Below are positions 1 to 64,000 of a stretch of 64,000 nucleotides of DNA, in pieces. Made by a program: the position numbers and the translations under genes. Source of the DNA: Cryomorphaceae bacterium. Lineage in GTDB: Bacteria > Bacteroidota > Bacteroidia > Flavobacteriales_D > Crocinitomicaceae. Position 1 is the first letter of the stretch; every line of letters begins with the position of its first letter. Location of the stretch: positions 21,165 through 85,164 of the forward strand of contig JAJTGF010000001.1 in assembly GCA_021299335.1 (NCBI GenBank), written 5' to 3'. Under the pieces are notes generated by a model that was not told the DNA's origin, searched no databases, and worked only from the letters and a program-made list of their open reading frames with translations.

Positions 1-111
1 CAAGTAACGACCATTTTAGTCGATGGAAAGTTTGTTTCGACGAGCAATTTCCAAGAACAGCTCTACCTCAAATACCGACAGAAATACCAGACTGAATCTA
101 AATCGGAATAG
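1..111 (+). CDS. 3' end of a CDS truncated by the window edge (unknown product)
   Basis: Frame 1 is open from base 1 to TAG at 109-111: QVTTILVDGKFVSTSNFQEQLYLKYRQKYQTESKSE*. No family recognised. Confidence 0.5.
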   Translation, partial: QVTTILVDGKFVSTSNFQEQLYLKYRQKYQTESKSE

Positions 112-155
112 ATTGGTGTAACTTTTGTATGGGTTCATCGTCTTAGCGCTGTTTT

Positions 156-641
156 ATGACTGTTCAGCAATACAATGAATGTGTGAAAGAATTCGCAGAT
201 CGGCTTTATCGCTTTGCATTGAAAAATGTAGGCGATCCCGATTTAGCCCAAGACTTCGTTCAAGATGCATTTGAGCGATTGTGGGTTCGGGTCGATACCG
301 TCGATTACCAACGCGTGAAGTCCTATCTTTTTCGAACGATCGTCAACCTACAAATTGACCGCGCTCGTCGTCAGCAGTTGCAGCACCAGCACCTCAACTC
401 GCTCCCAGATCCTGTTCAAGATGCGGGGGTTGCTCACGACGTTCAAAAGCTCATTGACGACGGCGTTGCCCAGCTCACGGAAATCCAGCGCATGGTACTT
501 ACCCTTCGCGATTACGAGGGCTACAGCTATCAAGAAATTGCCGAGCTCACTCATATTTCAGTCGATCAAGTCAAAGTTTATATTTTTCGAGCTCGCCGCT
601 TTTTAAAACAATACATAGGAAAAATGGAGGTTCTGATATGA
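156..641 (+). CDS. ECF-type RNA polymerase sigma-70 family factor
   Basis: Sigma region 2 (DLAQDFVQDAFERLW) and region 4 (YEGYSYQEIAELTHISVDQVKVYIFRARRFLK) are recognisable. Confidence 0.95.
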   Translation: MTVQQYNECVKEFADRLYRFALKNVGDPDLAQDFVQDAFERLWVRVDTVDYQRVKSYLFRTIVNLQIDRARRQQLQHQHLNSLPDPVQDAGVAHDVQKLIDDGVAQLTEIQRMVLTLRDYEGYSYQEIAELTHISVDQVKVYIFRARRFLKQYIGKMEVLI

Positions 642-1696
642 AGAATACCGAAGCACATATCGCACATTTATTGCTATCCTACCACGAGGGTACCTTGAGT
701 TCATCTGAAAAGCTAGAACTCGAAGCACTTTTGCTACAAAACCCCGAACTATCCCAAGACCTCGAGGACTACCCCTATTTAGTGGCGCCTCAGACAACCT
801 TTAACCACGAGCATTTACTTCGTGCCGAGCTCGAAAACTTAACCATTTACGAAGGCGAAGAAGGCCACCCTTATGAAAAACTAGCCATTGGTAAGTTGGA
901 AGAATTGCTGACAAAAGCCGATAGGCAAATAGAAGCGAGCCTCCAGGATAACCAAGCATACATTCAGGTCAAGAAAAGCGTCCAACTAACCCAACTTGTC
1001 CCCGATAAAGCGCAAGTCTTTCCCGATCACAAATTACTTTTTCATGCAGCGCCTATTTACCGTTTGAATTGGAAACCATTCGCTTTAATCGGTAGTTCCG
1101 CAGCTGCTGTTTTATTGGCTGTATTTATGATGGGTCAAGCCAATACCAATGTGAACTCCAATCAAACCAAATCAAGACAGCAAGCACGTGTGGTTTCAAT
1201 CAAAAAGTCGACCCAGTCACAAAAAACACCATTAAAAAGCCCGCTTGTAGAATCGTTTCACTCTGATCAAGTTGCAATACATCCGCACGTCGTTGGCGAG
1301 CCACCTCGCGACTGTATTGTTCCTCTGCTTATTCCATCGTTAGAAGTACCGCAAGAAATCAATATGGCGCAATTACCTAATGGAAGTAGCAGCAATGGCG
1401 AGGATGGCCCAATTCAAAATCAATCCGATGTTGCAGCCGTTCCTGCGATTCACAGAGGAGCTGCTTTTGATAAAGCACCAGTTACCATTAAATCGTTCCT
1501 CTTGCAAAAAACGAATGAGAAACTTTTTGGTACCGCAGCGCCTTCCACAGATTTAAAATTTGAAACATTGGCACGCTACGCCAGCGAGTCTGTCGGCATA
1601 CCCGTACGCTATCAGGTAGAGGAAGCTCAAAATCAAGATAAATTGGTCTTTCAACTCGGGCCAATTACCATAGAAAAAACCAGATCAAGAAAATAA
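638..1696 (+). CDS. Putative anti-sigma / single-TM regulatory protein
   Basis: ATGA overlap with the sigma gene; one predicted TM segment (PFALIGSSAAAVLLAVFMMG) between N-terminal and C-terminal soluble regions. Confidence 0.6.
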   Translation: MKNTEAHIAHLLLSYHEGTLSSSEKLELEALLLQNPELSQDLEDYPYLVAPQTTFNHEHLLRAELENLTIYEGEEGHPYEKLAIGKLEELLTKADRQIEASLQDNQAYIQVKKSVQLTQLVPDKAQVFPDHKLLFHAAPIYRLNWKPFALIGSSAAAVLLAVFMMGQANTNVNSNQTKSRQQARVVSIKKSTQSQKTPLKSPLVESFHSDQVAIHPHVVGEPPRDCIVPLLIPSLEVPQEINMAQLPNGSSSNGEDGPIQNQSDVAAVPAIHRGAAFDKAPVTIKSFLLQKTNEKLFGTAAPSTDLKFETLARYASESVGIPVRYQVEEAQNQDKLVFQLGPITIEKTRSRK

Positions 1697-1745
1697 CTTG
1701 TAACAAAAATTATACACTCCCGTCATAGGGTCAAAAACAAGAAAA

Positions 1746-2810
1746 ATGAACATTAAATTACTTACCGCTTTTTTACTTTCGGGCTTTGCAGTATTTGCCC
1801 AACAGAATGAAATCAAAAAGATTGTCACCATCAAAGGCAACGACACCACCGTCATCGTCATCAACGGCCGCATTGATCAAATGGATTCCATGCTGACCGA
1901 AGAAATGAAAAAGGTTTACATCAATGACTCAATGGTAACGCGTGTAGATGTTTTCATGGACACCACTATTCTCAAAACTTCGGAAAATGGTTCGGATACC
2001 ACCCACATCAAAATTGGCAACATGAAAATTGTCATTTTAGAAAGCAAAGACCTTAAAAATGGACAAGCCGAGTTGCCAAAAGGCGAACGCAAAATCATCA
2101 TCGACGAAAAAGTCATTATCGAAAACGACGACGACCTCACCATGGAAAATTGGGATGCTACTGATGATCATTGTAGCACCTCCGGCGACGGCAACGCGAT
2201 TTGGTCTGGTTTCGGAATCAATGCCAACGGTTTCATGAATGCCAATAAGCAATTAGCCAGTACTGCCGAGCTCGGTTTTCTGGCACTCGACCCCGCTAAA
2301 AGTATTGGTCTTCAATGGAATTTTGCAGAAAAACGCTTTCCTATTTTCAAAGATTACCTCGGAGTAGTTACGGGTTTGGGTTTAAACTGGAACCGCTATT
2401 CTATCAAAGGTGATTATGATTTTACTGTGATGAATGATACGCTTATCGCCAACAATACTGGCCTCAACTATGCAAAAAATATTTTAAGTTCTACTTATCT
2501 TCAGGCGCCATTACTCTTACAAATTTCTACAAGCAAGCAGCCTTCAAAAGCTTGGAATATTTCGGCTGGCGTAGTTGGCGGCATTCGCATAGATGCACGC
2601 CAAATTCAGAAATGGGAAGCCGATGGCAAAAAGAACAAAGACAAAACCAAAGATGATTTCCAGTTCAATCCTTTCCAAGCGAGCCTCATGGCAACAGTTG
2701 GTTACGGAGATTGGAGTTTGTACATGACCTATGGCCTATCGGACGTCTTTAACGAAGGAGCAGCTCCGAAGGTGCGTGGTGTAAATGCCGGAATTTTACT
2801 CTCGTTTTAA
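1746..2810 (+). CDS. Outer-membrane beta-barrel protein (PorT-like)
   Basis: Signal peptide, alternating beta-strand pattern, C-terminal aromatic (GILLSF). Confidence 0.7.
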   Translation: MNIKLLTAFLLSGFAVFAQQNEIKKIVTIKGNDTTVIVINGRIDQMDSMLTEEMKKVYINDSMVTRVDVFMDTTILKTSENGSDTTHIKIGNMKIVILESKDLKNGQAELPKGERKIIIDEKVIIENDDDLTMENWDATDDHCSTSGDGNAIWSGFGINANGFMNANKQLASTAELGFLALDPAKSIGLQWNFAEKRFPIFKDYLGVVTGLGLNWNRYSIKGDYDFTVMNDTLIANNTGLNYAKNILSSTYLQAPLLLQISTSKQPSKAWNISAGVVGGIRIDARQIQKWEADGKKNKDKTKDDFQFNPFQASLMATVGYGDWSLYMTYGLSDVFNEGAAPKVRGVNAGILLSF

Positions 2811-2830
2811 ATCGCCTCCATACACCACCA

Positions 2831-2870
2831 AAAAAGAAACGATGTGCCTAACCGTGCATCGTTTCTTTTT
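2831..2870. terminator. Bidirectional intrinsic terminator between convergent genes
   Basis: aaaaagaaacgatg (2831-2844) is the perfect reverse complement of catcgtttcttttt (2857-2870): 14-bp stem, 12-nt loop, T/A tracts on both sides. Confidence 0.8.
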
Positions 2871-3438
2871 GCCCGTAACTTTCCATTAATTGAGCCTCAA
2901 ATTCAAGAAAATCTTTCCAAGCTGCATCTACATCAACACCTTGGCCATATTTGCGGGCAAAGCCTAAAAAGGTGGTGTAGTGCCTTGCTTCGCTTTCCAT
3001 GAGTCCTCGATAAAAGCTGCGCAAATCTTGATCGGCAATTTCTTCGGATAATATCTTAAAGCGTTCACAGCTGCGGGCTTCTATCATCGCTGCGAAAAGC
3101 ATTTTATTGACAAAAACGCCAGCCGGGGTACTGTTTCGCTTGCCGTGCTTGAGGTAAAGTGAGAGGTCGTTGACATAGGGGTCTTTGCGTTCAAAACCCA
3201 ATTGAAACCCACGTTCTCGCAATTTTTGATGGACCATTTCAAAATGTTCCATTTCTTCTTTACAAATCGCGCTCATCGCCTCGACAAGATCTGGATATTG
3301 AGGATAAGTAACGATCATAGAAATGGCGTTGCTCGCTGCTTTCTGTTCGCAGTAAGCGTGATCGATGAGTATTTCTTCAATGTTTTTTTCGACAATGCGC
3401 ACCCACCGAGGGTCTGTGGCCATTTTGAGTCCGAGCAT
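2848..3438 (-). CDS. miaE: tRNA-(ms2io6A)-hydroxylase (MiaE family)
   Basis: Family-like diiron motifs (DHAYCEQKAASNA, EEMEHFEMV, EARSCERF, SEARHYTTF). Start set at ATG 3438 because the longer ORF start would overlap the promoter. Confidence 0.9.
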   Translation of the reverse strand: MLGLKMATDPRWVRIVEKNIEEILIDHAYCEQKAASNAISMIVTYPQYPDLVEAMSAICKEEMEHFEMVHQKLRERGFQLGFERKDPYVNDLSLYLKHGKRNSTPAGVFVNKMLFAAMIEARSCERFKILSEEIADQDLRSFYRGLMESEARHYTTFLGFARKYGQGVDVDAAWKDFLEFEAQLMESYGQKETMHG

Positions 3439-3452
3439 CTGCTTTTTTTTCA

Positions 3453-3481
3453 CAAAAATACCAAAGTCTCTTCGAATCAAA
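3453..3481 (-). promoter_or_regulatory. Bacteroidota-type promoter for miaE (-33 TTTG, 17 nt, -7 TATTTTTG)
   Basis: Minus strand reads TTTG(3481-3478)-N17-TATTTTTG(3460-3453), matching the TTG-N17-23-TAnnTTTG pattern. Confidence 0.75.
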
Positions 3482-3507
3482 CAAGGATGAAATGCAAGCG
3501 CAATGCT

Positions 3508-3515
3508 TATATTTG
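3508..3515 (+). promoter_or_regulatory. -7 box TATATTTG upstream of the E1 dehydrogenase gene
   Basis: Perfect TAnnTTTG 19 nt before ATG 3534; -33 element not clear. Confidence 0.6.
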
Positions 3516-3533
3516 TCGAATTGAATCAACAAA

Positions 3534-5597
3534 ATGGCTAAATCGAAGCAAAAAGACCTGAGTTGGCGTGCATTTGAGCTCATGTGTACGGCCAAAACAA
3601 TGGCTGAAAAATACGAATCCAATAAAGAGGTAACAGCCAAATATGTGCATGCTACTTCTCGCGGCCACGAAGCGATCCAACTCGCTGTAGGCATGCAACT
3701 CAAAGCTCAAGATTGGGTTGCTCCTTACTATCGCGACGACAGCATTTTACTCGGTGTCGGCATGAAACCAGAAGAACTCATGCTACAGGTCTTTGCTAAA
3801 AAAGACGATCCGTTTTCAGGAGGCAGAACCTATTATTCGCATCCTTCCTTGAATCGCCCAGATTTACCAAAAATACCTCACCAATCATCGGCCACTGGCA
3901 TGCAAGCTATTCCCACTACTGGGGTTGCTATGGGCATTCAATACAAAGAAAAAACGGGTTTAGCCGACTGGCAACCTGAAGATGCCCCCGTTGTAGTTTG
4001 CTCTTTAGGCGATGCCTCTTGCACAGAAGGAGAAGTATCTGAAGCATTTCAAATGGCTGCGCTCAAGCAGTATCCGATTATTTATCTCGTTCAAGACAAC
4101 GGCTGGGATATCTCAGCAAACGCGAAAGAAACCCGTGCCCAAGATATTTCTGATTACATCAAAGGTTTTCATGGCATAGAAGTCAGGACCATCGACGGCA
4201 CCGACTTCTGGTCTTGTTACCAAACTGTAGAAGAAGTCATTGCCACGGTTCGTGCCGAGCGCCGTCCCTTCTTGATTCATGCCAAAGTTCCCTTACTAGG
4301 GCATCACACCTCTGGCGTGCGCAAAGAATGGTACCGCGACGACCTCGAAGAAGCTGCCAAAGCTGACCCCTATCCCAAATTGCGCGCAGCGCTCGAGCAA
4401 CAAGATGTTCGTTTGGCCGAATTCATCAATCTCGAAGCACGAGTCAGAAAAGAAATCGACGCCGCGTATGACGCAGCGCTCCATGCGCCAGATCCCGAGC
4501 CGAATTCGATACAAGACCATATTTTCGCGCCAACCCCAATTTCCGAAGAGCGCGGCGAACGAGCACCTTCAGGTAAAAAGAAAACAGTCATGGTCGACTC
4601 CGCACTTTTTGCCATGCGCGAAATTATGGAAGCGCATCCTGAAGCATTGCTCTACGGTCAAGATGTCGGGGGTAGGCTAGGAGGCGTTTTCAGAGAGGCC
4701 GCTACGCTTGCCCAAACCTTTGGCGATGAGCGCGTATTCAATACACCTATTCAAGAAGCTTATATTATTGGCTCAACGGTCGGGATGTCTGCAGTTGGTT
4801 TAAAGCCAATTGTTGAAGTGCAGTTCGCCGACTACATCTGGCCAGGCCTCAATCAACTTTTCACTGAAGTTTCTCGTTCGAATTACCTCTCCAATGGCAA
4901 ATGGCCAGTGAGCTGCGTGATCCGCGTCCCGATTGGCGCCTATGGTTCTGGAGGGCCTTATCACTCCTCGAGTGTAGAATCCGTGCTGGCCAATATCCGT
5001 GGAATCAAAGTTGTCTACCCATCTACCGGTGCTGACCTCAAAGGCTTACTGAAAGCAGCTTTTTACGATCCAAATCCAGTTGTGATCCTCGAACACAAAG
5101 GCCTTTATTGGTCTAAAATTCCTGGCACAGAAGGGGCCATGAGTATCGAGCCTAGTGAAGATTACGCCGTTCCGATTGGAAAAGCGAGAACTGTTCAAGA
5201 GGCCGATCAAGCTTTCATCCAAAATGGTACGTCAATTGGCATCATTACTTATGGTCGGGGAGTATACTGGAGCACAGAGGCGGCTTCTCAATTTGAAGGC
5301 CAAGTTGAAATCCTTGATCTTCGTACGATTAATCCACTCGACATCAAAGCGATGGAGTCTCTTTGTGAGCGTCATGGTAAAATACTGCTTGTTACGGAAG
5401 AATCAATTGAAAATTCTTTCACCCTTGGTATTGCCGGAAGGCTACAACAAGCTTGCTTCTCTTATTTGGATGCTCCAATTCAAATTGTAGGATCCGTAGA
5501 CGCCCCCGCTATTCCTCTCAACTCAACTTTAGAGGCAGCCATGCTGCCCAACGCTCAAAAGGTTGCAGAGGCCATTTCTAAACTTTTGAAGTATTAA
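3534..5597 (+). CDS. 2-oxoisovalerate / branched-chain 2-oxoacid dehydrogenase E1, fused alpha+beta subunits
   Basis: N-terminal TPP-binding E1-alpha (GDASCTEGEVSEAFQMAAL) followed by transketolase-like E1-beta (YGQDVGGRLGGVFREA). Confidence 0.93.
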   Translation: MAKSKQKDLSWRAFELMCTAKTMAEKYESNKEVTAKYVHATSRGHEAIQLAVGMQLKAQDWVAPYYRDDSILLGVGMKPEELMLQVFAKKDDPFSGGRTYYSHPSLNRPDLPKIPHQSSATGMQAIPTTGVAMGIQYKEKTGLADWQPEDAPVVVCSLGDASCTEGEVSEAFQMAALKQYPIIYLVQDNGWDISANAKETRAQDISDYIKGFHGIEVRTIDGTDFWSCYQTVEEVIATVRAERRPFLIHAKVPLLGHHTSGVRKEWYRDDLEEAAKADPYPKLRAALEQQDVRLAEFINLEARVRKEIDAAYDAALHAPDPEPNSIQDHIFAPTPISEERGERAPSGKKKTVMVDSALFAMREIMEAHPEALLYGQDVGGRLGGVFREAATLAQTFGDERVFNTPIQEAYIIGSTVGMSAVGLKPIVEVQFADYIWPGLNQLFTEVSRSNYLSNGKWPVSCVIRVPIGAYGSGGPYHSSSVESVLANIRGIKVVYPSTGADLKGLLKAAFYDPNPVVILEHKGLYWSKIPGTEGAMSIEPSEDYAVPIGKARTVQEADQAFIQNGTSIGIITYGRGVYWSTEAASQFEGQVEILDLRTINPLDIKAMESLCERHGKILLVTEESIENSFTLGIAGRLQQACFSYLDAPIQIVGSVDAPAIPLNSTLEAAMLPNAQKVAEAISKLLKY

Positions 5598-5600
5598 CAT

Positions 5601-5996
5601 ATGGAATTCAAAGAAATTATAGGAGCAGTGGCTCAGTTTCACGATGCTTTTGGCATACAAAACAACAGTACTCCCACAGCAGCGCTCACTGCCGCTGATA
5701 TCCAACTGCGTTTTGATCTCATGAAAGAAGAGAACGAAGAATATTTAGAAGCTGCTCAAAATGGGGATCTCGTCGAAATTGCAGATGCTTTAGGTGATCA
5801 ATTATACATTTTGTGCGGCACCATTTTGCGCCACGGGCTTCAAGATAAAATTATTGCCGTTTTTGAGGAAATTCAGCGATCTAATATGAGCAAGCTCGAT
5901 GTGAATGGCAAGCCCATTTACAGAGAAGATGGAAAGGTCCTCAAATCGGAACTCTACTTTAAGCCCGACATCGCTAAAATTCTGCACAATGACTGA
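5601..5996 (+). CDS. MazG-like nucleoside triphosphate pyrophosphohydrolase family protein
   Basis: All-alpha NTP-PPase motif (LMKEENEEYLEAAQNGDLVEIADALGDQLYI). Confidence 0.75.
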   Translation: MEFKEIIGAVAQFHDAFGIQNNSTPTAALTAADIQLRFDLMKEENEEYLEAAQNGDLVEIADALGDQLYILCGTILRHGLQDKIIAVFEEIQRSNMSKLDVNGKPIYREDGKVLKSELYFKPDIAKILHND

Positions 5997-7128
5997 TCTT
6001 TCTTTTTATTTTCAGCCCGTCGTTGTAGAAGGTTCTTATGATGAAGTCCAATTAGGGGCTCAAATTCAAGTTCACCAACATGCCTTTCCAGAACTCAAAG
6101 GTCCGGGTTGTGCCATTTTATCCGTGCCAGAATACAGGGGTTCTTCTCACGAGCAACTACCGTCTACTGATTTTAGATCGGCACTCTATCAACTGCACGC
6201 TGAGGCCCACTGGAAAAAACCTATTTACGACCTCGGAACAATAGAGCCCGGAGCAACAATCGAAGATACCTACTACGCACTTTCTAATGTGGTCAGTGAG
6301 CTGGTCAAAAACAACATCATTCCAATCGTTATTGGCGGCAGTCAAGACCTCACTATGGCATTGTATCAGGGTTATGAAAAACTCGAACAGCTCGTCAACA
6401 GTTGCGCCGTAGACCGAAGCATTGATATCGGCAGTGCCGACCAAGCCATCAATTCAAAGAATTATGTAAGTCATATGCTTTTAAAGCGACCTTGCTACCT
6501 ATTTAACCACTCTGTTGTGGGTTTGCAACAACCATATGTCGCTGCTCCTGAACTCGAATTATTTGAGAAGTTATTCTTTGATGTCTCTCGCCTCGGAGAG
6601 TTCAATCAAGATTTTCGAATAGCCGAACCTCATTTGCGCAATGCAGATATCATCAGCGTAGATCTTCAAGCGATCAAGGCAACAGAACTCGGAAGCCTCG
6701 AAGGGTCTCCAAATGGATTTACGGCTGCACAATTATGCCAGATCACTAAATACGCCGGTATTGCCGATAAAGTCACCAGCATTGGGTTTTTTAGTGAAAG
6801 AGCGCTACGACCTTTAGGCTGCGGTTTATTGGCTGAAGCCATCTGGTATTTTCTCCAAGGCTACTTTGCCCGGGTAGGTGATTTTCCTTTCGGTAGCAAA
6901 GCAGATTACACAAGATTCACTGTTTTTATGGATGATGTCGCCAGAGAGCTCGTATTTTATAAAAGTAACAAGTCGGCACGCTGGTGGATGGAAGTGCCTT
7001 ATCCTCCTCAAGAAGGCGCGCGTTATGAGCGCCATCACATGATTCCTTGTAATAAGGCAGACTACGACAACGCGATGAATAACGAGCTCCCTGATTTATG
7101 GTGGAAGACCTATCAAAAATTAGGCTAA
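5989..7128 (+). CDS. Arginase/agmatinase/formimidoylglutamase (ureohydrolase) family protein
   Basis: VIGGSQDLT, SVDLQAIKA and a ureohydrolase-like C-terminus. Start set at ATG 5989 (8-bp overlap with upstream CDS). Confidence 0.8.
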   Translation: MTDLSFYFQPVVVEGSYDEVQLGAQIQVHQHAFPELKGPGCAILSVPEYRGSSHEQLPSTDFRSALYQLHAEAHWKKPIYDLGTIEPGATIEDTYYALSNVVSELVKNNIIPIVIGGSQDLTMALYQGYEKLEQLVNSCAVDRSIDIGSADQAINSKNYVSHMLLKRPCYLFNHSVVGLQQPYVAAPELELFEKLFFDVSRLGEFNQDFRIAEPHLRNADIISVDLQAIKATELGSLEGSPNGFTAAQLCQITKYAGIADKVTSIGFFSERALRPLGCGLLAEAIWYFLQGYFARVGDFPFGSKADYTRFTVFMDDVARELVFYKSNKSARWWMEVPYPPQEGARYERHHMIPCNKADYDNAMNNELPDLWWKTYQKLG

Positions 7129-7238
7129 GCTTTTTATTAAAAAGCCTTTTATTTTCCATTAGAATTCTTTACTTTAGCAACTTGAAATTGTCGAATTCTA
7201 TGAAAATCCGACCGTTTTACACATGCTAAACTAAGCTT

Positions 7239-8192
7239 ATGCTATTGAATAACAGACTATTAACTGCTGCTTTTTCTGTTTTGTTGTTTACCTCCTACGC
7301 ACAACAAGATAAGCTTGTCACACACTTCATGTTTGACAAAATGAGCATCAACCCTGGTAAAACAGGTATCGACATGTACAATGGAATTTGTGCAACCTCC
7401 ATTTACCGCAACCAGTGGGATAAAGTAAACGGTGCGCCAAATTCGGCGGTTCTCAATGTAGAGTCCAATCTTTCTAGATTTTTCCCGGGCGGAGTCGGCA
7501 TCAACTTTTATCACGACGCAATTGGCTTCTCTCGTCAAAACACCGTGCTCCTCAATTATTCTTACCCGATTCAAATTGGCCGTACTGGCGTATTGGGTGT
7601 AGGAGTAGGGCTCGGCATCATGAACTACGGCATGGATCCAACTTGGGTTCCGCCAACAACATTAAACGACCCATCTTTGCCAACTGGTTTTGCAGCAACT
7701 TCATTTGATGCGAACTTCGGTTTGTATTTCCAAGCTAAAAATTACTATGCTGGTTTTTCTACAACACACTTATCTGAGTCAGATTTAGCTGCTGACCCAA
7801 CCAATATTGCTCTTTCTTTTCAAACTGCTCGCCACTATTATTTAATGGGTGGTTATATTTTCAAAGATGCATTTGGTACAGGCAACAACATCGACGCACA
7901 AATGCTCGTTCGCACAGATCTCATCAAATTCTCTGTTGATTTCAACGCGCGCTACATGACTGAATTAGGTGGTAACCCAGCCTATGGCGGTCTTACCTTC
8001 AGAACTTCCGATGCGGTGGCTCTAATGTTGGGTTATTCTCCAATTCCTAACTTCAACTTTGGATATTCTTACGATATCAACATCAATAAATTAGCCAGCA
8101 TTTCTCGTGGCTCACACGAAATGATGGTTAAATACTGTTACTTCTTGCCGCCGCCTCCAAAAACGAAAGCAAGACACCCTCGTTGGTTATAA
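7239..8192 (+). CDS. PorP/SprF family type IX secretion system membrane protein
   Basis: DKLVTHFMFDKMSINPGKTG...RNQWDKVNGAP signature; located directly upstream of gldK. Confidence 0.92.
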   Translation: MLLNNRLLTAAFSVLLFTSYAQQDKLVTHFMFDKMSINPGKTGIDMYNGICATSIYRNQWDKVNGAPNSAVLNVESNLSRFFPGGVGINFYHDAIGFSRQNTVLLNYSYPIQIGRTGVLGVGVGLGIMNYGMDPTWVPPTTLNDPSLPTGFAATSFDANFGLYFQAKNYYAGFSTTHLSESDLAADPTNIALSFQTARHYYLMGGYIFKDAFGTGNNIDAQMLVRTDLIKFSVDFNARYMTELGGNPAYGGLTFRTSDAVALMLGYSPIPNFNFGYSYDININKLASISRGSHEMMVKYCYFLPPPPKTKARHPRWL

Positions 8193-8290
8193 GAGGAAAA
8201 ATTGTAACCATTTATATTGTTCTTACGTTATACCCGAAATTAAACCTGTAGCAAGTTACTTGGGAGTAGGTCAGAACCAAAAACAAACGA

Positions 8291-10327
8291 ATGAAAAAGT
8301 ATTTAAGTTTTCTCTTTGTTCTTAGCTTCATGTACGCTTGTAGCGACATCGAAGGGAATTTAGTAGGTGTGAGTGGTAGAGACACCTGGTATCCAGACGT
8401 CCTCGGCCCTGGTAAAGTTCCACTTGGCATGGTTTACGTGCCATCAGGTGCTTATCAGGCTGGTGAAGACGATGAAGACATCATGGGCTTCCATACAGCG
8501 CGCAAGCGTACTGTATCGGTACCTGCCTTCTACATGGACGCAACCGAAATTTCCAACAACGAATACCGCCAGTTTGTGCACTGGGTGCGCGATTCCATCG
8601 CTCGCGAAAAACTCTATCGTCGTAGCTACGACGAAGAAGCAGAGCGCTGGGTCAATATCCCTGACAATTTCTTTAAAGAACCATATAGAACCCTTATGGC
8701 AATGGGATCCGACTTACAAGGAGGCAACACCCCATTCCAATTATTTATGGATTCTACCAACAACGCAGAAGTCGACAAAACGATCATGACGATGTTGGGT
8801 AACTACGACAAATCGAAAGGAAAAGGTAAAAAGCTCGTTAACGGTTTCCAATACGATCAAAAGAAATTCGGCATCACAGGTGGTCCGGATGAAAAATTCG
8901 ATGTTGTGATGTCCGACGACGATCTTCGCGGTATTTTCCAAATGTACAGCGGAGCAGCTAAGAAAAATGCTCCAGACAAAACAAGTGCTAAAGGAGCTTC
9001 AACCAAAACAAAATACAACCAAGGTGGCCGCGTAGAAAATCGCAAATACTTTACCCTCAACTGGTTAGAGCCAGTAGACTACGAAGATCCTGAAGTTGCT
9101 TTTATGCTTTCAGACATGTACTTGAGCGAGGCAGAGCGTTTTTACAACCGTCGTGAAATCGATACGCGTTTGCTGTACTTTGATTACTACTGGATCGACT
9201 ACAAAGAAGCTGCCCGTCGTGGTAAAATCGTTACCAAATCTATAGATGCGCGCAAAACTTTCGCCTATGACAGCCTTGACAAAGAAGCGAGTAACACGCT
9301 TTATCAGCGTTCGCGTCGCGAGCCGCTAGGCAAAGACTACAAGTCAAATGACTTACACCGTTCAGCGCTCATGACCATGGATCAAAATACCAACAAAGTT
9401 TGGGTTGATACCACAGCCTACACTGAGCAATGGTCAGAATTTAGTAAGCTCAACGATACCAACGCTTTAAGAGGAACTATTCTTCAAAATCCGGGTCAAG
9501 ATCTAGATTTAGGTTTCACTAACAGCAAGGGATCACACAATGCCATTCGTGGCCATTCAGATCGTTCGCGCTTCATCATCAAAGAGCGCATCAACATCTA
9601 TCCGGATACATTATGTTGGGTACGTGACTTTACTTATGCCAATAAATCAGCCATGACACAGAATTATTTCTGGAACACGGCCTATGACAACTATCCTGTT
9701 GTTGGTGTAACATGGTCTCAGGCTAAAGCATTCTCCGTATGGCGCACGCAAATTTTCCACTCTTGGTTGCAATCAAACGGTGACCTCTTTGTGAACGATT
9801 TCCGTTTGCCAACAGAATCTGAATGGGAGCGTGGCGCTCGAGGAGACCTCGACAACATGCATTACCCATGGGGTGGTCCATATATCAGAAACGCTAGCGG
9901 ATGTTTCTTGGCCAACTTTAAGCCGATGCGTGGTCGCTACTTCGAAGACGGAGGTTTCTACACTGTAAAAGTATATTCATACAACCCTAACGGCTTTGGC
10001 TTGTATTGTATGGCTGGTAATGTCGCCGAATGGTGTTCAACGGCCTACGACGAATCGACCTACGAGTTTGCTCACGATATGGCCCAAGACTTCGAATACG
10101 ATGCAAAAGATGGTGAAGCACCAGTTAGAAAACGCAAAGTTTTGCGCGGAGGTTCATGGAAAGACGTAGGTTACTACCTCTTGAATGCTACACGCACCTA
10201 TGAATATCAAGATACAGCCAAAAGTTACATCGGTTTCCGTAACACCATGACACACTTAGGTCGTGGAGGTAAGGATATCGAACAAGAAAATGGCGAAGAA
10301 ATTCAAACAGATATTATCCTAAACTAA
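8291..10327 (+). CDS. gldK: T9SS ring lipoprotein GldK/PorK (SUMF1/FGE-like domain)
   Basis: Lipobox (FMYACSD), FGE-like motifs (PVVGVTWSQAKAFSVWR, RLPTESEWERGARG, VLRGGSWKD) and order K-L-M-N. Confidence 0.95.
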   Translation: MKKYLSFLFVLSFMYACSDIEGNLVGVSGRDTWYPDVLGPGKVPLGMVYVPSGAYQAGEDDEDIMGFHTARKRTVSVPAFYMDATEISNNEYRQFVHWVRDSIAREKLYRRSYDEEAERWVNIPDNFFKEPYRTLMAMGSDLQGGNTPFQLFMDSTNNAEVDKTIMTMLGNYDKSKGKGKKLVNGFQYDQKKFGITGGPDEKFDVVMSDDDLRGIFQMYSGAAKKNAPDKTSAKGASTKTKYNQGGRVENRKYFTLNWLEPVDYEDPEVAFMLSDMYLSEAERFYNRREIDTRLLYFDYYWIDYKEAARRGKIVTKSIDARKTFAYDSLDKEASNTLYQRSRREPLGKDYKSNDLHRSALMTMDQNTNKVWVDTTAYTEQWSEFSKLNDTNALRGTILQNPGQDLDLGFTNSKGSHNAIRGHSDRSRFIIKERINIYPDTLCWVRDFTYANKSAMTQNYFWNTAYDNYPVVGVTWSQAKAFSVWRTQIFHSWLQSNGDLFVNDFRLPTESEWERGARGDLDNMHYPWGGPYIRNASGCFLANFKPMRGRYFEDGGFYTVKVYSYNPNGFGLYCMAGNVAEWCSTAYDESTYEFAHDMAQDFEYDAKDGEAPVRKRKVLRGGSWKDVGYYLLNATRTYEYQDTAKSYIGFRNTMTHLGRGGKDIEQENGEEIQTDIILN

Positions 10328-10375
10328 ACTATAAACTAAAATCAATTAATTTCTTAATTCTTAAAAACAAAAACT

Positions 10376-11194
10376 ATGAGTGGTAATGGTGGATTTTTTG
10401 CTTCACGCAAGTACAAATTAATTACAAAGTATGTAACCGGATACGGTGCCTCTGTGGTAATTCTTGGTGCACTATTTAAAATCATGCACTGGCCAGGTGC
10501 TGACCAAATGTTGATCGTCGGTTTGATTACAGAATCTTTGATCTTTGCCTTTATTGCAATGGAACCACTTCACGAAGAAGTTGACTGGACACGCGTATTC
10601 CCTGAATTGGGTGTCGAGGAAAACAACGACGAAAACCGCTTATTACCGCTCTTGAAAAAAGGTGGAATGGGTGGCGGTGCTGCTGATCACTTGGCAAAAG
10701 AATTAGACAAGGCTGGAATCGATCAGGCATTGTTAGCTAAATTGAAAGACGGTATGTCTAACTTAGCAGACAACGCAAAATCACTTGGTGCCATCTCCAC
10801 TGCAGCTGGCGCGACAGATTCTTATGTTAAAAGTTTGGAAACTGCATCTGAAGGTTTAAGTAAACTTACAGAACAATATGCAGCATCAGCAAACGCTATT
10901 GCTGGTATTGCTGGTGAAGGCCAAGGTAACTTCGGTTCTGAAATGCAGAAATTAGGTCAAAACTTAGGTGCACTTAACAACGTTTATGAGCTTCAACTCA
11001 AGTCTTCTCAAGACTACCTTGAAAGCATGCAACAAATGAACAGCCTTCAAGACAATATCAAAGCGATTATGGCAGATCTTGCTGCTTCTTCTAAAGATAC
11101 GGCTTCTTACCGTGAAAACATGGCCATGTTGTCTCAAAATCTTACTGATTTGAACAACGTTTATGGTAACATGTTGCGTGCGATGAGAGGTTAA
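10376..11194 (+). CDS. gldL: T9SS/gliding motor protein GldL
   Basis: Two N-terminal TM helices (GYGASVVILGALFKIMHWPGADQMLIVGLITESLIFAFIA); synteny. Confidence 0.95.
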   Translation: MSGNGGFFASRKYKLITKYVTGYGASVVILGALFKIMHWPGADQMLIVGLITESLIFAFIAMEPLHEEVDWTRVFPELGVEENNDENRLLPLLKKGGMGGGAADHLAKELDKAGIDQALLAKLKDGMSNLADNAKSLGAISTAAGATDSYVKSLETASEGLSKLTEQYAASANAIAGIAGEGQGNFGSEMQKLGQNLGALNNVYELQLKSSQDYLESMQQMNSLQDNIKAIMADLAASSKDTASYRENMAMLSQNLTDLNNVYGNMLRAMRG

Positions 11195-11245
11195 TCCCTT
11201 TCTTTAAATATTTATTTAGTAGTAACAAATTAAAAATTAAAGAAA

Positions 11246-13015
11246 ATGGCAGGTGGTAAGGAAACCCCAAGACAGAAGATGATCGGTCTCATGTACTTGG
11301 TATTGACTGCACTTCTTGCGTTGAACGTGTCTAAGCAAATTCTCGATGCTTTCGTGGCGATCGAAGACAATATTCAACGAGGAAGTATTACACAATATGA
11401 ACGTGGTGAGACCGCAAAAGGTGCTTTGATTGAAGAGCTTTCTAGCGTAACCAAAGACGAAGCTGGTCGTGCGAAAGCCAAAAAAATCAAAAAGTACCTC
11501 GGCATGATTGAAAAAATCGACAAGAATGTTGGTGAATTCATCAAGTATGTCGATGATCTTAAAATTGAAATGATTGGTATTGTCGAGGGCCCTGAAAAAG
11601 TCAAGACAGAAAAACCAAATGACAAAGAGAGCATTCTTTGGAAGAAATACGATCCAAAATCACCATTACTTCCGGCTCGCTTATATCTTCAAGCGATACA
11701 GCAAAAGGAAAACTTCGATGTGCCGATGCACGAAATTATAGGTTCTGAAATTTCAAAAATCGACCCTACCAAAAAAGGGAAAAAATTATGGGAGTTGTAC
11801 AAGGGCTTGCGTACCTCAATTGTAGAAATTGCAGGTAATTATCGCGAAGGCGAGAAGAACAATTGGAAGCTTAAAGTCAAAGAAATCAATGCTTACAAAG
11901 ATTTCCAAGATTTAGAAAAGCAAATCACCAAAATGTTCAAAGCGCCAGGCAACAAGGTGAATCCTGAGGACACAGAAGCGTTGCTTTCTATTTATCAGGA
12001 GTTGACCAAACTTGAATACGCTGACCACCACGAAGCAAAAAATATTCACTGGTTGGGGCGTACCTTTGATCACGCTCCTTTGGTTGGTGCCCTTGCCTCT
12101 TTGAGTTCGTTACAAAACGAAATTTTGTCGGCTCGTGCCAAAGCAGTGAACTTGCTTAAATCAAAAGTAACTACCGGAGAATTCTCTTTCAACAAAATTC
12201 AACAGTTGGTGAGTGGCCCTGGTGTAGCTACTGCAGGCGAAGAAGTCGAGCTTTTGGTAACTATGGCTGCCTACGACTCCGATAAAAACCCTGTTGTCAC
12301 ATCAAGCACTGGGAATGTTGAAATCAAAGATGGTATCGGTCGGATTAAGATGAAAGCCGGCATGACCGACATGAACGTCAAAGGTACCGTGACTATTGTC
12401 AACAAATCAGGAGTTCCTTATAAAAGAGATTGGGAATGGAAAGTCGCAGTTGTGAAAGCGCAAGGATCAATTTCTCTTCCAGAAATGAGCGTTCTTTACA
12501 AGGGCTGGAATAACAAAGTTGTACCAGTTGTAGCGGGTGCTGTAAGTTCGTCTATCACTGTAGATGGCGGTTCGGCAACCAAAGCTTCTTGGACAGACGC
12601 CGATGGCAACAAGTACGATGGGTACTATGTAACTGTTACCGGCGCCACAAAATATGTAACTATCGGCTTGAACGGTAAAGATAAAGATGGTAAGTCAAAA
12701 TCTTTCGGGAAATTTAAATACAAAGTAAAACCTTTCCCAAAAGCACAGTTGCAAGGTACAACCATCTCCAAAACAACAGGTTTCAAGGCTGTCGTATCTT
12801 TGGGTGCTGATAGTCCTTTTACAGGTGTGAGCTTTACGGTAATCGGTGGTTCAGTTGTAATGGGTAACGACGAAGTTCCGTTCAGTGGTGACCGCATACC
12901 AGCTGCAGCAATCGCCAAAATCAAGGCGGGCAAGCGTGTAGCTGTTGATGTCACTTACAAACGAAATGGAGGTCCAGTAGAAGTAGCTTCTGGGGTTCTC
13001 AAAGTTGTTCCTTAA
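11246..13015 (+). CDS. gldM: T9SS/gliding motor protein GldM
   Basis: MAGGKETPRQKMIGLMYLVLTALLALNVSKQILDAF signature; synteny. Confidence 0.96.
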   Translation: MAGGKETPRQKMIGLMYLVLTALLALNVSKQILDAFVAIEDNIQRGSITQYERGETAKGALIEELSSVTKDEAGRAKAKKIKKYLGMIEKIDKNVGEFIKYVDDLKIEMIGIVEGPEKVKTEKPNDKESILWKKYDPKSPLLPARLYLQAIQQKENFDVPMHEIIGSEISKIDPTKKGKKLWELYKGLRTSIVEIAGNYREGEKNNWKLKVKEINAYKDFQDLEKQITKMFKAPGNKVNPEDTEALLSIYQELTKLEYADHHEAKNIHWLGRTFDHAPLVGALASLSSLQNEILSARAKAVNLLKSKVTTGEFSFNKIQQLVSGPGVATAGEEVELLVTMAAYDSDKNPVVTSSTGNVEIKDGIGRIKMKAGMTDMNVKGTVTIVNKSGVPYKRDWEWKVAVVKAQGSISLPEMSVLYKGWNNKVVPVVAGAVSSSITVDGGSATKASWTDADGNKYDGYYVTVTGATKYVTIGLNGKDKDGKSKSFGKFKYKVKPFPKAQLQGTTISKTTGFKAVVSLGADSPFTGVSFTVIGGSVVMGNDEVPFSGDRIPAAAIAKIKAGKRVAVDVTYKRNGGPVEVASGVLKVVP

Positions 13016-13042
13016 TTGGAAATAAATTAAAACTTAACGCAT

Positions 13043-14302
13043 ATGAAAAATGTATTGTTTGTTTTAACTTGTTCAGTTGCAATTTTTGCAAGTGCACAAG
13101 ACCGTCCCCAACGCGGACCTTATAATACATTGCCTGGGGGAGTTGTTGATGGTGTAGCCATTCAAGACGAGGTTCCGGTAAGAGCTAAGGTAGAATACGA
13201 GTATGTTCGTGCAAATGACGTTACTTGGCAAAAGCGCGTGTTCTCACGCATCGATGCCCGTGAACTCTTAAACCACGACATCTTCTTGCCTTACGATTCT
13301 TTCGAAAACGACGGTGTTGGTTCATCTTTTAAACCGACAAATGCCAGCGAAATCGATGACCCGACCTGGAATAAAGATCAAACAAGATGGTCCTTATGGA
13401 CAATCATCTTGCGTCACATCATGCTCGGAGACTTGACCGTCTACCGTGTGGCTTCTGAGCTTTATCCAACAGCCGAAGACGGCCATTCTTTCAAGTACCC
13501 TATCGTGCGTCAAGGACAAAACGACTATTTTGAAGTCAAAAGTTATGAGTCTGCGATCAATGGTATTGTAGCCTCTGGAGGTCTCGGCCCTAAACTCAGA
13601 ATTTATCGTCCAAATTCAGAAGATACCATGGATGTCATTAAAACATCCCAAACGCTTCAAGAATACCTAGACTCATTGCGTTCAGACTCCGATTACGAAG
13701 AACTAATGGCAATTGACCTCGAGTCTTTCAACAAATGGTGGAACATGGCTACTGTAAACAGCCCTGTGCGTCGCGATGCCATCAAGCGTTTTGTTCCTTC
13801 AAGTAACATCGTAGCCTACCACATCAAGGAAGATTGGTACTTTGACAAAGAGCGTTCTATTTTGGACAAGCGCATCATCGCAATTGCTCCTGTAGCGCGC
13901 TACACACGTCCTGTTGCTGAAGAAGAAGCGTCAGGTCCAGTGGAGCGCGGAGAATTGTTAGTATACGATGAAACCGGTAAAGCTTATTTGTTCAGCGCTG
14001 CTGAGAACGAGTTTGTTGAATACACTGAGGCCGTAGAGGAGCATGAAATGTTCTGGCTCTATTTTGATGAATTGCGCAACGTGATTGTCAACTATTATGT
14101 TTACAATGATAAAAACGATGCACAATGGATGTCTTTCGACGATCTTTTTTGGAAGCGCAAGTTTTCTTCTACGATCTACCGCGTCTCTGACAAATTCAAT
14201 CGCGAAATTGAAGAGTACAAATTCGGTGTAGATGCCTTGTACGAAGCAGAAAAAGCGAAAGAAAAAATCAGAGATTGGGAACACAACCTCTGGCATTTCT
14301 AA
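13043..14302 (+). CDS. gldN: T9SS ring protein GldN
   Basis: DVTWQKRVFSRIDARELLN and SSTIYRVSDKF motifs; last gene of gldKLMN. Confidence 0.95.
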   Translation: MKNVLFVLTCSVAIFASAQDRPQRGPYNTLPGGVVDGVAIQDEVPVRAKVEYEYVRANDVTWQKRVFSRIDARELLNHDIFLPYDSFENDGVGSSFKPTNASEIDDPTWNKDQTRWSLWTIILRHIMLGDLTVYRVASELYPTAEDGHSFKYPIVRQGQNDYFEVKSYESAINGIVASGGLGPKLRIYRPNSEDTMDVIKTSQTLQEYLDSLRSDSDYEELMAIDLESFNKWWNMATVNSPVRRDAIKRFVPSSNIVAYHIKEDWYFDKERSILDKRIIAIAPVARYTRPVAEEEASGPVERGELLVYDETGKAYLFSAAENEFVEYTEAVEEHEMFWLYFDELRNVIVNYYVYNDKNDAQWMSFDDLFWKRKFSSTIYRVSDKFNREIEEYKFGVDALYEAEKAKEKIRDWEHNLWHF

Positions 14303-14318
14303 GATTCTATAAATTATG

Positions 14319-14347
14319 AAAGCCTCGCTGAAAAGCGGGGCTTTTTT
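14319..14347 (+). terminator. Intrinsic terminator after gldN
   Basis: aagcctcgct-gaaa-agcggggctttttt; 10-bp stem with one G-U pair, then a T tract. Confidence 0.85.
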
Positions 14348-14351
14348 CGTT

Positions 14352-14359
14352 TATTTTTG
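14352..14359 (+). promoter_or_regulatory. -7 box TATTTTTG, 5 nt before GTG start 14364
   Basis: Perfect TAnnTTTG. Confidence 0.6.
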
Positions 14360-14363
14360 TAAT

Positions 14364-14909
14364 GTGAAATGGATAGGTAACCGCATCAGCTTTAGTGATC
14401 AAAAAGACAAAACCACAATCGTTATTGATCCGTCTAAAAATGTCTGGATTTCTGCTATTATGGGCGCTTGGTTAGGTATGTGGTACGCTATAGGCGGAAC
14501 TGTTATTTGGGCCTTGAACGTCATGAAGCTCAAAGAGCAGGAGAAACTGATTCTCTGGATTTTCTTGGTTTTTTGGTTATATTATGCCTGGCGCGTCACG
14601 ATGAGCTTCTTTTGGAATATCAGAGGTCAAGAATATATCAAGATTAGCAATGAAGCCTTTTACTTGAAAAAATCATTTTTGCATTTTGGCAAATCGGTTC
14701 CATATTACTTTGAGAACATGAAAAACTTTAAATACGATATCCCAAAAGAAGGTAGTTTTCAGTCTATTTGGGAGAGTTCACCCTGGATAAACGGCGGCGA
14801 GCGTTTTGAGTTTGATTATTTTCACCAAAAAGTGCGCTTTGGCAGAAAACTCAACGAGAAAGAAGCCAAACTCTTATTTCAACTGATATCAAAAAAAATT
14901 AAAGCCTGA
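14364..14909 (+). CDS. Hypothetical membrane protein (two TM, PH-like C-terminus)
   Basis: The ORF-track ATG (14316) lies in the gldN terminator, so GTG 14364 directly after a -7 box is more likely. TM segments around [24 protein letters not shown] and [15 protein letters not shown]. Confidence 0.65.
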
Positions 14910-16096
14910 TGTACGGAAAGATCCAAAATTTTTTAGCTAACGAACTTACTCAAATTGAGCAGAATGGCTTGCTCAAAAAAGAGAGAATCATTACCACACC
15001 GCAAGGTGCCAATGTAAAAGTGAGCACCGGCGAAGATGTCGTGATCATGTGTGCGAACAATTACCTAGGGCTTTCTTCTCATCCAGAAGTTGTTCAAGCA
15101 GCAAAAGATGCCCTAGATACGCACGGCTACGGCATGTCATCAGTCCGATTCATATGTGGTACGCAAGATATCCACAAAACCTTAGAGCGAAAAATTGCCG
15201 AGTTCTACGGAACAGAAGACACTATTTTATATGCCGCAGCTTTTGATGCAAATGGTGGAGTTTTTGAACCATTGTTTACTGAAGAAGATGCCATTATTTC
15301 AGATGAACTCAACCACGCTTCAATTATAGACGGCATCCGTTTGTGCAAAGCAGCTCGTTACCGCTATAAACATTCTGATATGGCCGATCTCGAGGCCCAA
15401 CTTCAGGCCGCACAAGCGCAAAGACACCGCATTATTGTTACAGATGGTGTGTTTTCTATGGATGGTGACCTCGCCAAAATGGATGAAATTTGTGCATTGG
15501 CAGAAAAATATGATGCAATGGTCATGACCGATGAATGTCACTCAGCGGGGTTTATTGGTAAAACGGGCCGCGGAGTTCCCGAGCATTTTGGCGTGATGGG
15601 TAAAGTAGATATTGTTACGGGCACCCTAGGAAAGGCCTTGGGCGGCGCTATGGGAGGTTACACTACCGGCAAGAAAGAAGTGATCGAAATGCTGCGCCAG
15701 CGCTCGCGTCCTTATTTGTTTTCTAATTCACTTTCGCCTGCTATAGTTGGTGCTTCTATCAAAGTTATTGATTTATTGAGCGCCACGACTGAATTAAGAG
15801 ACCGTCTCGAGGCGAATACCGCCTATTTCAAAGAAAGAATTGTGGCAGCTGGTTTTGATATCAAACCAGGTGGCTCGCCAATAGTTCCGATCATGCTTTA
15901 TGATGCAGCGCTTTCTCAAGAATTTGCCAATCGCTTGCTAGATGAAGGCGTTTATGCAATAGGGTTCTTTTATCCGGTAGTTGCCAAAGGCCAAGCCCGC
16001 ATCCGCACCCAAATTTCCGCGGCACACACCCACGCAGACCTCGACAAAGCAATCGCAGCCTTTATCAAAGTAGGCAAAGATTTAAAAGTCATCTAA
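14909..16096 (+). CDS. kbl: Glycine C-acetyltransferase (2-amino-3-ketobutyrate CoA ligase)
   Basis: AOS-family PLP enzyme motifs ([54 protein letters not shown]). Confidence 0.92.
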
Positions 16097-16130
16097 TATT
16101 TCTTAAACACAATAGCATATAAACTTTCCT

Positions 16131-16138
16131 TATATTTG
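16131..16138 (+). promoter_or_regulatory. -7 box TATATTTG, 5 nt before ATG 16143
   Basis: Perfect TAnnTTTG. Confidence 0.6.
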
Positions 16139-16142
16139 TCAT

Positions 16143-16451
16143 ATGGCAAAGTTGGGTCAGTTTTTGTTTTTATTCCTTGTTCAGCTCTTCGTGATGAAGG
16201 CCATTGGTACGGCTGTTTTACCAGTCTTTGCTGCTGATCAGCAAACCTTAATTTTAGAGGAAAATCAAGAAAATCAATCATCCGATGACACCTTTGAGTT
16301 CAATTTTTTAGATGAAGTCCTTGACTTTAATGCCCCGGTAGCTATTAGTCGTCAGGCTTACTTAAATTCTTCTAAGAAGGCCTACTCATTTTATAATGCC
16401 GCGCTTTACATTGGGTTCAAAAACGAATCCTTTCGGCCACCTTGTGCATAA
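16143..16451 (+). CDS. Small hypothetical protein with N-terminal hydrophobic segment
   Basis: 102-aa ORF, N-terminal hydrophobic stretch, upstream -7 box. Confidence 0.5.
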   Translation: MAKLGQFLFLFLVQLFVMKAIGTAVLPVFAADQQTLILEENQENQSSDDTFEFNFLDEVLDFNAPVAISRQAYLNSSKKAYSFYNAALYIGFKNESFRPPCA

Positions 16452-16486
16452 TGACTGAAACTTCATTCATTCATTAAACTCATCAC

Positions 16487-18016
16487 ATGTTCACATTTTT
16501 TAAGTTTTGGAAGCAAGATCTTCCTGCCGGTTTAGTTGTATTTTTAGTGGCTTTGCCCCTTTGTCTAGGAGTTGGCTTGGCTTCCACCAATATTGGAGGT
16601 CAAGAGGGCTTGCCTAATGTGATGTCGGGCATTATAGCCGGTGTCATTGGCGGAGTTGTTGTCGCCATTTTTTCGGGTTCACGTCTTGGAGTTTCAGGAC
16701 CAGCAGCAGGCCTGATTACTATTGTTTTGGCAGCGCTTAATGATCTCGGTTCATTTGAGGCGTTTTTACTAGCTGTTGTGCTTGCTGGCGTTATTCAATT
16801 CATCTTGGCATTTGTCGGTTTTGGTTTGTTGGCAAACTACGTGCCCACAGCCGTCATTAAAGGGATGTTGGCAGCAATAGGTATCACGCTCATTTTAAAA
16901 GAAATTCCGCACTTATTGGGCTATGACAAAGACTATTTTGGAGATGAGTCTTTTTGGCAATTTGATGGGCACAATACTTTTTCGGAATTATTCTATGCCC
17001 TGAACGCATTTGAACCTGGGGCAGTTATATTGGGAATGAGTGCGCTACTGATCATGCTTCTTTTTGATGCCAAATGGCTCAAGTCTAAAAGCTGGGCACC
17101 GTATATACCTGGTGCACTTGTCGTTGTGGTGGCGGGTATTTTGGTCAATCAAGTATTTCTCGGAACCCTACAGGTAAGCGGCAAACATATGGTAGAGGTG
17201 CCTAATTTGTCTTCTTGGCCGCAAATCAAGTCTATTTTTCACTTCCCTGATTGGCAGCAACTTGGAAATTCAAAAGTTTGGGTTATCGCAATGACCTTAG
17301 CAATGGTGGGCAGTCTTGAAACCTTATTAAGCTTAGAAGCCACAGACAAACTCGATCCATTAAAGCACAAAACCAATCCACACCGCGAATTGAAAGCCCA
17401 AGGACTCGGCAATTTACTCAGTGGGCTAATTGGTGGCCTGCCCGTTACCCAAGTTATTGTCAGGAGTTCGGCAAATATAGCCGCTGGAGGTCAATCAAAA
17501 CTTGCAGCCATCATTCATGGCTTATTATTGTTCATTTCAGTCCTGTTTATGAGTAGCTTACTTAACATGATTCCTTTAGCAGTATTAGCAGCTGTGTTGG
17601 TTTTAGTAGGCTACAAATTAGCCAAATGGTCACTTTTTGTAGAGATGTATCAAAAGGGCTTATCTCAGTTTATACCTTTTGTGGTGACTATTATTGCGGT
17701 GCTACTGACAGATTTGTTAAAGGGAATAGGTATCGGAATTTTAGTCGCTATTTTTTATATCCTCAAACGAAATTTTCAAAATCATTTTACCAAAGAAGAA
17801 TCAGCTGAGACACTCAAAATGATACTCTCAGAGGAGGTAACTTTTCTTAATAAAGGAGGCATTTTAAAAGTGCTTCAAGAAAACAAACATAAAAGTATCA
17901 CCATCGATGCAAGTAGAACCAAAAGCATTGATCTCGATGTACTTGAGTCATTGAAAGAATTTAAGTTCAATGCAGAACAAGAAGGTCGTCAACCCATCAC
18001 ATTTATCAATTTATAA
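16487..18016 (+). CDS. SulP family inorganic anion transporter with partial STAS domain
   Basis: DLPAGLVVFLVALPLCLGVGLAS, GVSGPAAGL, NLLSGLIGGLPVTQVIVRSSANIAAGGQSK. Confidence 0.93.
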   Translation: MFTFFKFWKQDLPAGLVVFLVALPLCLGVGLASTNIGGQEGLPNVMSGIIAGVIGGVVVAIFSGSRLGVSGPAAGLITIVLAALNDLGSFEAFLLAVVLAGVIQFILAFVGFGLLANYVPTAVIKGMLAAIGITLILKEIPHLLGYDKDYFGDESFWQFDGHNTFSELFYALNAFEPGAVILGMSALLIMLLFDAKWLKSKSWAPYIPGALVVVVAGILVNQVFLGTLQVSGKHMVEVPNLSSWPQIKSIFHFPDWQQLGNSKVWVIAMTLAMVGSLETLLSLEATDKLDPLKHKTNPHRELKAQGLGNLLSGLIGGLPVTQVIVRSSANIAAGGQSKLAAIIHGLLLFISVLFMSSLLNMIPLAVLAAVLVLVGYKLAKWSLFVEMYQKGLSQFIPFVVTIIAVLLTDLLKGIGIGILVAIFYILKRNFQNHFTKEESAETLKMILSEEVTFLNKGGILKVLQENKHKSITIDASRTKSIDLDVLESLKEFKFNAEQEGRQPITFINL

Positions 18017-18651
18017 TGGAAAAATTTTACAATCAGTTACTAGAGAACAACAAGAAATGGGTTCAAGGTAAACTCCAAAAAGACCCCGATTATTTCAAGA
18101 AATTATCTGTGGGTCAGAAACCACCCGTACTATGGATTGGCTGCGCAGATAGCCGAGTGCCGGCAAATGAAATTATCGGTGCTGAGCCTGGCGAAGTGTT
18201 TGTGCATCGCAATATTGCCAATATGGTTGTCCACTCAGACATGAATATGCTATCGGTACTTGATTATGCAGTGAATGTCTTGCAAGTGAAGCACATCATT
18301 GTCTGCGGGCACTACGGTTGCGGTGGCGTACAGGCAGCCATGACCAATAAACACATCGGCTTGATCGATAACTGGATCAGGCATATCAAAGATGTATATC
18401 GCTTGCATCGTTCGGAACTCGACGCCATAGAAAAGGAGAGCGATCGTTTTGATCGATTTGTCGAATTAAATGTTTTTGAACAAGTCCTTGACTTAGGTAA
18501 AACATCTATCGTACAAGGTGCTTGGGAACGAGGCCAAGACCTTCACGTACACGGCTGGGTCTATGACATCCACGATGGCATGATCAGAGATTTACAAGTT
18601 ACACTCAAAGACAACGAGACCTTGAGCGATGTTTATAAGTTAGATTTGTAA
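18016..18651 (+). CDS. Beta-class carbonic anhydrase
   Basis: CADSRVPANEI, FVHRNIANMV, VCGHYGCGGV zinc/active-site motifs. Confidence 0.95.
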   Translation: MEKFYNQLLENNKKWVQGKLQKDPDYFKKLSVGQKPPVLWIGCADSRVPANEIIGAEPGEVFVHRNIANMVVHSDMNMLSVLDYAVNVLQVKHIIVCGHYGCGGVQAAMTNKHIGLIDNWIRHIKDVYRLHRSELDAIEKESDRFDRFVELNVFEQVLDLGKTSIVQGAWERGQDLHVHGWVYDIHDGMIRDLQVTLKDNETLSDVYKLDL

Positions 18652-18690
18652 CATCCGACCAACTTCACAGCTCAGCTCCTTTATATTGTG

Positions 18691-18698
18691 TAATTTCG
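18691..18698 (+). promoter_or_regulatory. -7-like box TAATTTCG, 5 nt before ATG 18703
   Basis: One mismatch to TAnnTTTG, same 5-nt spacing as other leaderless candidates. Confidence 0.4.
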
Positions 18699-18702
18699 TT
18701 CA

Positions 18703-19980
18703 ATGGAATTATTCATCATCGTTTTATTGGTCCTGATCAATGGTGTTTTCTCAATGTCAGAAATGGCATTGGTGAGTTCAAAGCGCTTTAAACTCGAAAA
18801 GGCCAGTAAAAGAGGCAACAAAAAAGCACGTAAGGCACTGGAACTTTCAGAAAAACCAACGCGCTTCCTTTCAACGGTTCAAATCGGAATCACTTTAATT
18901 GGCATTTTACTCGGTGTTTATTCAGGAGAAAACCTCACCAATGATTTCATTTCAATACTTGAAAAATTTCAAAGTTTAAAACCATATAGTGAAGAACTCG
19001 CCACAGGAATCATTGTCGTGCTCATCACCTATTTCTCCATTGTTTTGGGTGAGCTCGTTCCAAAGCGCATTGGTATGGCTTACCCAGAAAAGATCATCAC
19101 TTTTATGGCAGCTCCCATGCAATTTTTGGCCCTACTTACCGGCCCATTTGTCTGGATGCTGACAGCGACAAACAATTTATTTGTGCGCATCCTAGGTTTG
19201 AACGACACCACTGATCAAGCCGTTTCAGAAGAAGAAATTAAATCCATTTTAAAGGAAAGTGCTCAAGGTGGAGAAATCCAAGATATAGAACATTCTATTG
19301 TGGAGCGGGTGTTTGAATTAGGAGACCGAAAAGTTAATTCGCTCTACACGCACCGCAGTGAAGTGGTGTTTTTTAGAGAGGATGATTCCTGGCAAGAAAT
19401 CTGTCAGAAAATCAATGAAGAAAAGCACTCCGCTTACCCTGTGTCTTCGAGTAATGACCTCGATGACATCACGGGCATCATTCTCTTGAAAGATTTATTT
19501 GGTGGGCAAACTGAACAAGATTTCAAGGTCGGGAATTTGATCAAAGAACCCATTTATTTCAATGAAAATACCAGTGCTTATCAAGTATTGGAGTCTTTTA
19601 AAAACGAAGGCAATCATTATGGAATTGTCGTGAATGAATACGGATCTGTTCAAGGGATCATTACCATGGATGACATGCTCGATGCCTTGGTAGGTCAGGC
19701 CACGGAACATTACCAAGATGAATACAAAATAGAACAGCGCACCGACGACTCTTGGTTTGTCGATGGGCAGTATTCCATTTTTGATTTTGAAAAGTATTTT
19801 GATATTTTATTAACAGATGACCAAAATTCTTTTGCAACGGTGGCTGGTTTATTTATTTCAAAAAAGAATGAAATTCCTGAAGTGGGTGATACCTTAGTCA
19901 TTGGCGAATTACAATTTGAGGTGCTTGACAAAGATGGCCCGCGTATAGATAAGCTATTGGTAACGCTTCTCCAAAAATAA
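18703..19980 (+). CDS. CNNM/CorC-type CBS-domain membrane protein ('hemolysin family')
   Basis: DUF21 TM region, two CBS domains, C-terminal CorC_HlyC domain. Confidence 0.93.
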   Translation: MELFIIVLLVLINGVFSMSEMALVSSKRFKLEKASKRGNKKARKALELSEKPTRFLSTVQIGITLIGILLGVYSGENLTNDFISILEKFQSLKPYSEELATGIIVVLITYFSIVLGELVPKRIGMAYPEKIITFMAAPMQFLALLTGPFVWMLTATNNLFVRILGLNDTTDQAVSEEEIKSILKESAQGGEIQDIEHSIVERVFELGDRKVNSLYTHRSEVVFFREDDSWQEICQKINEEKHSAYPVSSSNDLDDITGIILLKDLFGGQTEQDFKVGNLIKEPIYFNENTSAYQVLESFKNEGNHYGIVVNEYGSVQGIITMDDMLDALVGQATEHYQDEYKIEQRTDDSWFVDGQYSIFDFEKYFDILLTDDQNSFATVAGLFISKKNEIPEVGDTLVIGELQFEVLDKDGPRIDKLLVTLLQK

Positions 19981-19984
19981 AATG

Positions 19985-20056
19985 TGGTCTCGCCAGGAAT
20001 CGAACCTGGATCAAACGTTTAGGAAACGCTTATTCTATCCGTTGAACTACGAGACC
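19985..20056 (-). tRNA. tRNA-Arg (CCT)
   Basis: Minus strand folds as a cloverleaf: acceptor GGTCTCG/CGAGACC, anticodon arm AGCGT-TTCCTAA-ACGTT (anticodon CCT), GGTTCGATTCC T-arm. CCA not encoded. Confidence 0.95.
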
Positions 20057-21159
20057 AGTTGTTGTATTTCTTCCCAAACCTGCTGAGCAGCGAGATCCCA
20101 ATTGAAGTGCAAAATGCGTTGCTTGCCATTCTCGACTAATTGGGTTTGCAAAGCTACGTCATTTTTCATTTTTTTCATGCCGTTGGCAATCGAATCTACA
20201 TCGAAAGGGTCAACAAATAACGCGGCATTTGCTGCAATTTCAGGCAAACAACTTTGGTCGCCAGCAAGGATAGGTGTGTGACTTGCCATGGCCTCGGCGA
20301 GTGGCATTCCAAAGCCCTCAAAATAGGGAACATAAACAAAAGCGGTAGCTGCACCCATGATTTGAGCAAGAGCACTCGTTTCGAGATGCCCCAAGAAGTG
20401 AATGCGATTGGCAATTTCGGGATCGATTTTGATGACTGTGTTTTTCCACATTGCTGCGCCTACTATGACGAGATCTGTGGAGCTGTCTGACTTCGTGAAT
20501 TCTTGAAATGCTGCGATCAAGCGATTGATATTTTTTCTGGGATGTAAAGAACCCACGAATAGAAAGTAGGGCTTATTGACGCCTATTTGCTGCTGAATAT
20601 TTTCTTTTTCTTGTAAGGAAATAGGTTTGTAATGGGCATTGACCCCATTGTATACGACCCTTATTTTTTCTGATGGAATTTGATAACTTGAGATAATGTC
20701 TTGTTTGGTTGTATTTGAAACGGCAACAATTTTATCGGCAGCTTTTGCGAAGCACGGGTAGTATTTTTTGTAATACCAAGCTACCCATTTAGGGAGATCT
20801 TGCGGAAAATGTTCAAAATTGAGGTCGTGGATCGTGGCTAAAGTCGGCACTTTCAGGCCTAATGGCAACATGCCGTCAGGCGACCAAAATACATCGAGTT
20901 GATCTTGTTGAATGGCGCGTTTGAGTGTCCATTGAAACCAAATGATGTATAAAAAAGGGTGTCTTGTCGGAGGAAATACAGATTTGCAAATGACATTTGA
21001 CCCGAAACTGAATTGTGGGTCAACGGGTCGGTCAAAGTAGAGGATGAAGGTGTGTTCTGGATGCGCAGCTGTGAGGCGTTGAACCAGCTCTAACGTGTAA
21101 TTGCCAAAGCCCTCCATTTTTTGGCCCAATAAAGATCTGGTATTGATTCCGATGCGCAT
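20047..21159 (-). CDS. Glycosyltransferase family 4/1 (GT-B)
   Basis: FLFVGSLHPRKNINRLIAAF and YVPYFEGFGMPLAEAMASHTPILAGDQSCLPEIAANAALFVDP motifs. Confidence 0.92.
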   Translation of the reverse strand: MRIGINTRSLLGQKMEGFGNYTLELVQRLTAAHPEHTFILYFDRPVDPQFSFGSNVICKSVFPPTRHPFLYIIWFQWTLKRAIQQDQLDVFWSPDGMLPLGLKVPTLATIHDLNFEHFPQDLPKWVAWYYKKYYPCFAKAADKIVAVSNTTKQDIISSYQIPSEKIRVVYNGVNAHYKPISLQEKENIQQQIGVNKPYFLFVGSLHPRKNINRLIAAFQEFTKSDSSTDLVIVGAAMWKNTVIKIDPEIANRIHFLGHLETSALAQIMGAATAFVYVPYFEGFGMPLAEAMASHTPILAGDQSCLPEIAANAALFVDPFDVDSIANGMKKMKNDVALQTQLVENGKQRILHFNWDLAAQQVWEEIQQLVS

Positions 21160-21160
21160 C

Positions 21161-21802
21161 TTAAAATTGCAATATATAATTGCTTGATTTTTCTACTTTG
21201 ATGGTAGTAGCAGGGCCATGTCCACAATAAACGACTGTATCTTCGGGAAATTGGAAGAGCACGTCGTGTATGCTATTTTGAAGTGTGCGAAGATCGCCTC
21301 CTGGTAAATCTACGCGGCCAAAGCTACCTCTGAACAAAACATCGCCATTGATTACAAAACCACTGTCGTGATAGAACACAACATGACCTGGTGCGTGCCC
21401 AGGCGTATGAAAAACCTTGAATGTCAAGTCCCCGAATTCTAGGATTTGTTGGTCTTCAAGTGTAAACTCGGGAATGGCTACCTCTTTGTAATTTTCAAAC
21501 CCATAGACATGTGCATAGCTTTTTACAGATTCCCAGGTAGGATGGTCTGCAGCATGAAGATAGGCTGGTATTTGAAATTGATGAATGCAGAAAGAGGCAC
21601 CTAAGATGTGGTCGATGTGTGCATGTGTGAAGAGAATGGCCTTGACTTCTAAATCATTTCCATGGATGTAGGCAAAAAGTTCAGCTTCTTCTGCTCTTGT
21701 GTAGCAACCCGGATCAACTATAACAGCATCATGGCCATCAGAGACAACAAAGGTATTTTCTTGAAAGGCATTGAAGGAAAACGCTTGAATTTGAACAGAC
21801 AT
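21161..21802 (-). CDS. MBL-fold metallo-hydrolase (glyoxalase II-like)
   Basis: THAHIDHILGA, HTPGHAPGHVVFY, GDVLFRGSFGRVDLPGG. Confidence 0.92.
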   Translation of the reverse strand: MSVQIQAFSFNAFQENTFVVSDGHDAVIVDPGCYTRAEEAELFAYIHGNDLEVKAILFTHAHIDHILGASFCIHQFQIPAYLHAADHPTWESVKSYAHVYGFENYKEVAIPEFTLEDQQILEFGDLTFKVFHTPGHAPGHVVFYHDSGFVINGDVLFRGSFGRVDLPGGDLRTLQNSIHDVLFQFPEDTVVYCGHGPATTIKVEKSSNYILQF

Positions 21803-21806
21803 GTTT

Positions 21807-21814
21807 CAAAGTTA
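21807..21814 (-). promoter_or_regulatory. -7 box TAACTTTG, 5 nt before ATG 21802
   Basis: Perfect TAnnTTTG on minus strand. Confidence 0.6.
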
Positions 21815-21827
21815 CGGCAATTCTGCT

Positions 21828-24800
21828 TTAGCGCAGCAAGTTGACGTGCCCAGTCAGTATTTCCTTTCTATTTTGGTAATCGGTGTATTTGATTTTCCAG
21901 GTATAGGTGCCGTCTTGACAAGGACGGAAGTTGTAGGTGCCGTCCCAGTAGTCTTTGAGGTCTGTGAATTCGTAAATGAGTTCACCCCAACGGTTGTATA
22001 TACTGACTTCTACTTCGAGGTAATTGCCCCCGATCACGCGGAAATATTGGTTAAACATATCGCCGTCGGGTGTAAATGTATTCGGTACGTAAAAGAAAGG
22101 ATCAAAAAAGATATGGACTTGACTTTGAGCGGTACAGCCATTTTGATCCGTAAAAAATACGGAATAGATCGCGTTTTGATAAGGGTTTACAGTAGTAGAC
22201 TGGCAGCTCGGGCAAGAAACTTCGTCAGGAGGTGACCACAAAAATGTGCCAGGGCCTGATGGGTCGGCGGTGAGTTGAATATCATCGCCTTGAACGGCGT
22301 AAATATCGGGACCGGCGCTCACGAAGGCCGGTTGAAATAAATTGACTTGAACATAAGCCGAATCTTGACAACCTTGTGCATCTGTGCCAATGACCATGTA
22401 GGTCGTGTTGTAAGGTGGAATAACGCTCACTTGTGCACCGTTTGCACTCGATCCATTCGCGCTCGGACTCCATTCATAATAGAGTGCGCCACTTGCCCAA
22501 AGACTTGCAGCCTGTCCGGGACAAACGATGGTGTCGTTGCCTGCCCAAATTTGAGCGGTGAGGATAGAAACCCAAACGGAGTCGGTTTCGGTACCGCAAC
22601 TGTTGGTGACGTCTACATAATAATATTGCGGAACCAACGGATTAATTTGAACCGTTGCGTTGTTAGTGCCAATGATATTGTTGTTGGGATACCAAAAGAA
22701 GGTTGTCCCGCCGGAGGCTGTCAAGGGCATAGAGGCGCCATAGCAGAGCGCTACGCTATCAATTAACTGTGGAACAGGTGGATTATTGAAAACAGAAATG
22801 GACATTGAATCTTGAGCAGTACAACCAATACCTGATGTAAGCGTAGCGGTATAGGTGATATTGTTTTGCGGTGTTGAAATGACGGTTGGGCCGGTAGTGG
22901 TATTGAGAAAATTACCCGGAGACCAATTAATGTTGCCCGTGGCGGTGGCGGTAATAGACACGCTTTCACCGATGCAGATGGTGGTGTCATTTGGCAAGGT
23001 GATACTTGGTGTATCGACAATGAGCGTCACGTCGAGTGTATCGGAGCCACAAGAATCTGAAACAATAACTGAAAATGTAGTGGTTGTAAATATGGTAGCG
23101 GTAGGTGTTGGGCTACTCGGATTGTTGAGCACGTTGGCGGGTGTCCAAGAATAGGTGCTGCCGCCGTAAGCTTCAAGTTGATATGAGTCTCCGGCACAGA
23201 TGCTGGAGTTTGGTTGTACGGCACCTGCCACAAAAGAACCAATATTGACGGTCACGATGACGGAGTCTGGGGTAAAACAACCAGTTGAATCAAAAGCCAC
23301 GAGTAGAACATCGTAAACACCAGGTGTGGTGTAGGCGTGCGTAGGCTCGTATAAATTGGAAGTGGTGCCGTCACCAAAATCCCAGAAATAGGAGTTGGCG
23401 TTCTGGGAATTATTGTCAAAGAAAACGTTTTGTGGAATGCAGATAAGCGGTGCAGGTTGTGCAGCAATGGCTTCAATGGTGCTCAGTTCAAATTTAAAGC
23501 AAGCGAGGTTGCAATTGGAGCTCTGGTTTGTTTGTGACCACACACCTGGCGTACTTGTAAAGCCGAAGTCGTTGCCGCCGCAAGCGCCACAAACAGCATG
23601 GTAAATACGGCCTTGGTTGTCAAAACGGGAGGTGCCGCCGTCCACATGATTCGAACTACTGGTAATGCCACCCATGAAAGTGGCATATTTTAGTGAGCTG
23701 GCATCTTGGTCGAGCACGGCAATGTAGAAATTGGACCCGTTCGTGTTTAATTGGTATGCATCTAGGGTAACCGGGAAGTTGTTGGTTGTAGAAAAACTGG
23801 CTTGGCCGTAGAGCTGATTGAGCTGGCCGCCCCAGCCTGCCAAATAGATGTCATAGCAATCTGAAATGAGAAATGCTGTTGGCGAGAGCTCAACATGTCC
23901 AGTTCCGGCACCAATCATGGTGGTCCAGTTGGTGACCGATAAATCTTGTGCATATTTGCGTAGGAACTGACCTGAATTGGCATTCCCGTAGCAACCGGGA
24001 GTGATGGCCCACGAAGATTCAGACTGCCCGTAGACGTATACGGCATTGTTGACATCTGTGCGGACAAAATAAGTCTGGTCGTATTCGGATTGCCCCATGT
24101 AAGTACCCGATTGCAGGGCGCCACTAGCTGCATTAATGCGCAGCGCATAGCCATCGGCACTACCTCCGTTGAACGTGAGGTCATGGCCGCCAGTGATGGC
24201 TAGCGAACTAGAGGTGGTTCCGCCGGCAACATAAACACTTCCGTTGGTTCCGGTGGCGATAGAGTTGCCTGATTCGGCTCCGCTTCCTCCAAAATAAGAG
24301 CTCCACATCAGTTGGGAGAGGCCTGCATTCATTTTGAAAATGACAGCGTCTTGGGATCCGTTGAGTAAGGTTTGAAATCCGTTTTGTGTTGGGAAGTTGG
24401 AAGAAGTAGTAGTGCTCGAAACGTAAACATTTTGATTGGCGTCGAGTACAATTTCTCCGCGAAATTGGTCGCCGTAGTTGTAGAACAAACTAGCAGCATT
24501 AAGGCCGTCGGTACTGGTGCCGCCCACATAAGTAGAGGAAAGCAAAGCGGTGCCATTGGGGTTGAATCTGGCGATGTAGATGTCAGAACCATTGAACTCC
24601 AACGAATTTTGAAGTTGATAAGGACCCCCATTGAAAGAATTGTCAAAAGGTTGTCCTGCCATAGGGAAATTAGTGGAGGAGGTCACGCCGTAAACATAAA
24701 GTTCGCCATTTGCCGCACTCACAATACTGTGTGGAGTTTCGTTTCCTGAACCACCCAAGTAGGTAGAATAAAGTAGCGCTGTTCCGTTGGCGTTAAATTT

Positions 24801-25694
24801 GGTGATTCCGACATCCATTGGAAATGAACCTGTTCCTGAATTATATGTTGCATCAAAAGCACCTGAACTACTCGGGTAGCCCGAACCAAAAACTATACCG
24901 CCCCCAAATAAATTTCCGTTGACATCTGGCGTAGCGGTAAAGCCCCAGTTATCGACAGGTGAGCCCGTAAAAGTGGAGAAAGTGAGGCTAGGATCAATGT
25001 AGAGAGGGAGGTCGGGTTGGTAGTCCGAACCAACTTGAAAAGAGACCACATTGTTATTCAAAGCAAATACAACCTGTACTTCTTTTTTTTCCGTTTCGGA
25101 TATGAGGTTCCAAGCTTTGGGGGCGCTGTAGGTGATTTCGCCAAAGCGATGGGTGAGGTGCAAAATACCGCGCTCATCTATAAAAAGAGAGTCAGCACCA
25201 TTGATTTCAAAGTCGAGCTCGTGAATATCGGTAAATGCTTGGAGTTGTAGGTGAAAAGCAAACTGTTGCTCATTGGTGAGATAGTGCAAAGAACCATTTG
25301 GAAAATAGTGAGCGGCATTCAGTTTTTTGACGCCATGTATTTTAGATTTCCATTTGCTCTGATCGTTTCCTAGAAAATAATTGTGGTAATGCTGACTTGA
25401 GTCGCTTGAAGTAAAAGTTGCTTTTTGGGCATGCACAAACCGTTGTTGAAGGGCGTGATAGACAGGAGCCTCTTCATGATGTTCAACGGTTTTGTCGTGG
25501 TCGTGAGCGTGAAAAGTGGCGTTGGATAAGAAAAATGTGAGCCCTTCTTGTTCGACGTATAGCCGACCAGAGGATAACGGCATGTTGTATAGTATGCGCT
25601 CATCCCATTGCCCCTGATTGGGGTACATCCAGAGGCCTTGGGCAAAAGCCGTTTGGAAAAACCCGAATAGAACAAGAAAACGTAATAGGCTCAT
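21828..25694 (-). CDS. Large secreted T9SS protein: SBBP-type beta-propeller repeats, PKD domain, CHU_C/gliding-motility C-terminal (type B sorting) domain
   Basis: Signal peptide; repeats of the type NGTALLYSTYLGGSGNETPHSI; PKD YFWDFGDGTTSNLYEPTHAY; C-terminus YVPNTFTPDGDMFNQYFRVIGG...YNRWGELIYE...DGTYTWKIKY. Confidence 0.92.
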   Translation of the reverse strand: MSLLRFLVLFGFFQTAFAQGLWMYPNQGQWDERILYNMPLSSGRLYVEQEGLTFFLSNATFHAHDHDKTVEHHEEAPVYHALQQRFVHAQKATFTSSDSSQHYHNYFLGNDQSKWKSKIHGVKKLNAAHYFPNGSLHYLTNEQQFAFHLQLQAFTDIHELDFEINGADSLFIDERGILHLTHRFGEITYSAPKAWNLISETEKKEVQVVFALNNNVVSFQVGSDYQPDLPLYIDPSLTFSTFTGSPVDNWGFTATPDVNGNLFGGGIVFGSGYPSSSGAFDATYNSGTGSFPMDVGITKFNANGTALLYSTYLGGSGNETPHSIVSAANGELYVYGVTSSTNFPMAGQPFDNSFNGGPYQLQNSLEFNGSDIYIARFNPNGTALLSSTYVGGTSTDGLNAASLFYNYGDQFRGEIVLDANQNVYVSSTTTSSNFPTQNGFQTLLNGSQDAVIFKMNAGLSQLMWSSYFGGSGAESGNSIATGTNGSVYVAGGTTSSSLAITGGHDLTFNGGSADGYALRINAASGALQSGTYMGQSEYDQTYFVRTDVNNAVYVYGQSESSWAITPGCYGNANSGQFLRKYAQDLSVTNWTTMIGAGTGHVELSPTAFLISDCYDIYLAGWGGQLNQLYGQASFSTTNNFPVTLDAYQLNTNGSNFYIAVLDQDASSLKYATFMGGITSSSNHVDGGTSRFDNQGRIYHAVCGACGGNDFGFTSTPGVWSQTNQSSNCNLACFKFELSTIEAIAAQPAPLICIPQNVFFDNNSQNANSYFWDFGDGTTSNLYEPTHAYTTPGVYDVLLVAFDSTGCFTPDSVIVTVNIGSFVAGAVQPNSSICAGDSYQLEAYGGSTYSWTPANVLNNPSSPTPTATIFTTTTFSVIVSDSCGSDTLDVTLIVDTPSITLPNDTTICIGESVSITATATGNINWSPGNFLNTTTGPTVISTPQNNITYTATLTSGIGCTAQDSMSISVFNNPPVPQLIDSVALCYGASMPLTASGGTTFFWYPNNNIIGTNNATVQINPLVPQYYYVDVTNSCGTETDSVWVSILTAQIWAGNDTIVCPGQAASLWASGALYYEWSPSANGSSANGAQVSVIPPYNTTYMVIGTDAQGCQDSAYVQVNLFQPAFVSAGPDIYAVQGDDIQLTADPSGPGTFLWSPPDEVSCPSCQSTTVNPYQNAIYSVFFTDQNGCTAQSQVHIFFDPFFYVPNTFTPDGDMFNQYFRVIGGNYLEVEVSIYNRWGELIYEFTDLKDYWDGTYNFRPCQDGTYTWKIKYTDYQNRKEILTGHVNLLR

Positions 25695-25834
25695 GAGTTG
25701 AGTAAATTTAACACAAACAGGGGCATTTTCAAAATAATAAACTATCTAAAAGCGAGAAGGTTGCCAATGTCTTATGAAAAAAATTGCGTTTGGTAAAAAA
25801 ATGCAGTTTATTTGTCTTTCAAATTGCTTAGCAC

Positions 25835-28681
25835 ATGAAACAAGCTTCTCTTCTCCTTTTTATCCTAGTTGCCCTGAATGCGCATTTTAGTTGGGCCCAA
25901 GACTACTCGCGTTTAAAGATTTATGCCAATGAATTTGAGCTGAGTAAGCTCGCCAATTTGGGCGTTGCTGTCGATCACGGTATCCATAAAGAGGGGGTAT
26001 TTTTCATCTCTGATTTTTCCAAAGCAGAACGCCAAATCATGGATTCCTATGATTACACCTATGAAGTCTTGATTGAAGACGTACAAGCTTATTATATAGA
26101 AGAGCTCAGCAAACCCGCTTCAAAAGAGAACAATTCAGATAAAAACGTGAGTTGCCCAGGATCGGGAAGTATTGGGGCGGGCACAACCCCAACGACCCCA
26201 ACGCATTTCAATTTAGGAACCATGGGAGGCTACCTGAAATACGAAGAAATGTTAGCTGAACTCGATGAGATGCTGGCTACCTATCCTAATTTAATTACCG
26301 CCAAAGCGCCAATTTCAACTTTTTTGACCGCTCAAAATAGACCGCTTTACCACGTTCGCATTTCAGATAACCCTAACATTGATGAAAGCGGCGAGCCAAA
26401 GGTTCTTTACACGGCCATCCACCATGCCCGCGAACCAATGAGTTTAATGGAAACCATCTTTTTCATGTGGTATGTCTTGGAAAATTACGGTACCAATCCG
26501 GAAATTACCTATATCGTCAACCACATGCAATTGTACTTTGTTCCTTGTATCAACCCCGATGGCTATGTCTACAATCAAACCACTAACCCCAATGGAGGTG
26601 GTATGTGGCGCAAAAATCGACGCCTTAACTCTGGCGGTTCATATGGCGTTGACCTGAACCGCAACTACAGCTATGGTTGGGGTACTACAGGTACTTCCTT
26701 TACGCAAACCAATGAAACCTATTGCGGAACAGCAGCATTTTCTGAGCCAGAAACACAGGCCATGCGCTGGTTGGTACAAAACAACAAATTTGTAACGGCT
26801 TTTAATGCCCATACTTACGCAGAAGACATCCTCTTCCCGATTGGTACCACTACTGCTGAATTTGCAGATCACCACGATTACTTCCAAGAGTATACAAATA
26901 TCATGGTCGAGTTCAATGGATATGGTGCTATTAAAAGCTCTGCTTTGTATCCAGCGTCAGGAGATTCCGACGACTACATGTACAAAGTTGATATTGGCGT
27001 TGGCGTCAAAGACACGATGTTTGTGCACACTCCAGAGGTTGGTACCGCTTTTTGGCAACCATCTTCTCAAATAGTGGCAACTTGCCAAGAAATGGTCTAT
27101 CCGAATCTCATTCTTGCGCATGTTGCTGGTATCTATTACGTGACCACCGATCAAGACCCGAGCAACATTGCTACACTGAGCGGTAATTTCAATCACCAGG
27201 CAAGGCGTTTGGGCCGAGAAAATGGGCAGGTAACTGTGAGTATTGTTCCGCTGCAAAACATCGTATCTGTCGGCGCGCCAGTAGTTCATAACTTAGCGCT
27301 TCAACAAAATGGCACAGCAGGTATTGCCTTCACCCTCAATCCAAACATTCAGTTTGGAGATCAAATCAAGTATATTTTGCAAACAGATAACGGCTATTGG
27401 ATCAAAAAAGATACAATAGTCAAAACATACGGCGCTTTTACACTTCAGGTGACAGAAAATGCAACTGCGTCAACGAACTGGACAGGAAATTGGAATACGA
27501 CTACAACAACTTTTGTCTCTGCTCCACGCTCATTCACAGATACGCCAACTGGCAATTATGTCAACAACGCAAATACAACCTACACGTATGTCCCGACAAT
27601 AGATCTCACCAATGCGATTGCTGCTAAGTTGAGTTTTTGGGCCAAATGGGATATCGAGGCAGATTATGATTTTGTTCAATTACAAGTGTCTACAGATAAC
27701 GGGGCAACTTGGATTGGGCAGTGTGGTTTGTATACCGTCTCAGGAACTTCTGCCAACGGCAGTGTTCAGCCCAACAACCAACCCGTTTGGGAAGGTGTTC
27801 AAAGTGCCTGGATCCAGGAAGAGATTCAATTGAGCGATTATTTAGGTCAAGTGATCAAAGTGAGGTTTCAATTGAAATCAGATGGCGGAACGCGCAAAGA
27901 TGGCTTTTATTTTGACGATTTTTCGATCTATTATAATGAAGCGGGCCCAACCGTTGCTCCATTAGCTCAGTTCCAAGCACCAAGTAATTTGTGTAGTGGT
28001 ACTACCGTTCAATTCACAGATCTCTCTCAAAATTTACCCACGACTTGGCTTTGGGATTTTGGTGATGGTACTACTTCAGCAGATCAAAATCCTTCACATG
28101 TATTTGCACCTGGCACCTATACGGTGAGTTTGACAGTTACCAATGCGGCTGGCACCAACACCAGCACTCAACAAATCACGGTTCAGATTACTCCAATTGT
28201 TGGCCTGACCATCGCCGACACCGATTTGGTGCTTTGTGCACAAGATGGTCCGGTGGCCTTGAATGTCACACCACAAGATGCAACGATCAGCGGCTTGGGC
28301 GTTAGCGGTCTTTCATTTGACCCGTCGGGCTTGGCCCTTGGCCCTGTTACGCTTACTGCTTCCCTTACTGATGCCAACACTGGCTGTACAGGTAGCACGC
28401 AACTCACAGTAATTATAGAAGATTGTGCACAGCTCGACAACCCAACTGTATTGAATTTCAATGTGTATCCAAATCCAACAACAGGTGACCTTCAAATTTC
28501 AGATCTAATGTCCAATACACAACTGCAACTTTTTGATGCACAAGGTAAGCTCGTTGGCTCTTGGCTCTGTTTGGCTCAAAAGGAGACCCTTACATTGGAT
28601 GTAAGTGAAGGTGTTTATTATTTAGAAGCTCAAATTGAAAGTCAACTCATTCGTAAAAAAGTAGTTGTTCTAGGGAACTAG
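25835..28681 (+). CDS. Secreted M14 zinc carboxypeptidase with PKD domain and T9SS type A sorting domain
   Basis: HHAREPMSLMET, GVDLNRNYSYGWG and TPEVGTAFW (M14); LWDFGDGTTSADQNPSHVF (PKD); FNVYPNPTTGDLQI...KKVVVLGN (C-terminal sorting). Confidence 0.93.
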   Translation: MKQASLLLFILVALNAHFSWAQDYSRLKIYANEFELSKLANLGVAVDHGIHKEGVFFISDFSKAERQIMDSYDYTYEVLIEDVQAYYIEELSKPASKENNSDKNVSCPGSGSIGAGTTPTTPTHFNLGTMGGYLKYEEMLAELDEMLATYPNLITAKAPISTFLTAQNRPLYHVRISDNPNIDESGEPKVLYTAIHHAREPMSLMETIFFMWYVLENYGTNPEITYIVNHMQLYFVPCINPDGYVYNQTTNPNGGGMWRKNRRLNSGGSYGVDLNRNYSYGWGTTGTSFTQTNETYCGTAAFSEPETQAMRWLVQNNKFVTAFNAHTYAEDILFPIGTTTAEFADHHDYFQEYTNIMVEFNGYGAIKSSALYPASGDSDDYMYKVDIGVGVKDTMFVHTPEVGTAFWQPSSQIVATCQEMVYPNLILAHVAGIYYVTTDQDPSNIATLSGNFNHQARRLGRENGQVTVSIVPLQNIVSVGAPVVHNLALQQNGTAGIAFTLNPNIQFGDQIKYILQTDNGYWIKKDTIVKTYGAFTLQVTENATASTNWTGNWNTTTTTFVSAPRSFTDTPTGNYVNNANTTYTYVPTIDLTNAIAAKLSFWAKWDIEADYDFVQLQVSTDNGATWIGQCGLYTVSGTSANGSVQPNNQPVWEGVQSAWIQEEIQLSDYLGQVIKVRFQLKSDGGTRKDGFYFDDFSIYYNEAGPTVAPLAQFQAPSNLCSGTTVQFTDLSQNLPTTWLWDFGDGTTSADQNPSHVFAPGTYTVSLTVTNAAGTNTSTQQITVQITPIVGLTIADTDLVLCAQDGPVALNVTPQDATISGLGVSGLSFDPSGLALGPVTLTASLTDANTGCTGSTQLTVIIEDCAQLDNPTVLNFNVYPNPTTGDLQISDLMSNTQLQLFDAQGKLVGSWLCLAQKETLTLDVSEGVYYLEAQIESQLIRKKVVVLGN

Positions 28682-29571
28682 TATTGCAGAAAAGCCGCAA
28701 TCTTTTGAATGTAATTGGGATATCCAGCTATATACGGCGTCGTTTCGTGTTCTCCCCCTGGCACTAAATAAGCCTCTTTATAACCCGTTGTTTTGTTATC
28801 GAAAACGGGTTGACCGTGGCTTTTTACAGTCAGAAAGCTGTCGTCTTGACCGTGGATCCAAAGTAAAGGAATGCTCACTTTTTTAATTTCGGTGGCGTTA
28901 TCAATTTGTAGGTCAACCAAAAAAGAGCCAGGCATGGAAAGCAATGCGGCATCTTGGATCATGACTTCTGCCGATGCAAAAGGTGCTTCTAAGATCAGTT
29001 TACTTGGTGACAACGCGTAGTCAGTAGGGTGAGCCGCCACTTCACAAGCTGCAGCCGAACCAAGTGAAAATCCAAAAATAACAAAGCGTTCATTTTGTAA
29101 GCCTTGGTCTTTGAGCCACTGTATGGCACGTGCAGTTGAACGGTACATATTTTCTTCGCTCGCAACACCTTCTGATAGCCCGTAGCTCGGGTAGTCGAAC
29201 ATCAGCACCCCATAGCGGCCAAGCCCACCGGCATTGGCATACAGTTTTTGACGAGGCCAGTAGAAATCCATGTGGTCTTTGTTGCCATGACAATATAAGA
29301 TGACTGTATCAGTGGCAATACTTTGTAAATCGCCTACATAAATCGCGCTCATCTTAGAGGTGCCTTCTTCGAGTTCAACGTTCCATTCCAGCTGATGGGT
29401 CATAGTGTCAGGAACATTAAATTCACCTGCTAAATCCAAAGATAATTCTCCCTGGTAGGCATCGAGCTGATAACTCTCTATTTGACTAGGATTGAATAAA
29501 AAGCTATCCAAACGCTTTCGACAAGCAAAGGCTGTTAGGCCGATTAATAAAATAAATACAATCTTTTTCAT
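28678..29571 (-). CDS. Alpha/beta hydrolase, probable lipoprotein
   Basis: Lipobox-like FAC; GFSLGSAAACEVA nucleophile elbow; LWIHGQDDSF. Confidence 0.85.
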   Translation of the reverse strand: MKKIVFILLIGLTAFACRKRLDSFLFNPSQIESYQLDAYQGELSLDLAGEFNVPDTMTHQLEWNVELEEGTSKMSAIYVGDLQSIATDTVILYCHGNKDHMDFYWPRQKLYANAGGLGRYGVLMFDYPSYGLSEGVASEENMYRSTARAIQWLKDQGLQNERFVIFGFSLGSAAACEVAAHPTDYALSPSKLILEAPFASAEVMIQDAALLSMPGSFLVDLQIDNATEIKKVSIPLLWIHGQDDSFLTVKSHGQPVFDNKTTGYKEAYLVPGGEHETTPYIAGYPNYIQKIAAFLQY

Positions 29572-29573
29572 GA

Positions 29574-30284
29574 TTACAAGTGATAAGTGATGCCAAAATA
29601 CAAGCCAAGTGCACCTTGGTTTTGTAATAAACTCGGATAGGGAACAACAATGTTTTCATTGGATTCTAGAGGAGCCAAAATTTTGAATTCTGTTTGATAG
29701 CTCCATTTTGGCCGGATCCATTGGTGGCCGAATTGCAAACTCGGAATCCAGAGCTGCTCGTTTGGCCTACCTTGAGACTCTGTTCTGTAAAAGTCAAACC
29801 AATTGGAAATACCGGCATAGAAAAAATTGTAATTGCGGTGATAAACAGCGCACATTTTGTCCAACTTTTCAGGTTTCCATTGACGGCCATATTTGTAGTA
29901 ATAATTGGCATCAAGTTGAGGCCATATGCGGTTGGCGCCCGTGTAAAAATCAAAAAGTAGATTGGTGTTGAGTTGGCTCGAAACACCCATGCGGTCTGAA
30001 GACCAAATTTTTTGAGAAGCGCCTAATTCAAACTGACCCACACCAAAAGCGAGCGAGGTGAGGTGTAGGTTTCCAAAAACCGTAGTTTGATCACTGAGAC
30101 CGCGACCGTAGCCAATAGAGCTAAACGGAATGGGAATGGCGCCAATGCCGGGAATTTTCGCAACTGGACCACCAAAGTGACCACTGAGTACTTGCTCACC
30201 TTTTTTCAAAGGTTCGACAAAGCGGGCTGGAGCACAAGACCACAAAAAGGCAAGGCTAATCAGAAGAAATAGTAATGTTCGCAT
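29574..30284 (-). CDS. Hypothetical outer-membrane-associated lipoprotein
   Basis: Lipobox FLWSCAPA, beta-rich sequence ending in GITYHL. Start moved to ATG 30284, next to a -7 box. Confidence 0.65.
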
Positions 30285-30287
30285 GTC

Positions 30288-30295
30288 CAAATATA
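30288..30295 (-). promoter_or_regulatory. -7 box TATATTTG, 4 nt before ATG 30284
   Basis: Perfect TAnnTTTG on minus strand. Confidence 0.6.
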
Positions 30296-30319
30296 AAAAG
30301 ATTAACCATCCAAATTCCT

Positions 30320-30327
30320 TACCTTTG
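30320..30327 (+). promoter_or_regulatory. -7 box TACCTTTG, 5 nt before aroC ATG 30332
   Basis: Perfect TAnnTTTG. Confidence 0.6.
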
Positions 30328-30331
30328 CCTT

Positions 30332-31405
30332 ATGTCTGGTTCGAGCTATGGTCAAATTTTCAAACTCACCACTTTTGGGGAGTCTCACGGCGTGGCAATT
30401 GGTGGCGTCATAGAAGGCTTTCCGTCTAATTTTCCAATAGACACCGAACGCATTCAAATGGCTCTTGATCAACGCAGGCCAGGTCAGAATCAATTGGTAT
30501 CTCCAAGAAAAGAAGCAGATAAAGTCTCCTTTCTTTCGGGAATTTTTGAAGGCAGAAGCACCGGAAGCCCCATTGCTTTTCTTATCGAGAATACCAACCA
30601 AAACTCCAAAGATTACCAAGCGCTCAAAGAAGTATTTCGCCCCTCCCATGCCGATTTTACTTATCAGCAAAAATACGGCATCCGAGACCACAGGGGCGGC
30701 GGACGCAGCAGTGCCCGAGAAACCGCTTGTAGGGTTGTCGCGGGTGCATTAGCTGCCCAAGTTTTACAACAATTAGGTGTCGAGAGCAGTTGCTACGTCG
30801 ATCAAATAGGTCCGTATCAGCTTTCAGAACAACAATGGTACGAAACGGAGCAAGTTGAAAATTCACCGCTGCGCTGTCCTGATTCAGCACTGAGTGAACA
30901 GATGCAAAATTATGTGTCGGAACTTCAAAAAAGTGGAGATACCACTGGCGGGGCCATTCGCTGTATTTTGAAGGGTGTGCCCGCTGGCTGGGGAGAACCT
31001 GTTTTCGACAAGCTCCATGCAGAACTTGGCAAGGCCATGCTTTCGATCAATGCGGTCAAAGGCTTTGAGATTGGCAGTGGATTTTCGGCAATTGCGATGA
31101 AGGGCTCTACTCACAACGACCGTTTCAATCCTGACGGCAGCACCCAGACCAATTTTTCTGGCGGTATTCAAGGCGGTATCTCTAACGGTATGCCTATTAG
31201 TTTTCGCGTAGCGTTTAAGCCCGTTGCCAGCATTCAGCTGCCACAAGAAACCCTTCAAAAAGATGGCAGCATGGCAGCCATTCAAATTGAAGGTCGCCAC
31301 GACGCTTGTGTGGTGCCAAGGGCGGTACCAATTGTAAGTGCAATGGCACATGTCGTACTGCTAGATTTTTATTTAAGACAACAACGCAATACCCTTTTTA
31401 TATGA
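30332..31405 (+). CDS. aroC: Chorismate synthase
   Basis: [59 protein letters not shown]. Confidence 0.97.
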
Positions 31406-31884
31406 TCCAACGTATTCAAACTGTTTACTTTATCATTGTGATGCTCCTTTTATCTTCCTTGCTATCAGGTGTAGAAATTTTTGGATTTCCAACAGCGAAA
31501 AATTACCTATCTTATTCCGTTTATGGAATTCAGCAATTCAAATCGGTTGCTTCTGCACCGCATGGTAAAGCTGAGAACATACAAGGCTCGCTACTTTTTT
31601 ATTTTGTGATCGTCTTTGTGCTTTTTACCTACTATGCCATGATGAATTACAAAAATCTGAAGAAGCAATTCAGGTTGGCTCGGTTGGTTATGTTGATTTA
31701 TCTCATTGGCTTGGTCTTACTTCTTATTTTTGGAAGTGCAGGCTTATTAGTGTCAAATGCCGTCGGCATCCAACTTGGTTGGGGCTATTATATTTGTGTG
31801 GTTGGCCTCCCATTTTCCTACTTTGCTTTTAAAGGCGTTAAAAAAGACAAAGAAATCCTCGAATCTCTAGACCGCCTGCGTTAA
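31402..31884 (+). CDS. DUF4293 family membrane protein
   Basis: [21 protein letters not shown] start and TM pattern; ATGA overlap with aroC. Confidence 0.8.
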
Positions 31885-31887
31885 AAC

Positions 31888-33747
31888 ATGAACTTTCTTT
31901 CTGTCGAACAACTCACCAAATCTTATGGTGAACGTCTTTTATTCTCTGAACTCACCTTTGGTATTGAACATGGCCAAAAAGTAGCCATCGTCGCAAAAAA
32001 TGGAGCAGGTAAATCGACGTTATTGCGTTGTCTTCTCGGTCTTGAACCGCCCGATAGCGGTACAGTTACCTTTCGCAAAGAACTGCGCATTGCATTTATG
32101 GAGCAAACCGAGGACCTCAATCCTGAGCTCAGCGTACTAGATGCAGTTTTAGATCATGATCTCCCCGAGATCAAGCTCATTAAGGCTTATACCGACGCGC
32201 TACTTGCCAACGATGAAGCCCGTCTCGGCGATCTTTATCAAGCACTTACTGAGCACCAAGCTTGGGATCTCGAAGTCAAAGTGCAGCAAATTCTCTCCGT
32301 TCTAAAGCTCAGCGGCCTCACTCAAAAAGTTGGTGAGCTCTCGGGTGGTCAGAAGAAAAGAGTGGCCTTGGCAAAGGTGCTGCTTTCAGAAGCTGAATTT
32401 CTGATCCTTGATGAGCCAACCAACCACCTCGATCTCGACATGATTGAATGGCTCGAACAATACCTTTCAGCTTCTCAATTAACGCTTTTGATGGTTACCC
32501 ACGACCGCTATTTTTTAGAAGTCGTTTGCGATACTATTTTGGAACTTGCCGATCAAACTATTTACCGATATAAAGGAAACTTCTCCTATTACTTAGAGAA
32601 AAAAGCGGAACGAGAAGAGCAACTGCAGTCTACTATAGAAAAGGCGAAGAACACCTTTCGCAAAGAACTCGACTGGATCCGCAGGCAACCAAAAGCTCGT
32701 GGCACCAAACAAAAAGCGCGTGTCGATGCCTTTTCTGACTTGAAGAAAGTTGCTACACAGCGCCTAGATGAAGACGAGTTAGAATTGCCTATCAAAATGG
32801 AGCGCCTCGGCACCAAAATTGTCGAATTCCACAAAGTTTCTAAATCATTTGGGGCTAGGGTGATGCTAGACGACTTCAGCTATCATTTCCAGCGCCAAGA
32901 ACGCTTGGGTATTGTCGGCAATAATGGAACGGGCAAGACCACATTCCTCAAAATGCTCACTGGAGAAGCCTTGCCCGATAAAGGAAAAATAGTCATTGGC
33001 GAAACCATCGTTTTTGGCTATTACTCACAAGACCTCATGGAGGTTGACCCAGACATGAAAGTCATCGATGTAGTTCGAGAAGTGGCTGAGTTTATTCCAT
33101 TAGAAAAAGGACGGCAGCTTTCAGCTGCGCAGCTTTTAGAGCGGTTTCTATTTCCTCGCGACATGCATTATCATTTTGTGCACAAGTTAAGCGGCGGTGA
33201 AAGGCGCCGTCTCAAATTGTTGCGCGTTCTGATGCTCAATCCCAATTTTTTGATTCTCGATGAACCCACCAACGACCTCGATATTTTTGCGATGTCAGTT
33301 CTCGAAGAATACCTGCGTTTGTTTCAGGGTAGTTTAATTGTGGTTTCTCACGACCGCTATTTCATGGATAAAATGGTTGATCACCTTTTTGTTTTTCAAG
33401 GGGAAGGTCGCATCAAAGACATCACTGGCAATTACCACAGTTATAGAAGCAGTCTTCAGCAGACCCAGCGCGAGCAAAAACAACACCCTAAATCCGAAGC
33501 GAAATCTGAGGTCGCACCATCTCCTGAAAAGAGGAGAAAAATGTCTTTCAAGGAAAAGCAAGAATTTGAACAAATTGAAAAGGACTTGCCGCTGCTAGAG
33601 AAGGAAAAGGAAATTTTGAGTGAAGCACTCTCTAGTGGCAACTTAACGAATGAAGAACTGATCCAAAAAGGTGAGCGCTTAGGTGAGTTGGTGAATCAAA
33701 TTGAGGAATTCACGCTGCGATGGCTCGAACTTTCAGAGCTAGTTTAG
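31888..33747 (+). CDS. ABC-F family ATP-binding cassette protein
   Basis: Two ABC domains (KNGAGKSTLLR, LSGGQKKRVALAKVLL; NNGTGKTTFLK, LSGGERRRLKLLRVLM), no TM. Confidence 0.95.
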   Translation: MNFLSVEQLTKSYGERLLFSELTFGIEHGQKVAIVAKNGAGKSTLLRCLLGLEPPDSGTVTFRKELRIAFMEQTEDLNPELSVLDAVLDHDLPEIKLIKAYTDALLANDEARLGDLYQALTEHQAWDLEVKVQQILSVLKLSGLTQKVGELSGGQKKRVALAKVLLSEAEFLILDEPTNHLDLDMIEWLEQYLSASQLTLLMVTHDRYFLEVVCDTILELADQTIYRYKGNFSYYLEKKAEREEQLQSTIEKAKNTFRKELDWIRRQPKARGTKQKARVDAFSDLKKVATQRLDEDELELPIKMERLGTKIVEFHKVSKSFGARVMLDDFSYHFQRQERLGIVGNNGTGKTTFLKMLTGEALPDKGKIVIGETIVFGYYSQDLMEVDPDMKVIDVVREVAEFIPLEKGRQLSAAQLLERFLFPRDMHYHFVHKLSGGERRRLKLLRVLMLNPNFLILDEPTNDLDIFAMSVLEEYLRLFQGSLIVVSHDRYFMDKMVDHLFVFQGEGRIKDITGNYHSYRSSLQQTQREQKQHPKSEAKSEVAPSPEKRRKMSFKEKQEFEQIEKDLPLLEKEKEILSEALSSGNLTNEELIQKGERLGELVNQIEEFTLRWLELSELV

Positions 33748-34929
33748 GATATTGCTTTCTTTGCCAAATTGTCGGTAAGACAAACTGATGGCCAACAAAG
33801 CGAGTGTGCACATCAGTGCAAATACCGCAAGGAAGTAAGCCCAAGATAAGGTACCCGCAATTAATGCTTTAGTGGCGAGCACTACATTGACCACTGGTAT
33901 AAAAACAGTCTGAAAATCAAGGGCAATCCCTGGGAAAAAACCTACCATTGCGGGCAAAACAACTAAAATATTTAGCGGCGTAATGATGCTCTGCGCTTCT
34001 TTAAAACTCTTGGCATAGATCGCAATCGGGATCATGAGTCCGGCGAAGAAAATCACGAGCGGCAAAAGGAGTGCAAACATCGAAAGAATGAAGTAGGGTG
34101 TGAGGATACTGTGTATGACTTCCAGAAGTTCTTTGTTGTCTGCGAGGTCAAGAAATTCAATCGAAACAAAAAGCCCAAGTAGCGCACAAGTTGCGGCCAC
34201 CATGCCAGAGCATACGACGACAAGCATTTTGCCCATTAGGATTTTCCAGCGTGAAACAGGGACGGTGAGGAGTGTTTCGATCGTGCCGCGCTCCTTTTCT
34301 CCGGTGAAAAGATCAATAGCCGGATACATACAACCTATAAAGCCAAAGGCAATAAAAATATAAGGCAAGAAACCACCGGCAATTTGGCCAACCATTTTCT
34401 TCTCGCTTGCACAGTTAATCGTTTGAATGCTTAATGGCTTGATTTGATCAGGGCTTAAACCTAGCTCTTGAAGCCTTTGAGATTCAGCTTTTGCTTTAAA
34501 GTAGGAGCTGTATATTTCTGATCTTTCCGAACGGCCAACTTCGGAGGCATCTAAGAGCCACGATAAGTTTACCGGAGTTTGGTTTTTGCGTTGGATAGCT
34601 GCTTGAGTGGGCACTAAAAGCCCTAGTTGAATTTGATCTTGATTAAGGGCCTTGCGCAAGGCGGCGCTATCTTGGAAAACCATGATTTTCTTTGGGCCCA
34701 CCGCCTCGGGAATTTGTTGAAGTTGTTCAGTGTAATATTGGTTTTTATCTCCGACAATACCAATTTTCATGGTTTCTTTGCTCGCACTTTCTTCGTACGA
34801 TTTAGAAATCTCTACAAATACATTGAGTGTGATAGGAAAAACTAAAATGGGAATGACGAGCATGGTCATGAGGGTGCGGCGGTCGCGAAGGGTGTCTAGC
34901 AGTTCTTTGCGGAAAATACGGAAAATCAT
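33739..34929 (-). CDS. ABC-2 type transporter permease (NatB-like)
   Basis: N-terminal MIFRIFRKELLDTLRDRRTLMTMLVIPIL and FTGEKERGTIETLLTVPVSRWKILMGKM. Confidence 0.92.
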   Translation of the reverse strand: MIFRIFRKELLDTLRDRRTLMTMLVIPILVFPITLNVFVEISKSYEESASKETMKIGIVGDKNQYYTEQLQQIPEAVGPKKIMVFQDSAALRKALNQDQIQLGLLVPTQAAIQRKNQTPVNLSWLLDASEVGRSERSEIYSSYFKAKAESQRLQELGLSPDQIKPLSIQTINCASEKKMVGQIAGGFLPYIFIAFGFIGCMYPAIDLFTGEKERGTIETLLTVPVSRWKILMGKMLVVVCSGMVAATCALLGLFVSIEFLDLADNKELLEVIHSILTPYFILSMFALLLPLVIFFAGLMIPIAIYAKSFKEAQSIITPLNILVVLPAMVGFFPGIALDFQTVFIPVVNVVLATKALIAGTLSWAYFLAVFALMCTLALLAISLSYRQFGKESNILN

Positions 34930-35699
34930 GGTGTAGTGATTGGCGCTTGAACAATACGGATGAATTCTTCTGTTAAGTTATTGGCCTTCATGCGCTCTCG
35001 AAAAGTGATCATTGAATCGAGAAACTTTAGCTGACCTCTATGCACAATGGCGAGCTCATCACAAAGCAAATCGACCTCACTCATGATATGGCTCGAAAAA
35101 ATGACGGTCTTGCCTTGGTCTTTGCAGTCGCGGATGAGTTTGATAATGTTTTCGGCTGTAATGACATCTAGGCCGCTGGTGGGCTCATCAAAGATGACTA
35201 CCGATGGGTCGTGGATCATGGTGCGGCAGATAGACACTTTTTGTTTCATGCCGGTACTCAATTTGCCAATGCGTTTGTGCAAGAAGTCATGCATGTTGAG
35301 TAAGTCAAATAAGTATTTTTTGCGTTCCTCTCTTTGTTTTGATTGGACCTGATATAGATCTGCATAGTAGTCTATGATCTCAATTGGTGTCAGACGAGCA
35401 TATAAGCCAGTAGAACCCGTTAAAAAACCGATGTGCTTACGCGCTTCTTGTGGGTGTTGGATGGCGTCTATACCATTGATTTCTATTTGACCCGAGGTGG
35501 GTTTGATGAGCGTAGCCAACATGCGCAGGGTAGTGGTTTTGCCCGCTCCGTTAGGCCCGAGCAAGGAAAAAATTTGACCCGGCTGGCAGTCAAAACTGAT
35601 ATCTGCAACTGCGGTGGCAATGGTGTCAGTGGTATTGAGTTCTTTTCTTTGCTGACGACTCAATGGAAATTCCTTTCGGAGTTGAGTGGCTTTGATCAT
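34926..35699 (-). CDS. ABC transporter ATP-binding protein (NatA-like)
   Basis: LGPNGAGKTTTLRMLATL, LSTGMKQKVSICRTMIHDPSVVIFDEPTSGLD. Confidence 0.95.
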   Translation of the reverse strand: MIKATQLRKEFPLSRQQRKELNTTDTIATAVADISFDCQPGQIFSLLGPNGAGKTTTLRMLATLIKPTSGQIEINGIDAIQHPQEARKHIGFLTGSTGLYARLTPIEIIDYYADLYQVQSKQREERKKYLFDLLNMHDFLHKRIGKLSTGMKQKVSICRTMIHDPSVVIFDEPTSGLDVITAENIIKLIRDCKDQGKTVIFSSHIMSEVDLLCDELAIVHRGQLKFLDSMITFRERMKANNLTEEFIRIVQAPITTP

Positions 35700-35704
35700 G
35701 GCAT

Positions 35705-36778
35705 TTACTTCAGGGAGCGTTCGTTGGCGGCTATGGCTTTGTTTTTATTGGCAAGTTGCCCGCAGGCGGCATCGATGTCTTTACCTCGGCTCCGGCGTAC
35801 ATTAACAATGAGGTTGAGGGACTCAAGGTATTGGGCAAAAGCTTCGACTTTTTTCGGATCGGCTTGTTGATAGATACCGTCGTCGATAGGGTTGTATTCG
35901 ATGATATTGATTTTGCAAGGCACGCATTTGGCAAACTGTGCAAGTTCGCGAGCGTCGCTGAGTTCGTCATTGAAATCTTTGAAAATAATGTACTCGAAGG
36001 TGACTCTTGATCCCGTTTTTTCATGAAAATGCTGCAAAGCGACAGAGAGCGTCTCGAGGTTATTGCTTTCGTTGATTTCCATGATTTGATTGCGCTTTTC
36101 ATCGTTGGCAGCGTGTAATGAAAGCGCAAGGTTGAACTTGACGTTGTCGTCGCCAAGTTTGGTAATCATTTTGGCTATTCCGGCTGTGGATACCGTGATG
36201 CGACGAGGTGAAATTCCCAAGCCGTCAGGGCTGCAGAGGCGGTCTATGGAAAGCAAGACGTTTTTGTAGTTGAGCAAGGGCTCACCCATACCCATATAGA
36301 CGATATTGCTGAGGTTTTGACGGTAATGTTGTTGGGCTTGTTGTTGCAAATAAACTACTTGGTCGACAATCTCGCCAGCACTGAGGTTGCGCAAGAGTTT
36401 GAGCCGTCCGGTGGCACAGAACTGACAAGATAAACTACAGCCCACCTGAGAAGAGATACAGGCGGTCATGCGAGAGCTGGTCGGGATCAGGACACCTTCA
36501 ATGACTTTGCCGTCGTCAATGGTAAAAGCACTTTTGATGGTGCGGTCTTTACTGATTTGTTGGTCTTGGAGCGTGATCGCATCTATGTAAAAATGGGTAC
36601 TGAGCCAAGTTCGAAATCCGAGACTGAGGTTGCTCATTTGCTCAAAGGAATGCGCATTTTTTTGCCAGAGCCATTCCCAAACTTGTTTGGCTCTAAAAGG
36701 CTTCTCTCCAAATTCGGTAAAACTCGTTTTGAGTTCCTCTAGTGAGAGGTTGCGAATATTGGTCAGGGATGTGCTCAT
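35705..36778 (-). CDS. rlmN: 23S rRNA (adenine-C2)-methyltransferase RlmN
   Basis: Radical-SAM CQFCATG, SSQVGCSLSC, YMGMGEPLLNY. Confidence 0.97.
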   Translation of the reverse strand: MSTSLTNIRNLSLEELKTSFTEFGEKPFRAKQVWEWLWQKNAHSFEQMSNLSLGFRTWLSTHFYIDAITLQDQQISKDRTIKSAFTIDDGKVIEGVLIPTSSRMTACISSQVGCSLSCQFCATGRLKLLRNLSAGEIVDQVVYLQQQAQQHYRQNLSNIVYMGMGEPLLNYKNVLLSIDRLCSPDGLGISPRRITVSTAGIAKMITKLGDDNVKFNLALSLHAANDEKRNQIMEINESNNLETLSVALQHFHEKTGSRVTFEYIIFKDFNDELSDARELAQFAKCVPCKINIIEYNPIDDGIYQQADPKKVEAFAQYLESLNLIVNVRRSRGKDIDAACGQLANKNKAIAANERSLK

Positions 36779-36783
36779 TGAGT

Positions 36784-37902
36784 TTAGCGGTTCAGCATGA
36801 CGGGCATCACGAGCATGAGGATGTCTTCGTGTGCATTGTCTTGGACAGCTGGTGTGAGCAAGCCTGCGCGGCTTGGTTCAGACATAGAAAGTTTGATTTC
36901 GTCGGCATCTAGGTTGCTCAGCATTTCGAGTAAAAAGCGCGAGTTGAAGCCAATTTCTAAATCGTCTCCGTCGTAGTTACAAGTGAGTCTTTCAGTAGCT
37001 TCATTGGCGAAGTCGATGTCTTCGGCAAACAACGATAATTCTGAGCCAGCTAGTTTGAGACGGATTTGATGAGTTGTTTTGTTAGAGAAAATGGAGACGC
37101 GTTTGATCGATGACAAAAACTGAGCGCGATCTATAGTGAGTACGTTGGGGTTTTCTTTTGGAATGACCGCTTCGTAGTTCGGGTATTTGCCATCGATTAG
37201 GCGGCAGACCAAAACTAAATCTGAAAAAGTGAATACCGCGTTGGATTCATTGTATTCCATTAGAATGTCTTCGTCGCCACGAAGATTGGACTTGAGTAAG
37301 TTCAATGGTTTTTTAGGCAAAATAAAAGCAGAGCTTCCGCTCGCTTCGGCATCTGTTCTTTTGTAGCGCACCAGTTTGTGAGCGTCGGTAGCCACGAAAG
37401 TGATTTCTGAGCCTGCAAATTGACAGTAGACACCGCTCATGACCGGACGGAGGTCGTCGTTGCCAGTTGCAAAAAGCGTTTTGTTGATGGCTTTAGAAAG
37501 CACGGCGCCAGAAAGTTTGATTGCGCTTTTGTTGGCGAGTTCGGGAACTTTCGGGAATTCATCGCCGTTGAAACCAACCATGCGGGATTTACCGTTATCG
37601 TAGGCGATTTCGATCTGAAAGTTAGTGGGGTTCACCTTGAAGGTACAAGGCTGGTCTGGCAAATTTTTGAGTACGTCGAGTAATAGCTTAGCGGGAATAG
37701 CAATTTTGCCATTTTGCTCTGATTGCACTTCTAATTTGGTCATCATGGTGGTTTCTAAGTCTGAGATAGAGACCGTGAGTAAACCGTCGGTAATTTCGAA
37801 AAGGAAATTATCGAGAATAGGAAGCGTATTGCTGGTGTTTAATACTCCTGAAATACTTTGGAGATGACGCAATAGGATGGTGCTCGAGGCAATGAAATTC
37901 AT
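36784..37902 (-). CDS. dnaN: DNA polymerase III beta sliding clamp
   Basis: MNFIASSTILLRHLQSISGVL start; GKIAIPAKLLLDVLKNLPDQ; C-terminal VMPVMLNR. Confidence 0.95.
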   Translation of the reverse strand: MNFIASSTILLRHLQSISGVLNTSNTLPILDNFLFEITDGLLTVSISDLETTMMTKLEVQSEQNGKIAIPAKLLLDVLKNLPDQPCTFKVNPTNFQIEIAYDNGKSRMVGFNGDEFPKVPELANKSAIKLSGAVLSKAINKTLFATGNDDLRPVMSGVYCQFAGSEITFVATDAHKLVRYKRTDAEASGSSAFILPKKPLNLLKSNLRGDEDILMEYNESNAVFTFSDLVLVCRLIDGKYPNYEAVIPKENPNVLTIDRAQFLSSIKRVSIFSNKTTHQIRLKLAGSELSLFAEDIDFANEATERLTCNYDGDDLEIGFNSRFLLEMLSNLDADEIKLSMSEPSRAGLLTPAVQDNAHEDILMLVMPVMLNR

Positions 37903-37920
37903 GACAAAAAATTTGATGTA

Positions 37921-37928
37921 CAAAGTTA
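37921..37928 (-). promoter_or_regulatory. -7 box TAACTTTG upstream of dnaN
   Basis: Perfect TAnnTTTG, 19 nt before ATG 37902. Confidence 0.6.
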
Positions 37929-37999
37929 ACATTTCGGATGTAAAGACATCCAAAATTCAAGTGGAGATATGAACAATTTCAAAAGAGTTTCAACACCTT

Positions 38000-38317
38000 T
38001 TACTGGCTCGAAAATTTGTTGCGCAGAAATACTTTGAGTGCTTCACGGTGGATAATCTGTTCGGCGAGGTCTCTAAAGAAATTGGAAGTTGGTGTTATTG
38101 AAGTGTTGTGCTCGGGAAGATCTATGAGATAAAGTAATTGGGCGCGCTTTTGTTCTGTTAAACTTTCTAACAAATCGGCAAGATCGTTCATGAAATTATT
38201 CTCATCTAGCGTAAAAGCACAATGGGCACGCTCCAAATCTTTTTGCAACTGTTCCAAAGTCTGCATTCGAAAATCAGGCGCTTGCAAGGCTTCTTTAAAT
38301 TTGAATTGTTCTAGCAA
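38000..38317 (-). CDS. Hypothetical protein (105 aa)
   Basis: Open frame filling the gap between dnaN and the sugar transferase; start uncertain. Confidence 0.45.
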   Translation of the reverse strand: MLEQFKFKEALQAPDFRMQTLEQLQKDLERAHCAFTLDENNFMNDLADLLESLTEQKRAQLLYLIDLPEHNTSITPTSNFFRDLAEQIIHREALKVFLRNKFSSQ

Positions 38318-38330
38318 TATGAGTTTTGTT

Positions 38331-38338
38331 TAGCTTTG
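38331..38338 (+). promoter_or_regulatory. -7 box TAGCTTTG for the sugar transferase gene
   Basis: Perfect TAnnTTTG, 13 nt before ATG 38351. Confidence 0.6.
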
Positions 38339-38350
38339 TACGAAGTTACG

Positions 38351-38941
38351 ATGAAAAGATCACTCGATATTTGTATTTCTTTGGCAATCCTTGTGCTTTT
38401 CTTGCCCTTCGGCTTGATTTTAGCACTCTTCATTTCCTTGGAATCGCGCGGCGGCGTATTTTATTTTCAGGAGCGAGTAGGCATACATGGAAAAGGCTTC
38501 CGCCTCATCAAGTTCAGGTCTATGCGCAGCAATGCCGATAAGGGTAGTCAAATCACCATAGGCAACAGAGATCCTAGAATTACGAAATCTGGTTACCTCA
38601 TTAGGCGTTTCAAGCTAGATGAGTTCCCTCAGTTTATCAATGTCTTGAAAGGCGACATGAGCATTGTTGGGCCGAGGCCAGAAGTACCATTTTATGTCGC
38701 TATGTACACCGAAGAACAGCGTAAAATTCTATCGGTTAAGCCCGGCATCACGGATTATGCGAGTATCGCCTATTTTCATGAAAACGAACTATTAGCCCAA
38801 GCCGAAGACCCACAAAAAACTTACATTGAAGAAATCATGCCTGCAAAAATTGCGCTTAACGAGCGTTATATCGCACATCCGGGAATACTTCAAGACCTCA
38901 AAATAATGGCGCTAACTGCCAAGAAAATCATCGGATTTTAA
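38351..38941 (+). CDS. Undecaprenyl-phosphate sugar transferase (bacterial sugar transferase, WcaJ/PglC type)
   Basis: MKRSLDICISLAILVLFLP, KFRSMRSNADKGSQIT, RRFKLDEFPQFINVLKGDMSIVGPRPEV. Confidence 0.95.
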   Translation: MKRSLDICISLAILVLFLPFGLILALFISLESRGGVFYFQERVGIHGKGFRLIKFRSMRSNADKGSQITIGNRDPRITKSGYLIRRFKLDEFPQFINVLKGDMSIVGPRPEVPFYVAMYTEEQRKILSVKPGITDYASIAYFHENELLAQAEDPQKTYIEEIMPAKIALNERYIAHPGILQDLKIMALTAKKIIGF

Positions 38942-39618
38942 TCTTTTTGAAAAGCAGTCCAGACGCCAAGTTGGGGCAGTGGCGCAACAACTGAAATGCG
39001 CTCTTTGGTCGTCGGATGTTCAAAGCTTAGCGTACGTGCATGTAAGCAAATGGAGCCGTCTGGGTTGGAGCGCTTGTCACCGTATTTGAGGTCGCCTTTG
39101 ATGATGCAACCCATACTGGCGAGCTGACACCTGATTTGGTGATGTCGCCCAGTCTCGAGTTCAATTTCTAGCAAAAAATACCGTTCTGAAGCGGCAATTT
39201 GTCGGTACTGCAAAAGTGCTTTTTTAGCACCGGGTGTGCCGTCGGCAACAACATAACTCTTGTTTTGAGCCTCGTTTTTCTTCAGGAAATGAACGAGGTT
39301 TCCGCTTGGTTGTGGTGGTTTTTGCCCCACAATGGCCCAATAGATTTTGTTGGTTTCTTTGTCTCGAAATTGTGCGTTGAGGCGTTCTAACGCTTTGCTA
39401 GTGCGGGCAAAAACCAAAGCGCCGCTCGTTGGCCGATCGAGCCTATGCACGACACCCAAAAAAACATTGCCAGGTTTTTGATATTTCTCTTTGAGATAGC
39501 TCTTGATGAGGTCTGGCAAAGTGGCATCACCGGTTTTGTCTCCTTGCGTTAGCTCGGAAGGCAATTTATTGACAACTATGACATGGTTGTCTTCGTAGAG
39601 TATACGCTCGGCAATCAT
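38938..39618 (-). CDS. RluA family pseudouridine synthase
   Basis: VHRLDRPTSGALVFARTSKA, ELETGRHHQIRCQLASMG. Confidence 0.95.
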   Translation of the reverse strand: MIAERILYEDNHVIVVNKLPSELTQGDKTGDATLPDLIKSYLKEKYQKPGNVFLGVVHRLDRPTSGALVFARTSKALERLNAQFRDKETNKIYWAIVGQKPPQPSGNLVHFLKKNEAQNKSYVVADGTPGAKKALLQYRQIAASERYFLLEIELETGRHHQIRCQLASMGCIIKGDLKYGDKRSNPDGSICLHARTLSFEHPTTKERISVVAPLPQLGVWTAFQKD

Positions 39619-42600
39619 GAATTCAGAAGGGCCTCTTTTTGCTTCTTTTCAATTTGTTTGTTGCGCAGTGCAGCTAGAGTGGTCAGTACTGCAAATGCAG
39701 CGATGAGGTAAATGAGCCATGTTGGGAATTGGCCCAGACCTTCGCCTTGTGCATAGCTGTGCAGCCCCACGAGCATGAAGTTCACACCAAAGAAAGTAAA
39801 GAGAATTGCAGAGTAGCCCCAAAAAGCAAGGGCATTGAATAAAAAGCGACCTTGTAGGCCTGGAATGAGCCTGAAATGGAGAATTACGGCATAGACCAAA
39901 ACAGAGACCAATGCCCAAGTTTCTTTCGGATCCCAACCCCAATAGCGCCCCCATGATTCGTTGGCCCAAACACCGCCCAGAAAAGTGCCAATCGTCAGCA
40001 TGTAGAGGCCTACGGTCATGGTCATTTCAGCGATGTGGGTAATTTCCTGAATATTGAGTTTGATCAAAGTGGCTGATTTGGCCGATTGCAATAAGTAGAG
40101 CTTGAGGTTGATCAGGCCTAGTATACAAGCCAAGCCAAGGAAACCATAGCTTCCGGTGATGATCGCGACGTGGATCATGAGCCAATAGGATTTGAGTACG
40201 GGCACAAGCGGCGTAATTTCGGGGTCCATGAGGTTCATTTCGGTCACCCATAGCATGAGAGCAGCTAAAACAGCAGCTCCGGCGAGCACGACCTGATTTT
40301 TTTTGGCAAAAAGAAAACCTGCAATCATTGTAACCCATCCGATGAAAACAATGGCTTCATAGCCATTGCTCCAAGGTGCGTGACCTGAAATAGCCCATCT
40401 TAAACCTAGTCCAATGCCATGGTATACAAAAGTGATGATACTGATGGCGATCAAAATACGTTTTGGCCATTTGAGTCTGTTGCGTGCTTGATCGGATCTA
40501 AAAAAGATACCGATGAAGAAAACCACCAATAGCAAGAACCCACTTAATAAATAGAGTTGGTAAGAGCGCTTGAAAATTTGCATTTTGTTGTAGCTGATTT
40601 CCAATTTGACAATTTGCTCGCTCGGGGCAACCGCTTTTCCAGCTTTGCGCTGAAACTTTTTGAACTGCTTGAGTACGTCGGTGGCTTCGCCAAATGTATG
40701 GCGCTGACCGCCATCGTGGACCGCGGCAAGATAATTGACAAATAATTTGGACGAGAGCGTGTCTTTTTGACCTAGCTCCATGCTGAGCGGAACAAACCAA
40801 GTGTTGTTTGGGTCGTTCTTGGCGGGAATCACGCGCATGAATTGCCACATAAAAATATTGTTCGCTACTTCGTATTTTTCGTTGAGTTTAATGAGTTTTT
40901 TGTCGAATTCATTGCGCTTTGATTCGAGCTTTTGATGGGCAGCCTGATACTGTGCTATCCATTTGAACTCGGAATTTTTGGAACTCAAGGACATGATGCT
41001 CTCGAATTCTTTGAGACCCAAGGGCTCTCTGAGGCTTCTTGGTATTTGAATAATGGGTTGGCTCACCCAGTGAGATGGGTACATGTGCAAGCTCAATACA
41101 AATTGTACCGCGTTCAAGTTTTTGTACTTGTAGTCGTGGGTGAGTTTGCGCGTGAGTTGGTCTGCAAGGGTGTGGAATGGCACGATTCTGCCCTCGTAGT
41201 CCTGGACAAGCAGTGAGGCGAGTTCTTCGGCGTGTTCGGCGTTGATTTCGTGGTGAACAGGTTTCGTTTGGTGTTGGTGCTGTGCAAATAGGTTGCCAGT
41301 GAGCAGTAAAAGCACAAGTCCTAAGCTCGCTTTTTTGACTTTGATTTTTTGGAGTTGCGCACCGAGAAAAGCAAAACGACCTGCTGGGGCAAATAGCGAT
41401 AAAATCATGGCGAGAGCCATGAGTAAATAGCCGAGGTACGTAATGTTGGTGCCCATCGCATCGTGATTGACGCTCAGTACGGTACCTTCTTCGTTTTCGG
41501 GTGTATTGGGGTCGTCTAGTTCGTATGAAGACTGAAAGAAGCGGTAGCCGTCGTAGTCGATGACGTTGTTCATGAAGACGCGCTTGTCTAGTTTCACATT
41601 GCGTCGAGGGTCTTCGATGGTGAGTTCGCTTTCAAAAGATGACGGCGCATTGGAGCCGGGGTATTTATCCAATTTGAAATCTCGGCAACGCACAGAAAAA
41701 GGAATGTTCTTTTGGATGGAGCCATATTCTAGCTGATACACTACACCGTTCATGGCAAAGCGCTCGGGTTTTGGATGCTGGCCTTTTCCGCCTTCTAAGC
41801 GCACCTTTTTGCTCGCTTTACCGTCGCTCAGTTCTACAGTAAGGTAGTCTTTACCTGAATTTTTCTTGGCGGCCTTGACGAGCATTTTTTTGGCGTGTGG
41901 AATGTGACGTTTGAAAACAACTTGTTGGTTTTCAACTAAATAAAGTGAAAATGGAGTAAACTCAGACCAGGTGTTTAAGGCGTAATTTTGGTATAGGCTA
42001 TCCGCCGGTGGCTGTCCGCTGGCGCGTACTTTTTCCATTTCTCTCATGGGCAAGGACCTGAGCGCAACACTTGGATAAACCCAAGTTTTTCCATCTTTGT
42101 GATGGAGGTAAATTCCAGGCGCTTGATTCGGAGCATCTGGGCGAGCACTCGAATAATAAAATGGTGTTTGCCCCACCATTAATACATCATTTTCTACCAA
42201 AAAGTTGGAACGCTTGCCTTCTGTGACGAGCTCGAGTGCACTTTCTTTGAATTTTTGATTGACTTGAAGAGAATCTACGCGATCTGATTGAAAATCGAGG
42301 TAGCGAAGTGTGATTTCTTTTTTACCGAGGTTTGTTTGGTATTCGAAACCGTTGTTGGTGAATTCGCTGAGATATGTTTTCCAGGCTTGTAAGGCTGTAG
42401 CGCCTTTTGCTTTTGTGACCTCTTGTGCATTGAGCAACACGTAGGGGTCTGCAGTATAAATGAAATTGTTGCTTGCACCTTCGCGGATCACCATTTGGCC
42501 TTCAAAGCTGATGTAACGCGTTACTGCAGCTCCCGCAAGGATCACTATAAAAGACAAATGAAAGCTCAGCATCGCGATTTTTTCACGGCTGAACATTTTA

Positions 42601-42803
42601 TAACGAAAGATATTGGAAACCAATGCGAGCGTGAGGTACAACAACAAGCCTTCGAACCAAGTTGCGTTGTAAATAGTGATTTTGGCTGCTTGGATGCCAT
42701 GAATGGATTCAATGAAAGTGGCTGCGCCAATGGCTACTAAAAATACAATAAGCCCAACGCTTGCCCAGCGCATGGAAAAAAGAGAAGAGAGGAGTTTGTC
42801 CAT
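39615..42803 (-). CDS. Cytochrome c biogenesis protein, fused ResB/CcsB-like and CcsA
   Basis: N-terminal ResB-like part, C-terminal CcsA with WGWDPKETWALVSVLVYAVILH. Start set at ATG 42803, 17 nt after a TATTTTTG box. Confidence 0.93.
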   Translation of the reverse strand: MDKLLSSLFSMRWASVGLIVFLVAIGAATFIESIHGIQAAKITIYNATWFEGLLLYLTLALVSNIFRYKMFSREKIAMLSFHLSFIVILAGAAVTRYISFEGQMVIREGASNNFIYTADPYVLLNAQEVTKAKGATALQAWKTYLSEFTNNGFEYQTNLGKKEITLRYLDFQSDRVDSLQVNQKFKESALELVTEGKRSNFLVENDVLMVGQTPFYYSSARPDAPNQAPGIYLHHKDGKTWVYPSVALRSLPMREMEKVRASGQPPADSLYQNYALNTWSEFTPFSLYLVENQQVVFKRHIPHAKKMLVKAAKKNSGKDYLTVELSDGKASKKVRLEGGKGQHPKPERFAMNGVVYQLEYGSIQKNIPFSVRCRDFKLDKYPGSNAPSSFESELTIEDPRRNVKLDKRVFMNNVIDYDGYRFFQSSYELDDPNTPENEEGTVLSVNHDAMGTNITYLGYLLMALAMILSLFAPAGRFAFLGAQLQKIKVKKASLGLVLLLLTGNLFAQHQHQTKPVHHEINAEHAEELASLLVQDYEGRIVPFHTLADQLTRKLTHDYKYKNLNAVQFVLSLHMYPSHWVSQPIIQIPRSLREPLGLKEFESIMSLSSKNSEFKWIAQYQAAHQKLESKRNEFDKKLIKLNEKYEVANNIFMWQFMRVIPAKNDPNNTWFVPLSMELGQKDTLSSKLFVNYLAAVHDGGQRHTFGEATDVLKQFKKFQRKAGKAVAPSEQIVKLEISYNKMQIFKRSYQLYLLSGFLLLVVFFIGIFFRSDQARNRLKWPKRILIAISIITFVYHGIGLGLRWAISGHAPWSNGYEAIVFIGWVTMIAGFLFAKKNQVVLAGAAVLAALMLWVTEMNLMDPEITPLVPVLKSYWLMIHVAIITGSYGFLGLACILGLINLKLYLLQSAKSATLIKLNIQEITHIAEMTMTVGLYMLTIGTFLGGVWANESWGRYWGWDPKETWALVSVLVYAVILHFRLIPGLQGRFLFNALAFWGYSAILFTFFGVNFMLVGLHSYAQGEGLGQFPTWLIYLIAAFAVLTTLAALRNKQIEKKQKEALLNS

Positions 42804-42831
42804 CCGAGGATTTTTTTGACAAAAATAGCCA

Positions 42832-43851
42832 ATGTATGCGCAACATTCGTCGAAAGCCCTTAATCTTGTCATAAAAAAAGTAGTGAGGTCATTTTTTGTA
42901 TGCTTTCTTGTTTGTTTGATGGGTTTTATTGAACAATCATCTGCCCAAGTAACGGTGTTTACCACCCCAACAGAAGTTAAGCATCAAATCCAGGTCGAAG
43001 GCGGTGTATTGCATCGCTATGCCATGCCGTTCGAAAATAAGCAACGCTTTGTGGACGTTTTCGTGCCCAATGAGGCCAAAGCCAAAAAGCAGGTCAAAAC
43101 CCTCTACATGCACGATGGCCAAATGCTCTTTGATAGCACGCAAACTTGGAATAAAAAAGAATGGAAAATCGACGAGGTGCTGGCGACAACTTTGACTAAA
43201 TACGCACATGATCCTTTTATTGTGGTGGGTATTCACAATGACCCCGCCAACCGCTACGCCGAGTTTTTTCCGCAGGCCGTTGCCGATTTGATGCCAGATA
43301 CATATCGCAATTTACTCATGGAGAAGTTGTGGAATGGCCAACTCAAAGCAGATAACTACCTCAACTGGATTGAAAACACCGTTGTCCCGTTTATCGAAGA
43401 TGAATTCAAAGTGGGTAAATGCACTCAAGACCGTATGGTCATGGGTTCAAGTATGGGTGGCCTCATCTCTCTTTACGCACTTTGTGAAAAACCTAAATTA
43501 TTTGGAGGGGTAGCGTGCTTGTCCATTCATACCCCGATGATCAATTACGGTATGTTTGAAGAAGGTATGGTCGAGGCGTTGGTCGTGCCATTCAATATCT
43601 ATTTGGAGTCCAAACTCAAAGCTGACCGCCACCATTTTTTATATGTTGACCGCGGAACAGAAACGCTTGATGCCTCTTACGAACCTTATCACAAGCTCTT
43701 GCTCACTACTTTAGCTCGTGTTGGTTACGATGCTAAAAATCCGCACTTTTTAGAGGCAATTGTGCAAGGAACAGGTCACGACGAACAGGCATGGGCTGCT
43801 CGGTGGCACGTGCCATTATTATTTATGATGACGCGCAACAATTCCCGATAG
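42832..43851 (+). CDS. Putative secreted esterase (esterase-D/enterochelin esterase-like alpha/beta hydrolase)
   Basis: GSSMGGLISLYALCEKP nucleophile elbow, YMHDGQMLFD. Start codon uncertain. Confidence 0.85.
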   Translation: MYAQHSSKALNLVIKKVVRSFFVCFLVCLMGFIEQSSAQVTVFTTPTEVKHQIQVEGGVLHRYAMPFENKQRFVDVFVPNEAKAKKQVKTLYMHDGQMLFDSTQTWNKKEWKIDEVLATTLTKYAHDPFIVVGIHNDPANRYAEFFPQAVADLMPDTYRNLLMEKLWNGQLKADNYLNWIENTVVPFIEDEFKVGKCTQDRMVMGSSMGGLISLYALCEKPKLFGGVACLSIHTPMINYGMFEEGMVEALVVPFNIYLESKLKADRHHFLYVDRGTETLDASYEPYHKLLLTTLARVGYDAKNPHFLEAIVQGTGHDEQAWAARWHVPLLFMMTRNNSR

Positions 43852-43856
43852 TTTTC

Positions 43857-43864
43857 TACATTTG
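43857..43864 (+). promoter_or_regulatory. -7 box TACATTTG upstream of the saccharopine dehydrogenase family gene
   Basis: Perfect TAnnTTTG, 17 nt before ATG 43881. Confidence 0.6.
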
Positions 43865-43880
43865 CTCCACTCAATCAAGC

Positions 43881-45215
43881 ATGAAAAAAATCTTATTATT
43901 TGGCGCTGGTTTATCCGCTTCTACCCTTATCAAATACCTTTTGGACCATAGTGATGCTGAATCTTGGCACCTCGATGTCGTGGATCAAAATTTAGAGCTC
44001 GTCAACGCCAAATTAGCAGGGCATCCTAACGCTACTGCTCATGCCTTTAATGCACTAGATTCTACTCAAAGACGGCCATATATTGCTCAGGCAGATCTCG
44101 TGATTTCGATGTTGCCGGCAGTCTACCACGTGGAGGTGGCCAAAGATTGCATCGACTTACAAAAGCACCTGATCACACCTTCTTACATTTCTGCTGAAAT
44201 GCGCGCACTCGACGCCCAAGCAAAAGACGCGGGTATCATCATCATGAACGAAATTGGCGTCGATCCAGGAATTGACCACATGAGCGCCATGCGCATTTTG
44301 GATGAGATCAAAGCGCAGGGCGGACAACTAGAATCTTTTAAATCTTATTGCGGGGGGCTTATTGCGCCAGTTTCCGACAACAATCCTTGGCGCTATAAAT
44401 TTACCTGGAACCCCAGAAACGTTGTACTTGCGGGACAAGGCTCAGCAGCGTGTTACCGCGAAATGAACGAGCTCAAATACCTCCCATATCACCGCTTGTT
44501 TCAGCGCCTAGACCGGATTCAAATCGATGGATACGGCGATTTCGACGGTTATGTCAACCGAGACTCCTTGAATTATTTGGCGACTTATCAAATTCAGGAC
44601 ATCCCGACCATCTTTCGCGGCACCTTGCGCAGACCACCTTATTGTGAAGCCTGGGACGTTTTTGTGCAACTCGGCATGACCGATGATGCTTATGTCATGA
44701 AAGGTTCTGCTCAGCTGACACCACGTCAGTACCTCAATGCTTTCTTGCCTTTTGAAACTGGGGTTAGTGTGGAAGAGAAGTTTTTGAAGTTGGTTCGGCA
44801 GCGCCGAGATTTATATGACTTGTTTGACTACCTTGGTTTGTTCAGTGACCGCGAAGAATTTGGAATCGAAAATGCGAGCCCAGCGGTTTTATTGCAAAAG
44901 ATACTCGTCGAAAAATGGAAGCTTGCCCCTGGCGACAAAGACATGATTGTCATGTATCACGAAATCATATACTCCAAATCCAACGCACGTTATTTGGTCT
45001 CGAGCTCTTTGGTTGTCGAAGGCCAGGATGAACGTTATACAGCAATGTCTAACACTGTAGGTTTACCAGTTGCCATAGCGGCCAAGCTTATTCTGAACAA
45101 TACAATCAAAGAAAGAGGCGTTACGCTACCTGTCACCAAAGAAATATATGCACCAATTTTAGCCGAACTCGAACAATTTGGCATTACCTTTAACGAACAA
45201 GAAAAAAAGCTCTAA
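43881..45215 (+). CDS. Saccharopine dehydrogenase family protein
   Basis: N-terminal Rossmann (MKKILLFGAGLSASTLIKYL), NEIGVDPGIDHMSAMRILDEI. Confidence 0.9.
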   Translation: MKKILLFGAGLSASTLIKYLLDHSDAESWHLDVVDQNLELVNAKLAGHPNATAHAFNALDSTQRRPYIAQADLVISMLPAVYHVEVAKDCIDLQKHLITPSYISAEMRALDAQAKDAGIIIMNEIGVDPGIDHMSAMRILDEIKAQGGQLESFKSYCGGLIAPVSDNNPWRYKFTWNPRNVVLAGQGSAACYREMNELKYLPYHRLFQRLDRIQIDGYGDFDGYVNRDSLNYLATYQIQDIPTIFRGTLRRPPYCEAWDVFVQLGMTDDAYVMKGSAQLTPRQYLNAFLPFETGVSVEEKFLKLVRQRRDLYDLFDYLGLFSDREEFGIENASPAVLLQKILVEKWKLAPGDKDMIVMYHEIIYSKSNARYLVSSSLVVEGQDERYTAMSNTVGLPVAIAAKLILNNTIKERGVTLPVTKEIYAPILAELEQFGITFNEQEKKL

Positions 45216-45521
45216 ATGGAAAATCAAGAAAACCAAATGAATATCGAATTGTCTGAAGACACTGCTTTGGGCGTGTATTCAAATTTGGCCATCATCACCC
45301 ACTCACCTGCAGAGGTTGTGTGTGACTTCGTACAAATTATGCCAGGGATGCCAAAAGGAAAGGTGCGTTCACGCGTGCTCATGACACCTCAAAATGCCAA
45401 ACGATTTTTGCAAGCGTTGGCTGAAAACATCGAAAAGTACGAACAGAATTTTGGTGCCTTAGACGAACCTCAATCTGGTTTTCCGCCAATGAATTTCGGC
45501 ACGCCAAACACCATGGCATAA
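45216..45521 (+). CDS. DUF3467 family protein
   Basis: SNLAIITHSPAEVVCDFVQIMPGMPKGKVRSRVLMTPQNAKRFLQALAENI. Confidence 0.85.
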   Translation: MENQENQMNIELSEDTALGVYSNLAIITHSPAEVVCDFVQIMPGMPKGKVRSRVLMTPQNAKRFLQALAENIEKYEQNFGALDEPQSGFPPMNFGTPNTMA

Positions 45522-45527
45522 AAGTCC

Positions 45528-46448
45528 ATGTCGACGCTCAGCGTTTGCATACCTATTTACAACTCCGATGTGCGCACATTGGTGCAAACGTTGTGTGCCC
45601 AAATCGATGCACTCGCCACTTCGCAAGTGGATATCGTTCTCATAGACGACGCCTCCGATCTGCCATTTAAGCAGTGCAATCATTTTACAGCTTCCTATGT
45701 CCGAACAATTGATCTTACCGAAAATGTGGGGCGTTCAAAAATTCGAAATGCTTTTCTAAATCATACCGATGCTGACTATTTATTGTTCATAGACGGTGAT
45801 AGCTCTATAGTTGCAACTGACTTTTTAGCCAAGTATCTCACCAAATTAGCAACCAATCGCATTGATGTTTTGGTAGGTGCGAGCTGCTATGCTGCTCAAA
45901 AGCCCGAGCCCCGATTTCGATTGCGTTGGCAATACTCCTCCAAAAGAGAGAGTTTAAATGATGAGCAGCGCATGCGCAGCCAACACGCAGGGTTCAAAAC
46001 CAATAATTTTATCATTCGCCGTAGTATATTGGCCCAATTTCCGTTTGAAGAGCGCCTGACGGGCTATGGCCACGAAGACACCCATTTTGGTCTCCAATTG
46101 CAGGCAAATCACATACCGATTGAGCACATTGACAACCCTGTATGGAATTTAAATCTCGATACAAATGAAGAATTTTTGACCAAAACGGATAGCGCCTTAC
46201 GAAATTTGCTCTGGCTGAAAAGAAATGCAGCTTCCTTTCGAATCGAAGAAAGCAATCGCTTACTCAAGGGTTATATTTTGGTAAGCAAAAACAGCTTTCT
46301 CAAATTGCTTTTCAAATGGGTTTCTTTTAACGAAACTATTTTGGCTCAAATGTTAAGAACAGGCCGCGCACCACTTTTTATCTTTGATCTGTACAGACTG
46401 TCAAGACTCGAAAAATTAGATAAAGACGCGCCCAACGACCTCCGCTAG
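45528..46448 (+). CDS. Glycosyltransferase family 2
   Basis: LSVCIPIYNSDVRTLVQTL, VLIDDAS, GYGHEDTHFGLQL. Confidence 0.92.
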   Translation: MSTLSVCIPIYNSDVRTLVQTLCAQIDALATSQVDIVLIDDASDLPFKQCNHFTASYVRTIDLTENVGRSKIRNAFLNHTDADYLLFIDGDSSIVATDFLAKYLTKLATNRIDVLVGASCYAAQKPEPRFRLRWQYSSKRESLNDEQRMRSQHAGFKTNNFIIRRSILAQFPFEERLTGYGHEDTHFGLQLQANHIPIEHIDNPVWNLNLDTNEEFLTKTDSALRNLLWLKRNAASFRIEESNRLLKGYILVSKNSFLKLLFKWVSFNETILAQMLRTGRAPLFIFDLYRLSRLEKLDKDAPNDLR

Positions 46449-47540
46449 CACCTTCTTGTCTCCATCCCAGTGTTCCACAGCTGCTGCCTTTTTGCAGTTT
46501 TCTTTGAGAATAGCAAGTCTTTCCGGATTGGAACAGAGTGTGTTTATTTTTTGGGCAAGCGCCTCAGGGCTCACCTCTTGAATGACTTCACCACAATCGT
46601 ATCGATCGATCAATTTTTGAATTTCAACAAGCGGGCTAGTCACAATTGGGGTCTGCGCTTGGATGTAATCAAAAACTTTGTTGGGTAAGGCAAGTGCGTA
46701 ATTTAGGCTCAAAGGTTTGTCTAATGCCAATCCTAAATCGGCAGCCGCTGTATATTGCTGCAATTGCTCATAAGGCAGGCGTCCTACAAAGCGTACTTTT
46801 TCTTGTAGATTTTTGGTGGCAACTATTTTTTTGACGCTTGGAATCACGTCGCCATCGCCAACTAAAAATAATACGGCATCGTCTATGAGCTACATTGCTA
46901 AAATCGCTTCCTCGATTCCCCGTTGCACATTTAATCCGCTACCCTGAATAATCAACATTTTTTGTGTCGGCTTCAAGTTTAATTCTTCGCGAGAAAGCGC
47001 ATTTAATTCTTGTTGTCTTTGGGGTACATTGCGCACAACATTTACAGGAATAGAATAGGTGCTTTTAAAAATGGCAGCGATCGACTCATTGACGGTGATC
47101 ATCTCCTTCAAATGAGGAAGGATGTGTTGTTCTATCTTTAGCCAAAAATGTTGAATGCGAGGACGCGAAACTAGCTCAGGGACCTCAGTGAACAGTTCGT
47201 GGCTATCGTAAAGAAGCGGCTTTCGCTTAAGGCGGCTTGCCAGGTAAGCAGCAGGCAAGGTGTCGAGGTCGTTTGCAAATAGGTAATCGTATGGATTGAT
47301 CAGTAGTAAAAAGAAGAGCCTTAGGTTCAGGGCGGCATAAAACAAAGCACCTTTCTCGAAACCTAATCGGAGGCGTTTGACCTGATAGGATCGAGGCGGC
47401 ATTGGGGGGCTGTTTTTTTTCTTTCGTCCAATCAAAAGAATTTGAAATCCGAGCCCTTCAAGAACAGTACATGTTCGGTGTACACGGTTGTCTGTAGCGA
47501 GGTCGCTCGAGACGGTCATATAAACTCTTTTTTGGCGCAT
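46416..47540 (-). pseudogene. GT-B glycosyltransferase interrupted by one in-frame TAG (46890-46892)
   Basis: Upstream part (47540-46890) and downstream part (to 46416) are in the same frame and form one protein: ...GIEEAILAM*LIDDAVLFLVGDGDVIPSVKKIVA... Confidence 0.85.
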
Positions 47541-47545
47541 CGAAA

Positions 47546-47553
47546 CAAATGTA
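47546..47553 (-). promoter_or_regulatory. -7 box TACATTTG, 6 nt before ATG 47540
   Basis: Perfect TAnnTTTG on minus strand. Confidence 0.55.
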
Positions 47554-47627
47554 AGGATTTCCCGTAAGTGAAGCCTGCAATTGAAAAGAGCGCTTGGGAT
47601 TGTTTCTGTAAATTTTTTCAAAAACTC

Positions 47628-47657
47628 TTTGTGATAAAAAAAAGTTTTGTACATTTG
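47628..47657 (+). promoter_or_regulatory. Promoter of the tRNA-tuf operon (-33 TTTG, 18 nt, -7 TACATTTG)
   Basis: TTTG 47628-47631, TACATTTG 47650-47657, ~70 nt before the first tRNA. Confidence 0.8.
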
Positions 47658-47729
47658 CAATCCCAAAACGCAGGTTTAGGGGCTACGTTCTTTCACAATT
47701 TGTGAATAATCAACATTCAAACAATACAA

Positions 47730-47803
47730 GCCGATGTAGCTCAGTTGGCCAGAGCAGCTGATTTGTAATCAGCTGGTCGGGGGTTCGAATCCCTCCATCG
47801 GCT
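47730..47803 (+). tRNA. tRNA-Thr (TGT)
   Basis: Acceptor GCCGATG/CATCGGC, anticodon arm CTGAT-TTGTAAT-CAG region, GGTTCGAATCC. Confidence 0.97.
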
Positions 47804-47811
47804 CTAATGTT

Positions 47812-47894
47812 GGGGAGATACTCAAGCGGCCAACGAGGGCAGACTGTAAATCTGCTGGTGTACACCTTCGCAGGTTCGAATCCTGCTCTCCCCA
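47812..47894 (+). tRNA. tRNA-Tyr (GTA)
   Basis: Acceptor GGGGAGA/TCTCCCC, anticodon loop CTGTAAA, long variable arm. Confidence 0.97.
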
Positions 47895-47915
47895 CAGAAA
47901 CTAACAAAAAAATAA

Positions 47916-47988
47916 GCGGGAGTAGCTCAGTTGGTAGAGCGTCAGCCTTCCAAGCTGAACGTCGCGAGTTCGAATCTCGTCTCCCGCT
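47916..47988 (+). tRNA. tRNA-Gly (TCC)
   Basis: Acceptor GCGGGAG/CTCCCGC, anticodon loop CTTCCAA. Confidence 0.97.
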
Positions 47989-48008
47989 CACGTTTTTTTC
48001 GTTTGAGC

Positions 48009-48080
48009 GCCGGTGTAGCTCAGGGGTAGAGCGCTTCCTTGGTAAGGAAGAGGTCACGAGTTCAAATCTCGTCATTGGCT
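48009..48080 (+). tRNA. tRNA-Thr (GGT)
   Basis: Acceptor GCCGGTG/CATTGGC (two G-U pairs), anticodon arm CTTCC-TTGGTAA-GGAAG. Confidence 0.95.
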
Positions 48081-48171
48081 CAATGTAAAATTGCATTTAA
48101 GTCCGTTGCGCGCTGCGCCTCGGACCTTTATGATAGATAAGTATATTATTAACTAAGTAACAAATACAAAA

Positions 48172-49359
48172 ATGGCTAAGGAAAATTTTGACCGTTCCAA
48201 ACCACACGTCAACATCGGTACCATCGGACACGTTGACCACGGTAAGACTACGTTGACTGCTGCAATTTCTAGCGTTCTTTCAAGCAAAGGATTGGCACAG
48301 GCTCGTGACTTCTCCTCAATTGATAACGCTCCTGAAGAAAAAGAGCGCGGTATCACCATCAACACATCTCACATCGAGTATGAAACTGCTAACCGTCACT
48401 ACGCGCACGTTGACTGTCCAGGTCACGCCGACTACGTAAAGAACATGGTTACAGGTGCTGCCCAAATGGACGGCGCAATCCTCGTTGTAGCTGCAACAGA
48501 CGGACCAATGCCACAAACACGTGAGCACATCCTTCTTGGTCGCCAGGTTGGTGTTCCTCGCATGGTTGTTTTCATGAACAAAGTGGACATGGTAGACGAT
48601 CCAGAATTATTAGAATTGGTTGAAATGGAAGTACGTGAATTGCTTTCTTTCTACAAGTACGACGGTGACAACGCTCCTGTTATCAAAGGTTCTGCACTTG
48701 GTGCATTGAACGGTGAGGCACAGTGGGTTGCAACTGTTGAAGAATTGATGGATGCAGTTGACTCTTACATCGAACTTCCTCCACGTGATGTTGATAAACC
48801 ATTCTTGATGCCAGTTGAAGACGTATTCACGATTACAGGTCGTGGTACAGTAGCAACAGGACGTATCGAAACAGGTGTAATCAACTCTGGTGAGCCAGTT
48901 GAAATCCTTGGTATGGGTGAAGTTAAATTGACTTCTACTGTAACAGGTGTTGAGATGTTCCGCAAAATCCTTGACCGTGGTGAAGCTGGTGACAACGTTG
49001 GTTTGTTGCTTCGCGGTATTGAAAAATCACAAATCAAGCGTGGAATGGTTATCTGTAAGCCAGGTTCAACTACACCACACATCGAATTTAAAGCTGAGAT
49101 CTACGTATTGAAGAAAGAAGAAGGTGGTCGCCACACTCCTTTCCACAACAAATACCGTCCTCAGTTCTATTTCCGTACAACTGACGTAACTGGTGAGATC
49201 TTCCTTAGCGATGGTCGCGAGATGGTTATGCCAGGTGACAACGTATCTATTAATGTGAAGTTGATCGTACCAGTTGCGATGGACAAAGGTCTTCGTTTCG
49301 CTATCCGCGAAGGTGGCCGTACAGTAGGTGCGGGTCAGGTTACAGAAATCGTAGCTTAA
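48172..49359 (+). CDS. tuf: Elongation factor Tu
   Basis: [34 protein letters not shown]; full length. Confidence 0.99.
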
Positions 49360-49382
49360 GATTCTACCAAAAGTTTCAAACA

Positions 49383-49407
49383 AGGGGAGTTAACAGCTCC
49401 CCTTTTT
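49383..49407 (+). terminator. Intrinsic terminator/attenuator between tuf and tRNA-Trp
   Basis: aggggag-N7-ctcccct followed by ttttt; 7-bp perfect stem. Confidence 0.75.
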
Positions 49408-49409
49408 AA

Positions 49410-49482
49410 ACGGGTGTAGCTCAGCTGGTAGAGTAGTGGTCTCCAAAACCATTGGTCGTGGGTTCGAATCCTACCGCCCGTG
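49410..49482 (+). tRNA. tRNA-Trp (CCA)
   Basis: Acceptor ACGGGTG/CGCCCGT, anticodon loop CTCCAAA, GGTTCGAATCC. Confidence 0.96.
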
Positions 49483-49502
49483 CACAATTAAAACAACTGT
49501 TC

Positions 49503-49724
49503 GTGTTAAAATTAAGATCATATATCATCGACATCTACAACGAGATGGTTCATCAAGTAACTTGGCCTACCTGGAAAGAGTTACAAAATAACACCATCCT
49601 TGTAGTCGTAGCATCTTTGCTCATATCCCTAGTTATCTTCGCCATGGACTTTACCTTCGGTATCACCGGAGAAGAAGGCTCCTTATGGAAAGGTGTGCTT
49701 GGCTTTATCTACGGATCTTTCTAA
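49503..49724 (+). CDS. secE: Preprotein translocase subunit SecE
   Basis: EMVHQVTWPTWKELQNNTILVVVASLLISLVIFAMD. The ORF-track start lies within tRNA-Trp, so GTG 49503 is preferred. Confidence 0.88.
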   Translation: MLKLRSYIIDIYNEMVHQVTWPTWKELQNNTILVVVASLLISLVIFAMDFTFGITGEEGSLWKGVLGFIYGSF

Positions 49725-49737
49725 ACACTCAACGAGA

Positions 49738-50289
49738 ATGGCTGAAATCGCAAAGAAATGGTATGTTGTCCGTGCCGTCAGTGGCAAGGAGAAAAAAGTC
49801 AAGGAATACCTTGAACTTGAAATCGCGCGTATGAAGCTTTCTGATTACGTCAATCAGGTGCTCATTCCAACAGAAAAAGTTTTTAAAATCCAAAATGGTA
49901 AAAAAGTCAACAAAGAAAAGGCGTTTTTACCTGGATACGTATTAATAGAGGCCGCTTTGGTGGGTGAGGTTTCTCACGTGATCAAAAGCATTCCAAATGT
50001 GATCGGCTTTCTTGGTACCGAAAAAGGAGGTGAACCAGTTCCCATGCGAATGGCTGAGGTGAACCGAATTTTAGGAAAAGTAGACGAGCTTTCAATTACT
50101 GAAGAAGAACTCAAAATCCCATTTGTTGTGGGTGAGTCTGTCAAAGTAATCGATGGTCCGTTTAACAACTTTAGTGGTGTCGTCGATGAAATCAACGAAG
50201 AAAAAAAGAAACTAAAGGTAATGGTCAAAATTTTTGGCCGCAAAAACTTACTCGAGCTCAGCTATATGCAAGTTGAGAAAGAGTCTTAA
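49738..50289 (+). CDS. nusG: Transcription termination/antitermination protein NusG
   Basis: KKWYVVRAVSGKEKKVKEYLE, FLPGYVLIE, GESVKVIDGPFNNFSGVVDEIN. Confidence 0.97.
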   Translation: MAEIAKKWYVVRAVSGKEKKVKEYLELEIARMKLSDYVNQVLIPTEKVFKIQNGKKVNKEKAFLPGYVLIEAALVGEVSHVIKSIPNVIGFLGTEKGGEPVPMRMAEVNRILGKVDELSITEEELKIPFVVGESVKVIDGPFNNFSGVVDEINEEKKKLKVMVKIFGRKNLLELSYMQVEKES

Positions 50290-50302
50290 AGTTGTATTAA
50301 CC

Positions 50303-50350
50303 GTAGGAGTGGGCCTGATGACTAAAGCTTCCCGTCGAGACGCCCACGTT
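50303..50350 (+). promoter_or_regulatory. Candidate ribosomal-protein (L1-type) autoregulatory leader upstream of rplK
   Basis: GTGGGC (50309-50314) pairs with GCCCAC (50342-50347) enclosing CTGATGACTAAAGCTTCCCGTCGAGAC; located in the nusG-rplK gap. Confidence 0.55.
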
Positions 50351-50372
50351 TAACTACATAATTTGTATATAT

Positions 50373-50819
50373 ATGGCTAAAGAAGTAGCAGCATTGATCA
50401 AGTTACAGATCAAAGGAGGCGCAGCCAATCCATCTCCGCCAATTGGTCCGGCTCTCGGTGCCAAAGGTGTGAACATCATGGAGTTTTGTAAGCAGTTCAA
50501 CGCGCGTACACAAGACAAAATGGGTAAGGTGGTACCGGTTGTAATTACCGTTTACGGTGATAAATCTTTTGATTTCGTTCTCAAAACCCCGCCAGCAGCG
50601 GTACAAATCATTGAACATTCAAAAATTAAAAAAGGTTCGTCTGAGCCAAACCGCGTTAAAGTTGGTTCCGTAACCTGGGATCAAGTTCGTGCGATTGCCG
50701 AAGACAAACTTCCAGATTTGAATTGTTTTACGGTTGATTCCGCTATGCGCATGGTTGCAGGAACAGCAAGAAGTATGGGGGTTACCGTAAAAGGTGGCGA
50801 AGCTCCTAAATCCAAATAA
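50373..50819 (+). CDS. rplK: 50S ribosomal protein L11
   Basis: [36 protein letters not shown]. Confidence 0.98.
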
Positions 50820-50828
50820 TCATTCACT

Positions 50829-51524
50829 ATGAAAAGAGTTTCTAAAAAAAGAAAAGAGATTTTGGCAAAATATGATTTGTCAAAAGCTTTCACTCTATCA
50901 GAAGCATGTGATTTGGTGAAGGGAATTTCTACCACTAAATTCGATGCCTCTGTAGATATTTGCGTTCGTTTGGGTGTAGACCCACGTAAAGCGAACCAAA
51001 TGGTACGTGGAACCGTTGCCCTACCTCACGGTACTGGTAAAGATGTCAAAGTACTCGTACTTTGTACACCAGACAAAGAGAAAGAAGCGCAAGACGCTGG
51101 TGCAGACTTCGTTGGTCTTGACGATTATATCGCTAAGATCAAAGCTGGCTGGACTGCCGTTGACGTGATCATCACGATGCCTTCTGTAATGGGTAAAGTA
51201 GGTGCGCTTGGTCGTATCCTCGGTCCGCGCGGCTTGATGCCAAACCCAAAGACAGGTACTGTAACCATGGAAATTGGTAAAGCAGTAAAAGAGGTGAAAG
51301 CCGGTAAAATTGACTTTAAAGTTGATAAATACGGTATCATCCACGCTGGAATTGGAAAGGTAAGTTTTGACGGAACAAAAATTCGCGAGAACGCCTCCGA
51401 ATTGATCCAAACACTCGTCAAACTCAAGCCCTCTGCTGCAAAAGGTACATACATTAAAAGTATCTACCTGAGCTCAACAATGAGTCCCGGAATACAAATT
51501 GACGCGAAGTCTGTTACTGCTTAA
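50829..51524 (+). CDS. rplA: 50S ribosomal protein L1
   Basis: [20 protein letters not shown]; synteny. Confidence 0.98.
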
Positions 51525-51536
51525 TACTTAGAACAC

Positions 51537-52058
51537 ATGACAAGAGAAGAAAAAGCACAGTACATCAGCGATTTAGCAGCACAATTGTCTGCGAGTAGCG
51601 TTGTGTATTTGACAGACACTGCAGATTTGACCGTTGAGGCTGTAAACACACTCCGCAGAAGATGTTTTCAATCAAACATCTCCATGCGCGTAGTAAAGAA
51701 TGCTTTGCTTGAAAAAGCAATGGATCAAGTAGAAGGTAAAGATTTTGGTGCGTTACGCGACGTTCTCAAAGGATCTACCTCTGTCATGATCTCCGAAGTT
51801 GCAAATGCTCCTGCAAAATTGATTGCAGATTTCCGCAAGAAGTCTCCAAAACCACTTTTGAAAGGTGCTTACATCGACGAAGCAATCTTTATTGGTGACG
51901 AACAACTTAGTGCATTAGAATCACTCAAGAGCAAAGAAGAGCTCATCGGTGACCTCATTGCCTTGTTGCAAAGCCCAGCGAAAAATGTATTGTCTGGTCT
52001 TCAAGGTGCTGGTGGCAAAATTGCTGGTATCCTTAAAACGCTCGAAGAAAGAGCATAA
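51537..52058 (+). CDS. rplJ: 50S ribosomal protein L10
   Basis: MTREEKAQYISDLAAQLSASSVVYLTDTADLTVEAVNTLRR; synteny. Confidence 0.97.
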   Translation: MTREEKAQYISDLAAQLSASSVVYLTDTADLTVEAVNTLRRRCFQSNISMRVVKNALLEKAMDQVEGKDFGALRDVLKGSTSVMISEVANAPAKLIADFRKKSPKPLLKGAYIDEAIFIGDEQLSALESLKSKEELIGDLIALLQSPAKNVLSGLQGAGGKIAGILKTLEERA

Positions 52059-52094
52059 ACAATTAATTATTAAACCTTTTTAAATTTAAATAAA

Positions 52095-52388
52095 ATGGCT
52101 GATTTGAAGCAAATTGCAGAAACGTTGGTAAACCTTACAGTAAAAGAAGTAAGTGAGTTGGCAACAATTATGAAAGACGAGTATGGCATCGAGCCTGCTG
52201 CTGCGGCACCAGTAATGGTAGCTGGTGGTGGAGCTGCTGCTGGTGGCGAAGCTGCTGCTGAGAAAACTGAGTTTGATGTGATCCTCAAAGCTGGTGGTCC
52301 TAACAAACTTGCAGTAGTTAAACTTGTAAAAGAATTGACTGGTAATGGTTTGAAAGAATCTAAAGACCAACAGAGTACAAAACATTAA
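52095..52388 (+). CDS. rplL: 50S ribosomal protein L7/L12, C-terminally truncated
   Basis: N-terminal domain, Ala/Gly hinge and [36 protein letters not shown] are normal, then QQSTKH* replaces the conserved C-terminus. Confidence 0.9.
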
Positions 52389-52400
52389 AAAAAACAAGCC

Positions 52401-55400
52401 TTGGCAACAACAACTAATTCAACCAGAATTAATTTTGCTTCAAGCAAAAACCAATTTGAATATCCAGATTTCTTGGAAATTCAATTAAAGTCTTTTCAAG
52501 AATTTTTCCAGTTGGAAACAACCCCGGAAAACCGCGAAAGTGAAGGACTTTTCAAAGTGTTTGCTGAAAATTTCCCCATTACGGATACCCGCAATCAATT
52601 TGTTCTAGAATTCCTGGATTATTTCATTGATCCACCTCGCTACACCATCGAAGAGTGTATCGAAAGAGGTCTCACTTACAGTGTTCCTCTTAAAGCAAAA
52701 CTGAAACTGTATTGTACTGATCCTGAGCACGAGGACTTCGAGACCATCGTTCAGGATGTTTACTTGGGTACAATTCCTTATATGACACCGAAAGGTTCTT
52801 TTGTGGTCAATGGTGCCGAGCGCGTCATTGTATCCCAATTGCACCGTTCACCTGGTGTTTTCTTTGGACAGTCTCGCCACGCAAATGGCACTAAACTCTA
52901 TTCGGCCCGTATCATTCCTTTCAAAGGTTCATGGATCGAATTCGCTACGGATATCAACAATATCATGTATGCGTACATTGACCGTAAAAAGAAATTACCA
53001 GTTACCACGCTTTTCCGTGCCATTGGCTATGAAACAGACCGCGATATCCTCGATATCTTTGGTTTGGCAGACGAAGTCAAGGTAAATAAAGCAAACCTTA
53101 AAAAACTCATCGGTCGTCGTTTGGCTGCCAGAGTTCTCAAGACCTGGATCGAAGATTTCGTCGACGAAGATACCGGAGAAGTTGTCTCTATTGAGCGCAA
53201 CGAGGTCATTCTCGATCGCGAACTTTTGATCGGCGAGGAGCACCTCGATGCCATCATGGACTCAGGAGCTAAGTCATTGATTTTGCACAAAGAAGATGGC
53301 AATTCAACTGACTACACCATCATTTACAACACCCTACAAAAAGATACATCCAATTCTGAAAAAGAAGCGGTTGAACACATCTATCGTCAATTGCGTAACG
53401 CAGATCCACCAGACTACGAAACAGCAAAAGGTGTATTTGAGAAATTATTCTTCTCTGATGCTCGCTACGACCTAGGTGAAGTAGGACGTTACCGTCTGAA
53501 CAAAAAACTCAATCTCGATACTGCAGAAGAATCGCGCGTCTTGACTAAAAACGACATCATCTGCATCATCAAGTACTTGATTGAATTGATCAACTCAAAG
53601 GCGGATATCGATGATATCGACCACTTGTCAAACCGTCGTGTACGTACCGTTGGTGAGCAACTTTACGCTCAATTTGGCGTAGGTTTGGCGCGTATGGCCC
53701 GCACCATCCGCGAGCGCATGAACGTTCGTGACAACGAAGTCTTTACACCAATTGACCTCATCAATGCCAAGACTTTGTCTTCGGTCATTAACTCTTTCTT
53801 TGGAACCAACCAGCTATCTCAGTTCATGGACCAAACCAACCCGCTCTCAGAGGTGACGCACAAACGTCGTCTTTCTGCACTCGGGCCAGGCGGTCTATCG
53901 CGTGAGCGCGCAGGTTTTGAGGTTCGTGACGTTCACTACACGCACTACGGTCGTTTGTGTACCATCGAAACACCTGAAGGTCCAAACATCGGACTCATCT
54001 CTTCACTTTGTGTATTTGCAAAAGTCAATAAACTTGGTTTCATTGAAACACCATACCGTCGTGTAGACAACGGTCGCGTCGTTTTCGAAGAGAGCCCAAT
54101 TTATTTGGCTGCCGAAGAAGAAGATTCAAAAACAATTGCACAGGCAAACGCTAAAATCGACGAGAAAGGTAATTTCCTATCTGATTTAGTAAAAGCACGC
54201 TACGAAGGTGACTTCCCAGTTGTTGCCCCTGGTGACCTCAGCCTCATGGACGTTGGTGCCAACCAAATTGCATCAATTGCGGCTTCATCCATTCCTTTCC
54301 TCGAGCACGACGATGCCAACCGTGCACTCATGGGATCCAACATGCAGCGCCAAGCGGTGCCGCTTTTGCGTCCAAATGCACCTATCGTTGGTACCGGAAT
54401 CGAGCAACTCGTTGCTAGAGATTCGCGCGTTTTGATCAACGCAGAAGGATCCGGAACAGTTGAGTACGTCGATGCGAATGAAATCGTCATCCGCTATGAC
54501 TGGAACGACCAAGATAAACTCGTGAGCTTTGACAGCGAAGTAACGCGTTACTCGCTCACCAAATTCATGAAGACCAACCAAAGTACTTGTATCAACCTCA
54601 AGCCAATCGTTCAAAAAGGTGACCGCGTTGAAAGAGGACAAGTTCTTTGTGAAGGTTATGCCACTCAATCAGGAGAGCTCGCACTCGGACAAAACCTCAA
54701 AGTAGCTTTCATGCCATGGAAGGGTTACAACTTCGAAGATGCGATTGTTATTTCTGAAAAAGTAGTTCGCGACGACATCTTTACCTCTATTCACATCGAT
54801 GAATATTCGTTAGAAGTACGCGACACCAAACGCGGTATGGAGGAACTCACTTCCGATATACCTAACGTATCCGAAGAAGCGACCAAAGACCTCGATGAAA
54901 ACGGACTCATCCGCATCGGTGCTGAAATCAAAGAAGGTGATATCCTTATCGGTAAAATCACACCAAAAGGTGAAACAGACCCATCTCCAGAAGAGAAACT
55001 TCTGCGCGCCATCTTCGGCGACAAAGCAGGTGATGTCAAAGATGCCTCACTCAAAGCAGGTCCTTCTTTACGCGGCGTTGTAATCGAGAAAAAACTCTTC
55101 TCAAGAGCAGTGAAAGACCGCAAGTCAAAATCGCAAGATAAGCCGGTACTCGAAGCTTTAGATGCTGACTATCAAAGAGATTTCGCAGTGCTTCGCGACA
55201 AACTTGTCGACAAATTATTGGTCATCCTCGGCGAACAGAAGTCTGCTGGTGTCTTCAATAACTTTAAAGAAGAGTTGATCAAAAAAGGCACTAAGTTTAG
55301 CAACAAAGCACTTAGTGCGCTAGATTACTCTATTGTCAATCCTTTGAACTGGACCGCTGACGCTGAAACCAATCAACTGATTTCTCGCGTGATCCACAAC

Positions 55401-56210
55401 TTCAACATCAAAGCCAACGACTTACTCGGTATCTACAAGCGCAAGAAATTCCACATTTCTGTCGGTGATGAACTCCCTGCCGGAATCGTGAAATTAGCGA
55501 AGGTTTATGTTGCCAAAAAACGCAAGTTGAAAGTCGGTGACAAGATGGCGGGTCGTCACGGTAACAAAGGTATTGTTGCCAATATCGTTCGTCAAGAAGA
55601 CATGCCGTTCCTCGAAGACGGAACGCCTGTCGATATCGTTCTCAATCCACTAGGGGTACCATCTCGTATGAACCTCGGTCAGATTTATGAAACCGTACTT
55701 GCATGGGCGGGTGAAAAACTTGGTGTCAAGTTTGCTACGCCAATTTTTGATGGTGCAAAACCAGAAGAAATCAACGAGTGGACAGACAAAGCTGGTGTGC
55801 CACGTTCAGGTAAAACTTACCTCTACGACGGCGGAACCGGTGAGCGTTTCCACCAACCTGCAACTGTCGGTATCATCTACATGTTGAAATTATCTCACAT
55901 GGTTGACGACAAAATGCACGCACGTTCAATCGGACCATACTCACTTATTACCCAACAACCTTTGGGTGGTAAGGCTCAGTTTGGTGGTCAGCGTTTTGGT
56001 GAGATGGAAGTTTGGGCATTGGAAGCATTTGGTGCAGCCAATATCCTTCAAGAAATCCTTACCGTGAAATCTGACGACGTCATGGGTCGTGCCAAGGCAT
56101 ATGAATCTATTGTAAAAGGCGACAACATTCCAGAACCAGGTATTCCTGAGTCCTTCAATGTATTGTTACACGAATTGCGTGGTTTGTGCCTTAACGTATC
56201 AATGGATTAA
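52401..56210 (+). CDS. rpoB: DNA-directed RNA polymerase subunit beta
   Basis: 1269-aa RpoB; only in-frame start near the conserved N-terminus is TTG 52401. Confidence 0.98.
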
Positions 56211-56242
56211 TTCAAAATACTAACGTAAATAGTCGAGATCAA

Positions 56243-59200
56243 ATGGCTTTCAAAAAAGAAACCCCAAAAAAGCAAAGCAGCTTCAACAAAATCACTATCT
56301 CCTTGGCTTCACCTGAAGTTATTTTGGAGCACTCTAGTGGTGAAGTTTTGAAACCAGAAACCATCAACTACCGCACCTACAAACCGGAGCGTGATGGCTT
56401 GTTCTGTGAGCGCATTTTTGGACCTGTTAAAGATTACGAATGTCACTGTGGTAAGTACAAGCGCATCCGCTACAAAGGAATTGTTTGTGACCGCTGTGGT
56501 GTAGAAGTAACTGAAAAGAAAGTACGTCGTGAGCGTATGGGGCACATCTCTTTGGTGGTTCCTGTTGCACACATCTGGTACTTCCGTTCGCTTCCAAACA
56601 AGATTGGTTATTTGTTGGGCTTGCCTACCAAAAAACTAGATCAAATCATTTATTATGAGCGTTACGTTGTCATTCAAGCTGGTGCAGTAACCGGTACCGA
56701 CAAATGGGCAAATGTCAAAAAGATGGACTTCTTAACCGAAGAAGAATACCTCGACATGCTCGATTTGCCAGAATTGGCCAACAACCACTACCTCGACGAC
56801 AACGATCCGAACAAATTCATCGCCAAAATGGGTGCTGAAGCACTCTATGATTTGTTAGGCGGTCTGAACCTCGATCAAATGTCTTATGACTTGCGTTACC
56901 AAGCCGAAACAGAAACTTCTGTTCAGCGTAAGAACGAAGCCTTGAAGCGTTTGCAAGTGGTAGAAGCCATGCGCGATTCACAAAAACGCATCGACAACCG
57001 TCCAGAATGGATGATTGTGAAAGTCGTTCCAGTAATTCCGCCAGAATTGCGTCCATTGGTTCCACTAGATGGTGGCCGTTTCGCAACTTCTGACCTCAAT
57101 GACCTCTATCGTCGCGTCATCATCCGCAACAACCGGTTGAAGCGCTTGATCGAAATCAAGGCGCCAGAAGTGATCTTGCGCAATGAAAAACGCATGTTGC
57201 AAGAGGCTGTTGATTCACTTTTCGACAACTCAAGAAAATCTTCTGCTGTTAAAACAGAATCTAACCGTGCCCTCAAATCGCTTTCAGATTCATTGAAAGG
57301 TAAGCAAGGTCGTTTCCGTCAAAACTTACTTGGTAAGCGCGTCGACTACTCTGCACGTTCAGTAATTGTCGTTGGTCCAGACTTGAAACTACACGAGTGT
57401 GGTTTGCCAAAAGACATGGCAGCAGAACTCTACAAACCGTTTATCATTCGCAAAATGATTGAGCGCGGTATTGTCAAAACTGTTAAATCAGCGAAGAAAA
57501 TCGTCGATCGCAAAGAGCCTGTTGTTTGGGACATCCTCGAAAACGTATTGAAAGGTCACCCAGTTCTCTTGAACCGTGCCCCTACACTTCACCGTTTGGG
57601 TATCCAAGCTTTCCAACCAAAATTGATCGAAGGAAAAGCGATCCGTTTGCATCCACTCGTAACTACGGCCTTCAACGCCGACTTCGATGGTGACCAAATG
57701 GCGGTGCACTTACCACTTGGTAATGCCGCAATCTTGGAAGCGCAAATGCTCATGTTGGCATCTCACAACATCCTCAACCCAGCTAATGGCGCGCCTATCG
57801 CGGTACCTTCTCAAGACATGGTCTTGGGTCTGTATTACATTACAAAAGGCAAGCGCACTACCGAAACTGAAATCGTCAAAGGAGAAGGTGGTATTTTCTA
57901 TTCTCCAGAAGAAGTCATCATTGCTTACAACGAAGGTAAACTTGATTTGCACGCGCACATTAAAGTGAAAACTTACGACCTAGGCGAAGACGGACAACCT
58001 TGCCTCATGATGGTAGAAACGACATGTGGCCGCGTGATGTTCAATAACAAAGTACCACGTCAAGTTGGTTTCATCAATGACGTCATGACCAAGAAAGCAC
58101 TTCGCGATATCATCGGTGAAGTACTCAAAGTTTGTGGTACGTCTAGAACAGCTCAATTCCTCGATGACATCAAGCAACTTGGTTACGAGATGGCCTTCAA
58201 AGGAGGTCTGTCCTTTAACCTTGACGATATCATTATCCCGAAAGAAAAAGAAACACTCGTTGCCAAGGCAGAGAACGAAGTGAAGGAAGTCATGATGAAC
58301 TACAACATGGGTCTGATCACCAACAACGAGCGTTACAACCAAATCATCGACATCTGGACGCACACCAACTCTCGTCTGACACACACCCTCATGGAGCAGC
58401 TCAAGAGCGACCGCCAAGGTTTCAACTCTATCTACATGATGTTTGACTCCGGAGCACGTGGTTCCAAAGAACAAATTCGTCAGTTGTCAGGTATGCGTGG
58501 TCTAATGGCCAAGCCGCAAAAATCTGGTGCATCTGTACAAGAAATTATCGAGAACCCGATCTTGTCTAACTTTAAAGAAGGACTATCGATTCTTGAGTAC
58601 TTTATTTCTACCCACGGTGCTCGTAAAGGTTTGGCGGATACCGCCCTCAAAACCGCCGATGCAGGTTACCTTACGCGTCGTTTGGTCGACGTTGCACAAG
58701 ACGTTGTGATCAATTCTAACGACTGTGGTACCCTACGTGGTATTGTTGCAACCGCCTTAAAGAAAAATGACGAAGTCGTTGAACCATTATACGACCGTAT
58801 CCTCGGCCGCACATCTGTTCACGATGTTTACATGCCAGATTCTGATCAAGTGATTGTTCAAGCTGGTGAGCTCGTTTCTGAAGATGTCGCTCGCGCCATC
58901 GAAAAAGCAGGTATCGAAGAGGTTGAAATCCGTTCTGTTCTTACTTGTGAAATGCGTCGTGGCGTTTGTTCGAAATGTTATGGTCGCAACCTTGCCAACC
59001 ACCGCTTGGCGCAAATTGGTGACTCCGTTGGTGTCATCGCTGCACAGTCCATTGGTGAGCCTGGTACACAGCTGACACTCCGTACTTTCCACGTGGGTGG
59101 TACGGCATCTAACATCGCCGATATCTCTGACCTCAAAGCGAAAGCAAATGGTAAGCTCGAAATCGACGAATTGCGCACCATTGAACGCAAAAATGCCGAT

Positions 59201-60541
59201 GGCACAGAACGCGTTATCGTTGTGGGTCGTTCAGCAGAATTGCGCATTACCGACGAAAAGACAGGTATTGTTGTCATGACTGCCAACGTACCTTACGGTT
59301 CTGACCTCATGATCAAGAACAACACCAAAATCAAAAAAGGTGATGTCATCTGTAAGTGGGATCCATACAACGCCTTGATCATCGGTGAAGTTGCAGGTAA
59401 AGTTGTATTCGATGGCATCATCGAAAACATCACTTACCGCGAAGAAGTCGATGAGCAAACAGGCTTTACCGAAAAAGTAATTATCGAGTCACGCGACAAG
59501 AAAAAATCACCAGCGATTCACATCATCGATCCTAAAACGAAAGAAGTGTTGCGCGAATATTCAATTCCAGTTAACGCTCACATTTCCGTTGCTGAAGGTG
59601 ATAAAATTGTAGCAGGTGACATCCTCGTCAAAATCCCACGTTCAGCGGGTAAAACAGGGGATATCACCGGTGGTCTTCCACGTGTAACCGAATTATTCGA
59701 AGCAAGAAACCCATCGAACCCAGCTGTGGTTTCTGAAATCGATGGTACAGCAACTTACGGAACTGTTAAGCGCGGTAACCGCGAAATCATCATCACTTCT
59801 AAGCTTGGTGAAGTACGTAAGTATTTAGTGCCACTTTCTAAGCATATCTTGGTACAGCAAAACGACTACGTTCGTGCAGGGCAACCGCTTTCGGACGGTG
59901 CCATTACGCCAAACGATATCCTCAATATTGAAGGTCCGACCAAAGTACAAGAGTACATCGTGAACGAAATTCAAGAGGTATACCGCTTACAAGGTGTAAA
60001 AATCAACGATAAGCACTTCGAGGTCATCGTACGCCAAATGATGTTGAAAGCTGAAATCATCGAATCAGGAGACACGCGTTTCTTGGAAGGTCAAAGCGTT
60101 CACAAAGCTGACATCATGGAAGCCAACGACGAGCTTTACGGTCAAATGTTTGTCATTGACGCTGGTGATTCAACAGAATTGCACAAAGGTCAATTGGTAA
60201 GTGTTCGCCGTTTGCGCGACGAAAACTCACGCTTGAAGCGCGAAGACAAAAAACTCATCGAGGCACGCGAAGCAATGCCTGCAACCTCAACTCCGTTGTT
60301 ACAAGGTATTACCCGCGCTTCACTTCAAACCCAGTCTTTCATTTCTGCAGCATCCTTCCAAGAGACGACAAAAGTCCTCAACGAAGCGGCAATCTCAGGA
60401 AAAGAAGACCACTTGTTGGGCTTGAAAGAAAATGTAATTGTTGGTCACCTTATTCCAGCAGGAACAGGGGTGCGCCACTTCCAAAACCTCATTGTTGGTT
60501 CGAAAGAAGCCTACGAAGAACTCATGGAAGAAGCACAATAA
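56243..60541 (+). CDS. rpoC: DNA-directed RNA polymerase subunit beta'
   Basis: [15 protein letters not shown] catalytic motif; full length. Confidence 0.99.
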
Positions 60542-60555
60542 GCCAATTCAAATTC

Positions 60556-60590
60556 AAAAAAAGGGCGGCCATTTGGTCGCCCTTTTTTTT
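60556..60590 (+). terminator. Intrinsic terminator after rpoC
   Basis: aaaaaaa-gggcggcc-attt-ggtcgccc-tttttttt. Confidence 0.92.
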
Positions 60591-60607
60591 GATAAATAAA
60601 TCTAATA

Positions 60608-62704
60608 TTAAGAAATTCTACCCCAGTTAGGTTTGTTTTTCAAAACCTCTCCCAGCGCTTGATTTAATAGCGTATTTTCTGGCTTGATCAACTGCGGATC
60701 CGACTCTAAAATCTCTCTCGCTTTGTCGCGTGCCAACTGCACGAGTTGCCCATCCCTGGCAAGGTCGGCAATTTTGAGTGCGAGTGCTCCACTTTGCTGC
60801 GTACCCATGAGGTCTCCGGGGCCGCGTAGCTGTAAATCTACCTCGGCAAGGACGAAACCATCGTTACTGGCCACCATCGTATCCATGCGCTTTTGCGCTT
60901 CTTTAGATATGCCATCGCCTGTCATCAAAATACAAAACGATTTTTCAGCGCCGCGCCCTACGCGACCGCGCAATTGGTGCAATTGCGAAAGCCCAAAGCG
61001 CTCGGCACTCTCAATGACCATCACCGATGCATTGGGCACATTGACACCAACTTCAATAACAGTTGTAGCTACCATGATATGAGTTAGTCCTTGCACAAAT
61101 GCTTGCATGGCCGCCTCTTTGTCGGCAGGCTTCATTTTGCCGTGCACCATACTGATCTGAAAACCATGTGGTTTAAAGAAATCTTCTATTTGTGCATAGC
61201 CGTCTTCTAAATTTTTAAAGTCTAACTTTTCTGATTCTTGAATGAGTGGATAAACAACATAGGCCTGTCGACCAAGTTTCAGTTGTTCTTGAATAAATGT
61301 AAAAAGCTTAGCGCGGTGATTTTCTCGGCGATGGATCGTTTGTATGGGCTTTCTTCCTGGCGGCAATTCGTCGATAACCGATACATCTAAGTCTCCGTAA
61401 AAAGTCATGGCAAGCGTGCGCGGAATGGGAGTAGCGGTCATGATCAGGACGTGTGGTGGCGTTGTGTTTTTGCGCCACATTTTTGCGCGTTGCGCAACGC
61501 CAAAGCGGTGTTGCTCATCAATGACCACTAGGCCTAGATTTTTAAACTGGACGGTATCTTCTAATAAAGCGTGGGTACCAATCAGCAATTGAATGTCACC
61601 ATTGTTTAATCCTTCATGTATACGAACTCGCTCGGCTTTTTTTGTAGAACCTGTTAAAAGCGCTACATTGATGTTCATAGACCCTAATAAATCGGAGATT
61701 CCAATGAAATGTTGCGTGGCTAAAATTTCAGTGGGGGCCATTAAGGCTCCTTGTAAGTCGTTACCAATGGCGAGCAATAAGCTCAACAATGCCACAAGCG
61801 TTTTGCCACTACCGACATCACCTTGAAGCAGGCGGTTCATGTGGCTGCCTGCTCCGAGATCCTTGCGGATCTCTTTCAACACTCGTTTTTGTGCATTGGT
61901 CAATTCAAATGGTAGGTGATTTTGATAAAAATCATTGAATGCTTCTCCCACCTCATTTAAAGCATATCCTTTGAGTTTTTTACTTTGAATGCCCTTGCGC
62001 AAGAGTAATTCGAGTTGTAAAAAGAATAATTCTTCCCATTTGAGGCGATACCTAGCCGCCTTGATCAATATTTCAGAACTGGGTTGATGGATTTCTCGCA
62101 GTGCTTTGATGCGAGGCATTAAATTCATTTCTGTGCAAATTGTTGCAGGTAAGGTTTCGGGTATTTGATTGGCTAGTTGCTCAAATAAATTGGCAATGAG
62201 TTTGCTTAATCCTTTACTGTGCAGACCTTTGTGCTGGCACTTTTCTGTGCTCGGATAAAATGCTTCAAATCCCTTTCGCTCCAAACCTGGCAGCACCTTG
62301 AGTAATTCAGGGTGGGGTATATTCCAACTATTTTGGAAGAACTTAGGTTTGCCAAAAACAATAAATTCATCTTGGACGTTGAGGTTGCCTTTGATCCATT
62401 GAAAACCCTGAAACCATACTAAGTCAATTGATCCGGATCCGTCAGTGAAGCGCGCTTGTAGCTTTTTATGCCGACCGCTGCCAATTTCACTAATATGCGT
62501 AAGCTTCCCTTTGAGCTGCACATATTGATCTTCTGCTCGAATGAGTGCGATGTCTTGAAAACTACTGCGGTCTTGATACCGATAAGGAAAGTGAAAGAGG
62601 AGGTCTTGAAAAGTAAAAATACCGAGCTCTTCTTGAAGTACTTGCGCTTTTTGCGGACCAACCCCTTTGAGGTAGGCGATGGGCGTAGCGAGCAGCGCGT
62701 TCAT
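60608..62704 (-). CDS. recG: ATP-dependent DNA helicase RecG
   Basis: LLQGDVGSGKTLVAL, VVIDEQHRFGVAQR, ATTVIEVGVNVPNASVMVIESAERFGLSQLHQLRGRVGRG. Confidence 0.97.
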   Translation of the reverse strand: MNALLATPIAYLKGVGPQKAQVLQEELGIFTFQDLLFHFPYRYQDRSSFQDIALIRAEDQYVQLKGKLTHISEIGSGRHKKLQARFTDGSGSIDLVWFQGFQWIKGNLNVQDEFIVFGKPKFFQNSWNIPHPELLKVLPGLERKGFEAFYPSTEKCQHKGLHSKGLSKLIANLFEQLANQIPETLPATICTEMNLMPRIKALREIHQPSSEILIKAARYRLKWEELFFLQLELLLRKGIQSKKLKGYALNEVGEAFNDFYQNHLPFELTNAQKRVLKEIRKDLGAGSHMNRLLQGDVGSGKTLVALLSLLLAIGNDLQGALMAPTEILATQHFIGISDLLGSMNINVALLTGSTKKAERVRIHEGLNNGDIQLLIGTHALLEDTVQFKNLGLVVIDEQHRFGVAQRAKMWRKNTTPPHVLIMTATPIPRTLAMTFYGDLDVSVIDELPPGRKPIQTIHRRENHRAKLFTFIQEQLKLGRQAYVVYPLIQESEKLDFKNLEDGYAQIEDFFKPHGFQISMVHGKMKPADKEAAMQAFVQGLTHIMVATTVIEVGVNVPNASVMVIESAERFGLSQLHQLRGRVGRGAEKSFCILMTGDGISKEAQKRMDTMVASNDGFVLAEVDLQLRGPGDLMGTQQSGALALKIADLARDGQLVQLARDKAREILESDPQLIKPENTLLNQALGEVLKNKPNWGRIS

Positions 62705-62712
62705 CTGTGAGC

Positions 62713-63669
62713 TTATTTCCAGAAGCCCATTTGGTTGAACTTCTCGATGCGTTCGTTGATGCGCTCCTCAGGTTGCTTTTGGTCGAGTTCGTTGAGGTAA
62801 GCGTGTAATTTTTCGCGAAGGATACTGAACATCTGTTCTTGATCGCGGTGTGCACCGTTGCTTGGCTCGCTAATAACGTCATCTACGAGGCCATTTTGCT
62901 TCATGTCCGTGGAAGTCAGTTTGAGTGCTGTAGCTGCCGTTTCTTTGAAGTTCCAGGAGCGCCATAGAATGGAAGAGCAACTTTCTGGTGAAATAACAGA
63001 ATACCAAGTGTTTTCGAGCATCACGACTTTGTCACCAACGCCAATGCCAAGTGCACCACCAGAAGCACCTTCCCCAATAATGATACAAATGACAGGCACT
63101 TTTAAACGCATCATTTCGTAGATATTGCGGGCAATTGCTTCACCTTGTCCGCGCTCTTCGGCTTCTAAGCCTGGAAAAGCACCTGGGGTGTCGATGAAGG
63201 TGACGATTGGTTTATTGAATTTCTCTGCGAGTTTCATGAGGCGCAGCGCTTTGCGGTAACCTTCTGGATTGGGCATCCCGAAATTGCGGTACTGACGCAT
63301 TTTGGTATTGATCCCTTTTTGTTGACCAATAAACATGACGGTGCGGCCATCGAGTAAACCAAAACCACCAACCATTGCTTTGTCGTCTTTTACGTTTCGA
63401 TCGCCATGCAGTTCTTGGAACTGCCCATTGGTGAGTGCGTTGATATATGCCAACGTGTATGGGCGGTCTGGATGACGCGAGAGTTGCACGCGCTGCCAAG
63501 GGGTAAGGTTGGCAAATACTTCTTTGGTTTTGGCTGCAAGGACATTTTCTAATTCAGAAATTTTGTCTTGCATATCGACTTGTGTTTGCTCGCCTAATTC
63601 TTTGGTTTGCTGAATTTGTTCTTCAAGTTCGCGCAGTGGTTCTTCAAAATCCAAATAGGTTGTGCTCAT
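62713..63669 (-). CDS. accA: Acetyl-CoA carboxylase carboxyltransferase subunit alpha
   Basis: [53 protein letters not shown]. Confidence 0.97.
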
Positions 63670-63689
63670 AAGTTTCTTGTTTCGTGCAA

Positions 63690-63697
63690 CAAAAATA
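63690..63697 (-). promoter_or_regulatory. -7 box TATTTTTG upstream of accA
   Basis: Perfect TAnnTTTG, 21 nt before ATG 63669. Confidence 0.55.
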
Positions 63698-63716
63698 AGG
63701 ATTTTCGGCAATTGCT

Positions 63717-63724
63717 TATCTTTA
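63717..63724 (+). promoter_or_regulatory. -7-like box TATCTTTA, 5 nt before ispE ATG 63729
   Basis: One mismatch to TAnnTTTG. Confidence 0.4.
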
Positions 63725-63728
63725 CATC

Positions 63729-64000
63729 ATGATCTTGTATCCTCCGGCAAAAATCAATCTAGGTCTGCACATCCTTGCAAAGCGCCCCGATGGCTATCAT
63801 GAGATAGAAACTATCATGGCACAAATACCACTTTGCGATATTTTAGAAATTACCGAAAATGAGCACGATGGCTTTAAGCAAACCGGAATATTGGTTCCAA
63901 ATGATGGCCAACCTAATTTATGTGAGCGCGCTGTTAACTTACTTCGCGAACACAGAGCATTTCCAAAATTGCAGATTCATTTGCGCAAGCAAATTCCGGT
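63729..64000 (+). CDS. ispE: 4-diphosphocytidyl-2-C-methyl-D-erythritol kinase, 5' part (cut by window edge)
   Basis: Translation MILYPPAKINLGLHILAKRPDGYHEIETIMAQIPLCDILEI...; GHMP-kinase IspE N-terminus. Confidence 0.93.
   Translation, partial: MILYPPAKINLGLHILAKRPDGYHEIETIMAQIPLCDILEITENEHDGFKQTGILVPNDGQPNLCERAVNLLREHRAFPKLQIHLRKQIP

Follow-up and report, generated by a model that had tools for sequence, protein, structure and literature searches.

Has a Crocinitomicaceae bacterium lost the second half of the GTPase-recruiting domain of its ribosomal protein bL12 (L7/L12, encoded by rplL), or has its draft genome lost the DNA that encodes it? The question arises in the window, the whole 64 kb stretch of DNA that was analysed, which belongs to a draft called G000 here. 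The gene order in the window is rplK-rplA-rplJ-rplL-rpoB-rpoC, as in the bL12 operon of other bacteria, and rplL as assembled encodes only 97 aa. Translational GTPases share the C-terminal domain of bL12 as their binding site (PMC10931766; PMC10602876), and a real loss of this domain is therefore expected to be very harmful. The features concerned are listed below.

51537..52058, + strand: rplJ (L10), intact, 99% identical to the copy in the genus relative G022
52095-52388, + strand: rplL open reading frame, 97 aa, followed by a 12 nt spacer before rpoB
52095..52367, + strand: rplL codons 1-91, which cover the N-terminal dimerisation domain, the hinge and ~32 positions at the start of the C-terminal domain
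52367..52368, no strand: deletion junction, where 180 nt of the relatives are missing
52368..52388, + strand: apparent C-terminus QQSTKH and stop codon, formed by rpoB-leader bases
52389..52400, + strand: last 12 nt of the rpoB leader, identical to the spacers of G022 and G011
52401..56210, + strand: rpoB, intact, 1269 aa, TTG start, 99% identical to G022 over its full length

The remaining part of rplL resembles the bL12 of bacteria such as E. coli (1rqu/1ctf) in its N-terminal dimerisation domain, its Ala/Gly hinge and the first half of its C-terminal domain. The Pfam dimerisation domain PF16320 is complete (E 1.5e-14, positions 3-46 of 48). Up to codon 91 the gene is 93-96% identical to its closest genus relatives, and the substitutions in 52095..52367 are mostly synonymous. 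The difference from known bL12 is that the final 35 residues of the C-terminal domain are absent as assembled, as seen in the alignment with E. coli L12; the Pfam GTPase-recruiting domain PF00542 is incomplete, covering positions 1-32 of 67 only. These results confirm the initial annotation, in which rplL was said to end at 52388 after losing about 35 C-terminal residues (approximately half of the domain), with the TTG of rpoB following 12 nt later at 52401 and the rest of the operon whole.

Five syntenic stretches of the genus (G022, G013, G011, G020 and G023) align along the operon, confirm the position of rplL between rplJ and rpoB, and show a single clean blastn gap at window 52367/52368. 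In these relatives the 180 nt contain the last 34-35 rplL codons (92-125 or 92-126), the stop codon and a 72 nt spacer with a hairpin. In the window, codon 91 (GAC), which ends at 52367, adjoins sequence that is found 73 nt past the rplL stop in the relatives. Thus the earlier proposal of a clean deletion covering the rplL tail and some spacer holds; its size, given as roughly 100 bp or more, is actually about 180 nt, and the removal of the hairpin goes beyond what had been claimed. As assembled, the junction reads ...TCTAAAGAC followed directly by CAACAGAGTAC..., with a microhomology of 0-1 nt and no Ns at the site. The residues QQSTKH are the conserved rpoB leader CAACAGAGTACAAAACATTAA translated as codons, and the same bases stand in the rplL-rpoB spacer of the relatives; judged by this comparison, QQSTKH is six codons of plain non-coding spacer, from upstream of rpoB, read through. 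The TTG start of rpoB is also found in the genus relatives, which read ..CCTTGGCAAC...

Among 86 genomes of the genus, rplL was matched in 74, and 73 of these genes are full length (residues 1-124 or 1-125); only that of G000 ends at 92. No match was obtained in G008 and G016 only since the stretch with rplL and rpoB is absent from their drafts. Automatic reading of rplL at another 80 loci succeeded in 77 (3 were not parsed), and all of these encode 121-127 aa. The truncation is therefore shared by no relative, neither among the 74 genus genomes with rplL nor among the 77 further loci read, and the idea of a short rplL as a lineage feature fails. Besides its normal rplL, G004 has a 143-codon open frame with a second, partial match, at C7:33230-33355, to the beginning of the L12 C-terminal domain. 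Two differing full-length copies of rplL occur in G092 (C203:53-430 and C152:4744-5121), possibly a strain mixture or contamination.

The draft itself was then compared with its relatives at other loci, using 561 kb of G000 (the window included) and 1.19 Mb of G022. Over 295 kb of alignable sequence, 12 stretches of at least 30 nt are missing from G000 and none is extra. Two controls at equal divergence gave 2 such stretches over 194 kb, for G020 compared with G022, and none over 181 kb, for other genus loci compared with G022. Natural variation in intergenic DNA or tandem repeats accounts for some of the 12 losses; several are clean cuts inside conserved genes. Genes split between frames number 5 in G000; in the control pair there are none, whichever genome serves as reference. 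The losses inside genes and the short runs of Ns are the following.

C22:10451 (L167): 179 nt lost and frame broken in a membrane-protein gene, DedA-like by inspection only, which is whole in the other 14 genomes matched
C95:4330 (L184): 93 nt, or 31 residues, lost from a protein that is whole in 22 other genomes matched, from nine genera
C12:4126 (L137): 93 nt lost, gene start missing
C24:2793 (L169): 58 nt lost, frame lost
C24:7937 (L169): 58 nt lost at a gene end
C80:3605 (L181): 8 Ns in a pyruvate kinase gene (named by inspection), where relatives have ~41 nt
C60:12969 (L177): 9 Ns in a small-protein gene, frame broken

The N runs mark G000 as a scaffolded draft in which at least one gap is shorter than the DNA it stands for. 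The breaks inspected elsewhere in it are clean gaps or runs of Ns. Two further genes are frame-split relative to G022 by small breaks, at C22 near 7201 (L167) and C55 near 18050 (L176).

The truncation of rplL is very probably an error of draft assembly or scaffold joining, because clean in-gene gaps occur at unrelated loci of G000 and the relatives carry whole copies. The decisive evidence is the set of other clean deletions in unrelated conserved genes of G000 (179, 93, 93, 58 and 58 nt), together with the N gap. The draft would have been built by joining pieces over short unassembled gaps, which may be marked by Ns, sometimes of the wrong length, or by none. One such join would have fallen within rplL, where an unassembled piece of ~180 nt (the rplL tail and the terminator hairpin) would have been skipped and the flanking stretches butt-joined without Ns. 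We infer that assembler or scaffolder software produced these joins. Most likely, the organism has an ordinary L7/L12 of 125-126 aa, with the conserved hairpin spacer and then rpoB downstream of its gene, and the short rplL most likely does not represent a new kind of ribosome.

An assembly deletion was one of the alternatives offered in the initial annotation, and it is supported by the clean deletions that break other genes of G000 and by its short N gaps. The pattern resembles the scaffold gaps and misjoins of draft metagenome-assembled genomes: segments are missing cleanly, short runs of Ns interrupt genes, the relatives are intact and no selective pattern is seen. It differs in that the rplL junction itself has no Ns. 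A literature search on scaffolding gap errors gave no paper. Several points stand against an assembly error. Apart from the missing DNA nothing marks the rplL site, which has no Ns, and the rest of the window contains no broken gene; the 0-1 nt shared at the junction does not fit a repeat collapse; some of the losses against G022 are natural; and between G000 and G020 the gains and losses over 140 kb of comparable sequence are balanced, with 2 stretches extra and 2 missing, the rplL deletion being among the latter. If the error is accepted, silent in-gene deletions without Ns in G000 can pass for gene truncation or gene loss, and here one of them affects a gene essential to the ribosome.

Several simpler accounts of the junction were rejected. 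Repeat collapse does not apply because no direct repeat is present and at most 1 nt is shared; what remains as the source of the junction is a chimeric read, a butt-join or a real molecule. Genome decay was set aside since no broken genes were found elsewhere in the 64 kb window, and a general loss of hairpins since the hairpin of the rpoC terminator is intact there. An overlap of exactly 1 nt, counted at four junctions, was weighed as a possible mark of end-joining software and dropped, the count being uncertain due to divergence from the relatives.

A real molecule is the strongest rival to an assembly error, though an unlikely one. A recent deletion, strongly harmful or lethal unless complemented, would be carried by some, or most, of the cells in the population sampled, and the assembler would have captured it. 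The clean junction with 0-1 nt of microhomology is of the kind seen in non-homologous deletions. Apart from it the flanks are perfect and the surrounding reading frames intact, and the upstream fragment and rpoB leader are free of further changes, as expected of a very recent event. However, the deletion would remove part of the common binding site of translational GTPases (PMC10931766), it is common to no relative, and the other clean in-gene deletions of G000 would all need to be real as well. If true, it would challenge the indispensability of the L12 C-terminal domain.

The initial annotation had also allowed for a complete rplL elsewhere in the genome, besides a truncated operon copy. Neither a second rplL nor a stray tail was found in the 1.8 Mb, 107-contig, 81.6%-complete assembly of G000, whereas the same queries gave matches in G013, G020 and G022 (E 1e-20 to 1e-79). 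Since ~18% of the genome is missing from this draft, absence is no proof; the relatives, however, have a single full-length rplL in almost all of the 86 genus genomes, and a hidden second copy is considered highly improbable.

The remaining suggestion, a very unusual but functional stalk in which half a C-terminal domain would suffice for this lineage to recruit translation factors, is scarcely credible, for its only point is that the frame stays open for 97 aa, while the added QQSTKH is spacer sequence, the conserved hairpin is deleted too, L10, L11 and EF-Tu are unchanged (99%, 100% and 98-100% identical to G022), and no genus relative with rplL has such a form. Nothing supports a functional short L12, and the sequences of the partner genes give no sign of co-adaptation to a short stalk. 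Equally hard to believe is a living Crocinitomicaceae population that has no rplL-rpoB attenuator and no L12 but one cut off halfway through its C-terminal domain, with factor recruitment and RNA polymerase expression both altered.

The DNA missing at 52367/52368 includes a structure that is conserved in the genus and its neighbours. The rplL-rpoB spacer of the relatives (L007, L003 and L005, for example) bears a terminator-like hairpin and a T run, such as ACAGGAAAGGCACCGC..GCGGGTGCCTTGTCCTGTTTTTT, with a folding energy of -32 kcal/mol and a z of -4.6. Its core AGGC..GCCT is invariant and its base CAGG..CCTG nearly so. Across 31 distinct sequences, pairing is kept in 95% of cells, and changes on both sides occur in 7 of 15 pairs; the covariation score is 0.26, versus 0.12 when shuffled and at most 0.10 in slid versions. 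No Rfam match was obtained at the gathering threshold. In E. coli, an attenuator is located at the same place, between rplL and rpoB (PMC4670729), and the hairpin of the relatives is therefore probably an attenuator as well. The two are alike in that the same spacer has a strong G+C hairpin with a T run behind it; the difference is that the hairpin described here is known from sequence and covariation alone, and is deleted in the window.

Upstream of the ribosomal protein operon, at window 47730-49482, five tRNA genes surround tuf, four before it and one after it, which is an ordinary arrangement.
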